Shown piece after piece: positions 1 through 64,000 of a stretch of 64,000 bases of DNA (positions within the stretch are counted from its first letter, which is position 1; every line of letters starts with the position of its first letter). Made by a program: the position numbers and the translations under genes. The notes under the pieces are model-generated. The model searched no databases and was not told where the DNA came from. It saw nothing but the letters and a program-made list of their open reading frames with translations. Origin of the DNA: Pochonia chlamydosporia 170 (lineage: Eukaryota > Ascomycota > Sordariomycetes > Hypocreales > Clavicipitaceae); contig NW_019154049.1 of the NCBI RefSeq assembly GCF_001653235.2, forward strand, positions 186,001-250,000. Direction: 5' to 3'.

Positions 1-67
1 TAAGAAGACGGCCGACTTCGAGTCAAGCATCAAAGCCCTGGGCGACCGACTTGTCGCCGCCTTGTAA
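1..67 (+). CDS. 3' end of a gene entering from the left (unidentified)
   Basis: Reading from base 2, an open frame of 21 codons ends at a TAA at 65-67. The visible tail is Lys/Ala-rich and ends in Arg-Leu-Val-Ala-Ala-Leu, with GC-rich third positions like the real exons nearby. Too little is present to name a family. It could also be chance, since only 21 codons are seen. Confidence 0.4.
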   Translation, partial: KKTADFESSIKALGDRLVAAL

Positions 68-1832
68 ATAAGCAGTTACCTTTTTCGAAGCTGAGGTCCC
101 TGTCAATGCTGTACATAACTAGCTCGTGAATACATATTGCACATAACGAATGCGTTGAAAGTCGTCTTTTGTTGCAACTGATACCCTCTTGGAACGTAAC
201 ACCTCACCCTAATCCCTACGTAACGCCTTGCGGAAGCCTCTTTGAGTTAGGTTTCGCATGAATTATCAGGAATGTCGGGTTGTCAAAATTTGGAGGAAGG
301 CAACACGTCCAAAAGATGCACAGCCCCAAGCTGATAATTCTGGTTCGCTATATAGTGCGCGCATTTATCAGTTTGAGCGGCCGAATGATGCGTTGAACTT
401 CATGTCTGCATGTCACAGCCTAGGCTGGCGTCTCGGCTTTTGAGCGTGAGTCAATTCCCCATCCCGCTGCGTCCTCCGACACCCAACTCGGCTCGTCACT
501 GACCCGTTGTCGGGAAGATTATTAGCTGGTAACAATTGCTTCGGCATACGATGATTAGATGACACTTCGCCCTCAAGAACCGCGACGAGCGAAGCTTGTC
601 CAATTGAGCACATGTTGGCATTCAACGCAATTGGCGGGTGACTCCAAACGGCAATCATCGACCGGGCAAAGGGTAATCATACGCTGCTCGTACGATAATC
701 CAGGGGTATGTCAAGGTATTGTGCCTGCGACTCGGCCGTGATTACCAACATGCACCGATTGAAGATATGATGTTGGAAGCCCAACTCCCAAACCCGACGG
801 GTCTATCCAAGGGATTGGCTCGGACTTCGGACCGGACTAGAAGATTTTCAGCAACTCCATCATGACTTACTAATGTAATATAAGATGGACTTTCGGGGTG
901 TTCCAGGAGGCTCAAATTTTGTCAACTCAGCAAAGAAAGACCAAATCGACATGATATTATAAATCTTTGGACAGCAGGATCGGTCTTTAACATGTTGATA
1001 ACGGGCTTTCCGGGTCACCCTCAAGCATTTTTCCAGCATGTGGGTACGGACATTCCGCGGCCAGACGGCCGTTTCAAGGTCAAGTTACGGACTTTGACGG
1101 ACAGTTCCAACCAACCACATTCGCTCTTTGACCGAGACTTCCGCCACAAGTCCGTTCCTCACCCCTTCGACCAACAATGTTCCCACAGCATAACGAAACA
1201 TAACTCGCTGAATCTCCCCTAATGGGGCCAAACATCCTGGTTCCATGCCGTCATAAACCGCACAATGGGTTGTTATGTCCATACATCCGAATCTGAGTCG
1301 AAGAGGACTTGGAGGACTAACAGGCGAAGGATTCCGGTGTTATTGACGGTCAGACAAGAATTCAAGTACCTTTCGCAGTAAGAGCCTATGCAAAAGTACG
1401 AAATTTGCATTACGAGTATCCCATTTTTCGCCGGATCTATCTGCAGCCGAGCGCGTACATCACCTGGCACACCAGTCACAAATCTCGTCAACCTCCAAAA
1501 GACAACTCATGCCCATTTGCAGAGGGCCAAACAACCAACTGCCGCTAGCAGTGGTGGGTGGGTTTAGTTAGTCGGGACGGCGTTGAGCAATAAATGCCGT
1601 CCCGCCATCACGGACAAGAATGTTCAATGATGTTTACATTACTCGTTTTATCATCCAAGATTTCCCCCAACCCATCGTTTGTGATTGTCTTGAAGAAACA
1701 TTCCATAACTAGCATTCATGTCGATCTAAGACATTTCCGAAAATCGTGGCATCCTTGGCGTTTTAGCTCTCGTTGCAACCGAAAAGCAGTGAAACGACTT
1801 GGCCATCGATATAGCCAAAACTAGTCGTCGCA
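68..1832. other. Intergenic region without a recognisable gene
   Basis: About 1.8 kb. Open frames here are all under 95 codons, lack familiar motifs and do not join through plausible introns. The last few hundred bases must hold the promoter of the drug transporter that starts at 1833. I see no RNA gene or repeat. Confidence 0.6.
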
Positions 1833-3644
1833 ATGACGGCATCAAAGACCGCCAGCGGCGGTGAAGAACCCGTGCTTCCCAGCAAAATCCCATATTGGCG
1901 ACTGGTTGTTGACCAAGCTGGTGTAACTCACGATGTCCTGCACCACGCTTATCCAGGCTCTGGCAGCGAAGCCGATCCATATCTTGTGCAATGGATCCCA
2001 AACGACCCCCGAAACCCCATGGGCTTCAGCAACACCAAAAAATGGTTCATCACCATTACCGTGGCCATCGCCACCCTTGCTGTCTCACTAGTTTCTTCAG
2101 CATACACCGGAGGAATTAAGCAAATCATCATGCAGTTTCATATCAGCCAAGAGGTTGCAACTCTCGGTGTTTCATTGTTCGTGCTGGGCTTCGCCATCGG
2201 GCCGCTGCTGTGGGCACCTTTGAGCGAACTGTTTGGTCGACAGATTCTCTTTATCGGGACCTATGCTTGCCTTACAGCCTTTAATGCTGGCTGTGCTGGT
2301 GCTCAGAATATCTGGACGCTGATCATTCTACGATTTTTCGCTGGCGCTTTCGGCTCATCACCTCTCACCAATGCTGGAGGAACCATTGCGGACATGTTTG
2401 AGCCAGCACAGCGAGGTCTGGCGACTGCCATCTTTGCTGCTGCGCCCTTTCTCGGCCCTGTCCTAGGCCCAGTTGCCGGCGGATTCTTGGGCATGAATGC
2501 TGGCTGGCGATGGGTCATGGGCTTGTTGGCTGCTTTCTCCGGGGCTGTCTGGATTCTCGGGAGTCTCCTTGTTCCTGAAACATATGCTCCGGTCCTCCTT
2601 CGCCAACGTGCTGCCAAGTTGTCCAAGATGACTGGCAAACACTACGTCAGCAAGCTTGACCATGATCGGGGCAAAGTAACCCTCGCAGAGTCCTTCAAGA
2701 CGGCACTATCTCGCCCTTGGATCTTACTTTTCAAGGAGCCGATTGTTCTCCTGCTTTCGGTTTACATGGCTATTGTATATGGCACCTTGTACATGCTATT
2801 CGGTGCGTTTCCCATTGTTTATCAGCAACACCGTGGCTGGAACCAAGGCATTGGTGGCTTAGCGTTCCTTGGAATCATGGTGGGAATGATTGCTGCCGTC
2901 GTGTACACCATATTTTCCAACAAGCAGTACATTGAGACGCAGCGCAAGCACGGTGGCCACGCACCGCCGGAGGCCCGTCTACCACCTACACTTATTGGAT
3001 CGATCGCATTACCGGTTGGTTTATTTTGGTTTGCGTGGACAAATTACGCTTCTATTCACTGGATTGTCAGCATTCTCGCTGGAGTACCCTTCGGTTTCGG
3101 CATGGTTCTGGTCTTCTTGAGTATCATGAACTACCTCATTGACTCCTACACCATCTTTGCCGCATCCGTCTTGGCCGCAAATTCTGTTTTACGATCTCTA
3201 TTTGGGGCCGTCTTTCCTCTGTTTACGTCGTACATGTATGAGGATTTGGGCATTCACTGGGCGTCGTCTATCCCAGCATTCCTAGCTCTTGCTTGTGTCC
3301 CATTCCCATTTCTGTTCTACAAGTATGGGGCTTCTATTCGCGCCAAGTGCAAATTCGCAGCCGAATCAGCAGCTTTCATGGAAAAGCTACGCCAGCAAGT
3401 TCCTCCGGAAGCACCCACTGACTCTGAGAAAATTGACGACACCACCAACCACACGGCTGCGGATTTTTCAAGCGATGACGATACCCGCACAGGCGAAGAA
3501 GAGACAACATATGCCCCAGTCAAAGCAACACGATCTCATGCTTCAGGTCATGCTGAAGTGCCCATCGACTCAGCACTGTACGACGGCAACCCGTACGACA
3601 TTGACAGAGTCAACAGCAATCACTCCTTTGCTGCCAACAAATGA
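1833..3644 (+). CDS. MFS drug:H+ antiporter (DHA1-like), 603 aa
   Basis: Probable plasma-membrane proton antiporter of the major facilitator superfamily, exporting small molecules. Single exon. A hydrophilic N-terminus of about 65 residues leads to helix 1 (after NPMGFSNTKKW). Twelve hydrophobic segments follow. The loop 2-3 signature is LSELFGRQ (residues about 128-135), a GPVLGPVAGG motif in helix 5 fits antiporters, and PPEARLPPT follows the central loop. The C-terminal tail (about 100 residues) is acidic and Ser/Thr-rich, as in fungal polyamine/fluconazole-type exporters. The substrate cannot be read from sequence. The ATG at 1833 is the first in frame and gives the usual N-terminal length. 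The neighbours do not suggest a pathway. Confidence 0.9.
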   Translation: MTASKTASGGEEPVLPSKIPYWRLVVDQAGVTHDVLHHAYPGSGSEADPYLVQWIPNDPRNPMGFSNTKKWFITITVAIATLAVSLVSSAYTGGIKQIIMQFHISQEVATLGVSLFVLGFAIGPLLWAPLSELFGRQILFIGTYACLTAFNAGCAGAQNIWTLIILRFFAGAFGSSPLTNAGGTIADMFEPAQRGLATAIFAAAPFLGPVLGPVAGGFLGMNAGWRWVMGLLAAFSGAVWILGSLLVPETYAPVLLRQRAAKLSKMTGKHYVSKLDHDRGKVTLAESFKTALSRPWILLFKEPIVLLLSVYMAIVYGTLYMLFGAFPIVYQQHRGWNQGIGGLAFLGIMVGMIAAVVYTIFSNKQYIETQRKHGGHAPPEARLPPTLIGSIALPVGLFWFAWTNYASIHWIVSILAGVPFGFGMVLVFLSIMNYLIDSYTIFAASVLAANSVLRSLFGAVFPLFTSYMYEDLGIHWASSIPAFLALACVPFPFLFYKYGASIRAKCKFAAESAAFMEKLRQQVPPEAPTDSEKIDDTTNHTAADFSSDDDTRTGEEETTYAPVKATRSHASGHAEVPIDSALYDGNPYDIDRVNSNHSFAANK

Positions 3645-3986
3645 AAGTAATAGACATCACTACGTAATTTCTTAATTTCTTTTACGTCTCAAAAGATGAG
3701 ATAAGGAACACCACTCATACATTGGATTTCGTTGTTTGCCCAATTTGGTCAAAAGGGCGGTACCACATAGACTATAGCATAGCGGGAATAGGACAATAAC
3801 AAGACACATACATATGTGAATTAAATGAACTTATTATTTCAGTGTTCTAATATGTAACTATGAAAGAGAATGTAAATGACTAAATTATCAGGGCCCAATT
3901 CCTATATCGTGGTTCAGCCGACGTGTGCAGACGTATGCAATTAATATCCGCTCATTCATACAGGTCCCGCGTCTCTGTTGCCACAA
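3645..3986. other. Convergent 3' region between transporter and propeller gene
   Basis: AT-rich, 342 bases between two stop codons on opposite strands. It should hold both 3' UTRs. No gene seen. Confidence 0.6.
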
Positions 3987-5824
3987 TCAATAGTAAATGG
4001 GCTTCTGGGGGTCGGTCAAATCGAAGATGACCGCGCTGTGGGGTCGCTGTTGGTGGTATGTGTCAGAATATGCTATAGGTACTCATGTTTGATGGTGAGG
4101 AACACTTACAGCGCCGCCCCTGGTTTTAGTGAAGATGTTCTCGAAATCAATGGTCCGGTTAAAGCTCAATGCACCATTGGGGAGAATGTCAATCCAGTGA
4201 CCCTTGTAGTCGCCAGGGGTGTTGAGAACGGAAATCTTTTCGGGTTGTTAGTGAGCACATTGCCATCAGGCTTTACAATGGGAACTTACGTCTCCTGCCT
4301 GGACAAAGTATCCAGTGACCAAAAGGTTCTTCTTATCGGGAGAGATCTTGACGTAGTGGGGTCCAATGATGGGTTGAGTCTCGTCGGGATTGTCGAGTCG
4401 CTTGACATTCTTCAAGTCTGAGATATCCAAGGCTGCCACGTGGTTACCAAGGGTAATGGTAAAGTAAGCCCATTTGCCATCATCGGTGATGTCTGAATAG
4501 ATGGCGACAGAGTCTTTGGCTTTGTCTCCAAGATCGTAGAGAAGTTCAGCCACGCCTTGCTTGCCATTGGCATCCTTTCTGAAGGGATAGATAATCCAGA
4601 CTTGGCCGGGGTTGACAGCACTATGGTCTTGTTTAGCTCTTGTTTTGTGGAAGCTTGTACTTTTGGGGGCTTCAACTCACGTAGCAAGCGCGGCACTCTC
4701 CTTGTTGCCGGGGATAAACTTAACATCTTGAATACCGCCGCCCTACCAAAGGTTAGCCTTTACTCCTAGCCCTAGAACAAATATGGCTTACATGAGGAAT
4801 TTGGATGGTTGAGATGATTTTGCGACTGTCCAAGGCCCATAGACGAAGAGTGTTTGCCTTTTGGATTCCAAGAGCGGACACAGGTTTGAGAATAGTGAGA
4901 GGAACAACAAAGTCAGAGGTAAGAATAATGTTGTTTTCAAAGTCAACACTGAGGCCGTGGGGTGTGAATTGCTCGCCCAGAATGTTGAGCTATTCTTCAA
5001 GTTAGCATTATTGATGCGTCTTTCTTTCCGGAATGGGACGTACGGTTCCTTCAACATCCTCGGGCCACTCATGGATGATGTTACCACCGGCATCGGTCTC
5101 GACTAATCGTCCAGGGGAGCTTCCCACAGCGCTGCCCATGTAGGTAATAAAGAAGCCACTGCAAAAGCTCTGTTAGTATGTCGCCCTGCCTTCTTCCGAT
5201 ACTGAAACGTACCCCTCTGGTTTGGCTCGGATCTCATCAGTAATCGAACTCAGCAGAGCCCGATTGCTGTGAGCAAACTTGGGATGATATGGGTCGCTGG
5301 AATCCCAATAAAATGCAGTATCCTGTGTTTTGAGAAGTGACAGCAAGCCACCACCAACAAGGGTCTTTCCATCCAATGATGTACCCAAATGATGAGGAGA
5401 GTTTCCACTGGTTGGAACATCGGAGATGTGAATAATTGTTCCAAATGTATCCTATGTTACTTAGCAGAAGATACAATCGTGACGAAGCATCTATACATAC
5501 ATCATCCAAACTGACAGTGACCAAAAAGTCTTTGTGGTTGTTGTCACCGGCACCGGTCCAGAAGTGGCCAACCTTCTTGGGCTTAATGTTGGAAACCTCG
5601 AATGGTGGACTATCGATGGGGGGCGTCGGCAGTTGGAGAATAGGCAACGGCGGAGCGTTAGACGCCAAAGGCTCCGTAACACCAGGAATTGCCGGGATAA
5701 GGGGTGGAAGACTCAGGCCGAGAGGGTCTCGCTTCGCTGCGGTACGGGTGCCATCAACGGGACTGCCCAAGGCAAAGTTTGCAATGCTGCCGAGCAGTAA
5801 AATGGGACTCGCCGTGCTCTTCAT
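3987..5824 (-). CDS. Secreted selenium-binding-protein/methanethiol-oxidase-like beta-propeller, 484 aa
   Basis: Eight exons; introns at 5452-5500, 5159-5212, 4990-5043, 4743-4791, 4621-4680, 4236-4289 and 4047-4109 (49-63 nt), and the phases close to 485 codons. The start at 5824 gives a clear signal peptide (MKSTASPILLLGS..ALG). A Lys-Arg (AAKR, residues about 28-31) looks like a Kex2 propeptide site. The rest resembles the SBP56/methanethiol-oxidase propeller: SSPGRLVE, HEWPEDVEG, HGLSVD..NNIILTSDF, GGIQDVKFIPG, and GPHYVKISPDKK near the C-terminus. SBP56 proteins are mostly intracellular, so the secretion signal is unusual. An in-frame ATG at 5854 would add 10 residues in front of the signal and is less likely. 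The SBP-fold assignment is from recognition of motifs; enzymatic activity is not shown. Confidence 0.7.
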
Positions 5825-7655
5825 GTTGAGGGTGTTGTGAGAGATTTTGAGCAAGATTGGAAGGAGATTGTGCCTGACTGAGATGAAAAAGACAGCAAAG
5901 TGAGCAAGTTATCGAGCTATATATCATTGCCGTGCCCCTCGAGAACTACAACATGTTTTTCTCCTATCCACCCATGTCCTGATGATGTTGTCGTCTAAAA
6001 TTCAGTCATTGGCGCTGGTATGGTGCAATTGGCCCATCGTGACAGCAGCTGTTGCTTTTTCTCAAGATTTACCATTGGATGTCAACCGAATCCCGATTCA
6101 TACGTCTTATCTGGAGTAACGAAGCAGGGGGTTTTCTGCGGCTTTGCTCTACTCTTCAGCATCCTCATGCTTAATCCGTACAGTCTCGACCAATCACGGC
6201 AGTTGGAAGATCGGTTGCCGCCTCATTCTCCCAGACGATGACGGAATATGCATGTCTCGCTGATCGATTCCAACTACACCATATTGAGAAGGGCATATTT
6301 GGCAGAGCGCTCATAATAGGAGCTTCAGAGGTCAAAGAAGGCTTCTTTCGGCCAATTATTCCCAATGGAGAGCGCCACAAATTTCCAGTTCCTACCATGG
6401 TACTTGCTTTTATACAGGATCCTCATGGGCTAGTCGGATTAGAAGCAAGGTACGAAGTGAGTTTGACCACAATATGACACAGTAGTGTTGTGTGTGAATA
6501 GAGCGATTACAGAACAGCGATTTTTACAGCAGCCTGATTCTATTCTAACCCTCTCTTTTGTTCCTTCAAGGAAGAAACTCTGTGGTTGGGAGCCGTCTTC
6601 AAACTACTGGAGAACTCGTGTCACAACGATGGCACGGGCGGATTCGGCGCTCAATCATCAGCGAACTAGTGCATAGCTCTCGGTGTGTTAAATTGCAAGC
6701 TTAACTTGTTTAAGCTTCAAAGTAAAGAGTTAGGCAACAGTGCTTTGTACTGTAGGTAAGATTTTATCGAGACAAGACGAGTCTAGTAAATCCAACAAGG
6801 CAGTTCTCAAGCTTGTGCGTATTTGCCGCACCCCTGGCCTATGGCGTGATCCACTACTGAAGCACGTCGTTCCAATCCACCAAACCAGACTTACCAACAT
6901 CAGCAAAATGTCTGGCGGCAACTTGGGCCAGCCGGCATTAGTATGGGAATTCGCATTGTTAGCTGTATTTGTTTAACTCATTGTTTCTGCACGAATGTCT
7001 CATCGCAATTTCCTCATATGGCGTTGTTTTCTGCTCCCAGAGTTAGTTAGCTCTAGTCCTAGGCATGTGCATTTCTGGAACCGTGTAGATGACAAAATGT
7101 CACCATAATAGTTCAGTTTGATGCCACTTACAGCTGTCGATCTCAATATAAGCAAAAAAAAGTAATCTTTATCGCCACTTACGGTATTGTGCATGATGCA
7201 AGCTTTGGTATGAGTATCTTGCATATTAAATTGCTTCCACGTTAGATTCCAAATCACCAGTAGCTATGGGCAAGGCGTCTAGTACAATGCCCCGCCGTGT
7301 CGGCAGCAGAGACAAAAGAGTTTCAATTACCAAATGCACTGTTAAACAGCGGGAGATTAAAAGTATTAAAGAGTTCAAATATGTAACCTTTCGCGTAGTA
7401 TGCTATAATAGATTGCAATATGTCGGAGTACATGTATGCCTAGATGTCAGGTTGGCAATACCTCTGGATTTAGACTTTGAAAGCCTCGTCAACATTGAAC
7501 CCCCACTAGAATTGACACTCAGATCAGATATCTAGTCAAGTCCACGCCCTATAATGACATCCACCATAGTTGAGCCTCCACAAGATCACACCACTTGATC
7601 CATTGTGTTAACGGAACACCAGCATCTAAATTATTAAGTAAATTCGTACGATAAT
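5825..7655. other. Intergenic region, no supported gene
   Basis: About 1.8 kb with only short frames. One at 6238-6477 is ATG-initiated but matches nothing I recognise. An AAGCTTAA inverted repeat lies at 6697-6717 (listed separately). The right end must carry the promoter of the aminotransferase. Confidence 0.55.
6697..6717. repeat. Inverted repeat AAGCTTAA-N5-TTAAGCTT
   Basis: Perfect 8-bp arms at 6697-6704 and 6710-6717 with a 5-nt spacer. A similar AAGCTTA inverted repeat lies upstream of the FAD oxidoreductase gene at 17973-17998. Function unknown; it could be a dimeric factor site or chance in AT-rich DNA. Confidence 0.5.
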
Positions 7656-8837
7656 ATGCCTCAGCAACGACCAAGACGAGTGCAGAGACTACAGGGAATT
7701 GGGGTAGATCAAATGGGAGCCATTGGCGACTCTGTGACAAATGACATTGACCTTCTTCGACTGGAAAACCTGGACACGGACATCCCCCCAGATGAAGAAG
7801 CGGTGGCTCGAACAAGACGCGCCGCAACGACAGACGACGACAACAGCTATCTGCCTTTTACCGGACAGAAGCATCTCCGCCTGGTAGCAGCAGAACATGT
7901 CTCTCGAGTCGCGGGGGTTCCTTATTCCCCTGATCAGAATTGCGTCATTTCCAGCGGGGGCCTATCTGGGATCCTAAATGTCCTCTTGGCAACTATCGAC
8001 GAAGGAGACGAAGTCATCGTCACAGACCCCACGTACATTGGCTTGACTAACCGCATTGTGCTGGCTGGCGGTCTTCCCAAGTATGTGCCGTTTGTCTTTG
8101 ACCCGTCGAAACCTTGGAAGATTGACCAGGATGCTCTTCGAAATGCCGTGACACCCAGGACTAAAGCCATGCTGCTCATGTCTCCATCGATGCCATCCGG
8201 CGGCTACTTTGACAAGGACGATTGGCACCTCGTAGCCGAGCTTTGCGTTGGAAATGATCTTTGGCTCATTCTCGACACGGCAATGGAAAGACTAGTATTC
8301 GACGGACGTGAGGTAATACATCCAGCCGGGCTGCCTGGTATGGCAGAGAGAACCATTACCATAGGCTCCTCAGCAAAGGAGCTACGAATGATTGGATGGC
8401 GCGTAGGTTGGATTGTTGGACCCGACACCGTCATGGCAGATATTGCCACAGTTTCCATGGCGAACGTGGTCGTTCCAGTAGGCATTGCCCAAGACGCAGT
8501 TGCCATTGCTCTGGAGAAATCTCAGACGACGCTGCAACCCTATGTAGAGGAACTCCAAGCCAGGCGAGACAAGGTCATCTCTGAGCTGGAGGGACTTCCC
8601 ATCGGTATTCCTGCCGGAGGCTGGAGTCTTTTATTGCGGGTGAGTGACTACGGGTTCACAGGACAAACAGCATCAGAGAGATTGTTGAAAGAGGGTGTCT
8701 GTGCCACAGGAATGAAAGGCTGGGGGACAGAACACGGGGCTCAATATGTTCGATTCGTTTTCTCCAACGAACCAGTGAATCGCTTACACGGACTTGGATC
8801 ACGGGTTCGAGCTGCGCTGGGCATAAATTCGACCTAG
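7656..8837 (+). CDS. Class I/II PLP-fold aminotransferase-like protein, 393 aa
   Basis: Fold-type I aminotransferase family, intronless. The Schiff-base lysine is in SSAKELRMIGWRVGW (compare the family S-x-S-K-x-x-x-x-x-G-x-R), and the C-terminal carboxylate-binding arginine fits YVRFVFS. The glycine-rich cofactor loop fits SSGGLSGIL. Two usual pyridoxal-phosphate contacts differ: the NPxNPTG motif reads SPSMPSGG, so the Asn is Met, and the D-x-x-Y motif reads LDTAME, so the Tyr is Met while the Asp is kept. Reaction and substrate are therefore uncertain; an amino-acid transaminase, a lyase-type PLP enzyme or a member of a subfamily with this pattern are all possible. About 8 kb left of the UstYa block, so cluster membership is only possible. 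ATG 7656 is the first in frame. Confidence 0.85.
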   Translation: MPQQRPRRVQRLQGIGVDQMGAIGDSVTNDIDLLRLENLDTDIPPDEEAVARTRRAATTDDDNSYLPFTGQKHLRLVAAEHVSRVAGVPYSPDQNCVISSGGLSGILNVLLATIDEGDEVIVTDPTYIGLTNRIVLAGGLPKYVPFVFDPSKPWKIDQDALRNAVTPRTKAMLLMSPSMPSGGYFDKDDWHLVAELCVGNDLWLILDTAMERLVFDGREVIHPAGLPGMAERTITIGSSAKELRMIGWRVGWIVGPDTVMADIATVSMANVVVPVGIAQDAVAIALEKSQTTLQPYVEELQARRDKVISELEGLPIGIPAGGWSLLLRVSDYGFTGQTASERLLKEGVCATGMKGWGTEHGAQYVRFVFSNEPVNRLHGLGSRVRAALGINST

Positions 8838-9949
8838 CCAGCAAGGTGAAGATGTGGCTCATTTGATATGACGGAAAACGCGGTAACAGCAAAGCAAGAA
8901 CCAAAGCACGTATGTATTCATGATTAGCAGGCAGTGCCAGATGTGTGGCAGTCTAGCTTTGTTTTTTGCAACCCAGAGTTACAATACACGATGCAACATT
9001 AGTCAACCCTCGCACAAGGGCTGAGATGTTCCTTCCTAGACACGGATAAAGACACAATGGAATTTACTATCTACAAATTAAATAGCCGCTTTTATATTCA
9101 CCTGAGGAAGAAACGAGCGCCCTCTAGCAAATGGACTGAGTGTATGTTGTGGTAGAGCACACATCGCTACCCTACACGATTGACCAGATTAATGTTGCCT
9201 GTCAATTTGACTCAACCCAAACAGACCCGCTTGTAGTGTAATAACAGGGGCGAATTTTTTTCGACATCATCTGTCTGGTACCATATCCCATCGATTACTA
9301 AATGGTAGCACTCGAATCGAATTATGATGGTGTCGCATCGAGCCAGTTGACGGGTTGGGTTTTGAGGTTGGCATTGATCACAACTGCCTTGGCACAAGGA
9401 CCTTGAACAGGCGGATGCCAGCAGAATAGGCTAAATGCCACTTGACTTTTGGTGGCTGCACGCTTGCAACCTGAATTGTCAAGATTGGACGTTGAAGCCC
9501 ACATGGAAGGGTTGGTCAGCTTGACCCCAGTGCCATCATTGAACCTTGAATCTGCTTCGATGTTGACCAGTTGAATTACGATTCCCCGGTCTCCGGCCAA
9601 ACCTCAAGCGGACTTGACTGGACCTGACTTTACCAATTCAAATGTTGACGCTTAAACGCTGGACCACATGCGGACTTGACACATGCATACGGGGATGCGC
9701 AACAGACATCTAATATAACCTGGTTAATATCGGTGTGGCCATCTCGACCTTGCCATTGAAGCTTTTTATTCCCATTGGAAACTCATCATCAGTTCCTGCA
9801 CATATACACGTCAAGTCGATGCGTCCCCGCGTCTGCCGTCTCATGTGTCGCATCACAGACGAGACACCATCGGCCTTGACACCTAGCCTCATCAAATTCC
9901 TCTCGCCAACCCTCTTTGATTCTGCAATCCTTAAACTTTTGCCATCTAG
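8838..9949. other. Intergenic region upstream of the Zn2Cys6 regulator
   Basis: 1.1 kb with no gene. The right half (9347-9680) holds an unusual density of TTGAC pentamers and a direct repeat, listed separately. Confidence 0.6.
9347..9680 (+). promoter_or_regulatory. TTGAC-rich promoter stretch with two GCGGACTTGAC copies
   Basis: TTGAC occurs on the plus strand at 9347, 9442, 9521, 9563, 9614, 9645 and 9676, and once on the minus strand (9478-9482). Two exact 11-mers GCGGACTTGAC lie at 9608-9618 and 9670-9680, 62 bp apart. About 270 bp further on is the start codon of a Zn2Cys6 protein, a family that commonly binds CGG-containing sites. Autoregulation is an inference. Confidence 0.4.
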
Positions 9950-11968
9950 ATGGCAACGGCTCCATCCGATGCGAACGGCGGGTCCGACCTTCGTGAAGGG
10001 GCCTGTTCGACTTGCCGACGCAAGAAGCAGAAATGCTCCCGCGAAGACCCATGTCGAACTTGCATCTCAAGCGGCTCTGAATGCATCTACGAGGAGGCTC
10101 AGCGCCGTGGCAGCAAACCAGGTTATATAGACGCTCTCACTAAACGCATGGACACTCTTGAGGCGCTGGTCTTGGGACAATCACTCTTGCTTGGACCGGC
10201 CATCACTCCCGTCGCCGACGGCGCATCCGACGACCCCCCTGGCTTGGATGAGATGCTTCAATCTGTTCGACAACGGCTACTTCAGCGGAGAAACAAGAGG
10301 CGACGAGCTCATACCCCCTCAAACTGCTCATCACCGTCGGGAACATCTGTCGTGGTCACACAAAGTCACGTAAAACCGCGCGATGGTAACATGAACCCTG
10401 CTGACACCCTTGGCCCGGCGACGATGCCCATGATGGCAAACTCACCCAAGGTTTCTGTCCCACCGCTACATATGATGCGAGAACTCGTCAACATTTACTT
10501 TGACCGTATACACCCTTGGATACCTATTTTACACCGGCCAAATATCGAGGCAACATTGGAAACTCAAGATGCAAGTCTTCCCGACATTGTGCTATTAGCC
10601 ATGACTGCAGTGAGCATCCGATTCTACGCCTGCGATCATCAAACCCAAGAACTGTACAGCCGCCGATGCCATGACGCCGTTGTCCTTGCGTGTATGGACC
10701 GTTTCTCGGTAGAGACGCTGCAAGCAAGTATAATTCTTGCCTTTAACACAATTGGTAGCGGTAAAGGGCCAACAAGTTGGTCCATTGTCTCTTCAGCAAC
10801 TCGGATCGTGGAGCAGCTAGGACTAGCGGTCGAAGAGGAGGGGAATTCACAGAACAAGCTCCTTAATCGAATAGGTTTTCTGCCACCAGCCAGGAACTTG
10901 ACTGAAAGAGAATCTTTCCGCAGAATATTCTGGTGTATCTTCCTCCTGGATCGATTTTGCTCAGTCGCCACTGGATGGAACACCGGGTTATCCATCGACC
11001 ACATCAAGAGGCGTCTTCCTGTCGAGGGGTGTTTCTGGAGAGACCATGTGAACAAAACCGCCAAGTTCTTTGACATTGACAACAACCAAATTGAACCTGA
11101 TGTCGATGTCGATGCAATAGGCGGTTTGGCATATCTCATCGAGGCATCTGAATGCTTGAATCGAGTTGCATCATTTCTCCTCCAAGAATCCGTCGACCTT
11201 TCGAGCAGCGACAGCTTGCGACACTGGTTTGAAAAGTTTCAATCGCTGGATGCCATGCTTGTACGGTGGAAAACCTTTCTTCCCGCCCGATGGCAGGTCG
11301 CTGGCATTGACGCCACTGGCAAAATGGATGAAAATCTGACACTCGCACATATAACCCATAATACCAGCGTCATATTCTTACACCAGGTTATGGCATATCC
11401 GGACGCCGTGTTGCGTAGCCGCCTGCCTACCGAGAATGCAGCCAAGACTTGCATCATGGCTGCTGGAGAGGTCGCAACCATTGCCGCCAAGTTTATTGCC
11501 AACACCACGGTGGTTATACCACCCACAATGAGCTTCTGCTTGTTCATTGCTGCTCGGGCTCTGCTAGCCGATTCTAACCATTCAAATACGCCTGTGGATG
11601 TCAACTTCGAGATCCTACTCCAAGCTCTTCGCGAGGGCTCTTCTCGGTGGGTTGGCCCTGACGCGCCGGCTGGACGAGATAACTTGGCTGGCCAATTTGC
11701 AGATAGACTCGACGCTGCCTGGAAATCCCGATCCCCCGTCAATATTCGCACCGTCGCCTTCGAGGAAGATCGCAATACTACGTTTCCAATATCTTTTGCA
11801 AGCCCTCCGATACCGGATATTTTTCGCGATGCTTCCGCTAACCTCACATCCATGTTTGGCACCACTGTCTCCGAGCCATACAACGTCCCCGGCATGGACT
11901 TCCAAACCTTCGATCGAATATTTACTTGGACAGATGAAATGATTGACAATAGCCTTGATGTAGCATGA
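9950..11968 (+). CDS. Zn(II)2Cys6 transcription factor with fungal-specific regulatory domain, 672 aa
   Basis: Nuclear regulator. The binuclear zinc cluster is at residues 19-45, with cysteines at 19, 22, 29, 35, 38 and 45 (C-x2-C-x6-C-x5-C-x2-C-x6-C) and the basic RRKKQK between the second and third. A short linker with a coiled-coil-like segment (ALTKRMDTLEALV) follows. The fungal_trans middle homology region begins near residue 185 (YFDRIHPWIPILHRPNI) and includes the family's RRIFWCIFLLDR motif near residue 325. Intronless, convergent with the aldehyde dehydrogenase and about 2 kb from the divergent aldehyde dehydrogenase/sugar transporter promoter, so it may regulate those two genes. Whether it also controls the UstYa block is unknown. 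Confidence 0.93.
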   Translation: MATAPSDANGGSDLREGACSTCRRKKQKCSREDPCRTCISSGSECIYEEAQRRGSKPGYIDALTKRMDTLEALVLGQSLLLGPAITPVADGASDDPPGLDEMLQSVRQRLLQRRNKRRRAHTPSNCSSPSGTSVVVTQSHVKPRDGNMNPADTLGPATMPMMANSPKVSVPPLHMMRELVNIYFDRIHPWIPILHRPNIEATLETQDASLPDIVLLAMTAVSIRFYACDHQTQELYSRRCHDAVVLACMDRFSVETLQASIILAFNTIGSGKGPTSWSIVSSATRIVEQLGLAVEEEGNSQNKLLNRIGFLPPARNLTERESFRRIFWCIFLLDRFCSVATGWNTGLSIDHIKRRLPVEGCFWRDHVNKTAKFFDIDNNQIEPDVDVDAIGGLAYLIEASECLNRVASFLLQESVDLSSSDSLRHWFEKFQSLDAMLVRWKTFLPARWQVAGIDATGKMDENLTLAHITHNTSVIFLHQVMAYPDAVLRSRLPTENAAKTCIMAAGEVATIAAKFIANTTVVIPPTMSFCLFIAARALLADSNHSNTPVDVNFEILLQALREGSSRWVGPDAPAGRDNLAGQFADRLDAAWKSRSPVNIRTVAFEEDRNTTFPISFASPPIPDIFRDASANLTSMFGTTVSEPYNVPGMDFQTFDRIFTWTDEMIDNSLDVA

Positions 11969-12084
11969 AAGTGCTTTAAATGCTATCTGACCTTTATGCG
12001 AGTCCACACAGTTACCTAGCAGCTACACAGCCAAAGACACAAAGGGCTTCTCTGTAATCATACACTTCTATTAATCATACACTA

Positions 12085-13527
12085 CTAAAGCTTCAGAGTC
12101 ACCGACTTCACTTCGTAGTAAGATTCTAAACCCATACGACCGTTTTCTCTACCTGTACCTGACTCCTTCCAGCCGCCAAATGGCATGTCATAAGGGCCTG
12201 CTTCGCTGCTACAATTCACCGTGATCATGCCTGCTTCAAATGCTTTTACTAGCCGAAACGCGCGTGACACGTCTCGTGTGAAAACTGTGCCGTGAAGACC
12301 GTAGTTTGTGTCATTAGACTCTTCGATTACCTCCTCTTCGGTGTCAAACTGCTGGATGGCCACGACCGGCCCAAAGACTTCTGTCTTCATAATGTTTGCG
12401 CTTTTCGGTACTTGGACAAAGATGGTAGGCTGAATGTAAAAGCCCTTGTCCTTGGCTCGGCGGCCGCCAGACACCAAGGAAGCACCATCTGTCTTTGCCT
12501 CGTCAATGAGTTTGAGAATGTTGTCGAATTGCGCTTTGTCGACTTGGGGTCCAAAGTTTGTCGATTCAACGCATGGATCACCCGCTGCTACGTCGATGAA
12601 TTTGGGTTTGAACAAGTCTACAAACTGCGAAAAGACTCCCTTTTGAACGTATATGCGCGAGTTAGAGACACAAATCTGCCCAGAGTTAAACTGTATGCTT
12701 GCGGCAACAGACTCAGCCGCCTTGTCCAAGTCTGCGTCGTCGAAGATGATGGCCGGATTTTTGCCTCCAGTCTCAACGCAAACTCTCTTCATATTGCTCT
12801 TTGCAGCTGCCTCCATGACCATCTTCGCGGCACGAGTCGAACCCGTAAATGAGATTTTGCGAACATTCATATGGCTGGATAACGCATGACCGGCGGAATG
12901 ACCAAAGCCAGACAACACGTTGATGACTCCGGGCGGGAAGCCAGCTTCGGATGCCAAAGCTGCCAACTTCAACGACGTCAGAGGGGCCTTCTCAGAAGAC
13001 TTGAGGACGATGGTGTTTCCCGTTACCACACACGGAATCACCTTGCCACACCACATGATGATGGGCACGTTCCATGGGATGATTGCTGCGCAAACACCAA
13101 AGGGCTGTCGCAGAGTAAAGGTGACAAATCCAGGCGTGTTCAAACTTGTTTCTCCATGGATATCGTGTGCCAACCCTGTTGCATGTTTTATGCCGTCGAT
13201 GGCGCCTGATATGCATGGCAAATATGCAGATACCGGTATTCCCATGTTTGAGGCCTCAAGTCGTGCAATCTCATTTCTGTCTCTGTCAATGAGTTCAGCC
13301 AATTTGAGGCACTTTTCTGCTCTTTCAAACACAGACAGATCCCTCCATGCCGGAAATGCCTGCTGCGCTGCGGCCACTGCGAGGTCCACATCCTGGGAGT
13401 CGGCCTCGTGGACGTCGACAATTTTCTCTTCGGTTGCAGGATTAACCGTTGGAAAAGTTTTGCCATTCTTGCCCGAGACCCATTCTCCATTGATATGAAG
13501 ACGAGTCTCGATATGTCCAATTGCCAT
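12085..13527 (-). CDS. NAD(P)-dependent aldehyde dehydrogenase, 480 aa
   Basis: Oxidises an aldehyde to a carboxylic acid. ALDH superfamily hallmarks: the PWNVP oxyanion-hole segment (residues about 151-155), cofactor-binding FTGSTRAAK (228-235), the general base Glu252 in VETGGKNP (more often LELGGKSP), and the catalytic Cys286 in FNSGQIC. The C-terminal PFGGWKESGTGRE is typical. The chosen ATG at 13527 gives the family's usual length near 480; the frame is open up to 13644, which would add a 39-residue unconserved leader. Intronless. It shares a divergent promoter with a sugar transporter, suggesting a small catabolic unit with the Zn2Cys6 regulator. The aldehyde substrate is not predictable here. 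Confidence 0.93.
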   Translation of the reverse strand: MAIGHIETRLHINGEWVSGKNGKTFPTVNPATEEKIVDVHEADSQDVDLAVAAAQQAFPAWRDLSVFERAEKCLKLAELIDRDRNEIARLEASNMGIPVSAYLPCISGAIDGIKHATGLAHDIHGETSLNTPGFVTFTLRQPFGVCAAIIPWNVPIIMWCGKVIPCVVTGNTIVLKSSEKAPLTSLKLAALASEAGFPPGVINVLSGFGHSAGHALSSHMNVRKISFTGSTRAAKMVMEAAAKSNMKRVCVETGGKNPAIIFDDADLDKAAESVAASIQFNSGQICVSNSRIYVQKGVFSQFVDLFKPKFIDVAAGDPCVESTNFGPQVDKAQFDNILKLIDEAKTDGASLVSGGRRAKDKGFYIQPTIFVQVPKSANIMKTEVFGPVVAIQQFDTEEEVIEESNDTNYGLHGTVFTRDVSRAFRLVKAFEAGMITVNCSSEAGPYDMPFGGWKESGTGRENGRMGLESYYEVKSVTLKL

Positions 13528-14076
13528 TTTTGCCTTGGGGTGTGATGATTCCGGTAACGTGTGGTGGGCGTGGCGTTTTGAATCACTGTGTAGACTGCTT
13601 TCTCGGCAAATAGCTGCTGCGGTACACAACACAGGATATGCCAAGTCTCTCCCTATACAGAATTGAAGCCCTTATATCCCAAGAAGTCACACAGTCCCAT
13701 GCCCCTGGCGGCGACACGCGGGGATTGCTAGTGAGCAGTATGACCGGCGCATTCGGAGGCCGGTCCGGTGATATCGCCGGTCCCGCGCCACCGTCAAGAT
13801 GCAAGCCAAATCTTGCCTGGTACCAGACCCTGCATGAGTGGGCCTGGGGATACCCCATGGGGACTTCGGGGCCAGACTATTGAGTTGTGACAGACTCAGC
13901 CGATACATGAACATCGAGTTCAGAAGGGTTATAAATGTCGTTATATCATTTTTGTTTCTGACTCTTTGCACAATCTCCATGGACATATCTCCTTGAGCAA
14001 CGAGACATTGTACTCTGTGCATGTTGCCAACGTTGTCCAATATTTCTCAGTCATATTGGCTTTCACTACTTACGTG
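13528..14076. promoter_or_regulatory. Divergent promoter of aldehyde dehydrogenase and sugar transporter
   Basis: The 549 bases between the two start codons hold TATA-like elements on both sides: TATAAAT at 13930-13936 for the plus gene and a minus-strand TATAAG at 13671-13676 for the minus gene, each about 145 bp from its ATG. Between them is a GC-rich core with several CGG/CCG triplets (13742-13785). Confidence 0.5.
13766..13779. promoter_or_regulatory. Candidate Zn2Cys6 site, CGG-N8-CCG
   Basis: CGGTGATATCGCCG is a near-palindrome (12 of 14 positions symmetric) centred on GATATC. Inverted CGG/CCG half-sites are the usual target of dimeric Zn2Cys6 factors, and such a factor is encoded at 9950-11968. 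Binding is inferred. Confidence 0.4.
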
Positions 14077-15816
14077 ATGCGGAACGACGAAAAGTTGGGA
14101 CAACCGTCCCCAAACAACACAGAGAATGGGCATAACCCTTCCTATACAAAAGACATGGACGATACCGTACATGTAACCCAGCTGTTGGAAGAGGCCACGC
14201 CCAAATTGTGGACGAAGCGCATGTTTCGTCTTTATGGCATCCTGTTGCTTGGATATCTTTGCATTGTTCTGCAGGGATACGATGGTTCCCTGATGGGTGC
14301 CATCAATGCAATGGTGAGAAAGAATGGAACATAGAACCTCCCTCGTCTAGACACCGCCAGATCGTATCGAGCTCAACTGACTCCTCCTCTAGCCGCAATA
14401 TCAGCAGTTCTTTGGATTGTGAGTCACGCATATTCGTCTCCTTACACCCCACCTCACTCGCTGACCATTTGGGGATATAGGAAATCTGCTGGATCGTCCA
14501 CAGGGTTGGTTTTCGCCATATTCAATATTGGAAGTCTCTCTGCTCTCCCGTTTGCAGGGCCAATCAATGACTACTGCGGCCGACGATGGGGGATAATGGT
14601 GGGATGCGGACTGGTACTCGTGGGAACGTGCATTCAAGCCCCAGCACTCAATTCACGAATGTTCCTTGGAGGTCGTTTCCTCTGTGGATTTGGTCAGGGC
14701 TTCGTCAACGTTTCTGCTCCAACCTTTGTTGCCGAAATGGCCCATCCCCATTGGCGTGGTCCGCTTTCTGGTTTGATGCAGACAAACTACTTTGTCGGGT
14801 CCATTATAGCTAGCTGGGTTACGTATGGGACAGCATTCATCAATGGAGAAGGGTCCTTCCGAATCCCACTGTGGCTCCAGATGGTCAGCTCGGGAATAGT
14901 CTTTTTTGGCATCATGTTCAGTCCCGAGACGCCTCGTTGGCTCATGGCCCACGGCAAAGCCACGCAGGCCGAGCAAGTTCTGGCAGAACTGCATGGTGAG
15001 GGCTCCGTCGACAACCCCTTTGTCAAGCTCCAAATGGCCGAAATGAACTCACAAATCGGCCATGACGGTTCTGATAAGCGTTGGTGGGACTACAGAGACT
15101 TATTCAACACTCACGCCGCCAGGAGACGCATGATATGTGTGGCGGGCATGTCATGGTTTGGCCAATATTCGGGTAATGCTCTCGTCAGCTACTACTTTCC
15201 CGTCATTGTAGCTCAGACCGGCATCACGAACCCGCACACTCAGCTGCTTCTCAATGCGCTGAACCCGGTTGTTTCTTGGTTTGCTGCAATTTCCGGCGCC
15301 ATGCTTCTCGACAGAGTTGGACGCCGTCCCCTGCTTCTTGGCGGTGTATTTGGAATGGCAGTCTGCTTGACTGTAGTCACTGGGTGTACTAAGCTCTCTG
15401 TCGAGACAGCCAACAAAGCGGCGGGCAATGCGGGCATCTTCTTTATCTACTTGTTCAGTGTCATCTTTTCCATCGGACTGGTACCTCTTCTTCCCTTCTA
15501 CATTGCGGAAACGCTTCCAACAGAGACCCGAGCCAAAGGCACAGCCGTTGGAGCCGTCGTCTCCTCCTCCGCATCTATCCTGGGACAATACACAAGTGCG
15601 GTTGCTATTGAGAAGATTGGGTACTACTACTACATTGTGTTTATCGTCTGGGACCTTATCGAGTGTTTAATAATCTACTTTTTCTTTGTGGAAACGAAGA
15701 ACCGCACCCTGGAAGAGATGAATGAGATTTTTGCCTCCCCAAATCCGGTCAAAGCCTCCCTGAAGAAACGAAACACGGCCGAGGTGGTCCAGGAGACGAT
15801 TAAGGGTGTTGACTAG
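14077..15816 (+). CDS. MFS sugar transporter (hexose/lactose-permease type), 532 aa
   Basis: Three exons; introns 14314-14392 and 14419-14480 leave a 26-nt micro-exon, and joining gives 533 codons. Plasma-membrane sugar:H+ symporter family with 12 predicted helices. Motifs: GYDGSLMGAIN in helix 1, DYCGRRWGI in loop 2-3, PETPRWLMAHGK before the central loop, DRVGRRPLL in loop 8-9, and the C-terminal FVETKNRTLEEMNEIF. An upstream in-frame ATG at 13966 exists, but the one at 14077 gives the normal N-terminal length and lies 141 bp after a TATA-like element. Divergent with the aldehyde dehydrogenase. The exact sugar is unknown. Confidence 0.92.
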
Positions 15817-16049
15817 GTCCGATGGCTTTATGGGACATAGCTAAATATTAAGAATCGTAACAGAGTTCACAGGCTAGGCCCTTTAGGGGAATCCCTCTGG
15901 GCGTAATACAATACTTATCTACATTTTGGCTGCCCTCACGTCAAGCTCCACCCAACACATTCTTGCGACTACCCCAATAGCGACCTCATCTAACCAGTAT
16001 ATGTACTTCGTCCGTGCGAAAGGTTTCCCTCGGTCCCTCAAGACGCGAC

Positions 16050-17789
16050 CTAAAGCTCTTGTTTGATACCCAAGTTCTCAATATTATGATTCCGCATCCC
16101 TAACTTGTGATGTCCAACTTGAAGAACCTGGTAAAAGCCTTCTGGGTCGACCGAATCCCGCACTTGGTGCAGACGATCGAGGCTCTCTTTTCCGTATGTT
16201 AATAAAGGCTTTTGCTCATCATAAGCATGGCTTAGGAAAAGGAAGGGATGGTATGAATCCATCTTCTTAGCCATTTCTTTAACCCGTATTAACATTCGTT
16301 CCATAAATTGCCTTATTAGAGGAGTATCTTTCAGTCTACTCCAACGCAGACTGATGTTCATAACTATAACAAGCATTAGATAGATTGTGTTGCAAATTTG
16401 TGGAACGATTACCAACTTGTAAGTGGCCCGTCCGTCTCTTTCAAGCCAAGTGCGTTCCCCCCTCTTACTTGCATCTTCTTGATTGTTGCAGTTGTAAGCG
16501 GGTTATACACTAGGAGAACCTTGATTCCCTTAACGCCTCGAATCTTACTGGCTTCTTCCTGGAAAATCTCGGCGGTTTTCATATGAACCTGTGGGTTACC
16601 CTGGACAGTTATAGATCCGAAAATATTGTAGAAGCCAAATTCGTTCACCACGTCCATAACCTCTGCCATCTGAAGGGTTGTTCGTCTATACGCGTATTCT
16701 ATAATAGGACGGATAACTTTCTGCTGAGTTGGGTTCTCATCTGACGGGAGCCTAGAGATCTCTGGTATGTCTGCAGCTAGGGCCACGATCCGATCCGAAA
16801 GGACAAACTCTCGTCGCGCGGCCGACCATCCAAGATTCGTCGCAATCATTTGTATTCCTGGGGGCATTTGATGGGAGAAACGGTCAAGCCTTTGGAACGC
16901 AACTTGCATGTCAACCATGTTCCAGCGCTGGAAGATGTGCGAAGATAGTCCTCGAGAAAAAACCTCCAGTGTAACACTAGTAACGATCCCAAAGTTTGGT
17001 CCACCGCCTCTAAGGGCCCAGAAAAGATCTGTGTTCGAAGTCTGACTAGCCCGGATAGCAGAGCTATTGGCAAGGACAACTTCGAATTCCAGCACATTAT
17101 CACATATCCATCCACGGCTATGCGAGAAAAACGAGATTCCGCCTTGGGAAAGGACAGTTAACTTCCTGACTGGGTGTGGACGAGGTACAGAGACTTACCG
17201 CCTAAAATAGAGCCAACAACCCCAGTTAGGCTATTACGAGTTCCTACAGCTGACAGATTACGAGGATCTAATTCCCGATACACATCAGCCCATATGGCTC
17301 CTCCTCCCACATTGAGGGTAGGTGTGTCGCCTTGCACGAACTCGACTTTGTTCATGCGGCCCAAGTCAACCGTAACACCATCCCGGACATTTGACGCTTC
17401 TAGAAACGGCGATGTACCGCCGCCAAGTACGGCAAACTTGCAATTTTCTTTGCGCAAGACTGTGATTATATCTGAGATTTCTGGAGTGCTTGTAGGCTGC
17501 ACTCTGCATCGTGGTATAACTTGAGACTGGAACAAGGACCAGAGGTTCTTTTTTGCGTCTTTCCCACGAAATGTGCGATCTGGGAGGATAGAGTAGATCT
17601 CTTCACACTATCGTTTATTGCATTTAGCTGACGGTCGGTCTCTCTTTGTTTCTCAATATGCTGCAAGCAGTCACTCACCGCTCTTATAGAACTGCTAGAG
17701 TTCTGGCCTTCCAATCCCGTTTGGTCAGCCGAAAGTATTTGAATAGTGGTAAGTAAGGAAATGATAGAGGAAGATACACTAAAAGGCAT
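16050..17789 (-). CDS. Secreted FAD-linked oxidoreductase (BBE/FAD_binding_4 family), 516 aa
   Basis: Four exons; introns 17608-17678, 17143-17198 and 16351-16412; phases close to 517 codons. The start at 17789 gives a hydrophobic signal sequence ([16 protein letters not shown]). The FAD_binding_4 domain runs from about residue 66 ([11 protein letters not shown]) through [26 protein letters not shown] and [19 protein letters not shown]. The C-terminal berberine-bridge segment (RVRDSVDP-like, [12 protein letters not shown]) is present. The histidine that usually binds FAD covalently in GGH motifs is Thr102 here (LGGGTSPF), and no Cys sits at the second covalent position, so flavin is probably held non-covalently or singly. 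BBE enzymes oxidise alcohols, amines and C-H bonds in fungal secondary metabolism. First gene on the left of the UstYa block, so a tailoring role is likely. The last intron's acceptor is the least certain part. Confidence 0.85.
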
Positions 17790-18367
17790 TTTTGTCAACC
17801 TAATTTATAGTCCTGGGACAAGAATTAGAGGAGCAATAGATGTCTAAGATATGGGATACCTTCGGCTACTTATTCTCAGTAAGATTGTAAATAACCCGTA
17901 TGCGTTAATAGCGTGCATGCATATAAACGTGGCTTAACTAGATATTACGTATGTACGCATACTGCAGTCCGTAGAAAGCTTAACATGGTAAGCTTTCTCT
18001 GTCTTCTTTTAAACCCCAAGACAACAAGGTAACAAAAGGAGTTAGCCATTGCGTTAAGACTACTATACGATATACAAGTAGCGTTCTATAATTTATAGAT
18101 TGGCATACGTTAAGGTCCCACGAGGAGCCATGCTAGTACTACTACGGAAGACATTAATTTACGTCTAATGCGCTATACTAACTGGTTAACTCATATCTAC
18201 CCTTCTTTTGCTGGTAGCTCTACGCGTTTATCACGTCTTTGCATTCTAATTAGGCTAGCGAACAAATTCTACTCTCCATCTGCAAAAATAGTAGGACTAC
18301 GATCATCTGTGGCACCGATTTTACTACTCTCGCCCTGGTGATAAGAGACGCCTTCAGCGAGCACTTG
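17790..18367. other. AT-rich spacer in the UstYa block
   Basis: 578 bases, visibly AT-rich. Contains a 10-bp inverted repeat (17973-17998) about 185 bp upstream of the FAD oxidoreductase start. A minus-strand 34-codon frame (17945-18049) was examined and not accepted. No gene supported. Confidence 0.5.
17973..17998. repeat. Perfect inverted repeat with 10-bp arms around AAGCTTA
   Basis: Arms 17973-17982 and 17989-17998 (AGAAAGCTTA / TAAGCTTTCT) with a 6-nt spacer ACATGG, upstream of the FAD oxidoreductase gene on the minus strand. It shares the AAGCTTA core with 6697-6717 and with the palindrome at 19506-19520. Confidence 0.55.
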
Positions 18368-19424
18368 TTAGTTACTTCCAAGAGATACTAGATCAAAGTT
18401 AGGCGTACCGTAAACAGGGTGTGTTAGTATTCCAGGCTTCGAAGCATCAACGCGACGTTTGCGCGCCCACGAATTGATCAAGTCAAAATTAACGCACTCA
18501 TGCTCCTGTGTGAAGTCTGCTCGGGGACGAGGACTATCCCGGGACCACTGAAGAGTGAATAGAGAGACATCTGCGCGGCACATTGTTGCCTGCCGCAAAA
18601 TCTCAATGCAGTGGTCTGTTGTTACCTCTGTTAACAATTTTTGTATTGCATCAACAGTGGGAATAGTAAACCTACCAGAGTGTTGCCGGTTTAACCGCTC
18701 TTCTTCGGATGTCGCGTTTGGAAAGTAGTGTTCTTTCCACGTATATTGCCTGAGCCGTTTCTTCGCAGGACAAATATTATTAGACACTTTCTTGAACTTG
18801 GAATACAGAAGTTGTCAACTCACGATACAGTGCAACTCGTGAAAGACGCTCAATCCAGCAAAATAGAGCCCGTTCGTATTAGGTATTGGAATAGATCTTG
18901 ATCCAATTCGTTCAAGGTCAGACCTCGGAACAGCAATGTTCATGTCTTGCATCTTTCAGCTAGAGGAACTCAAATACATTACATCGTCACTTACTGTCGA
19001 GAAGATCTGCCCATGCGCGTTCGAGTTTATCACTTGGTGGCCCATAGTAAGGACTGTCAATGATAAGTGTCGCATTAAAGCGTGTCGCTTGGTACTTGAC
19101 GACACCTTGGGCGGGTGCTGTAATTAGGCTTGCTTCGTTAGCCCTCTCTAGTTTCATGGGTAACTAGTGACTTAGGTTCATAGTAGGAGAAAGAGGTGCT
19201 TTACAATAAATTGTATGATTCTTCCGGATAGCGAAGAAAACTGTAGTGTATAGACTAATAAAGAATACTTGAAGAACAAGAAAGCTAACGTAGCTAGGCT
19301 GCAGCTCGCGCGCCAGTATCCGAGAATGTATTGTATTTAAAGGCTTTTTTAATACAATTTTGGAGTCAGCTAAGAAAGGCTCATCCTCATGAGTGTTGTC
19401 ATCGACGTCATGAGATAAGGACAT
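18368..19424 (-). CDS. UstYa-family (DUF3328) oxidase, copy 1, 265 aa
   Basis: Five exons; introns 19118-19204, 18946-18994, 18761-18823 and 18616-18675; joined phases close to 266 codons. Type II membrane topology: an acidic N-terminal tail, then one transmembrane segment (residues about 45-66). After it come the family marks YSPAQ, SPYYGPPSDKLERAW and GLSVFHELHC. The two HxxHC motifs that define UstYa proteins are HELHC (150-154) and HSDHC (182-186), followed by IEILRQATMC and a DFTQEHECVNFDLINSW tail. UstYa proteins catalyse oxidative macrocyclisation of ribosomal peptides in ustiloxin-type pathways, and other oxidations elsewhere. Divergent from copy 2 and 2.4 kb from the candidate precursor gene. 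Confidence 0.9.
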
Positions 19425-20308
19425 TATGGATTCGAGAAGACAGTGATGGGTGTCGGTGCAGTTTGGTCGGAGGTTGGGCTGCGAAATGGCGGCTCTGTTA
19501 AGACCCTTAAGCTTAAGCTTTGGGATGGCGCGACGACCTGGATATCCTGCTCTGGCACGACTCAAGGTGAAGCCCGAGCGCGATTGGTGTCTGGGCGTAG
19601 TTGCGAGACATACTAGAAGTAGGTTAGATGCTCACACACTATTATGATGTGAATATCAACTATACAATACAGGCACTATATTGTACCTGTAAGTATTACA
19701 ATGCGTCGTAATTCACAAATCGATATCACTTTTGCGTTATGTTCTTTGTCGCAGAATAGACGGCAAATTATCCTGCGACAACATCTCAAGGGACATTCCC
19801 CGCTTTTAGGAATGTGTCCGGCCAGCAAAAATGTGTTGACAAATTCGGCGACTGCCTCAACAAATGTGACACGTTACTTCTTAGTAGCCTATGGTTTAGT
19901 TACGATAAATCGCCTCTAGTTACAATCGTTTGTCATAAAGAGGTCTGGCCTCATTTGGACAGATGGTTAGTACTGGCACCTGTAGCGCAGACACAACAGC
20001 ACCAGACTTTTCTGATATCATTGACCCCAGTTGCACTATCCACTATAGCAAACACAGTAGTGGAAGGTTTCATTCAAAACATTGGAAATGAATTGTCAGA
20101 AAATTGAACAGCTACGACGATTCTAGCACTCAGGCATCCGTAGACGGAGACTCGCAGATATCTGTAGCCAAAAGGGGAAAGCACCATGGAGTCACAATTG
20201 TCCATCTCGCAGAGTGTGGCATCCTGCCCACGATCATGACGACCTGCACAAGCAATACTGCCGTTGGATTCTCATCACACCTCAATCATTGCACCGAAAC
20301 TAACAGAT
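19425..20308. promoter_or_regulatory. Divergent promoter region between UstYa copies 1 and 2
   Basis: 884 bases between two start codons. Short frames on the plus strand (19450-20107) have no recognised motif. The palindromic run at 19506-19520 is listed separately. No signal-peptide/Lys-Arg precursor gene was found here. Confidence 0.5.
19506..19520. promoter_or_regulatory. Palindromic CTTAAGCTTAAGCTT run upstream of UstYa copy 1
   Basis: Two overlapping 12-bp palindromes (CTTAAGCTTAAG and AAGCTTAAGCTT), 82-96 bp upstream of the minus-strand start at 19424. A related CTTAAGCT lies at 22011-22018, about 110 bp upstream of the candidate precursor start. A shared regulator is only an inference. 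Confidence 0.35.
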
Positions 20309-21231
20309 ATGTCGACCGAATACATTCAAGTACGGCAGGATGATGAATATATCAACGGAGTTGCTCTTACCTGCCCACCACCAGCTGTCCAGAGGCGGAG
20401 CAGGGTTATGACAGTGCTACCATGGTCGCTGGTTGCTCTAGCTTTGGCGTTCTACACGCTAATTATCTTCTCAAAAGTCTTTTCAAAAACTTGCTGGCTA
20501 TCTTCTGGTGGTAAGTGTAAATAATGCCAGGACTTCAAGTTTGGTAACTAATTATCTAGAAAATCCTCTTAACGCGCCTATCCAGTGGGAAGAGCGTAAG
20601 TGACCACAAGATTTCATACCACATCAAGTCATACAAGCAGCCCTTACAGTTATGGCTTAGGAACCTATTTAACAAATATCAAAACCGGCGTGTTTGACCC
20701 ATATTCTACGGCGAATCCAAACGTTGAAGAAGCTTGGAAAGCACTTATCGACACACATATTACCACGATAACAGAAGAAGAGAAGCAAAACCTCCCGGGT
20801 CACAGGAACACTGCCAGAGCATACGGCAACGAGCCCGGTTATGCCGTTTTGATTGAAGTCTTCCACCAGCTACACTGTCTGGTAGGTGCCCGATCTAATC
20901 GTAATGTTATGTGAGAAGATAACTTGCACTAACTTACTGCTATAACAAACAGAACGCTATACGAAAGAGTTATTACAGTGGAAATAAAACTGACGATAAT
21001 CGTGGTTTTAGCGAACCAGGGGGGCACTCAGACCATTGCTTTAGCTATTTGCTGCAAACCCTCCTTTGCCATGCAGATGTCGGCGTTATGACCACGATGT
21101 GGAATACTCGAGCGCATGTTTTTATGGCCGACTTCAACGTGACCAAGCAGTGCCGCAACTACGACTTGATCAAATCCTGGGCTCAGACTCGAAAGGCCAA
21201 GTTTAGTCCACCACCTAGAGTATCCATGTAA
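20309..21231 (+). CDS. UstYa-family (DUF3328) oxidase, copy 2, 245 aa
   Basis: Four exons; introns 20511-20559, 20596-20660 and 20882-20952; phases close to 246 codons. A cytoplasmic N-terminus, one transmembrane helix (about 35-55), then a lumenal catalytic domain. HxxHC motifs: HQLHC (148-152) and HSDHC (178-182), the latter followed by FSYLLQTLLCHADV and a DFNVTKQCRNYDLIKSW tail. Between the motifs is NAIRKSYYSGN. The 36-nt second exon and the acceptor at 20660 were chosen because earlier AG dinucleotides leave the frame; this is the weakest junction. The start at 20309 is a true ATG. The gene ends 557 bp before the stop of the minus-strand precursor candidate, so the two converge. Confidence 0.88.
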
Positions 21232-21787
21232 TGCAGTACGGTGTATAGAGAACTATCGACGCGAGGCGCATATATAGACTTACGACATAATATAGCTACT
21301 TTAAAAATAGAGAAATAGCACTTATCATATGAGGATAAAGTAGCATTTTAAATTAAATTACATAAGACGTTAACTTGTATTAAGGTATTTACCTCGGTAT
21401 TAAGTAAGAAACGTTAGCATAAGTACTATATTTCTGCTATTTTTGAAACTGTAAATTCACAAGCTAGCTGCATGTTGTGTTAAATCTAGTCGATTTAGTT
21501 TAGCCTACAGACGTACCAACTGTAAGGTTTATTAGACACTAAATAAAGTAAAACTAATAAAAATATACTGTATAATTGCATCTACGTAAATGCATGCTAT
21601 GGGTTGTAGAACTCTAGGACAATATTTGCATGATATAATTTACGACAGATACAAGCTAGCTAAGATAGATCTCTGTGATGTCTAATAACTTTCCCACTTT
21701 AGTAAAGTCCCGACGTATAGTTTAAAGATCGAGCCTAGAAGATATAAGTAATGTAATGATAAAGCAGAGATGGACTGTCTTACAGCT
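21232..21787. other. AT-rich 3' spacer between UstYa copy 2 and the precursor
   Basis: 556 bases, very TA-rich. Holds the 3' ends of two convergent genes, including an intron-like segment at 21735-21783 on the minus strand (donor GTAAGA, acceptor TTCTAG, 49 nt) that begins 4 nt after the precursor stop codon. No further gene seen. Confidence 0.5.
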
Positions 21788-21904
21788 CTAGCAGCTAGTA
21801 TCATAGTAATTGTCTTGGTCGCGCTTGGCGCAGATGCCGGGCAAGGGAGCGGCTAAGGCTCCTAGAGCGAGAACGACAATAGCGACAATCTCAGCAGCAA
21901 GCAT
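21788..21904 (-). CDS. Candidate RiPP precursor peptide, 38 aa, single C-terminal core
   Basis: A 38-codon gene, ATG at 21902-21904 and TAG at 21788-21790. Residues 1-19 form a hydrophobic secretion signal ending in LGALAA, with the expected small residues before a likely cleavage near residue 18-19. A short spacer (APLPGICA) leads to Lys27-Arg28, a Kex2-type site. The C-terminus after it is DQDNYYDTSC. Signal peptide, dibasic site and a short Tyr-containing core are the layout of fungal dikaritin-type RiPP precursors, whose cores are oxidised by UstYa proteins; three UstYa genes lie within 3 kb. Known precursors usually carry several core repeats; this one has one. Codon use is GC-richer than the AT-rich DNA around it, which supports coding. 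Translation, processing and product are unproven. Confidence 0.72.
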   Translation of the reverse strand: MLAAEIVAIVVLALGALAAPLPGICAKRDQDNYYDTSC

Positions 21905-23191
21905 GTTGGAAAAAAGCGTAATAGAGTTTATAAAGTCTAGACTTCGAGTACCAAAAAGCAAAGACGTGAAAAGGTAAAGACGTGTAAGATTAGGGGGAAA
22001 GATTTAGCAACTTAAGCTAGAGGTAACAACGCTTATTTATTCTGGCGGCCAGCCAAGAGCCTATCTACTTGGAATACTCTAGAACGTCAGTTAAGAGTAA
22101 TGTGAGGGGGTGAAGCAACTTGGGAGCCCTGCAAACAGAGTATCACGCGATCATCTTAAGGTACTTTATGGTACTTACAGTTCTAACACATGTCAACTAT
22201 GTTGCAGTAGAAGGGAGACGATTTGTAATAACACCTATATTTTAAATTAATAAATTAAAGGAGATGTGACTTATCACGTTTCTAAAACGGAAATATTACA
22301 CTAATGCCTAGCAGTGTGTGTATTGTGTTTTTTTTTCTCCCTTGCAGTCTATTATCTGTACTTGTTTAATAACTTTACCTTATTCCTATCTAATATATAT
22401 ATCACGTTTTACTATCGTAGAATATATAACTAACTAATATATATTCGCTTCTTAATAATAGTTAGCAAGGTTGTTAGACAGATAACGGTTAATACACTAT
22501 TCTTCTTAGATAAAACTATAAATAGTTAGAAGAAAGTAGCTTTGCGAATTCTAGCAGAAAATTTTAACAATATAATGCAATAGCCACCAAACCTATTGTT
22601 TTCCCTCATAAGGTGACGCAAACTGAGACAGTAGGCCCACAGGTGGTACTATGTAGGCAATATACCAAAAGGTTAGTGGTGAAGAAATAGAAAAGCATAA
22701 TCTCGGATACTCCAAACAGGCCTGTGGCATGCGCTCGCACTGATAACTCAGAAACTGTTTATGGAGCCCAGCTAATCCTAACCTGCTCTCACACGATAGC
22801 GGGCACATATAGCATGATTTGATGATAACTGAAGGTTACTACCGAAGTCCTTGATTCCTTACAAATGAGACCAACGGTGAGGACGCGCCTTTTCTGAGCT
22901 CGGGCTCCCTTCCCATGAGCTAGGGAGTGCTGCATCAATTATCCGAGCTCAACCTCGCGGCTCCCCTGCTCAGTCATGCCTGTGTGCAACACATGCAATT
23001 CAGCCGCCAACGGGGCAGCCAAAACAATACGGCGTGTCCAATGCATTGAGAAAATGGGAATAGTCTTCAGAACGTACCACTGGCACGGTTGATTGTAGTG
23101 TCTGTTTGTACCCAAACAAGCGGCTATATTTCCCGTATTTTAGGGTTCTACATGTTTATTATGCACCTGTTAACAGGTGGAAGACACTATC
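21905..23191. other. AT-rich spacer with precursor promoter and UstYa copy 3 promoter
   Basis: 1.3 kb. The left part (to about 22580) is extremely TA-rich and looks RIP-like. It includes TTTATAAA at 21927-21934 and CTTAAGCT at 22011-22018 upstream of the precursor. The right part returns to ordinary composition and ends with the palindrome at 23164-23179. A 72-codon minus frame at 22593-22808 has no recognised motif. Confidence 0.5.
23164..23179. promoter_or_regulatory. 16-bp perfect palindrome CACCTGTTAACAGGTG
   Basis: Two inverted E-box-like hexamers (CACCTG/CAGGTG) around TTAA, 12 bp before the ATG of UstYa copy 3. This may lie in the promoter or 5' UTR; it could be a dimer-binding site or an mRNA hairpin. 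Function inferred only. Confidence 0.45.
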
Positions 23192-24179
23192 ATGACTGAC
23201 AAAGACAGTTACAGCTCTAGTTTATCCAGAGACGCAAGCGACGATAATAGTCAAGCTTGCTCAGAAGAATTGCCATTTATCCCGCTAGACTCACGGCCGC
23301 AACGCAAAGAAAGAAACTATATTCTTGTGCTATGTCTACTTGAGCTAATACAACTTGTTGTTTTTGGGCTGGCCTTTGGATTACGGAAGCCAACGGAAGG
23401 ATGCCACAAACAATGGCCAGATGTGAACGGCTGTAAGTGACTCTCTTATTCCAAACACTAGGAGAAAGACACTTGTTTATTAAATTTGTTTGCAAACTAA
23501 TCCTTCGCGACAGATTCTTCTTTATCCGCGTATAACAAGACGGTAACCTACAGCAACGATCTCCATCTAGTAGAGCCTTCCAATTTTGGCGACCACTTCT
23601 GGAATACGTTTATGCCGAGTAAGTACTCTACAGACGATAGCACAGAAGCCTTGCAAGCAGACTAAATTAGCTTCCAGATTCAGCTGTGGTCGCTATTGCG
23701 ACGGACGTGGTGAAATCCCAAGGCATTCCTGAGTCTGCCGTATCTCCCACCAATTCAAACGTGATGCTCTACCAGATCGACGGTTTCCACGAACTACACT
23801 GCTTGGTACGTAAATATACCAGATCGCCTTCCGACGAGTGTAGATCACGTCTGACAGAATACAGTGGCGCCTTCGTAGACTTCTTATTGGTACCGCCACG
23901 CGAACGGATCATACGCATACGTTGCACTGTCTTAATTACATCAGGCAGACACTAATGTGCAATCTTGATCTGACGCTGGGAAGCACCACCGACTATGAGA
24001 ACTATGGACTTCATGACAAGCGTGTCTGCCGAGACTACGAAGCAATTTTCGCGTGGACAGAACGTAACAGTTGGAAAGACTTTGAGCCGTATCAAGATAT
24101 GAAGACGGAGCACCACAAGGCGAAGTTGAAGTCACTTAACGCTACTGTAGATCCGGACTACAAATCCCCATATGTCTAA
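23192..24179 (+). CDS. UstYa-family (DUF3328) oxidase, copy 3, 262 aa
   Basis: Four exons; introns 23433-23513, 23619-23677 and 23806-23864; phases close to 263 codons. The first real ATG is 23192 (the frame extends 5 codons upstream without an ATG). A Ser/Asp-rich cytoplasmic tail is followed by one transmembrane helix (about 43-63). HxxHC motifs: HELHC (153-157) and HTLHC (176-180), then LNYIRQTLMC and KRVCRDYEAIFAWTERN. The spacing between the two motifs (18 residues) is shorter than in copies 1 and 2 (about 26-27), and its YSSLSAYN segment differs, so it is probably a distinct subfamily rather than a recent duplicate. A long charged C-terminal tail follows. Likely role: oxidation of the ribosomal peptide. 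Confidence 0.88.
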
Positions 24180-24847
24180 ATACATTGGGGACGTATTCAC
24201 TTTCATGTAACTAGCCTGGGAATCTCGATTATAATAGCATCTAGCAGCCGCGTCTCTTTCAATGTGAAAGTATCCTTGAGATGCACAATTATGGCTGACG
24301 TTCCAAAGGCGGTCCAGAAAACAAAGTAAAGAGACACAACTATTGAAGCTATGGAACCGACGTACATGGATCGGGTTGGGGTGTATCTAGCTCGCTATAC
24401 ACTGACCTCATACACTTCAGTAGAATTGCCAGTATAAATGTGAGGCAGGGGGAAGAGTTCCAACGTGCGGGTAGAAAAGCCTTTGCCGCCCCTACCCCTC
24501 TTGATGTCGGCTCTGGTTTGGCTGAGGTGCAGCTTGGTTTGCTTCTATCCCCAGAAATGCCCGTACACGCAGCAAATCTCTGGACTACCTACACCGCGCG
24601 CCTTGAGCCGCTTATATACACAGCGTGGGGTGAGTGATCTAAAGGCCTTCCTTTAGATGTAAGCTCCTTAGGGCTTTATAATCCTTTTTAGTGCTTTACT
24701 ATAGGCTACTGCGTGACATTTTGCAAGATCCAAAGGGAGCAGGTGAATGGGATAATAGTATATCGATTCAGGGGGATGAGCAACCGTCCAGTATGCTGCG
24801 AGGATTTATGGAGAATTGGTCTAAAGTGGCGAGACACCATACGTATT
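24180..24847. other. Spacer with a possible relic of a transcription-factor gene
   Basis: 668 bases between UstYa copy 3 and the convergent monooxygenase. The plus-strand frame at 24440-24637 lacks its own ATG and carries a short segment described separately. Nothing else seen. Confidence 0.45.
24440..24637 (+). pseudogene. Possible relic of a Zn2Cys6 regulator
   Basis: The frame reads LLLSPEMPVHAANLWTTY and then ARLEPLI. This resembles the P-S-P-E-x(n)-L-W-x-x-Y-x-x-x-x-x-P-L-x-K entry of the fungal_trans region in C6 regulators. No zinc cluster precedes it and the frame stops soon after. If real, it is a decayed cluster-specific regulator; the match is short and may be chance. Confidence 0.22.
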
Positions 24848-26412
24848 CTATTCTCGGTTAACAAGGTCTGGCTGTTCCCCCTCTTTCCAGTGATACTTGC
24901 TGGCTGGGTGATCTTGTCGGGGGATACTCTGTCCGGCCGTCCCGTACAAGTTCTCTCTATATGTCCCGCCATCCACGGCATAGTCTTCCCAAAACAGGCC
25001 ACGCTGGCGCAGAACGGGCAGAAGCAGTTCAATGATGTCGTTAAACGTCCCTGGAAGAATGGCGTATGCCAAATTAAATCCATCCACATCGGCTTCCCTA
25101 ACCCATCTCTCCATCTCGTCCGCAACTCGCTCAGCGGTGCCAACAACAGTGGCACCTAGCCCTCCAATTTTGATGTGATTTGCGACAGTATGTTTTGTCC
25201 ACTTGGGCACCTCTGGCGTGGATTTAGACCAGGCTTCAACCGCTGAGCGTATGGCATTGGACTCAACATGGCGCAGTTCTTCATCGTCTCCGTACTTGGC
25301 GAGATCGATGCCCGTCCAACCGCCAAAGAGGGCCAAAGCACCGTCTTCCGAGCCGTAGCTAAGGAACTCGCGGTACTTTGATTCGGCCGCCTCTTGAGTT
25401 TTACCGAGGATTGGGCAAAACAGCGTCAAGAATTTTATGGAGTTGGGGTCGCGATTGAACAGGGTCCGCGCCTGCGTGCGAATGTCGGCAATGTTCTTGG
25501 CAATTGTGGAAGGACTATGCCCGGCAACGAATATTGCCTCAGCATTTTTGGCAGCAAAAGCTTTGCCGGCGCTGGATGTTCCTGCTTGAAGAATCAAGGG
25601 AGTACGTTGAGGCGATGGTTGGCAGATATGTGGCCCTGGAACGTTGAAATATTTCCCCGTGTGATTGATCGTTCGAACGAGTGAGGGATCCGTATACGTC
25701 TGGGTTTTCGGATTCAGTTTCACCGCATCGTCTCTCCATGAAGCCTGCCTGTGCATTCATTAGTTGTTTGCGAAGGAGGTTCGCATTTGTGTGCTCACTT
25801 ACCATAGCTTGTAGGTCACGTCAACATACTCCTCCGCGATGGCATAGCGCTCATCATGAGGCGGTTGTTCTGTGAACCCCAGATTTCTGGCAGCAGAATC
25901 AAGATATCCGGTGACGATATTCCATCCCAAGCGACCGCCAGATAGGTGATCGACTGTGCTCAGCCGTCGAGCCAAGTGATACGGCTGCTCGTAGGTTGTT
26001 GCAACCGTGACTCCGAAGCCAATATTTTTGGTTGCCGCCGCCATGGCAGGGACAAGCGCAAGGGGTTCATTGACTGGCCACTGTGCTCCAGATACAACTG
26101 CCGGATCTGGGTTCTTTGGACCCTTGTAAACGTCATAGGATCCCTTGAAAGGTCCTGTTAGTGCGTATACCCATGCTGGGACACTATGGGAACACTCACC
26201 AATACGTCAGCTATGAAAATGCCATGGAACTTTCCCTCTTCAAGGAGCTTCGCAAGTTGCACCCAATGAGACACGTTATTGAAATTGTAAGATCGATCAT
26301 CGGGGTGCTGCCATAGTCCCGGAGACTGGTGGCCACTGCACGATTCGACAAATGCGTTTATGATGAGCTTCTTCTTGCCCGAAGATGACGCATCATTATT
26401 CAAAGTTACCAT
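24848..26412 (-). CDS. Luciferase-like FMN-dependent monooxygenase (NtaA/SnaA/DszA family), 484 aa
   Basis: Three exons; introns 26144-26199 and 25749-25802; phases close to 485 codons. Uses FMNH2 and oxygen to oxidise its substrate. Family marks in order: KKLIINAFVESCSGHQSPGL at the first strand, HWVQLAKLLEEGKFHGIFIADV, GAQWPVNEP.ALVPAMAAAT, GFGVTVATTYEQPYHLARR, STVDHLSGGRLGWNIVTGY, a GPHICQPSPQRTPLILQAGTSSAG segment, and DGFNLAYAILPGTF. This family in bacteria oxidises nitrilotriacetate, pristinamycin II and dibenzothiophene sulfone; many fungal members are uncharacterised. An ATG upstream at 26469 would add 19 residues. Convergent with UstYa copy 3, at the right edge of the block; a tailoring role is possible but unproven. 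Confidence 0.9.
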
Positions 26413-27118
26413 ACTTCCTATTGATGTTGATTTCAAATAAAATCGCCCCTTATATTGTATGTGTGACAAAGATTGAAGCTTCCGGGTTCTTCAATGTAAC
26501 ATTGGCGTAAACCAAAATGCTCGTTTCTGAACGGGATTAACGAGATTTTGTCAATACCACGAACCTGAGTCAAACTGAGAACACTCAGATTGACATTCAA
26601 CACAATTTACTTAAATAGCAAGTGCCTGTTGCCTTTAGTGATAGATTGCTTGACTTCACCATGTGTGGCCGAACCGATTGCGCAATCCATCGGAACCACC
26701 ACGCCATTACTACGGCGCTCACGCAATACCAACCCACCAGCAGTGAAGTCATAGTTTCAGTATCTGATTCTCATTGCCAATTGCACATATCCTTACCGCA
26801 TCTACGTTTAGGCTCTATAGGTCGGAGACTAAAGCACAGCAAACGAAAATATGTCGCAGCTCAAGAAGGCTCTAGTGTCGGCAATGGACTGCCGAATGCA
26901 ACATGCATCATCATGTGTTTCATGGTCGATATTGCGCAATTTGATCAAATATAATATGGCAATCTTTTGGTGTCACAGACACAAAACTGTTGACGACAGT
27001 GTCTACCATAAGTTTGTAGTTTATAAGACAGCCGGGCCACCGATAAAACAGTATTAGAGACCTTGGCTCGTTCCGGACAAAGCAAGATTCTCTTTGAATT
27101 GGTCCCATACCTCAAGTC
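26413..27118. other. Intergenic region, no supported gene
   Basis: 706 bases between a minus-strand start and a plus-strand start, so a divergent promoter. A 110-codon plus frame (26622-26954) without recognisable motif is probably chance. Confidence 0.55.
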
Positions 27119-29422
27119 ATGACACTGCTGAGAAGAAATGGCGCGGGTGATAGTGGTAGCATTGTCGAGCCGCCTCTGCCACAGGCAGCTGGATATGTGA
27201 TTGTTATTGTGATCGGTTTCTTGATCGCCCTTATCATGATGGGCACAACTCGTTTATTGAAAAAAACCGCAGGAGAAGACAACAACACAACAGAAATGTT
27301 TATGACGGCGAATCGAAGAGTTGGCACCGGATTGACAGCGTCTGCTGTCATCTCGTCTTGGTTATGGAGCACCGCCATGCTTGGAAGTTCGCTTGTGGGC
27401 TACAATTTTGGCGTAGCTGGGCCATTCTGGTTTGCCGCAGGGTACGTCTTGGCCCCCAAAACAGTATTTACAAATACGAAATTGCATCGTTTATTAATCA
27501 GATTATAGCTGCTCGCCAATGATTGTGTTCTTCTCCCTACTCGGCATAGCCTGCAAGCTGCGAGTACCAGAGGCTCACACATTGCTAGAAATCGTGAGAA
27601 TCAGATATGGTACACAGGGACATATAGTTTGGATTGTACTTTGCCTAATTAACAACATCATTGCTGTGGCAAACATGCTGCTGGGTGCCAGCGCCGCCAT
27701 TTCCGCCCTGTGAGTAGTGAACAATCCAATCTTTGCCATCCCCGAACCTCAGTGTTTTAACAGTAAATTCGGTAATTTAGTACTGGCATGCATATTATTG
27801 CTGCGACGTTTCTATTACCCGTCGGAGTCGTTTTGTACACCTTTGTTGGAGGGATTAAAGCGACATTTTTGACTGACTACTTTCACACCTTCGTCATCAC
27901 AATCATTGTCTGCTTCTTTACCGTCAAGGTTTTCCTTGTTCCTGAACTTGGCTCCCCCCAAGATCTGTTTGATGTGATAGCCACAGTGGGCCGAGACCAT
28001 CCCATTGATGGGAATCGAGACGGGTCATATCTCACTATGACCAGCAAAGGGGTGAGTTGCCTCGCAAAAGCCACCGTCATGTTATGTGTCTGGATTCAAG
28101 GGTCCCACGGACTAATATGCTCCGTTAGGCGATTCTTTTTGGCATAATTCACATATTGTCAAACTTTGGACTGGTTGTCATGGATACAGGCTTTTTCGCC
28201 AAAGCATTTAGCGCCGCACCACATGCCGTCGTGCCTGGTTACATCGTGGGAGGAATCGCATATTTTGCCATCCCATGGTGTTTCGGGACCATCATGAGCT
28301 TTGCAGCCTTGGGTTTGGAAGACACAGAACGATTTCCCACCTTTCCACGACGTTTGTTACCAACTGAAGTCTCAAGCGGTCTTGTTTTGCCGTATGCGGC
28401 GGTTGCCATTGCGGGCAAAGGGGGAGCAGTTGCAGTCGTGCTAATTACCTTCATGGCGGTTACGTCGACAATCAGTGCCCAGGTAATCTCAGTTTCCTCC
28501 ATCATCAGCTTCGACATCTATCGACAGTACTTCAACAAAGCTGCCAAAGACGGGGATGCCATCCGGTGGAGTCACATCGGTGTCGTTGGCTTTGGCATTT
28601 TCTCGGCGGCATTCTCGACGGCGTTGCATTATGGTAAGGTGGATCTTAGCTGGACTCTCTACATGCTTGGTGTTTTGACATGCCCTGGGATCGTTCCAAC
28701 CGTGTTCACGATTCTATGGAAGCGTCAATCCAAGATAGCTGCAGTGAGTTCACCGTTGTTAGGAATGGCGACTGGCATTGGTGTCTGGCTCGGCTCAGCG
28801 TCGGCATTGTATGGAGAGATAAGCGTCGAGACAACAGGCCAGACACTGCCCTGCGTGTATGGAACAGTGGCCTCTGCCTTTAGTCCAGCGTTGTACTCCA
28901 TCGTTTTGACAAGCATAAAGCCCGATAATTTTGATTGGGCTGCATTTCGCAACGAGAAGCTGGCGTTTAATACAACAGCGCCTACAAGTGTTAGTGAGGA
29001 ATCAGAATCGGACAAGATTGAAAGCAGCAACAAGACGCATGACGAGCACGTCCAAAGCTATGCCACTGACAAGGCTAAGCTTAAGCGGTGGAGAACCATT
29101 GCATCAGTTTGGGCGATTGCAACCTTTGTTGGACATTGGGTTCTTTGGTGAGTCGCCCATCTTCTGGCAACATTCGGCTGGTTTCAGATTCCAGCAGAGG
29201 GTTATTTTTGTCACTGGCTAATTCGTTTGTGCTTCAAGGCCGTTGCCAATGTATGCTGCCAACTATGTTTTCAGCCAAACCTTCTTCGTGGCTTGGATAG
29301 TTGTTTCCATCATCTGGGCTTGGGGAACCATGCTGGTTGCTGGTTTCTACCCGATTGTCGACGGCTGGGGCCAGCTCACCCAGGTTTACGCTGCCCTTCG
29401 TCAGGGACATTTCAGGGGTTGA
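27119..29422 (+). CDS. Sodium/solute symporter, urea-transporter (DUR3)-like, 665 aa
   Basis: Five exons; introns 27442-27508, 27710-27780, 28052-28128 and 29148-29238; phases close to 666 codons. SSS-family permease with about 15 hydrophobic segments. DUR3-like marks: MFMTANRRVGTGLTASAVISSW after the first helix, VGYNFGVAGPFWFAAGCSP, LYTFVGGIKATFLTDYFHT, and a cytoplasmic acidic loop (about residues 560-600) before the last helices WPLPMYAANYVFSQTF. DUR3 proteins import urea, and polyamines in yeast; related fungal paralogs have other or unknown substrates. The length fits the family. It neighbours the monooxygenase divergently and could be outside the RiPP block. Confidence 0.9.
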
Positions 29423-31207
29423 GCGAGTTTGTTCTTCGCTCTAGCTTCTTGGCTTGTCCGTTAGCCCGCTTCTCCTTCCACCCGGTGAAGAAAATGGGTC
29501 GACTGGAGCGGATCCTCGAGTGTTTGCTGTTGATTGGGAAGCCAACCCGTCCATCAGGATCCCACTTGCTCCAGTCGATCGACTCCGAAAATAAAACTAG
29601 ACTGATAGAGTTTCTACGGAGTACTTGTGGAGGAGAGTGTAGTATGACATCAGAAAGAGACTCTGTGTGCTTGCTGCTACAGAAATCTGCAAGCATCGTG
29701 TGAAGACAAGGTCGAACAGTAACAGAGCGACGCTGCTCCCACCTCCGCCAAGCTCAATTCATGCGGGTAAATGCTGAGGCCTGAAGGTTGACTTTGTCTT
29801 GCACATGGCGCACTTGGCGGTACTACTGGGCTTCTCGACCTGGAGCTTCGGATGCAAAGCAACCGAGAAGGGTTGGCAAGAGATTGACACTCCTAGTTTC
29901 TTGCGTGTCTCCTACCGCTCAAGTTTGAGATGAGATTCGTTTTTGTTTTCAGTGCTAGTTCTATTCTGCAATCAACAAGTTTCCATCGCTGTCCACAAAC
30001 CTAACATTGAGCAGTGAGCACTTGTGGATGAAGTGCATGTGCCAGTGACTGAGCTTTGAGTTGCTATACCAAGTCAATAAAACTAAGTCAGACTAGCTGA
30101 TGTGCCAATGTCGTCGTGGAGCTTCTGGAAATGTCCTCGGTCCGGCATTCACACCTCGCACCAGTTCGATTCGGATGAAAGTCCACCGATCCTGGTTCCT
30201 GATAACCAACCAAAGTTGAGGTCTTCTGCGCCAGCAGCTGTGGCACAACGAGCTGACAATTTTTGCAGTTAGGCTAACTCTTTCCACTGTTATTGGCCAT
30301 TACGTCTAGCGAAGCCTTCAATTCCACCCCACTGTCATGACTCGACAACAACTGCAAACCCATGGTTTCTCGCCCCTTCGGGTTCCGGCTGAAACCGAAT
30401 TCCAGATTGATGCTCGCCGAATTCGAAGTCAGATGAATGAAGTCCTAGCGGACTTGGATTGAGGCAAAACTCGTGGATGTAACACTGCATGTACAAAGTG
30501 GAAACAAGACTCACTGTATGTGCCAAGCACGAACATGCTCAGTGCATCGTCCTAACAACTGTACACCCAATCTTCAACTTGCGGAATATGGAGCATGAGA
30601 AATCAGAAATCGCGGAGCGTGGGGCAGCAACAATGCGATTCAGGGGAATCATCCCCCATTTGTCCAGTGAGGCTTCCGGGATGGGTCAAGGTGGACGTTA
30701 TGATATGGTGCTAGTAACGGACAATTCTGTCCCTGTTCTTACACCAAGTGCTTCAAATGGCTCAAAGGATGGCGTCTACTCTAGTCATGAGTGAATACCC
30801 ATGGCTGAAGTTGGGTCGGTCGCACAAACGCCAATTTTCAATGACGCCAAGCCTCCAACACACCTCGCTAGACGGCTTATCATAGGCCCAAAATCCTACC
30901 CGAGACAACCAAGAACCCTTCCTGAGATCGACATCCTCGTGGGTCGCCTAGTTTGCGCCCCTGGATGTACGGTGGGATGTCGGGTTCATTGCCGTTCTAT
31001 TGGTGGCTGATAGTGGTAGCTTTTGTTCATCCGCCACCACCGGCTTCCCGTACATCCAATATATCCGACATGGCACCCGCCGCGCCTCCCAGTATGTTCA
31101 CGGGAAAGACTTCGTTGTTACACCTGATCCCTATTGAAGCGAGGATTGACGTTGTCGGGTTATTCCATATCAGCTTCTCGAATTCAGATGCGTCTTGAAT
31201 CGCCATC
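29423..31207. other. Intergenic region, no supported gene
   Basis: 1.8 kb. Only short, unrelated frames on both strands. The right end holds the promoter of the rhodopsin-domain gene. No RNA gene or repeat recognised. Confidence 0.55.
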
Positions 31208-32737
31208 ATGTCGAGTCTCGCTGCGGAATCATGGAGCTGGTACGGGCTCACTTGGTTGGTGGTCATCACAAGAATGTTAGTTTGTCCTTATTACCAAAAC
31301 TGTCAGGTTATTGTCTGGATTTCTAACTAATTTCGCAGGGCATCACAAATCTTGCTGAGAGGCTCTGTGAAGAAGCTCAAGCTGGACGATTACCTGATGA
31401 TAATTGCCATGGTATGTTCGGCCGACAAAGCGCAACCCGCTCGCTGTGGCTGACAAGAAGCAATCATTCTAGATGACCGATACGGTGCTCATAGTTGCGA
31501 TGAACATTATCTCAAATACGAATAGCAATCTAATCGATCCAAATAATCCGACATCGCTATCACCAGAAGACATCAGGCAACGAGAATTTGGGTCTAAGAT
31601 GGTGCTCTTGGCAGAACAGATGCAGTGTGTAACCATTTGGTTGGTTAAAGCTTGTCTGTTGCTAATGTATCATCGTTTAACGTAAGCTTCTACTCCTTGC
31701 GTCATTTTCTCCCTTGTTTTGACGTTTCCTTTTTATTCCGTTTTGTTCTCGCTGCGGTGATATTAACCTTGTGCAGCCTGAGTTTAAAGGGCAACTTGGC
31801 CGTCAAGATTGTGGCATGCTACGTCGCCTTCGGCTTCGTGTTGATGGAGATTTTGTATTTGGGAGTCTGGTGCAGACCCTTCAATCAGTATTGGGCAGTT
31901 CCCCCGAATTCAAGTGAGTATTTTTGTCAATTCATTTTGCAGACGCAATGCTCGTATTAACCAATGCGACCAGCGCAATGTTCCGCGGCTACGAATCATC
32001 TCATTACCAACGCGGTGCTGAACATCTCGTCGGACATAATGATCATCCTCATTCCCATGCCCGTCTTCTTACAGTCGCGCCTTGCGATGAAGAAGAAACT
32101 GATATTGATTGGAGTTTTCGCCCTGGGTGGCTTCACGGTAAGTCTCATGAGTGACACTGGCAATCGGACAACCCCTGGGCTAACTCGACCTTTCTTCTAG
32201 ATATTATCAGCGATCCTCAACAAGTTCTATAGCTTTAATGAGCCATTTGGATCGGCGTGGACATTTTGGTATATTAGGGAATCATCTACCGCCATTATTG
32301 TCGCCAACCTTCCATTAACATGGACTGTTTTCCGACGAATGTTCAACTTGCGATCCTTCAATAACAGCGAGTATTCTTCAAAGAACCGAAGCGGACATCC
32401 CAACTCCACTGCCGCACGATCCCAGGGCCAAACACATGGCCGTACCCAAAATCGCAGTTACATCAAACACGATGATGCCAACGACAACGACCTGACAGGT
32501 AGCCAGGACGACATCACGAAAGGGTACGGAATCTCACTCAAAATTTACCAGCGACACGACGTCCAGATTAGTTCGGAGCCGGCGGAGAGGAATGATGGAC
32601 GACAGTCGTCGAATGAATCACTAGCGGACGGTCTGACAACAACCATTAAAGGTGGTGCTCCTCGATCTTTCTTGCATGATCCGGAGACTTCGTCGGACAA
32701 ATCATATCCTGCTGTAAAAGTAAACTCTAGCGTATAA
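31208..32737 (+). CDS. Rhodopsin-domain (PTH11-like, no CFEM) integral membrane protein, 395 aa
   Basis: Six exons; introns 31276-31338, 31412-31472, 31682-31776, 31914-31973 and 32138-32200; phases close to 396 codons. Fungal rhodopsin-domain family, GPCR-like with about seven helices. Family marks: LLRGSVKKLKLDDYLMIIAM, WLVKACLLLMYHRL, LGVWCRPFNQYWAVPP, QCSAATNHLITNAVLNISSDIMIILIPMP (shown only in part by position 31974-32060), and YIRESSTAIIVANLPLTWTVFRR. A long polar C-terminal tail of about 130 residues follows. The N-terminus is short and has no CFEM cysteines. The intron 4 acceptor at 31973 is preceded by another CAG at 31940-31942; the later one keeps the conserved QCSAATNH motif. Ligand unknown. 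Confidence 0.87.
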
Positions 32738-33479
32738 TTAATTCTCATGGGTACGGAGTTTATAGAACAAGTTTCCTTTGCCGCAGCGCCGATAACTACT
32801 AGTAAACTCACTTCGTCCACAAGACTTGCAGGTCGTGATCTGGGTAATTTCAGGCGATCGATTGGAACCAACCTTACCTCTGACTTGCACCAGGCTTTAT
32901 CGCAAGGGTATCCAGTTGTCTCCATTTGCGCAGCGACATCGCAAAGTTTAGCCCAAAGGTCGGTGGTAAGCATTTCTCAATATCTGTCGCGTCACAGTTG
33001 CGATGCGCCACCAAGGATTTTAACTGTGATGTTACCATCCTTCGGAGTAGCGGCCACTGATTGCCGTGACAAACCTGCCAGCCGAAGGCATGCTTCATCG
33101 AAAATTAACTGTGGCTTGAGTCTTCACGCTATTCATGCAGGGAAGGGGAACCAGACCCATTATGCGGAACCGATTGCAGCTCGCTTAGACAGGAACCTGA
33201 ACCGAGGCGAACGTCAAAATCTCAAGCCACGTGAGAGCATTTGGAATGACCACATCAACGTCGATATTGGATTGCAGTTGTATTGGAATGTCGGCAATAC
33301 ACTCTACTTCAAGTGAGCCCGTTCTTCTTTAATTAGAATCAAATTTATGCGATTTATATATTGCCTTAATACCTGCCTAGGAAAATACATCCTCTGCCCA
33401 GTCCGACGATCTGCCACCTCATCTTCCCCCCTTACTTGACAGACCCATCACTCGACGGCATCCTCAACAACCATCCAAA
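32738..33479. other. Intergenic region with one 189-codon frame of doubtful status
   Basis: 742 bases. A plus-strand ATG frame 32747-33316 is open for 189 codons but shows no signal, helix or family motif, overlaps the expected 3' UTR of the previous gene, and is treated as unsupported. The last 150 bases, CT-rich, lead into the YhhN gene. Confidence 0.45.
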
Positions 33480-34169
33480 ATGAGTGCAATGGCTCTACCA
33501 TTCTCTGACAATGCAGTGTTGGCAGTGTCAATAGGCTCCTCCATTCTCTACGCAATCAATGTTAGATCCGAGCCGTCCTTCTCGCGCATGACATTCAAGA
33601 CGACAGCCACGGCACTACTCGCGCTCTTTGCCTTCACACAAGGTGAACACTGGCAACTAGTTCCAGCTCTCGCACTTGGAGCAATAGGCGACGCCTTTCT
33701 TGCCTGGTCCGGCGATGCCGCATTTCTCCGGGGACTGTCCAGCTTTCTGATTGCGCATCTATTCTACGTCTCGCTCTTTGCGGGCATCGGCAATGGAGTC
33801 GACTTCCTCCTCAACGACAAGCTGCGCCTAGGTCTGGCCGGAGGAATGCTACTCCTAGCACCGGTGATGAGCCTCACGCTCATGCCAAATGTCGCCAAGT
33901 CACTGCAAATACCAATCACAGTTTACTCGGCTGTCATTTTGACCATGGTGCTGGCCGTTCTCACTGTGGACAACAACCAGGTGGTTATTGGGGCTGTGTT
34001 GTTTGCCATATCCGACACCGTCCTCGCAACAGACGAGTTTTTGATGCCCAAAGATTCTGGATATCGAGGGCTGATGCAGTATGTCGTGTGGTTGTTTTAT
34101 TACACGGGGCAGCTTCTTATTGCTGCTGGGCTTGTTGACGGTTGGGATTGGCTCAACAAAGTACAATAG
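33480..34169 (+). CDS. YhhN/TMEM86 family membrane protein (lysoplasmalogenase-like), 229 aa
   Basis: Intronless, about eight hydrophobic segments over 229 residues, the usual size. Conserved acidic residues of the family are visible: GAIGDAFLAW (Asp about residue 81), FLRGLSSFLIAHLFYVSLF, and FAISDTVLATDEFL near the C-terminus (residues about 179-192). Animal TMEM86 proteins hydrolyse the vinyl ether bond of lysoplasmalogens; ascomycetes largely lack plasmalogens, so the fungal substrate is unclear. Likely an internal-membrane protein. No functional link with neighbours seen. Confidence 0.88.
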   Translation: MSAMALPFSDNAVLAVSIGSSILYAINVRSEPSFSRMTFKTTATALLALFAFTQGEHWQLVPALALGAIGDAFLAWSGDAAFLRGLSSFLIAHLFYVSLFAGIGNGVDFLLNDKLRLGLAGGMLLLAPVMSLTLMPNVAKSLQIPITVYSAVILTMVLAVLTVDNNQVVIGAVLFAISDTVLATDEFLMPKDSGYRGLMQYVVWLFYYTGQLLIAAGLVDGWDWLNKVQ

Positions 34170-35177
34170 TCATTTTTGTTTTGTTGTCCGATTATCGCTC
34201 GGAAGTAGAACAACGTGCAGAAATTGTGTAATATACCATCATTCCTTCCCAACTGCCAATGCTGTAGCTATAGGTGTTGTGTACCGTGACAAGGACAGAT
34301 ACGACCCATAAGAGAAAGGAATTCAGCGTTTAGAATGTGTTGGTCACTTCTACCACGACACCTGGTTGGAGAGACTTTGACGCCGTACAGGCAGCACCCA
34401 ATAGCTTTCCCTGCTGGCTCAAATATACGGACAGAAGTCACGCCATTGTTTGTCACAAATCTCCCCATCCAGTTCGATAAAACTGTGCTGGCGCGACTGG
34501 ATCTTGGGATGCTGCCACTAATGGTTGGTCAACTGCCCCGCTTGAGGTCAGAACGAAGTAATACACAAGTATTCTTGAGGCCAATTTGTTGACAGAATAT
34601 GCGTCCTAAAGATTTCAACCTAGTTATTCTGCTAGTTCTGGTGCAAACGCTTGAGAACCACAGCCCACAACACCATCAGCGGTTCTTGACGCTTTCCAAG
34701 ACAACGATTGAGGAAGAGATGCCACCCCAACGAAGAATCATCAATGCGTAAACCTTTCTGTATGTCCGATACAGCCCTGACTCGAGTCGGCGTTCATATC
34801 GATTCCGGTTTGCCACTAAATAGGTAGCTGTCAAGCTTGTATGGAGTAGGCACATGAATTACGCAGGGTCGGTTAACTTTTCTTGTGTAGCCACATTCAT
34901 GTATGAAGTTCCAAATACATAAGCAAGACTCATCAATCAACAAGCATTAACCAACAATAATACAACCATATTGCGTATAAACATATCACGTAATGGAACT
35001 TCTGCTGATATGCAAGACACCTGTTGTAGAATTGCACTGTACCGCGTGAAGCCATGTCGTAGTAGTCAAGATATGGAATCTTGTCCAGCTATAAAGTGAC
35101 CAAGGGCTTCCATGTTGCAGCAAGACCAGCATCTCCCACCACCTCTCTTGTCTATACTGTTGCAACTCCCAAACACA
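34170..35177. other. Intergenic region with a TATA box near its right end
   Basis: 1.0 kb without a supported gene. A TATAAA at 35090-35095 sits 83-88 bp before the ATG of the small secreted-protein gene and is a plausible core promoter. Confidence 0.55.
35090..35095 (+). promoter_or_regulatory. TATA box of the small secreted-protein gene
   Basis: TATAAA followed by GTGACC, 83-88 bp before the start codon, a normal distance for a fungal TATA-driven, inducible gene. Confidence 0.45.
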
Positions 35178-35774
35178 ATGCGACTCTCTACAGCGCTCTT
35201 GTTTGGCCTCGTGGCTCTATGTGGTGCCATCTCGTTGCTTGGAAACACTACTGATGGTACATACGTCGTATTGATCGATGAGTCTGGCAACGAAACCCAC
35301 AAGCGAATTTCCGACCCCCTTGTGTCTATAGAGGACGCACCGCCCGTCTACGATAGCCTTATTGAGGAAGAGGAGTTGCACCGGAGACCTATAGTCTGGC
35401 ACATTTGGTGTGGCTGTGGCTTTACGCTCGACCATGGACATTGTGATGCTGCTGTCGCTGATCTCAAGAGCCAGATTGGTGAGAAGACACAATACTGGTG
35501 GAGTGCCGCAGCATGGTACTCAATTCGAGGAAGCGTTGTTGCGTTTGCGTGTGCTCGCTTATACCCATATTAGGGCCACTCGATCGTCTCTGCGCCTTTA
35601 GTGACGTGGACCCTATCTGTGGTTACCAAGAGGTGCGGCTGGTATATTGCTGGGACGGGGATACGAGAGATTATCAATAGCGGCTTTGATGAAACTACAA
35701 TTGGCTACATGCGTTGGTTCCCTGGTTTGGACTTTTGCAAAGCGGCAAAGACGTCACCAGTTGGCCATTGCTAG
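35178..35774 (+). pseudogene. Small cysteine-containing secreted protein, interrupted by one in-frame TAG
   Basis: The frame opens at ATG 35178 with a signal peptide (MRLSTALLFGLVALCGA). It continues with an acidic propeptide-like stretch and then CGCGFTLDHGHCDAAV and AWYSIRGSVVAFACA, and reaches TAG at 35571-35573 (codon 132). The same frame then stays open for 66 more codons to a TAG at 35772-35774, with RCGWYIAGTG, GYMRWFPGLDFC and a terminal Cys, which have the look of the same cysteine-rich domain. No intron of normal size and right phase removes the stop. So this is either a pseudogene in this strain, a stop-readthrough gene, or a sequencing error; the 131-residue form may also be expressed. 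Function unknown. Confidence 0.6.
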
Positions 35775-38700
35775 TCAAGCAATTACCCTGGAGTAAACAT
35801 TTTTTCCTTCCCTTTTCCCCCTATTGACCTATTAAGGGAATTTTTTGGATGTTTGCCGGTACAAAGGAAATTGTTTGAGATGAGGTCGGTCATGTTGTGC
35901 CAGACATAATCACAATTTCCCTTAGAAGACACATTCACAGATCCGAGATTGATGTAATAAAACTTGACTCAGTCTATTGTCGCATTTGCTAGTTTTTCTG
36001 TACTTATGTAGTCACAATTATTAAGATTGTTCCTTAGCTTCTCCCTGACATAATATCTATGTAAATATGTTCATGGAATATAACTGAGACTCTCTCTCTG
36101 TATTCGCAGAGCATTCTCTTTTGCTGGCCAAATTACCTGTCGATCGCTCTTGGTTGAAGGACCTCCATCATAGGAGCAAAACCAACTGTCTAAAACGGTC
36201 TAAAAAGCACTCATAGCATAAGGAGTTTCTGGTGCAAATATTCTTAAAAATAGAGCACTAATTTTGCCTTTATTTCTTGTTCGTAACTTCTATAGGCTTG
36301 GGCTACTACAACCGTAGGCCTGTCTCGTGTTTAGTGTCAGCCATTTCCTCTGCTAGGAAAGGAGACTTTACTTGCAACTGACATCTGTTGAGATGGTCAA
36401 TTGTCAAAAGCCGATTACTCAGCAGTGTCCAGATGCCATCCGCGCTGACCCTATAGTGTGCAGTGGTGAACTGAGCAATCCTGGAGTTGTTTACACCTTC
36501 ACATGTTGAGAGTGCATAAACAACGACAATCCAGAGCTAAAACCGTATACCGCGCTTTGAGTTTACCCCAATTTCTATGAACATGTGCTTGTCCCCAGTG
36601 TCAGTTTGGGGAGGATGTTCAGCCTCGACCAACGTCCATTGGGCATCCTGTCACTTCAGAAACGGGACTGGGTGAAGAATCACACCACTCGGTCGGCTAG
36701 CGCCGGCTTGAAGAGCGTGAAAGCAGTTCATGGGTTACGAGAATTCCGAGAGAGTGCAGTCCTCGCACGCATCCGGGGTAATATCGAGTTCAGCTGTGCC
36801 CATGGGGAACGACGGGACGATGATATGGCTCGGACGCAGCCAAGATGTTCCCCATGTGGAAACGATCGTGAACGTCTGGCGGAATCCTTCACGCTGCCCC
36901 ATGGGGCATAAGATGATGGAGTTGCCAACCGAATAATTCGGAGAGGCAGCTCCAAATAGAGTACTCCGTACTCCGAATGCACGTCCCAGTTGCCACGCAC
37001 ATAACCAACGCTTCTGACAGGATTACCAAACCGTGCCATGGATGGCTGGTTATACATGTATGGGAGTGCGTCAGCACAGGCCGTGTGTTCCTCCAAGGCA
37101 ATTTATTGCTGCAGAATTCTCCGCGAGATCGAGGACAGTAATCTTACAGATGATGCTGTGTAACTTAATTATCCAGCTCTCGTAAGCCAAACCAACAAGC
37201 TGATGCCAAGTCTGGTCACAGAACGAGAACGGTCGCTGGGCTTGCCAAGTATATGCCTAAAATTAACTTAGGTAGGCATCTGCAGGCTCTAAGAACCTAA
37301 AAGGAAGTTCGACTTTGCCAAACGAGAAGCTTGTCCATAAAGACGTCTGGTTGGCGAGATGAACCTTCTCCAGCTACTCCGTCCGGGGCCAGCGAGCCAA
37401 GTCCCAGGATCGACAAGGCGGAAAGGTGTTTGCACCTCCCCCGAAGCCTTGTGTGCTCAAACCAGTGGGAAGGTTGGCTGTATTGAAACCCGAACAACAT
37501 TGAATACAAAAATCCCTGGCCCACATCTCTCGCCAGGTTGGGGGTTAGCCAAGAGATTCAAAGGTTCCTGAACAGGGGTGATGCGTCGCCGATCTGACCA
37601 ATGTCTGCCCATTGTGACAGCCACCATCAAGCATCCCTGGAGAAACAGTCATTTGAGATGACTTTAGGAAGCTACCCATCCAATGGAGCCTGGCTTTCGG
37701 GCAAACAATTTGACATACGACAGGAGCATCGCCATCCAAAGTTGCCTGAGATAGGCCTCCTTCAGAGATGAGACGGTAGGGGAAATCCCGCTCAATTATT
37801 TGCCAGCCGGCTGGGTTTTCAGCACTTGGCTCAGGTTACTTGGTCAACTAAACAGGAAACAGTGATGCGTTGTAAATTTGCCAGTTAGTCCAAGATGTGT
37901 GCAAGCGGCGTCGTGCTAGCTAAAACTGCACTGCCGTCGAGAAAAAGGGACAATTGCCAGAGAAAATCAACCTCTGACAAATGATTATTCCCAGAGCGAG
38001 TCCTCCGTACTGCGTAGTGTATAAACAATAATGTAGCAGCCAACACTCCTACTGGCACCTCAAGGGCGTCGAGCAAACCAATTTCTCCGGCCCTGGTCAG
38101 CTCGATCAGTACAAGCAATTCGTAAACAGCTTCCTTGGAGTCTCGGCCGATGTGCCTCCACCAGCCAAGACATCTGCCATGTCGCCAATAGCGGGCCATA
38201 CGGCTGGCCAAAATCCCGATCATTCAACGGTGTATTTACGTTGTACCGTCGTTGTGATTTTCCAATTCTTTGGCTGGTGATCTAGGTTGGCAAGGTCGGT
38301 GATGATAACCGTGTCCGGTAACTATACATAGGCAGGCTTCTGGCATGTCGCAGAGTCCGCAGTCGCTGTCCAATTTGTCCAGGCTCTCCAAGCGAAAGGT
38401 GTGGGATGAGGCTCGTGAGGCGTCATGTGGGACACCGGCCCGCGCACGTTGACTACAGGGGGCATTGAAAATGTATCCACGCTGGAGATGTTTGGAGAAG
38501 GTCTGGTCGGATGAGGGGGTTCGTCAATGGTTCGGGACTTTAGTAAGTCACAGTTGGCATTGGCGGCCACCGCGTGGCATGGAGCACTGGGACAGACATA
38601 GAGTGGCGAATAGTATTTTACCAGCATGTCAGATTGTGATGAGTAGCATTTTCAGCTGACCGCGCAAGAGGAAAGCACACAAAGTTCCTCGGCGCTTGCG

Positions 38701-40604
38701 AAAATGAGCCAAGAGTCCGGAGAAATCGTGTGGGTGTCAGGAGAAGGCCGCCACTAAGTTAGGGTCAGCCCGGCCTCGCACCCGCATTTTGGGTCGTATG
38801 GAGGACAGAAAAGCGAAGATCAGGCTTGTGGGACTTGTTTGGACTGGGCAACAGGTTGACAAGTTGGCAATATTTCGAGACGCTGGCAATTCTGGCACCT
38901 GGAGCGGATGAAGGAGTCATAGCAGATGTGATGTTGGCTCATGGCAATCTCCAATGTCCCGGTAGTTGCAGGTCTGACATAAACAAAGTAAAAAATTAAC
39001 TACCGGGACCAACATCCTTTTGGGCAGTTGGGTCAGAATGCCCTCGAGCCATGAGATACAGCGACGACCAACCCGACAAGCAATGAAAGTGGTGTGGCTC
39101 GATGCGCCGCCCTTGACCTTTGGCCGTGGGTAGTTGTCTCCGGCTAGTGGCCGGACGGTCTGTGTCGCCTTTACTAGGTACACCATACCAGACTCTTTTC
39201 GGTCGTCGAAATCAAGCATCAGCGGCATGGTGGCTGACGGAGGGCGCCCATTGTTCGTGTGGCAGGGACTTTCTGGAAATCAGCCCGACCTTGTTAGTGG
39301 TTGACATTATACCAAAGCCAGATTTCCCAGCAACGCCACAGGTGCGTCGACAGAAGACAGATTTAACCTTAACAAGCCACCAGAAAAAGTTGGTGACGGC
39401 CTAGGGCCCTGCATGGACCTTTTGGGATCAAAGGCGTGACTAACATTTGCCCCTTTGAAGATGGATTTGCACTCACACATTTGCAAGAGTGCCCCGAACC
39501 TCGATGTTGTTCTGGCGGGCGTCTCGGTTGATACAAGACAAACCGGCTAGTACGAAAAAGAGTCTATTGAATGAAGTGGAGGTGACGAGCGACCCTCAGA
39601 AACACGCGAAACAAAGGGTCCTGGAGGGTCAAGAATCAAGATGCTTGCTATCATGCGAACTCCACTCTACCGATAGCGTGAGAATTTGTACTTGTCATAG
39701 GTTTTGTTCCTGGTGGCTGGTCTAAGCCAACGCAAATTTGCCGTCTCGAGAGTTTAGCTAGGAGTAAAAGGCATCTACCTGTCAATGATTGTTTGCATTC
39801 TCGAGTGGTAGGGCCTTGGTCCTCATATGTAGAGTAAGAGACCACATTGCCTACGCCGAATCTTCAAGGCGGGAGACAGCACTGACCACCAGTACAAATC
39901 ACAGATGGATTTCCGGCCGGCATGATATGAAGCAGACTGGCCATCCCTCCTGATAGTTTCACAATCTCCCATCTAAACCAAATGGTGGGGATGCACTTTG
40001 GCTGAGATGTTCTGAACAATCCCACTTGGGGTCGACCAGAGTCCGGCCATCACCAATCGGACGACCTACGGCGGAACCGTATCTGGTCCATCCTGCCGAC
40101 CAGAACAAATTTGGGAGCATATCCATCATAGGGCCAAAAAAAAGTTCCCAAGTTGCCAAGCTACGTGGCCCGGGGTGTTTGATGGGGACAGGGATCCGTG
40201 AGCCAAAGTGTGTTCTTGGCACTGGATGGGGAACTTTACCAACACCACGTCGGAACCATGCAGCTCATCACCTGGAGCACAGCGTTGAGACCGTGCATGG
40301 AGGAATGACAATCATGAACCGGGCTAGACTCCGGACATACAAGGTAAAGGAGGGCAGGGACCTTTTGTATTTCCCCAGGGTGACACGTTGGACTAGGCGG
40401 GTAGCATGCAACCCGTCCCTCAGTGACCCATTTGGGTTTATATAATAATAGCCGTTGTTTGGTCGTCGATTGTCTCACTTGCCTCGTCTTCTCGTCGTCT
40501 TCTTTCATCGTCTTCCCTCTGGATGATTGGCTGCGTCAAGTTATTGATCCAGCAAGTGCAAGTCGAGCCGGAAACAAAACCAAAACCTCCCACAGTCGGC
40601 AGCG
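35775..40604. other. 4.8-kb gene-free stretch upstream of the OPT transporter
   Basis: The longest empty interval in the window. All frames are short and no two join into a recognisable protein. Composition is ordinary, not RIP-like, and I see no transposon ends, tandem arrays or tRNA. A TATATAA at 40439-40445 lies 160 bp before the OPT start codon. The rest may be a long promoter or hold non-coding RNA that I cannot detect. Confidence 0.5.
40439..40445 (+). promoter_or_regulatory. TATA-like element of the OPT transporter gene
   Basis: TATATAATAATA, 160 bp upstream of ATG 40605, followed by a CT-rich leader (40460-40520), which is a common fungal core promoter layout. Confidence 0.4.
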
Positions 40605-42915
40605 ATGACTTCCGTCGCTGTTACGACCGGCCATCAGGCCCACGACACATTCTTGGATGGCCAAGTCGAAAAGAGAACCTCCGTCGCCGCGGCTTCTGAC
40701 CTCAAGGAAGAGGTCGACAGTGAGAATGAGGAAATCACAGATCTCTTCTCAAGCTTCCCTCCGCTCAAGGGCATCGAGGAAGAACCCAACCCCCTCACAG
40801 CTCGAGCTGTGATAGTAGGCATTATTCTCGGATCCCTCGTTAATGCTTCCAATGTGTATCTCGGTATGAAAATTCGCTAAAACCAGAGATAACGTAAAAT
40901 GACCCGTCTTCAAGGAGGCTAACCGCAGTATAATAGGTCTTAAGACTGGTTTCACCTTCAGCGCGACCATGTTTGGCGCAATTTTCGGTTACGGTATCAT
41001 CGTACTCCTCACAAAGGCCCTCCCGGGCGTTCCCATCCTAGGCATGAAGTTTGGCCCTCAGGAGAACTCCATCATCCAGGCTGCTGCTACGGGTGCCGGT
41101 GGTATGGCTGGTGTCTTTGTCGCCGGTCTTCCCGCCATGTACAGACTGAAGCTGCTCTCTGACGATCCCAAGAGCGACTTCCCTCGCATTCTGACCATTA
41201 CTATTATCTGTGCCTTCTTCGGCCTGTTCGCTGCCGTTCCCCTGCGCAAGTTTTTCATCATCAATGTTGCCAGGGAGCTGAATCTCGTCTTCCCCACGCC
41301 CACCGCTACGGCCCTGACCATTCGATCCATGCATGCCGTGGGCTCTGGCGCCCAGGATGCCATGAAGAAGATCAAGGCCCTCGGATATTCCTTCCTCGGT
41401 GCCCTGGTACATATTGTTGTCTCCCAGTACGCGGACGGCATCTTGCATAACTGGCACATGTTCACGTGGTTTTATGCCTGGAGTGGCTACTCGAACTGGG
41501 CTCTCAACATTGAGAACTGGGGATGGTACATCCAGCTGACCCCGGCCTTCTTTGGATCTGGTATTCTGGTCGGCCTCAACGCCGCGCTGTCGTGGTGGCT
41601 TGGTACTGTTGCTGCCTGGGGTCTAATTGGACCTCTTTTGGTTCACTATGGAATCTGCACTGGCAAGGTTATTGGCGAAGGCAGATGGGCCGACCTGAGA
41701 TCCTTCAACTCCCTGAGCGGTGTTGATCAACCGAATTATGTCCCATCGCCACGCTACTGGATGCTGTGGCCTGGTGTCATGGTTTTGCTCGTCTACTCTC
41801 TGATTGAGTTCTTCCTCCACATCAGGGTCGTTTGGGATGGCGCCTTGTATGGCTTCCGGTCCATGGCTGGATCTCTCCATGCTACGCTCGAGAAAAGGGG
41901 CAAAAGCAACGCGTTCCTGGAGAAGCAGGCTGCTAGATTGAACGAAGACAACAGCTTGCTGGAGGACTTTGCTACTCCGGATCAACAAGTCCCGACCTGG
42001 ATCTGGTCCATCGGAACCATCGTCATGGTTGTTGTGTCCATGCTTGTCTGTCACTTCCAGTTCGACATGAACCCCGGCCTGGCTATTCTAGCCTGCATTC
42101 TGGGTCTCATGTTTGCCTTTTTGAGTATTTACGGAGGTGCAGTCACGGACACAGCACCTCTGACTGCCTCGGCCAAGGCCTCGCAGCTCGTGTTTGGCGG
42201 CATCACCAGGGGCAGCCATTCGATTCCGGACGCTCAGCGAATCAATCTCATTGCCGGTAACATTGCTTCGGGATGTGCCGATGTGTCCAACAGCTTGGTC
42301 AGCGATTTCCGTGTCGGCTTCCTGCTCCGAACTCCCCCCAAGTACCAGTTTTACGCCCAAGCCATGGGTGCCGTCGTCTCCGTGTTCCTGGCTCCCGGCA
42401 TCTTCGTGCTGTTCATGGCTGCGTATCCTTGCGTGTGGAACGATGCGACCAGCGCTACCGCCGAGGCGAAATGCCCCTTCCAGGCGCCGTCCGTCGTTGC
42501 TTGGAAAGCGGTTGCTCAAGCTGTCACCCTGCCCAAGATCCCTATCCCCCTCTCTTGCACCATCTTCTCCATTGTCATGGGCGTTGTTGCCGGAGCGCAG
42601 GCCGTTATCAAGAACTTCTACCTTGTTGGTCCGCGCGAGAAGTATCGCGACTATCTTCCCAACTGGATGGCTATTGGTGTTGCTTGGGTCCTTGGCGTTG
42701 ATAGTGGCTACGCCAATGCCATTCTGTTTGGCAGTATTACTGCGTGGTGGTGGAAGAAGTATTTCCCCAAGAACTTTGAGGTATACGCCTTTGCTATTGC
42801 TGCTGGACTGCTTGCCGGCGAGGGTCTCGGTGGAGTGGTGAATGCTGCCCTGACGTTGGGAGGTGTGGATGGTAATGTCAAAGGAACGAGTATTGCATTG
42901 CCAGGAGGATGGTAA
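40605..42915 (+). CDS. OPT-family oligopeptide/metal-chelate transporter, 745 aa
   Basis: Two exons; intron 40864-40936; 746 codons. Proton-coupled importer of small peptides or peptide-like chelates with about 14-16 helices. The first helix region NASNVYLGLKTGFTFSATMFGAIFGYG is the OPT signature of the YSL-like clade (shown in part across the intron, residues about 80-107). Further marks are LNLVFPTPTATALTIRSMH, a SQLVFGGITRG segment and DFRVGFLLRTPPKYQFYAQ. The clade (YSL-like, near yeast YGL114W) is my recognition rather than a tree. The substrate is unknown. The acidic N-terminus (about 65 residues) is typical. Confidence 0.92.
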
Positions 42916-44786
<1,871 letters not shown>

Positions 44787-45405
44787 GGGGCGGAGGACAA
44801 GGGACATGAGGCGTCACGATCTGATTCTGACGGGGATGGTGATTGTGGCGGTTCATAGCGTACAAATGAAAGGAATGAAAATTAACTCTTGTATACATCT
44901 TTGCTGCTCATGTTTTGTTCCGCTTGTGATCAATTGGCAATACACCAGGGACGTCTGACGCGGGATGAGCTTCACCTTCACGACAATCGGATCGGATCTG
45001 GCGGGGCTCGAGCTTCTAGTCTGTCATTGACTTCAATTCGTTTCTGCCATCGTCAGCGATTGACCATGACGCGGGGCAATGAGGAGCTGCCCCGCATTCG
45101 TCCAGAGACGTGTCTGGCAATATGATTGGTTGATGACCCACTAGGGTGGGGCCCCGCCAAGCTCTGCAGCCGAGACGGAACTTGAATCCTTTGATGTTGA
45201 CCAAAAGCTACATGTGGCTTCCACCAAAGCAGAAGGGGATGCCTCCTTGCGTTACTGTAGGCTACAGCAGGGGTCCCCACGCGGTCGTTTCAGCGATTTG
45301 CCATCGAGAGCAGATAATTTCGTTCTTGTGTAACTTGCCTTCTCGGTTCCCCCATTTCGTACTGGAAAGAGGGCACTGGATGCTCCAACCACAGGGCCTG
45401 TGAGC
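44787..45405. other. Intergenic region, no gene seen
   Basis: 619 bases holding the 3' UTR of mannitol dehydrogenase and the promoter of the FrnE-like gene. No motif stands out. Confidence 0.55.
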
Positions 45406-46137
45406 ATGACTGTAATCACCATTGATGTTGTGTCCGATTTCATCTGCGCCGTATGTAACAATATATACAACCCTTTTACCTCCTCAGTGTAGGTCAACTA
45501 ACTATCGCAGTGGTGCTTCATTGGCAAACGACAGCTTGACCAAGCTGTTCGCCTATATCAGAAGACCTACCCTGGGGGACGAAATGACGAGTTCAGAATA
45601 ACATGGAGACCATTTTATCTTGGCTACAGTGACTCTGCTACCAGCATTCATAAACTTGAACTCGCAGATACAAAGCTGGCTCACATGACGCCCGAGCAGC
45701 GTGAGATGTTGGGCCGCCGAATGGAAAGAATAGGTTCCTCTGTGGGCATAAACTTCAAGTGGGGAGGCAAAGTGGGAAGAACATATGACGCCCATAAACT
45801 GGTATACATGAGTCGGTCCATGTCTACTGACGCGCAGAATGAGCTTGTTGAGAAGTTATTCCGAGCGTATCACGAGAACGAACAGGACATTTCGTGCAAA
45901 GATCACCTCCGTACCTTTGCAGCTAGCGTTGGACTGGCCGAGGATCAAGTGAATGAGTGTTTTGAGAGCCCAACCATAGAAGAGTCGCTAAAAGAAGAGG
46001 CGGAGCTATATCGTGCTCAAACAGAAGGTTGTGGTGTTCCTACATTTCTCATTCAAGGCGAGTACAAGCTTAGCGGAGCACAAGATGTCCAAGACTTTAT
46101 GGATCTATTTGTGCAGGTAAAAGAGAATCATGCTTAA
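45406..46137 (+). CDS. DsbA/FrnE-like thioredoxin-fold protein, 223 aa
   Basis: Two exons; intron 45451-45510; 224 codons. Short first exon of 15 codons. Member of the DSBA/2-hydroxychromene-2-carboxylate isomerase-like family. The redox motif is CAWC at residues 14-17, after the IDVVSDFI strand; most FrnE proteins have CPWC. GKRQLDQAV follows. A helical insert (residues about 70-165) precedes the cis-Pro segment GCGVPTFLIQGEYKLSGAQD, which closes the active site. Intracellular, with no signal peptide. Probable oxidoreductase or glutathione-linked enzyme of unknown substrate. Confidence 0.87.
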
Positions 46138-46312
46138 AATACAGCCGCCGAGGGACGTTGTTACATGCCTGGCCCAATTCGCCAAGGCCATTAAATCTCC
46201 TCAATAGCCGAGTTCCCCAGGTACAGTCCAATGTCAGCAAACTGGAATTGTGGACAAGATTCCAATAGGGGAAGACGAAAAATTCGAAAATGTCTAACAT
46301 CATCAAACCACA

Positions 46313-47178
46313 TCAATACATATCATACCCGCCACTCGCACTGATAGACTGCCCAGTCACCCAGCGACTCTCCTCACTTGCCAACCAAGCAACAATCTGC
46401 GCAATGTCGTCAAATGTACCCAAGCGATTCTCAAGCGGCGTCAGAACCTTTTGCATCTCAACGAGATCCTTGGGGATTTTATCCAGCATGTCGCTCTGCA
46501 CGGGTCCCGGATTGACGACGTTTGCCGTGTGATTCTTAGCACCGAGCTCCGCGGCCCAACATCTGGTCATGCCTTCAAGCGCAGCCTTGGACGAACAATA
46601 CAGAGACAGGTTTTTGAAGCCCTGCCGTGCACCAACCGATCCGAGACTGATGATTCGTCCTGGTGCTCTCAGGTGTGGTAGGACCTGGCCGAGAAGAAGC
46701 ATTGGTGCCCGAACATTTAAATGGTACACAAAGTCGAAGTCTTCATCTGTAATATCTTGTAGGCCCTTTACAACCTCGGCGCCAGCATTATTGATGAGGA
46801 TATCGATACTTTCTCCAAAAGCTGCTCTAGTATGTTGCACAATGTCTGCGAAGCTCTGCACGTCTCTCAAATCATCTTTTATCCCCACGCAGACAGATCC
46901 GTTTTCAAGCTTGGAAATCTCATCACATAGCTCGTCTACCGCTGTGGCACTGGCAGAGGAGACATATGTGGCGGCAATCTTCCATGACGGTCAGTTACAA
47001 GCCTCAATTCCTTGAAATATCCTCTACATTTCGGGTGGCAGGAGTAAATGCGTTAGCATACCTTGGCTCCTCTTCGGGCCAGCTCAAGTGCAATACCTCT
47101 ACCGATGCCGCGTGATGCGCCCGTCACGATAGCCACCTTGCCTGACAAGTTGAGAGTGGGTGAGCCTGATTTAGACAT
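46313..47178 (-). CDS. Short-chain dehydrogenase/reductase (classical SDR), 260 aa
   Basis: Two exons; intron 46979-47061; 261 codons. Cofactor motif TGASRGIGRGIALELA in exon 1, NNAGAEVV, catalytic Ser in SLGSVGARQG, Tyr/Lys in YCSSKAALEG, and a C-terminal VTGQSISASGGYDMY. Resembles 3-oxoacyl-[acyl-carrier-protein] reductase-like fungal SDRs; the substrate is not predictable. Convergent with the FrnE-like gene (stops 175 bp apart) and divergent from the next SDR. Confidence 0.9.
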
Positions 47179-47721
47179 TTTGGCATGAGACGGAAGCTTT
47201 GCTGTTTACGGTTGCTTACAATTTTATTTCAAACTTACAATTTATATTTAAGACATTTTGACTAAACAATGTCATTCAAGCATGCAAAATACCTAAACCC
47301 GAAGCAGATCGCGATGGCAGAGATGTGGTGGACTAACGCCGAAAGTGAGAATCAGCTAACGCCGAAAGTGTGTTCCGTGGCGCCGACCGTGATCTTGCTT
47401 GAATTGCAACACCAGATGCGTGACAAGATCTTATCATTTGAAGTTGGTTTATGTCCGAAACCAATGTCCGTTATGTGCTTCGCTGGCCACGGAGTTAGAA
47501 CTTGTACACCGTGACGATGGCTTCGGACTTGAGTGTAGTTATGAGAGTCATTTGCTTACAAGTTCCAGTAGTCTGGACGAGCTATGACCCAAGATTTTGT
47601 ATTTAAGCAGATGGCTGTCCGAGTCACAATTGCCAATTGCTACAGAGACTACTATATCATTCAATAAATACCAGTAACCAATTACTCTACCTCACACCTC
47701 TTCAAACAACCCTTCGTGAAA
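47179..47721. promoter_or_regulatory. Divergent promoter between two SDR genes
   Basis: 543 bases between two start codons. A short direct repeat, TAACGCCGAAAGTG, occurs at 47334-47347 (as ctaacgccgaaagtg) and 47356-47369. No gene seen. Confidence 0.4.
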
Positions 47722-48603
47722 ATGACGAAAAATTCCCCAGTGTGGTTCATCGCCGCCGCGTCCAGCGGATTCGGCCACGAGATGGCAATGTCCGCCCTCA
47801 AGCGCGGACACACAGTCATCGCAACCGCTCGAAAAGTCGAGCGAGTGCAGGATCTAGCAGAGGCGGGAGCACACACCATGGCCTTTGACGTCACGTCCCC
47901 CCTGGCAGTCATTGAGACAATCGCCAAAGAAGTGTTTGACAAACACGGCCGAGTCGACTATCTGGTGAACGCAGCGGGTTTCATTCTCGAAGGGGCGGTA
48001 GAGGAAGTGTCGCCCCAGGAAGTATTCGACTCGTTCAACACCAATGTCTTCGGCGCGGTGAGCACAATTCGTGCCTTCTTACCGCATATACGAGCGCAGC
48101 CCATCGCTCCCAATGGTGTGCGATCCACCATTGTCACATTCGGAAGCCTGGGAAGCTGGCGAGGTGGTGCCGGCTTTTCCATATATGCCATGACCAAAGC
48201 ATGTGTGTCGTCACTGGCTGAGTCTCTTCGGGATGAGCTTGCGCCGTTCAAGATTCGTTCCACGACAGTCGAACCTGGCTATTTCCGAACGTCGTTCCTC
48301 AATCCTGGTGTCATGGTCAGCTCCAAAACGCGCATCGATGCGTATAGCGACGAGGCTACACCGACGGGTCAGGTGAGGAAGCGCTTGGTTGTGGTGGATA
48401 ATAACCAGCCGGGAGATGTGGTGAAGGGGTGCAAGGTCATTCTGGATATGTTGACGGGGAGTGGGCTGGCTGAGGGGAAGGATCTTCCTGTGAGAGTGGT
48501 GTTGGGGCCGGATTGTGAGCAGACTATTAGGGATAAGTGTTCGCAGAGCATTGCTATACTGGATGAGTGGAAGGAGCTTATTCGGAGTACGAACCATGAT
48601 TGA
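47722..48603 (+). CDS. Short-chain dehydrogenase/reductase, 293 aa
   Basis: Intronless. The frame extends two codons upstream but the first ATG is 47722. The cofactor loop reads AAASSGFGHEMA in place of the usual TGASSGIG, a known variation in fungal SDRs near 17-beta-HSD/retinol-dehydrogenase types. NAAGFILEG, a catalytic-Ser region FGSLGSWRGG and YAMTKACVSS (Tyr/Lys) are present, and a longer C-terminal extension (about 60 residues) supplies the substrate lid. The substrate is unknown. Divergent from the SDR at 46313-47178; the two may act in one pathway, but nothing in sequence proves that. Confidence 0.9.
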   Translation: MTKNSPVWFIAAASSGFGHEMAMSALKRGHTVIATARKVERVQDLAEAGAHTMAFDVTSPLAVIETIAKEVFDKHGRVDYLVNAAGFILEGAVEEVSPQEVFDSFNTNVFGAVSTIRAFLPHIRAQPIAPNGVRSTIVTFGSLGSWRGGAGFSIYAMTKACVSSLAESLRDELAPFKIRSTTVEPGYFRTSFLNPGVMVSSKTRIDAYSDEATPTGQVRKRLVVVDNNQPGDVVKGCKVILDMLTGSGLAEGKDLPVRVVLGPDCEQTIRDKCSQSIAILDEWKELIRSTNHD

Positions 48604-50986
48604 GTGTTGTCGTTTGGGTTGTATGTATGCTTTGTATTGGCGGCAGTTAGCTAGCATTTACTCTTCTTTTATCCCTCCCTGTATGAATGAACCATGCGTG
48701 ATTTGGTGAAACTTGGTGTATATGATGATAGCTATACTTCTGAAACTGCCTCCATCATCTGGCCATGGAATCACAACTCGGAACTGGAGGTTAGAGTTGA
48801 AACATTGTGTTTCCTAGTTCAGCATCTTACGTCTCAACCTGTGCTTTGCACCGAGACCGGAAAACTGCACATTGCGAGCCACTTGATGGGTCGCAGAACC
48901 TTTGTACTACGGCAATACAAGCACCAGTGTGCCCGCTTGTAACCAGCAACTTACACAAGGAATGGCAAAAGCAAATCTTTGAGAAACGTCTGGTGCAAGA
49001 GTAAGCAACTGCCCCTTTTCTTGTACATGGGATTGACATCATGCCCATTCGCATGGTGCCTGCCAGGAACAAAATACAGGAACAGAATCCAAAAAGTCTG
49101 ACGCCTCCTCGTGTTGGCGTCTCCATCACATTTTGGACACCAAGACGCGCTCGGCCAACCATTCGTTCAGCTTCGATTGATCGACCTGAGCCGTTTGGGC
49201 AAGCGCCAAAACAAGGTTTTTCTAACGGCAGCGCCGTGTGTACGGCGGAGTCTGTGAGTTACAGCGCCCCTGACACAGCGGGTCGCCCAAAGATTTGGCA
49301 CATGGAAAAGCCTTCGAGGTTGAGATGGAGGCGGATTATACACGAAGCGTGGCATATGATGGTACGGCCAGTGTGTTGATGCTTCCATTCTCACCGAGGT
49401 ACTTTAAGGAGACAGCAATACTTCGAACTTTTCGTCAGTAACGGTGAGGACAATGCAAGTACCTTGGAAATGGTACAACGGTGACACATTTCCTTATCGC
49501 CGTGCTGGTGACGGCAAGGGACTGGCTTGGGAAATTGTGTCTGTGGAACGATTGCGTTGGTAAACTGACATGTCACTTCTACGGCCGTGATTACACACAG
49601 CAACCCATGAGATTGGTTCTCCGTCGCTTATCACCTGAAGAAATAATCGGCAGTAAAATGTCAGTTTTTGCTCTCGGCTCAATTTTTAAGCTAAACCAAC
49701 ATTCGGTAACTCTTGAGAGCTTGATGGCTGTGCGCAAGATACACAGTGACATCACAGAATTTACGTGTCTGCGACGGACTGACAGTTGATGAGACCTGGT
49801 AGTGTGAGGAGACGACAACCTAGTCAGAGACAAAACTATGCACCAGACCTTTAGTTGGCCAAACTTGGTAACTGGGAATGGGTTCCGAGGGTTTGGGGCG
49901 GATATCTGGCGGCAGATCGTTCCAGGGTTAGCATCATGTCCGAGCACTGAATGGGTTGTGTACCTTTGGCCTTTTGATTGCCTGTTGGAATGGCCCAAAC
50001 ACAGTATCTTTCGGTTCATTTAGGTTCCTGATGTACCGAATAGGCAGTTGAGCCATGAGAGCATTGCACAACCTCTCACCCACTAGAGAATGCTGTGCCT
50101 CCGTCGTCCATCTTTTTGTCCTTGCCTTTAATATTCAACGATTTGCCGGAACCTCATCAATAGATGAAGAGTCAGTATACATCCCAGCGGATGCCTGGTT
50201 GGCGTTCCCGATTGGTGGTGCCTTGAACAGGGATACTAGATGAGGTGGGACGAACCGTGGAAGAATGGGCAGAGACTGACCAAGGAGCGATGAATCAAGT
50301 AGCCACAGCGTCGCAATCTGTCTGACCCAGCTCAAACAGCATCCGAAAAAGCAAAAGCCAGCTCAGAGGCAGAGGTCAGTGGCAATGTGTGGCGCCTTAT
50401 ATTGCTAGCACTTGAGGTTAGTGCAAGACTGGGCATGGACAAGGACATGGACATGGATAGACCAGCGTGGATAGAGGTGGGAGAAACGGCTGGGCGCCTT
50501 CAACGTGGTGCGATGTGCAAATGAGGCAACCAGCCAAGACCAAACACCTGGTCTGAGGTACATGCAAATTTGACCTCGAGAAGATTGAAGCACCAAGTCA
50601 GATTTGAGCGACCAGGGAGCCTGGGTATGTGCATTTTTGTGAGTCAAGGGGGGCTGGCCGGCATCCGTGGGGAAAGAGCCAATCTGATCCATGTCTGACC
50701 AGACATCAATCATCGAAATTCATTTTGGGGTCCAGTCCAGTCTGGTCCTTGTCTGGTCCTGGTCCCTTCAAGATCAATCGTGGACTTGACTTCATTCCTT
50801 TTGCTCAGCTTGACTCCCACCTGACATCACCACCAGCCACCCACAGTCTCACGGTCGCAAATTTGTGCTGACCTTCAGACTCCCCATTTCGACCTCGAGT
50901 CTTTCGGCTACCTTCATCTTCGCCGCCGTGCTGCAACTATCCGCTCGATTGAATGGTAGTGTGACGATGCTGCGGCTCGCTGCCTC
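48604..50986. other. Intergenic region, 2.4 kb, no supported gene
   Basis: Only short frames. Near 50735-50766 there is a small TGGTCC-rich imperfect repeat, and at 50436-50456 a GGACATG-like repeat. The right end should be the CSC1-like promoter. Confidence 0.5.
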
Positions 50987-53900
50987 ATGATGGCCCTAGA
51001 CTCCGGCCCCCGCATGGCAGATGCTGCCATATCGCAAATATGGCACTTGCTCAATTCTCGAGACTTTAGTCTGGATGCGGTACGTTGTCCATTTGCATAC
51101 TTAACAACCCGGGATTATGATATTATGTCTGTCTGTGTGTCAATCTGCTTTGGTGTTTGCTGTAGCCCAGCCGGAACATGACCGCAACACAGTCCGAAAG
51201 CCAGAGCAAGAGGCGAACGCAACATGATATCTACTACACTGCACACAACGCTGACCCTCATCCTAGGGAAGCGACAAAGATCCAAGGCAGGGATCTGCTC
51301 GAAACGATTCTTCCGGTGGCGGAACTCTTAGCCAGACGGCAAACAGCAAAGGGTCCTCCCTCAAGAAGTTAGGCACGACTTTTATTCCTGTGGCCATTTT
51401 TACCGCAGTATGCCTCATAATCTTTATCATTTTGCGGCGGTATTGCAAACGTGTCTATGCACCGAGAACTATTCCAGAGTTACGAAGTCCAGAGTAAGAC
51501 CGCCGTCCCTATCCCGATATCAACCGGTTGATCCTTCGGTACTCTCCCTGGCCGATGAGAGCTTCACAATAAACTGACAGTACCTCCGTAGTGTGCCGAG
51601 CCCTGCATTGCCAGGAGGATGGTTCAACTGGATTGTACCATTTTTCAAAACACGAGACACATTCGTTCTAAATCACGGTTCACTCGACGGCTTCTTCTTC
51701 CTTCGATTCCTCAAGGTTCTGCGCAACATTTGTCTTGGAGGCTGCCTCATCACATTCCCGATACTGTTTCCTATCCATGCTACCGGTGGTAGTGGCCTCA
51801 CTGAATTGGAACAACTGACCATTGGCAATGTCAAAGATCCGCAAAAGCTACTCGCTCACGTCTTCGTGGCGTGGGTATTTTTTGGTGGGTGGCCGTCAAT
51901 GCTCATCATGTGAAAGCTCAAATAGTACTGACCTCGTCGTCTCTGTTCTAGGATTCGTACTTTACATGATCGTGAGAGAGTGCATTTACTACGTGAACCT
52001 CCGGCAAGCGTATCTTTCGTCACCTTACTATGCGGACCGTATCTCATCTCGCACAATTTTGCTTACATGCGTTCCGAAGGAGTATCAAGACGAGCGACGC
52101 CTTCGAAAGCTCTATGGAGACTCTGTGAAGCGTATCTTTATTCCACGAACCTCTAAACCCCTCGTCAACATGGTCAAGGAGCGCGAGCAAACCGCCGCGC
52201 GGCTGGAAAAGGCCGAGATTGCCCTAATACGAATCGCAAACGTGGCCCGACGAAAGATGCTGGCGAAGAATCCAGAGCTGGCAGAAGCCTCCACCACCGC
52301 AGCTTCGGTAACCGAATCGACCGGTTCAAAGCAGGATCTTGTCACACTACCGAGCGCCAGCAGTGCTGACGCAGCTCGTGGGAACCCCCTCGAAGTGGCA
52401 ATCCCCGAGTCAACCATCTACTTGGACTCTGCGACACCCAAGGACGATGCAACCAAGGACATTGTCCAAGGCGATGGCACCGAAATAAGAAAAGCGTCTG
52501 CAGACAACACGGTGGACGACGATGAATGGTACAAGCATCCATATGGACTGTCCGAGAGCTTGCCCGACGTCAGAGGATCGGTAGCAGCCCAATGGATTAA
52601 GGCCGAGCAACGACCTCACCACCGACCGATTGGCAACTTTGGCCGTCGAGTCGACACGATTCGATGGACACGAACGAGGCTTCGAGATCTCAACCTGCAG
52701 ATTTTCAAGATGCGACGACAAGTGCGCCGAGGTGATGGCATCACCTTGCCTTCGGTTTTCATCGAATTTTATACACAGGAAGCTGCTCAGGCAGCACACC
52801 AAGTCCTAACGCACCACCGACCGCTGCAAATGTCTTCTCGTCTGCTTGGCGTCCGGCCCGATGAGGTCATTTGGTCCTGCTTACGAATGCCGTGGTGGGA
52901 ACTCATCATTAGACGCTTCGGCATTTTGTCCTTGGTGACGGCCGCCATTATCTTTTGGGCGATCCCGTCCGCATTCATTGGCACAATTAGCAATCTTAGC
53001 GATTTGACTGAGAAAGTAAAGTTTCTCAAGTTTCTAAACAAAATGCCCAGTGTGATTTTGAACTTTATCCAAGGCTTTCTGCCCGCAATTGCGCTCTCTC
53101 TGTGGATGGCGGCGGTTCCTTGGATGTTGCGATGTACGTACACCCCAACTGACTGTCTAACCTCAGAAAGAGGGCCCCTTACTTTGGAAGTGATACGTTA
53201 CTCTATATGAGAATAGTATCTAACAACTCGTGGCAGTTTGCGGCGCCCAGTCTGGTATTCCGACAACAACACGCGTCGAACTATTTGTGCAGAATGTCTA
53301 TTTTGCCTTTCAAGTTGTCCAAGTCTTTCTCATCACTACTCTCACCTCTGCGGCGTCGTCAGCACTTGGCAAAATTCTGTCCAATCCTCTCGGGGCAAAG
53401 GACCTACTCGCCGAAAATATTCCCAAAGCATCTAATTTTTATCTGTCTTATATCATGATACAGTGCCTCATGAGCGGAGGGATGCGCCTTCTTCAGGTTT
53501 TTGGATTGATTCGGCAGTATCTGATTAGCCGTGTGAGCGAGGTTCCCCGTACGAGATATAAGCGCTGGTGCAAGATGGACTCGGCATATTGGGGCGGCGT
53601 GTATCCTGTGTACACCAACATGGGCGTAATTGGTATGTGACTTGCCTCGCCTGAGCCTAACCATGAAATACATCCCAAGAGGGAGTGTGCTGACAAGCTT
53701 GTTGTAGCCCTCAGTTATGCCTGTATTGCGCCATTGGTTCTCCTCTTTGCGGCTGGTGGACTGTTCGCAACCCAGGTGGTTTGGAAGTATAACCTGCTTT
53801 ACGTGCTGGATTCTGACATGGACACCAAGGGCTTGTTTTATCCACGAGCTTTAATTCATCTGACTATAGGTTTGTATCTGGCCGAAATCTGTCTCATCGG

Positions 53901-54741
53901 CTTGTTTGCGTTGAAAAGCGCTTTTGCTCCATTAGCGTTGATGGTCCTGTTTTTCATTTTCACTGGCCTGGTTCACTTCTCGCTCAGTGACGCCATAGCG
54001 CCTCTCCTGCTTAATCTACCCCAAACATTACCCCTTGAAGGTGAAATCCAAGCCGAAGAGAAAGCAAAAGCTTTGCGGGAAAAGGAACTGGCCACAGCAA
54101 GATTAGAGGAGGAAAATGGGGCCGCAGGTGCCGCTAACGACTACTATGACACGGAGCAAGTATTTGGCGACGAAGAGCAGATGGAGCAGTCAGATTATGA
54201 AGAAGAAGAAGAGGAAGAGGAAGAATCTGGAGATGAGCATGGGCCGGTCACTGGAACCAGGGCTGTTGAAGGCGCGGCGAGTGTTGGCGCAACGTTCAAA
54301 GAGTGGTTCAAAGCCACGACCAGGGCAAAAGTCGACAAGGAAATCGACCACTCGGGCGCCAATGAATTCCTTGCCAAGTTCCAATTCTGGAAGCACGACA
54401 AGCACACTAGCGACGAACCACCTGGACTTTTGGCCAGATGGCTCCATCCCGAAGAGTACGAGGACTTTGTTACTTTGCGCAACACAATCCCCGGGGATCA
54501 GCTGCCTCATGTTGAGTACCCGTCTGAATTTAGAAAACGATGCTATCTTCCACCGGAAATGTGGGCGCAAAAGCCGACTTTATGGATACCTCGAGATGAA
54601 GCGAGAGTTAGTAGGCAGGAGGTTGCGCACACCAAGAAATATACCCCCATCACGGACAATGGCGCAGAATTGGATGAGAAGGGCAGGGTGGTGGTTTATT
54701 TCGATAAGGCACCGATGAAGAAGCCACGGCTTCTGTTGTAG
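50987..54741 (+). CDS. CSC1/TMEM63-type (DUF221) stress-gated cation channel, 1074 aa
   Basis: Six exons; introns 51080-51266, 51494-51591, 51885-51951, 53134-53236 and 53633-53707; phases close to 1075 codons. Domain order: helix 1 (GTTFIPVAIFTAVCLIIFII), RSN1_TM, a cytosolic PHM7_cyt domain (about residues 230-500, with EYQDERRLRKLYGDSV and a conserved AFVEF-like FIEFYTQEAAQAAHQ), then the RSN1_7TM core from about residue 535 and a PHM7_ext-like tail. The tail contains an acidic run near residue 890. These are osmotically gated, calcium-permeable channels of plasma or vacuolar membranes. The first exon is the least certain: an ATG at 50987 and a 187-nt intron are needed, with two possible acceptors (51170, 51266); only the second keeps the frame used here. 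Confidence 0.87.
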
Positions 54742-55097
54742 AATAGTTCTAGTATTAGCGTTATTTCTTTGTACACAGTAAATGTAAAATTATGTGCAAC
54801 TTGGCGTTGAGAGAAGCCGAACCGCATTTGATGTGCCCGGGACTGGATGGCATTCTCGCGAATTTCAGCACAAATTATGAAGGTTCGGTATGACTTGGTA
54901 CACTGTTTCATTAAAAAGTATCCTAAAATTCAATTCAATTCCAATTTGCAGCCCTGCACTTTATGGCTGTGCTTCATTCAAACTCCGGTTCTCATGCTCC
55001 ATTCCTTGATCAACGATGCAGTCTTCACGCTGCCACGCATTCATAGTTGTCAAGTACTTTAACACATCAGCTTTTTCTTTTCACCGGTAGCCAATCA
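54742..55097. other. 3' region between two convergent genes
   Basis: 356 bases, AT-rich, between the CSC1-like and alcohol dehydrogenase stop codons. No gene seen. Confidence 0.6.
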
Positions 55098-56129
55098 TTA
55101 CTTTCCACCACCCATCACAAGAACGTTACGGAACCGAGGCTTTCCAGCAACCAAGCTATCAACCGCCTTTTGGACGTCAGCAAACGCATACTTCTCAATC
55201 ATGCACTTGATGTTATGGGTCTGAGCAAAGCGAATAGCTTCCTCGCTGTCCAATGCGTGACCCGACGGCCATCCCGCCACGCTGCGACCACCAAGAACCA
55301 TGGCAACAGTATCAAACTGAACACCGCCAACAGGAGCAAGACACAGAAGTTTCCCACCAGGGGCAAGACCGGCAACCAATTTGCCCACGACCTCAGGGTT
55401 AGGCGCTGTTTGAACAATGATATCCGCGCCACCAAGCTTGGTCAGTTCAGCAGGGCCATCAGACGTCTTTGTATTAATGTAGTGGTGCGCGCCCAATTCC
55501 TTCGCAAAGTCGGCCTTGTCGTCGCCGGACGAAAGCACAGCAACCTCATAGCCCATCTTGTTGGCATACTGCACGGCAAGATGTCCAAGTCCACCTAGTC
55601 CCTGGACGGCAACCAAGCCTCCCTGCTCGACATGCATCTTCCGAATGCCATTGAAGACGGTGACGCCAGCGCAGAGCAAGGGAGCAACCTCAGCAGGGTC
55701 AGCTTCTTTGGGGATACGAACAACAGCTTCCTGGCGCAGGAGCACGTATTCTGCGAAACCGCCGTCTTTGGTATATCCATTGACGAGCTCGTTCTGGCAC
55801 ATTTGGAACTGGCTACGCTGGCATTGTTTGCAGTGGCCGTCGTGGCCGCCGTGCCATGGGCCGCCTACACGCTGACCCTTGGAGATGTTGTTCACCCCGT
55901 CGCCCAGCTCGACGACATCGCCGACAATTTCGTGGCCTGGAATTCGGGGGAAGACGTTGCCGAAGTGGCCGCCGGCAATGCCGACGTCTGAGAAGCACAC
56001 ACCGCAGGCGAGGACTTTGACAAGTACTTGGCCTGGACCGGGATGCTGGAGCTCCACATCCTGCAGCTTGAAGGGGCCATTGGCCTCTGTGATGACGACG
56101 GCCTTGAAGGTCTTTGGAAGGGAGGTCAT
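55098..56129 (-). CDS. Zinc-dependent alcohol dehydrogenase (MDR), 343 aa
   Basis: NAD(P)-dependent alcohol/aldehyde oxidoreductase, intronless. Catalytic zinc ligands Cys45 (CGVCFSD), His66-Glu67 (PGHE) and Cys153 (LLCAGVT). Structural zinc site at residues 97-111: cysteines 100, 103 and 111, with Asp97 in the place of the usual first Cys. Rossmann motif GLGGLGHLAV near 175. Closest in style to fungal ADH-type enzymes acting on short aliphatic or aromatic alcohols; the substrate is not set by sequence. Confidence 0.92.
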   Translation of the reverse strand: MTSLPKTFKAVVITEANGPFKLQDVELQHPGPGQVLVKVLACGVCFSDVGIAGGHFGNVFPRIPGHEIVGDVVELGDGVNNISKGQRVGGPWHGGHDGHCKQCQRSQFQMCQNELVNGYTKDGGFAEYVLLRQEAVVRIPKEADPAEVAPLLCAGVTVFNGIRKMHVEQGGLVAVQGLGGLGHLAVQYANKMGYEVAVLSSGDDKADFAKELGAHHYINTKTSDGPAELTKLGGADIIVQTAPNPEVVGKLVAGLAPGGKLLCLAPVGGVQFDTVAMVLGGRSVAGWPSGHALDSEEAIRFAQTHNIKCMIEKYAFADVQKAVDSLVAGKPRFRNVLVMGGGK

Positions 56130-56923
56130 GATGAGTCTGGTGGAAGTAGTTCAAAAGTGTAGATTAATATGTAGCAGTTGGGAATTGCGGTTCATTTAAG
56201 AAGGATGGGATTGAGATGGTAACATTCACATAAATCGATGGGCTTTCAGACCTTTTTAACGTTTACGCTGGGAGAGTGACGCCCATTGCGTCAACGAAGA
56301 CTCACCACAAAGTTTGACCATAGCTGGTATGGGGCATGCAGCTAGCAAGTGCTGCTTCGGGATTGGGATTGAGCTGGAGCCTCGACCGCCGATGATCCAT
56401 GAATGAACGTCTGGGTAGATTTTGGCGTTGGAGCAAGCTCCGAAGACTCCGCAATAGCAATGATTGATGGCTTGGAGTGTCTTCCGTTGTGGGACAAGTC
56501 ACTTGTCTCTGTTCGTGGTCCAATAAATGCAAACACAACTGGACAATCGAGGAGGGGTTTGAAGTTGGTGGGGTCTGGAATTAGTAAACTAGACTTGGCC
56601 GGTAATAACTGGTTAAGTTGGGTGGCTGGCAAGGAGTTGAGTATCGGCTTTAATGAGATGTGCTAGCGCCGAAGCTGGCTGAGATGTCGGAGATGGATGA
56701 GCCGGCAATAAAGAACAGAGAGTGATCCAAACCCGACAACGAGTCGAGGAGTTACTCCGGAGTTAAATAGCATTGGCGCCTCTGCAACACTGCAATGTTG
56801 AGATATCCCCATTCCGTCTGGTTGTCACTATTATCGTTTTTGGCTGAAGCGAGAAGATTCACAGGTGAAATAATAATATGTTCACATCAATAATTATCTC
56901 ACTAAGAAATGAGCACCACTCTC
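56130..56923. other. Intergenic region, no supported gene
   Basis: 794 bases: the promoter of the alcohol dehydrogenase at left and the 3' end of the sugar permease at right. Short frames on both strands (for example 56342-56632) overlap each other and lack motifs. Confidence 0.55.
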
Positions 56924-58504
56924 CTACATAGATACATACTTGCTGAAATCCTTGGCCTTCACCCCACGCTCAAACAACAAGTCAATCTCTTCAAAAGTTC
57001 GACCCTTTGTTTCAGGAATACGCAAGTACGCCCACAGCGTGAAAATCATATTCAGTCCGCCAAAGAGAAAGCCAGCCTTACCCCTCCAGTTTGCATGATC
57101 CGAATTCATCATGTACGGCATGGCCTCCGAGTTGACGATACCAAATATTGCCTTTGTGGCCAGCGCGACCGCAATCGTCTTGCCGCGCAACCGTGTCGAT
57201 GATATCTCTCCGAGCAAAACATATTCCACCGGCCCAATTGAGCAGTCATAGACAAAGCAGAAGAGCATCAACAGAACTGCCTGTCCATACTGAAGCCCCG
57301 CATGAGAGGAATAATTCGGCATGACGTCGAGAATGGCAATGATGAAGAGAAAAACGGTCAGTATGCTTTCGCCGTAGCAATACAAGGTGCGTCGACCGAA
57401 TCGCGTGATGATAAACCACGACACAATGGTCCCCGTGAAGGCGAACGCCTTTGTTCCCAAGCTGAGAGCAAAAGCATTCTTACTAGGCAGACCGGCAAGT
57501 TCGAAAAACAACGTCGAATAACCTTGAAACGCACCGCCGCCCCAGATTTGAATCGTGTATGCTACAATACAAATCTCGGTTCTGCGAAGGTTTGCGCCGC
57601 GGAAGCATTCGAGAAAGCTTGCGCTCTTGGCCAGCTCTTTTTCCATCCCGTTGACTTCTCGAATCAGAGCTAACCGCTCCTGCGCATCTTGCTCGTTGTT
57701 TTCTCGACTCGATAGCCGCTTCAGGACGGCGAGTGCCTCTTCATCGCGATCTTGACGGACTAACCAGTACGGTGACTCGGGCGCGAACCAGATAAACACC
57801 AAGAAGATCAAGCACCAAGACCACTGTATAGCAAATGGAACTCGATACGCCCATTGATCAAGCCTACCTTGGAACGCAAATGTCACGCCAGTGCCGACAA
57901 ATTGTCCAACCACAGCTGCCAAGTTGCAGTAAGATGAGAGGATGCCACGCAGAGGTAATGGTGCAAGCTCTGATGCGTACGATACGCAAATGACGATGAA
58001 TGAACCACTGATAAGACCCTGCAAAAGCTCCCCGACGTACAGAACTTCAATAGAGTTGGAGAAGAACTGAATGAAGATACAGCCAGTAACGCCAATCACT
58101 GCCGCCGTCAAAGTTCGCCGTGGACCCCAACGATCCAAAGGATATGCCGCAACACTCAAAGCACCAAGCACTTGGCCCATGTATCCTGCCATGGAAATTG
58201 CAGCCTGCCACTGAGCCTCTATGACCCATTTCCCACCTACATAGCGGCCATAGCGTTGCTGAAACGCAGGAAGCGCATAGTAGGCTCCCATAACGGTTTG
58301 GTCATATTGGATTCCCACCAGAGGCAAGCTTACAAGCATGCAGAAGATGACAACTTTGGGATATGTCTTGATAGCCTCCCACACGCCGAGCTTGTGCTCC
58401 TTCCCGGTGATGGCACGGGTTGCATCACTGACAACGAGGACATTGCTCTTTTCTGCGGCTGGATCATGCACCGAGCCTGCAGTTACAGAATCTGATCTAT
58501 CCAT
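56924..58504 (-). CDS. MFS sugar permease (alpha-glucoside/maltose-type), 526 aa
   Basis: Intronless, 12 predicted helices. Helix 1 region IQYDQTVMGAYYALPAFQQRYG is the form seen in fungal alpha-glucoside permeases. Other marks: LDRWGPRRTL in loop 2-3, PESPYWLVRQDR before the central loop, TRFGRRTLYCYGE in loop 8-9, LGEISSTRLRGKT, and a C-terminal PETKGRTFEEIDLLFERGV. Imports a sugar with protons across the plasma membrane. Substrate inferred from helix 1 only. Confidence 0.92.
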   Translation of the reverse strand: MDRSDSVTAGSVHDPAAEKSNVLVVSDATRAITGKEHKLGVWEAIKTYPKVVIFCMLVSLPLVGIQYDQTVMGAYYALPAFQQRYGRYVGGKWVIEAQWQAAISMAGYMGQVLGALSVAAYPLDRWGPRRTLTAAVIGVTGCIFIQFFSNSIEVLYVGELLQGLISGSFIVICVSYASELAPLPLRGILSSYCNLAAVVGQFVGTGVTFAFQGRLDQWAYRVPFAIQWSWCLIFLVFIWFAPESPYWLVRQDRDEEALAVLKRLSSRENNEQDAQERLALIREVNGMEKELAKSASFLECFRGANLRRTEICIVAYTIQIWGGGAFQGYSTLFFELAGLPSKNAFALSLGTKAFAFTGTIVSWFIITRFGRRTLYCYGESILTVFLFIIAILDVMPNYSSHAGLQYGQAVLLMLFCFVYDCSIGPVEYVLLGEISSTRLRGKTIAVALATKAIFGIVNSEAMPYMMNSDHANWRGKAGFLFGGLNMIFTLWAYLRIPETKGRTFEEIDLLFERGVKAKDFSKYVSM

Positions 58505-59082
58505 GAGGAAGAGACAAGAACAAAGATAGACTAGAAGGTTGTGCTTGGAAGCCCAGGGAGACCAGAGTTATGGAGAACAGAGATACTAGTTGAATATTTA
58601 AACCCCGTCTCATATCCGATTCCGGTGTACATTACACACTCACTTGCACTTACATGACAACCTGCCATCCTAAACAAACGCCACGTTATGAGTGTCGCTA
58701 TCGTGGTTGGATAGATCTCCCTGTTTCAACCCCGCTCAGGAGTTGTCAAAGTAATTGCAAGCGCGAATCGCTGACTGCAATTCCAGCCAAATTGGCACTA
58801 GAAGGCGAGTATTACTCCGAGTTGCCATGTTAGTTTCCAGTTTGCTATTGTACCCCGCATGGCGAGCAACAACTTTCGTGAGATGGCGTTCGTTGGTGTT
58901 GGGATCAGCTCGAACTGGGGCCGTTTCTGCTCTAGTTTCCTTTCAGTGTTAGCCGTCGGCAATATTCATCCGACGTGCTGTCGTCGTCGGGGGAAAGGAG
59001 TCCGTTTAAAATAATATCAGAGACAAACTGCTTTTCCATTTTCATCTTGAATACTGATTAATATGCTAATGGTAGTAACATC
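58505..59082. promoter_or_regulatory. Divergent promoter of sugar permease and PHP hydrolase
   Basis: 578 bases between two start codons, with a TATTTAAA at about 58593-58600 serving the minus gene. No gene seen. Confidence 0.45.
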
Positions 59083-60444
59083 ATGTCGGCCATTGTCCGA
59101 ACAGGCGTTGTCACGCAGTCAGATCAACTGTCTCGAAAATTGGTGCCGTTTGATGTCCCGCCGGGTACTACATCCATACACATCAAGTATGCGTATAGTT
59201 GTCGAGACGCCGGCAACGCCATTGACCTGGGATTGCTGGGTGTGAATGACCAGTTCCGCGGCTACTCTGGCGGTTCCAGGATTGAGATTATGGTAGCGAA
59301 TGATGGAGCTACACCAGGCTATATCCCCGGACTATTGGCACCTGGTACATGGAACGTGATACTTGGAGTCTACCAAGTGAAAACAACCGAATCATCGTAC
59401 ACAATCGAAATAACCTTGGACACCAAACAACGACAAGAGTTCCAGCCCTGTCCTGCGCCAACTAGAGCTCACTATAGTACATCGCTGCGACGGTTACCTG
59501 GTTATAGCCCCAGCTTCCAATGGCTAAAGGGCGACTTTCACGTACATTCAGTATACTCTGATGGGAAGCTCGACTTGAGCAGCTTAATTGACAAGGCGCT
59601 CAAGAGGAACCTCGACTTCATATTCTCGACAGAGCACAACACCAACAGCGCAAACCTCGTGTGTGGCTCCCACAGCCCAGAGGGATTCCTAGTAGGCCGA
59701 GGAATTGAAGTCACAACTTACAAGGGCCACTGGAACGCCATAGGCCTTTTACCGCATCAAATGATTGATCCGGTCATCCATGATTCAACGAACGTGGACG
59801 CAAGCTTGACGCAAGCTGTAAGAGAGGTGCACAAGTCCGATGGATTTGCCATCATCAATCATCCATTTGCAGAGTGTCGCTGCTGCGCTTGGGACTTTAC
59901 TTTTCACAACGACATGGATGCAATTGAAGTCTGGAATGGGCCCTGGAAAAGACATCCCGACGACGAGTCGAATGAGAAAGCGGTACAAAAATGGGACGAG
60001 TTGCTGCGATGCGGTAACATATTTCCTGCAACAGGGGGCAGTGACCTTCACGAGCCGCAGTTTGAGATTGGCGAACCAGTGACGAGGGTGTTGGCTGACG
60101 AGAATTCTGTGACTTCTATTATTCGTGGGTTGAGAGATCGTCGGGTCTATCTCACGCGGCATCCGAGTTATGAGATTGCGTTTACGGTGCGTCATGGTGA
60201 GAAGGTTGCTGATATCGGGGGGTGGGTGGAAGCGACTGGGTTGGTGAAAGCAGTAGTTTGTCTGAAGGGGTTTCCGGGGGGTGAGATTCGGTTGATTAGT
60301 GAGGCGGGGATTGTTTGTAGGACGAGTGAGTCTTGGTTGGAGATGGAGGTGATGGGGCGGTATTTGAGGGTTGAGGTGAGGGATGGGAGTGGTGAGATGT
60401 TGGGACTTACGAATCCGATTTGGGTTCTGGGGCCAAAGGAATAA
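59083..60444 (+). CDS. PHP-domain metallohydrolase, CehA/McbA-like, 453 aa
   Basis: Intronless. An N-terminal beta-rich region (residues 1-145) precedes a PHP domain. Metal-binding motifs: H153 and H155 in GDFHVHSVYSDG, E184-H185 in STEHNT, INHPF near residue 262 and a GSDLHEP near residue 325. The family includes CehA/McbA carbaryl hydrolases and PHP phosphoesterases and is mainly bacterial; transfer from bacteria is possible. An active phosphodiesterase or esterase is likely, substrate unknown. No signal peptide. The GC-rich, T-poor 5' part changes to a G/T-rich 3' part (after 60180), an odd shift in base use within one gene. Confidence 0.87.
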   Translation: MSAIVRTGVVTQSDQLSRKLVPFDVPPGTTSIHIKYAYSCRDAGNAIDLGLLGVNDQFRGYSGGSRIEIMVANDGATPGYIPGLLAPGTWNVILGVYQVKTTESSYTIEITLDTKQRQEFQPCPAPTRAHYSTSLRRLPGYSPSFQWLKGDFHVHSVYSDGKLDLSSLIDKALKRNLDFIFSTEHNTNSANLVCGSHSPEGFLVGRGIEVTTYKGHWNAIGLLPHQMIDPVIHDSTNVDASLTQAVREVHKSDGFAIINHPFAECRCCAWDFTFHNDMDAIEVWNGPWKRHPDDESNEKAVQKWDELLRCGNIFPATGGSDLHEPQFEIGEPVTRVLADENSVTSIIRGLRDRRVYLTRHPSYEIAFTVRHGEKVADIGGWVEATGLVKAVVCLKGFPGGEIRLISEAGIVCRTSESWLEMEVMGRYLRVEVRDGSGEMLGLTNPIWVLGPKE

Positions 60445-61307
60445 GCATCTCTCTCATTCTCCCCCTTTTTAAGCAGATACTTAGGATAGAGTTGTCTCGG
60501 CGGGTAGAAAGTTAGATTTCGATTTTTAGCTACTTAGATAGAATAAAGTGCAGGTTTGATGTTGATTTGTCGGGGTGCTACCACATTGTTGTATTTCCAG
60601 TGTTGGTATTCATGTAGATGGGTTCATCAAGCTAGTAAATCCAAAAGGTTGCAAACTTAAAACGACGGAAAAAAACAAAGAAAAAAATTATGTGTTTGAG
60701 GGTACAAGTCAGCATTCATCTGACAATTACTTGGATGCAGAGTCCCATAGAGCGTTAGCCAGGCATTGATGATGTTCGATTCTAAACACTTGCGATGTGG
60801 TGTAGAGAAAGTGATGCAGTGAATTGAGTTTCAGTCAGCTACTGTGGTGAGTTAAGCTCAGCAGTTCCCACCGCCTTCCTGTTTTGCCGGGGTGGCTCCA
60901 TCTACACACCTCACCAGAATTTGCACTGTGCTCCTACACCCACTGGCCCACTCTGCGCAATTCTCACTTGCAGTCCAATAGATCGTCGACTTGGAATACA
61001 TCAATGCCGCTCTTATCAATATCGAAGAAACTCTTTCAATATTAAAGAGATTATGTGAGTGCATTGATAGTTTTATATTTATGTTTTTTTCCTAGTAGTT
61101 TAGTGAAGTTCTACCTCTAATCCCGGATCATCACACAGTGTTGATTGAGATGTGCGGGATCCGGGTTCTGCCAGGTCCCCAGTTTTATTTTTTTTCCTTC
61201 ACGCAAGATCTTCTTCACTCGTCTGGCCTGCCCATGCGGAAACCACCATTCGACTCTCGTGAAGTTCCTGACCTTGACAGTGAGCCAGAGTTCTGGCCAT
61301 TGGCAGG
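60445..61307. other. Intergenic region upstream of the RNA polymerase I gene
   Basis: 863 bases. Contains the 3' UTR of the PHP gene (CT-rich just after the stop) and the promoter of RPA190. An A-rich run near 60665-60690 is the only composition oddity. No gene seen. Confidence 0.55.
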
Positions 61308-64000
61308 ATGAATATCGCGCAGCCCATATCCTCCGAGATCGATTTCGTCGAATTCAGGTTCTTGTCACCCGAGGAGATTCAGGCCATCTCCGTCAAACGC
61401 ATCGAAAATGACAACACCTTCGACAGCTTGCTTCAGCCTGTGCCTGGCGGTCTCTATGACCCGGCTTTGGGATCATGGGGCGACTCACCGTAAGTTCTAC
61501 CCCAGTCAGGCGTTTTTAACTCCGGGGGATTTACTGACTTGGCCAATTCAGTTGCACGACATGCCACCTAAATCAACAATCCTGCCCCGGCCACCCGGGA
61601 CACATCCAATTGCCTGTGCCAGTCTACCATCCGGTCTTTATGGATCAGGCATACCACTTACTCCGAGCCACCTGTGTATATTGCAAAGGCTTCCGATTAC
61701 GCGCCGTGGACCTGAACAAATATATATGTCAGCTTCGTCTTCTCCAACATGGCCTGATACACGAAGCACATATCGTTGGTTCTCTTGGCGAGCTGAATTT
61801 GGCATCGGTCTCAGAAGAGTACTTGGATTCGGGTGGAAGTGAGGCGGATGAGGACGGCAAACCGAACGAAGCCATTATGCGCAAGAGAGACAAGTATGTA
61901 CAAGAGTGTCTCCGCCGTGTCAAGTCAAAACGAAAAAGCGAGATTCGCATGGGGAAGCATGAAGGCATGGCGCAAACTCGCCGTGAGGTCATCAAACAAT
62001 TCCTCGCCGATGTCATCAAGAAAAGAATTTGTTCTAGCTGCGAGGGTATCTCGCCGGCGTATCGCAGAGATCGATTCGTCAGTATTTTTGAGAAATCTCT
62101 GTCGGCCAAGGAGAAGGCAAAAATGTCTCGGCGAGATTTGCAACAAAAGGATGCATTGACCCGAGTCTACCAGGCAAAGCCGAAACCCACCGAGGATACT
62201 GTTGAAATACTCGACGGCGGTTCTGCGGCTGCTGAGCAATCAAGCGATGACGAAACCTCGAGTCCAGCGGCCGTCGACGTCGCGGCATCTCAAAGATACA
62301 TCAGCCCCATGGAGGTGCGGGCTCGTTTGGCGGAGTTGTTCGACAAAGAACAAGAAGTCATATCACTCCTATACAATTCAAAGCTACCCGCCCGACACTC
62401 GCCCAAGGTTGTGCCTGACATGTTCTTCATAACAACTATTCTCGTGCCGCCAAACCGCTACAGACCGGAGGCACGCATGGGAGAGTCGCAAATCTCAGAA
62501 GCCCAACAGAACTCACTCTACAAGTCAATCCTGCGGAGCTGTTCAAAGATCGCCCAAATTTACGCCTCATTAAATGATGGAACCACCGATTTTACACAAT
62601 TACACTACGCCTGGGGGGAAACGCAAGAAGCAGTCAATTCTTTGATTGACAAGAGCAAGAACCCTGTGCGTGGTGCAGCTGCAAAACGCAACGAAGATGG
62701 CATCAAGCAGAAACTCGAGAAGAAAGAGGGATTGTTTCGAAAGAATATGATGGGCAAGCGTGTCAACTTTGCAGCCCGAAGTGTTATCTCACCAGACCCC
62801 AATATCGAGACAAACGAGATCGGTCTTCCGCCAGTCTTTGCATCAAAACTCACCTATCCGGAACCAGTCACCAGCCATAACTTTCGAGATATGCAGCAAG
62901 CTGTGATCAATGGTGTCAGTAAGTGGCCTGGAGCCGTGGCTATCGAAGATGAAAATGGCCACGTCTTGAACCTTCGGAACAAATCAACCGATGAACGCAT
63001 GTCACTCGCCAACCAGCTTCTCGCCCCAACAACAACAAACAGCCACTCTGCGAGGGTAAGAAATAAAAAGGTGCATCGCCACATTACCAATGGTGATGTG
63101 GTGCTGATGAACCGTCAGCCCACCTTGCACAAGCCGTCCATGATGGGACACCGAATTCGAGTTCTACCTGGAGAAAAGACCATTCGAATGCATTACGCAA
63201 ACTGTAACACCTACAATGCAGACTTTGATGGCGACGAAATGAATATGCACTTCCCTCAGAATGAGGTTGCCCGTGCTGAGGCACTTCAGATCGCAGATAC
63301 CGACCACCAGTACTTGTCTGGAACCCAAGGGAAACCATTGCGAGGTCTGATTCAAGATCATCTGTCCATTTCGGTCATGTTATGTAGTCGCGATACCTTT
63401 TTCACCCGTGGCGACTACCAGTCCATGGTATACAATACAATTCGGCCAGAGAGTGGTCATCTTGTCAACGGGGGCAGAATTCAGCTTGTTCCCCCAGCGA
63501 TCCTGAAACCAGTGCCATTGTGGACCGGCAAACAGATTATCACCACTCTTCTCAAAAACATACAGCCTGTCAACTGCGGTCCCCTTAACCTGAAAGGAAC
63601 GGCACAGGTCAAGGCGGACCAATGGGCCCCGAAATCCGAGGAGGGTTCCATCTTGTTCCAAGATGGCGAGTTTATCACCGGTATCCTTGATAAATCACAA
63701 ATCGGCCAGAGCTCCGGTGGTCTGATTCATGCCATTCACGAAATTTACGGCCCAACTAGCGCCGGTCAGGTTCTCAACGCTTTCAGTCGGTTGTTGACTC
63801 GCTATCTCAATGTCAGGGCATTCTCCTGCGGTATGGACGACCTAAAGCTTACTTCTGATGGTGAAGCATCTCGGACGCAGGCACTGCAAGCTGTTGATCG
63901 CCTTGGCCTGGAAGTTGCTTCGTCGTATGTCTCTCTTGAAAAGAACTCAGACCCCACCAATCCTTTGCTTCTGGAGCGTCTTGAGGAAGTTCTTCGTGAC
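61308..64000 (+). CDS. RPA190: RNA polymerase I largest subunit (RPA190/RPA1), N-terminal about half, runs off the window
   Basis: Two exons so far; intron 61490-61551; 876 codons in the window, open to the last base. Synthesises pre-rRNA in the nucleolus. The zinc-finger clamp head is CTTCHLNQQSCPGH (residues about 62-75), split near the intron junction. A second CVYCKG follows. The catalytic aspartate triad is in YNADFDGDEMNMHFP (63211-63255), with upstream GKRVNFAARSVISPDP, and LMNRQPTLHKPSM. Polymerase I rather than II is inferred from the absence of II-type motifs, the Pol I-like insertion of acidic sequence (around 62220-62290) and the N-terminus SEIDFVEFRFLSPEEIQAISV. The C-terminal part lies beyond 64000. 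Confidence 0.94.

Follow-up and report, generated by a model that had tools for sequence, protein, structure and literature searches.

A candidate one-core peptide precursor gene among UstYa genes of Pochonia chlamydosporia

The UstYa genes and their neighbours

The DNA analysed (the window) is a stretch of 64,000 nucleotides on contig C14 (352,858 bases) of the Pochonia chlamydosporia 170 genome, which has a size of 44.2 Mb in 49 contigs. It contains three UstYa genes and a short minus-strand frame, at 21788-21904, that sits between UstYa-B and UstYa-C. The initial annotation had placed all three genes within 3 kb of this frame. The spliced models confirm this, as each carries a PF11807 match and lies within 2.4 kb of the frame, with nearest ends 2,363 bp (UstYa-A), 556 bp (UstYa-B) and 1,287 bp (UstYa-C) away. 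All three genes carry short introns in these models. UstYa-A (18368-19424, minus strand) encodes 265 aa in five exons (19424-19205, 19117-18995, 18945-18824, 18760-18676 and 18615-18368); its PF11807 score of 170 bits comes from an earlier 285-aa model, and its first intron was picked from several options. UstYa-B (20309-21231, plus strand, 224 aa) matches PF11807 with 135 bits and has an uncertain first intron. UstYa-C (23192-24179, plus strand, 262 aa) scores 77 bits in a model that was ranked third, the top-ranked model adding an intron near the 3' end. No solved structure resembling UstYa-B was found (best E 0.37).

Two HXXHC motifs are present in each of the three spliced proteins. A form of UstYa-A without the first His of the second motif was considered and rejected, since an alignment with its relatives indicated an unspliced 60-base intron. 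This intron is still included in the 285-aa model of UstYa-A used for the Pfam match and the alignment, and in the 212-aa part used to search for relatives. Of the 192 candidates in that search, 24 qualified as relatives (E <= 0.001), the best being from Pestalotiopsis fici with 69% identity. For UstYa-C there were 2 relatives among 212 candidates, the best from Seiridium cardinale with 64% identity. No named species is common to the 24 relatives of UstYa-A and the 2 of UstYa-C, which argues against an old and fixed three-enzyme cluster. Judging from these distributions, the three enzymes need not form one old cluster, and a young or rare cluster is possible.

A FAD-linked oxidase gene lies beyond UstYa-A (16050-17789, minus strand, with PF01565 on 17161-17607) and its membership of the cluster is uncertain. 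A luciferase-like monooxygenase gene, whose best NCBIfam match (NtaA/DmoA) falls below the cut-off, is convergent with UstYa-C and probably has no part in the cluster. The window also has an MFS gene at 1815-3641 and another, of the sugar porter type, at 14335-15813; both are tied to the frame by position only. None of the 5 tyrosinase matches in the genome is on contig C14, a Pfam scan of 30 proteins or fragments from the window detected no methyltransferase, and a tRNA scan gave 0 hits. Tailoring of a nonribosomal peptide synthetase (NRPS) product by the UstYa enzymes was also considered and rejected, as none of the 71 condensation domain matches in the genome lies on contig C14.

The precursor frame

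Direct translation of the minus-strand frame at 21788-21904 gives MLAAEIVAIVVLALGALAAPLPGICAKRDQDNYYDTSC followed by a stop codon. The initial annotation had described a frame of 38 aa with Lys27-Arg28 and a C-terminal decapeptide DQDNYYDTSC, and the translation bears this out. The coordinates of this 38-codon candidate precursor include the stop codon, and the evidence for it comes from the translation, a second sequence (P0002, below), GC content and codon usage. Residues 1-19 (21848-21904) resemble a signal peptide by a rule that combines hydropathy with small residues. The mean hydropathy of 3.24 agrees with the secretion signal claimed earlier, and the predicted signal would be cut at about residues 16-19. 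Lys27-Arg28 (21821-21826), a Kex2-type site, directly precedes the Tyr-containing core DQDNYYDTSC (residues 29-38, 21791-21820), which is unique in the genome. Apart from the window's own copy, a protein search revealed no second precursor in the genome, and a degenerate pattern for Arg28-Thr36, allowing <=2 mismatches, matched only the window in the whole genome.

The frame has a GC content of 0.54, compared with 0.33 downstream and 0.41 upstream (300 bases on each side). Its synonymous codons are closer to those of 13 long ORFs of the window (P of a value as low = 0.32) than to the composition of the flanks (P of a value as high = 0.009). By its contrast with the flanks in GC and codons, the 38-aa frame looks coding.

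A TATAAA on the minus strand (21927-21932), 23-28 bases upstream of the ATG, is weak and may be a chance occurrence, as the window holds 22 copies. No 10-mer promoter word was found to be shared with the upstream region of the frame, and the one shared 9-mer resembles a splice donor. The sequence AAAGACGTG occurs twice, 16 bases apart, at 21960-21984 upstream of the frame, which could be chance. A third window copy is located at 18232, antisense, just past the 3' end of UstYa-A.

A second sequence and the question of chance

The question had been raised whether relatives of the frame keep the signal and the site with its core. A search of ~5.8 billion proteins, in which the query was the frame plus two upstream codons, returned one relative, P0002, a protein of 38 aa from a contig of 41,903 bases with the source label lgn. 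P0002 is identical at 36 of 38 positions and the only changes are at Ala4-Glu5, which are replaced by Val-Lys. The Lys-Arg, the decapeptide and the length of 38 are all retained. Agreement of this kind supports the frame and disfavours a recent truncation. None of the UstYa-A relatives lies on a contig of 41,903 bases, though exons that were called as short proteins could miss the length limit of that search.

An open frame of this kind could also arise by chance, and two filters bear on this explanation. The loose filter accepted signal-like ORFs of <=80 aa with [KR]R and a Tyr in a short tail. When 60 windows of 64 kb were shuffled at order 1, it gave 24 matches. Real DNA gave a total of 7, of which 2 are in the window (the precursor frame and 1594-1824) and 5 in 26 other UstYa loci of the genome. 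Frames that pass the loose filter are not rare by chance, and these matches speak for a chance origin. The strict filter accepted ORFs of <=60 aa with exactly KR and a mean hydropathy above a threshold, and was run on 150 order-2 Markov windows. The expectation per 64 kb was 0.14 at a threshold of >=2.0 and 0.02 at >=2.5, and there were no matches in the 150 windows at >=3.0, where a [KR]R variant gave 1 match in 150. Applied to 324 kb of real DNA (the window and the 26 loci of 10 kb each), the strict KR filter passed two ORFs at >=2.0, the precursor frame and a two-core candidate at locus L030, and the precursor frame alone at >=3.0. The frame's hydropathy of 3.24 was already known when the thresholds were chosen, so that the result is not a blind test. 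With this limit, the strict filter stands against a chance origin, as do the GC and codon contrast with the flanks and the existence of P0002. That the frame is open by chance is very unlikely.

One core or part of a larger gene

Precursors of UstYa substrates are commonly recognised by their repeats. The window holds 2 repeated hexapeptides, one antisense to UstYa-B and one near 51 kb, against a chance mean of 4.4 (20 samples), so repeats are at chance level. The first, STVITL, occurs antisense to UstYa-B at 20401-20418 and 20965-20982. The 5.8-kb UstYa interval has 1 repeated hexapeptide against a chance mean of 0.33 (100 samples). Since no repeats above chance occur in the window, the search of the locus leaves the 38-codon frame as its sole candidate substrate.

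The frame might belong to a gene with further exons, in which case the true product would be different. Two other UstYa loci of this genome, L010 and L018, illustrate the problem, as first exons of intron-split multi-core genes there mimic one-core ORFs. There are three poor GT sites within the signal region of the present frame and a GTAAGA begins 4 bases past its stop codon, and both could serve a longer gene. However, the stretch from the Lys-Arg codons to the stop has neither a GT donor nor a GC[AG][AT]G donor, and the next GT comes at +121. The lack of a GT from Lys-Arg to stop indicates that the single core did not arise as a first-exon artefact like those at L010 and L018. Furthermore, no core-like stretch was seen by eye in the three frames over 500 bases downstream, and the ends called for P0002 are the same, though the calling method is unspecified. 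A gene with further exons is very unlikely.

It is also conceivable that the frame once encoded a precursor with several cores and is what decay has left of it. The AT-rich flanks would fit such a history, and multi-core candidates are common at the UstYa loci of this genome. A remnant would not be expected to share its stop and its length with P0002, though, and a second unit downstream was not found; little probability, slightly below that of further exons, is left for decay.

Comparison with known systems

The nearest chemical parallel is asperipin-2a. Its core is FYYTGY, with ether links from Tyr side chains, and its four-gene cluster is described as having one UstYa homolog, with no tyrosinase listed (PMC6514808). 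Precursor and UstYa genes of asperipin-2a have been expressed together in a laboratory Aspergillus oryzae host (PMC6514808). The present locus resembles that of asperipin-2a (AprA/AprY) in the Kex2-type site, the adjacent Tyr residues, the UstYa neighbour and the lack of a tyrosinase (PMC6514808). It differs in that AprA is described as a repeat precursor (PMC7329392), whereas the frame has one core with a C-terminal Cys, three UstYa genes nearby and core letters that are unrelated. The ustiloxin precursor UstA likewise shares a signal-like N-terminus, Lys-Arg and UstYa neighbours with the frame. According to the same account, however, UstA has 16 YAIG cores and the tyrosinase UstQ is needed (PMC6514808), while here there is one core and no tyrosinase match on the contig.

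Closer in layout are the candidates at three other UstYa loci of this genome. L011, L016 and L030 also have short precursors with a signal, a Lys-Arg and a short C-terminal unit, and an UstYa gene within ~4 kb. Unlike the frame, they have two near-identical units, and their cores are unrelated to DQDNYYDTSC. To our knowledge the core DQDNYYDTSC is not pheromone-like. Alpha-pheromone precursors are similar to the frame in that they are secreted (predicted here), cut by Kex2 and can have a copy number of one (PMC6339444), but they are reported as a rule to have no UstYa neighbour (PMC7329392). The single core had been presented as setting the frame apart from known members, and it is less isolated than claimed, given the two-core candidates at other UstYa loci here and the one-copy alpha pheromones described in PMC6339444.

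How the frame should be classified depends on the definition that is used. DUF3328/UstYa has been treated as the class-defining enzyme of the dikaritins in a wide sense, or ust-RiPS (PMC12048977), and at this locus UstYa genes with two HXXHC motifs adjoin a frame that has a Kex2-type site before a Tyr core, as a wide-sense dikaritin would. The strict definition, which PMC12048977 cites from Ding et al., comprises five genes; the repeated cores and the tyrosinase gene that it calls for are not found here. It also includes a methyltransferase gene, of which the Pfam scan showed none among its 30 proteins or fragments, and a transporter or peptidase gene, for which the two MFS genes were noted. 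Surveys of Kex2-processed repeat proteins (KEPs) demand >=3 repeats (PMC7329392, PMC6339444), so that a precursor with one core is not a KEP by definition. In its mode of action the precursor is probably dikaritin-like, but it is filed neither as a strict dikaritin nor as a KEP.

Precedent for a single core is available in prediction. One source raises a single core peptide as a possibility for two UstYa clans, with none demonstrated in that account (PMC12048977). A predicted Trichoderma precursor of 109 aa, found by another route, has only one KK site, and a single core is predicted in it (PMC7099791), and a one-core fungal candidate is therefore not without precedent. In the open literature that was available we found no experimentally shown one-core UstYa precursor, which does not establish that there is none.

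A proposed pathway and its main alternative

We consider it fairly probable, from the sequence evidence taken together, that the frame is the gene for a one-core, Kex2-released and UstYa-modified secreted peptide precursor. If it is expressed, as we infer, the hydrophobic N-terminus would send the 38-mer into the secretory pathway, where a Kex2-type protease could cut after Lys27-Arg28 and free DQDNYYDTSC. The stop codon directly follows the core, so that no second cut would be needed. By analogy with ustiloxin and asperipin-2a, at least one of the three UstYa oxidases may then link the side chain of a Tyr to a second residue within the decapeptide, and the presumed cross-linked product would be exported. 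The computed [M+H]+ of the core is 1223.416 in linear form, 1221.400 after loss of 2 H and 1219.384 after loss of 4 H, values that would change with trimming or other modifications.

The dikaritin-type reading of the initial annotation is partly supported, by the frame itself, its signal-like N-terminus, the Lys-Arg, the UstYa motifs, P0002, the codons and a scan of the locus that found no repeat precursor. The part that fares less well is the trio of enzymes as a unit, since the UstYa-A and UstYa-C relatives are from disjoint named species. The Kex2-type P_proprotein domain has 6 matches in the genome, which was counted in favour of a Kex2-released peptide. Repeats close to DUF3328 genes contain Tyr more often (65.6% against 38.2%; PMC7329392), and this enrichment was counted in favour of an UstYa substrate. 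The matches to the loose filter, the lack of a tyrosinase match on the contig, the disjoint named species and the fact that no UstYa-A relative was on a contig as long as that of P0002 were counted against the main reading. Two of the P_proprotein matches, at C12:363188-363500 and C15:14343-14655, have equal scores and reflect either a duplication or overlapping contigs.

A real secreted peptide that is cut by Kex2 need not be a substrate of UstYa enzymes. It could, for example, be a signalling peptide, with the UstYa enzymes acting elsewhere. Among Kex2-processed repeat proteins, 6120 of 7878 are reported to have no DUF3328 neighbour (PMC7329392), and the failure of UstYa-A and UstYa-C relatives to appear in the same named species would also be in keeping with enzymes that serve other substrates. 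Such a role is nevertheless unlikely, as the frame lies between UstYa-B and UstYa-C, its core has adjacent Tyr residues, no further precursor candidate was found at the locus, and its contig has no NRPS condensation domain (0 of 71).

If the frame is an UstYa substrate, it might represent a minimal class of UstYa-RiPPs in whose precursors a signal peptide is followed by just one Lys-Arg and a single C-terminal core of ~10 residues, and which length cut-offs and repeat surveys would miss. In the present case a single decapeptide, with its adjacent Tyr residues and C-terminal Cys, would be the substrate of three UstYa oxidases, and a Tyr-Tyr or a Tyr-Cys bridge could possibly form. This extension is put forward tentatively and is on the doubtful side. 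We are not familiar with a Tyr-Tyr or Tyr-Cys bridge in the UstYa-type peptide family.

The one-core layout and other UstYa loci of the genome

Substrate searches for UstYa enzymes have leaned on repeats, with >=3 copies demanded in two large surveys (PMC7329392, PMC6339444), and would skip the one-core layout. The present locus offers a concrete one-core candidate whose frame is backed by a second sequence. If the proposed reading is true, one-core precursors could account for part of the UstYa clusters without a known substrate. A simple one-core rule would meet a trap in genes such as those at L010 and L018, where the first exon of an intron-split multi-core gene passes for a one-core ORF.

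PF11807 has 48 matches in the genome, 5 of which are in the window; the other 43 were gathered into 26 loci of 10 kb each. Repeat-type precursor candidates with >=2 units, judged by eye from repeat scans, are present at 11 of the 26 loci (L010, L011, L012, L013, L014, L015, L016, L018, L021, L029 and L030), which suggests that this genome uses such substrates and was counted in favour of the main reading. The other 15 loci have no recognised repeat, a figure to be read with the fact that the scans can miss diverged, distant and one-core genes and that most weak rows were not viewed. The rows dropped from the count were those of L024, L017, L019, L020, L025, L026, L027, L028 and L035 and the secondary rows of counted loci; among the dropped loci, L019 and L027 alone were viewed.

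The number and boundaries of the units vary. There are two units in the candidates at L011, L016, L030 and L015, five at L029 and six at L012. The candidate at L013 has a HHQGAK motif, and no signal exon was found at L015. KYEPL/V occurs four times at L014:6450-7200 and LVHNSW four times at L021:6850-7700, both on the plus strand and beside UstYa genes. The units at these two loci are bounded by a single Arg and not by dibasic sites, and a rule based on Kex2 alone would miss both.

Introns also hide repeats. At L010:1013-1630 (plus strand; G000:C5:4003013-4003630) the model of the candidate gene has four WVNYITYD units, each of which is followed by an intron. The visible ORF of 62 aa is exon 1 only, and the repeat can be seen in no single open frame. 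L018 has five or more GRRYTV units, which are distributed among three frames of its minus strand (~2,900-3,750 in locus coordinates); it also appears to be intron-split, with a signal-like first exon.

Elsewhere in the genome, condensation matches lie in two very long frames, C1:412450-439923 (minus strand, 10,062 aa) and C1:467923-495369 (plus strand, 10,009 aa). An UstYa match is located at C1:500375, ~5 kb past the second of these frames.
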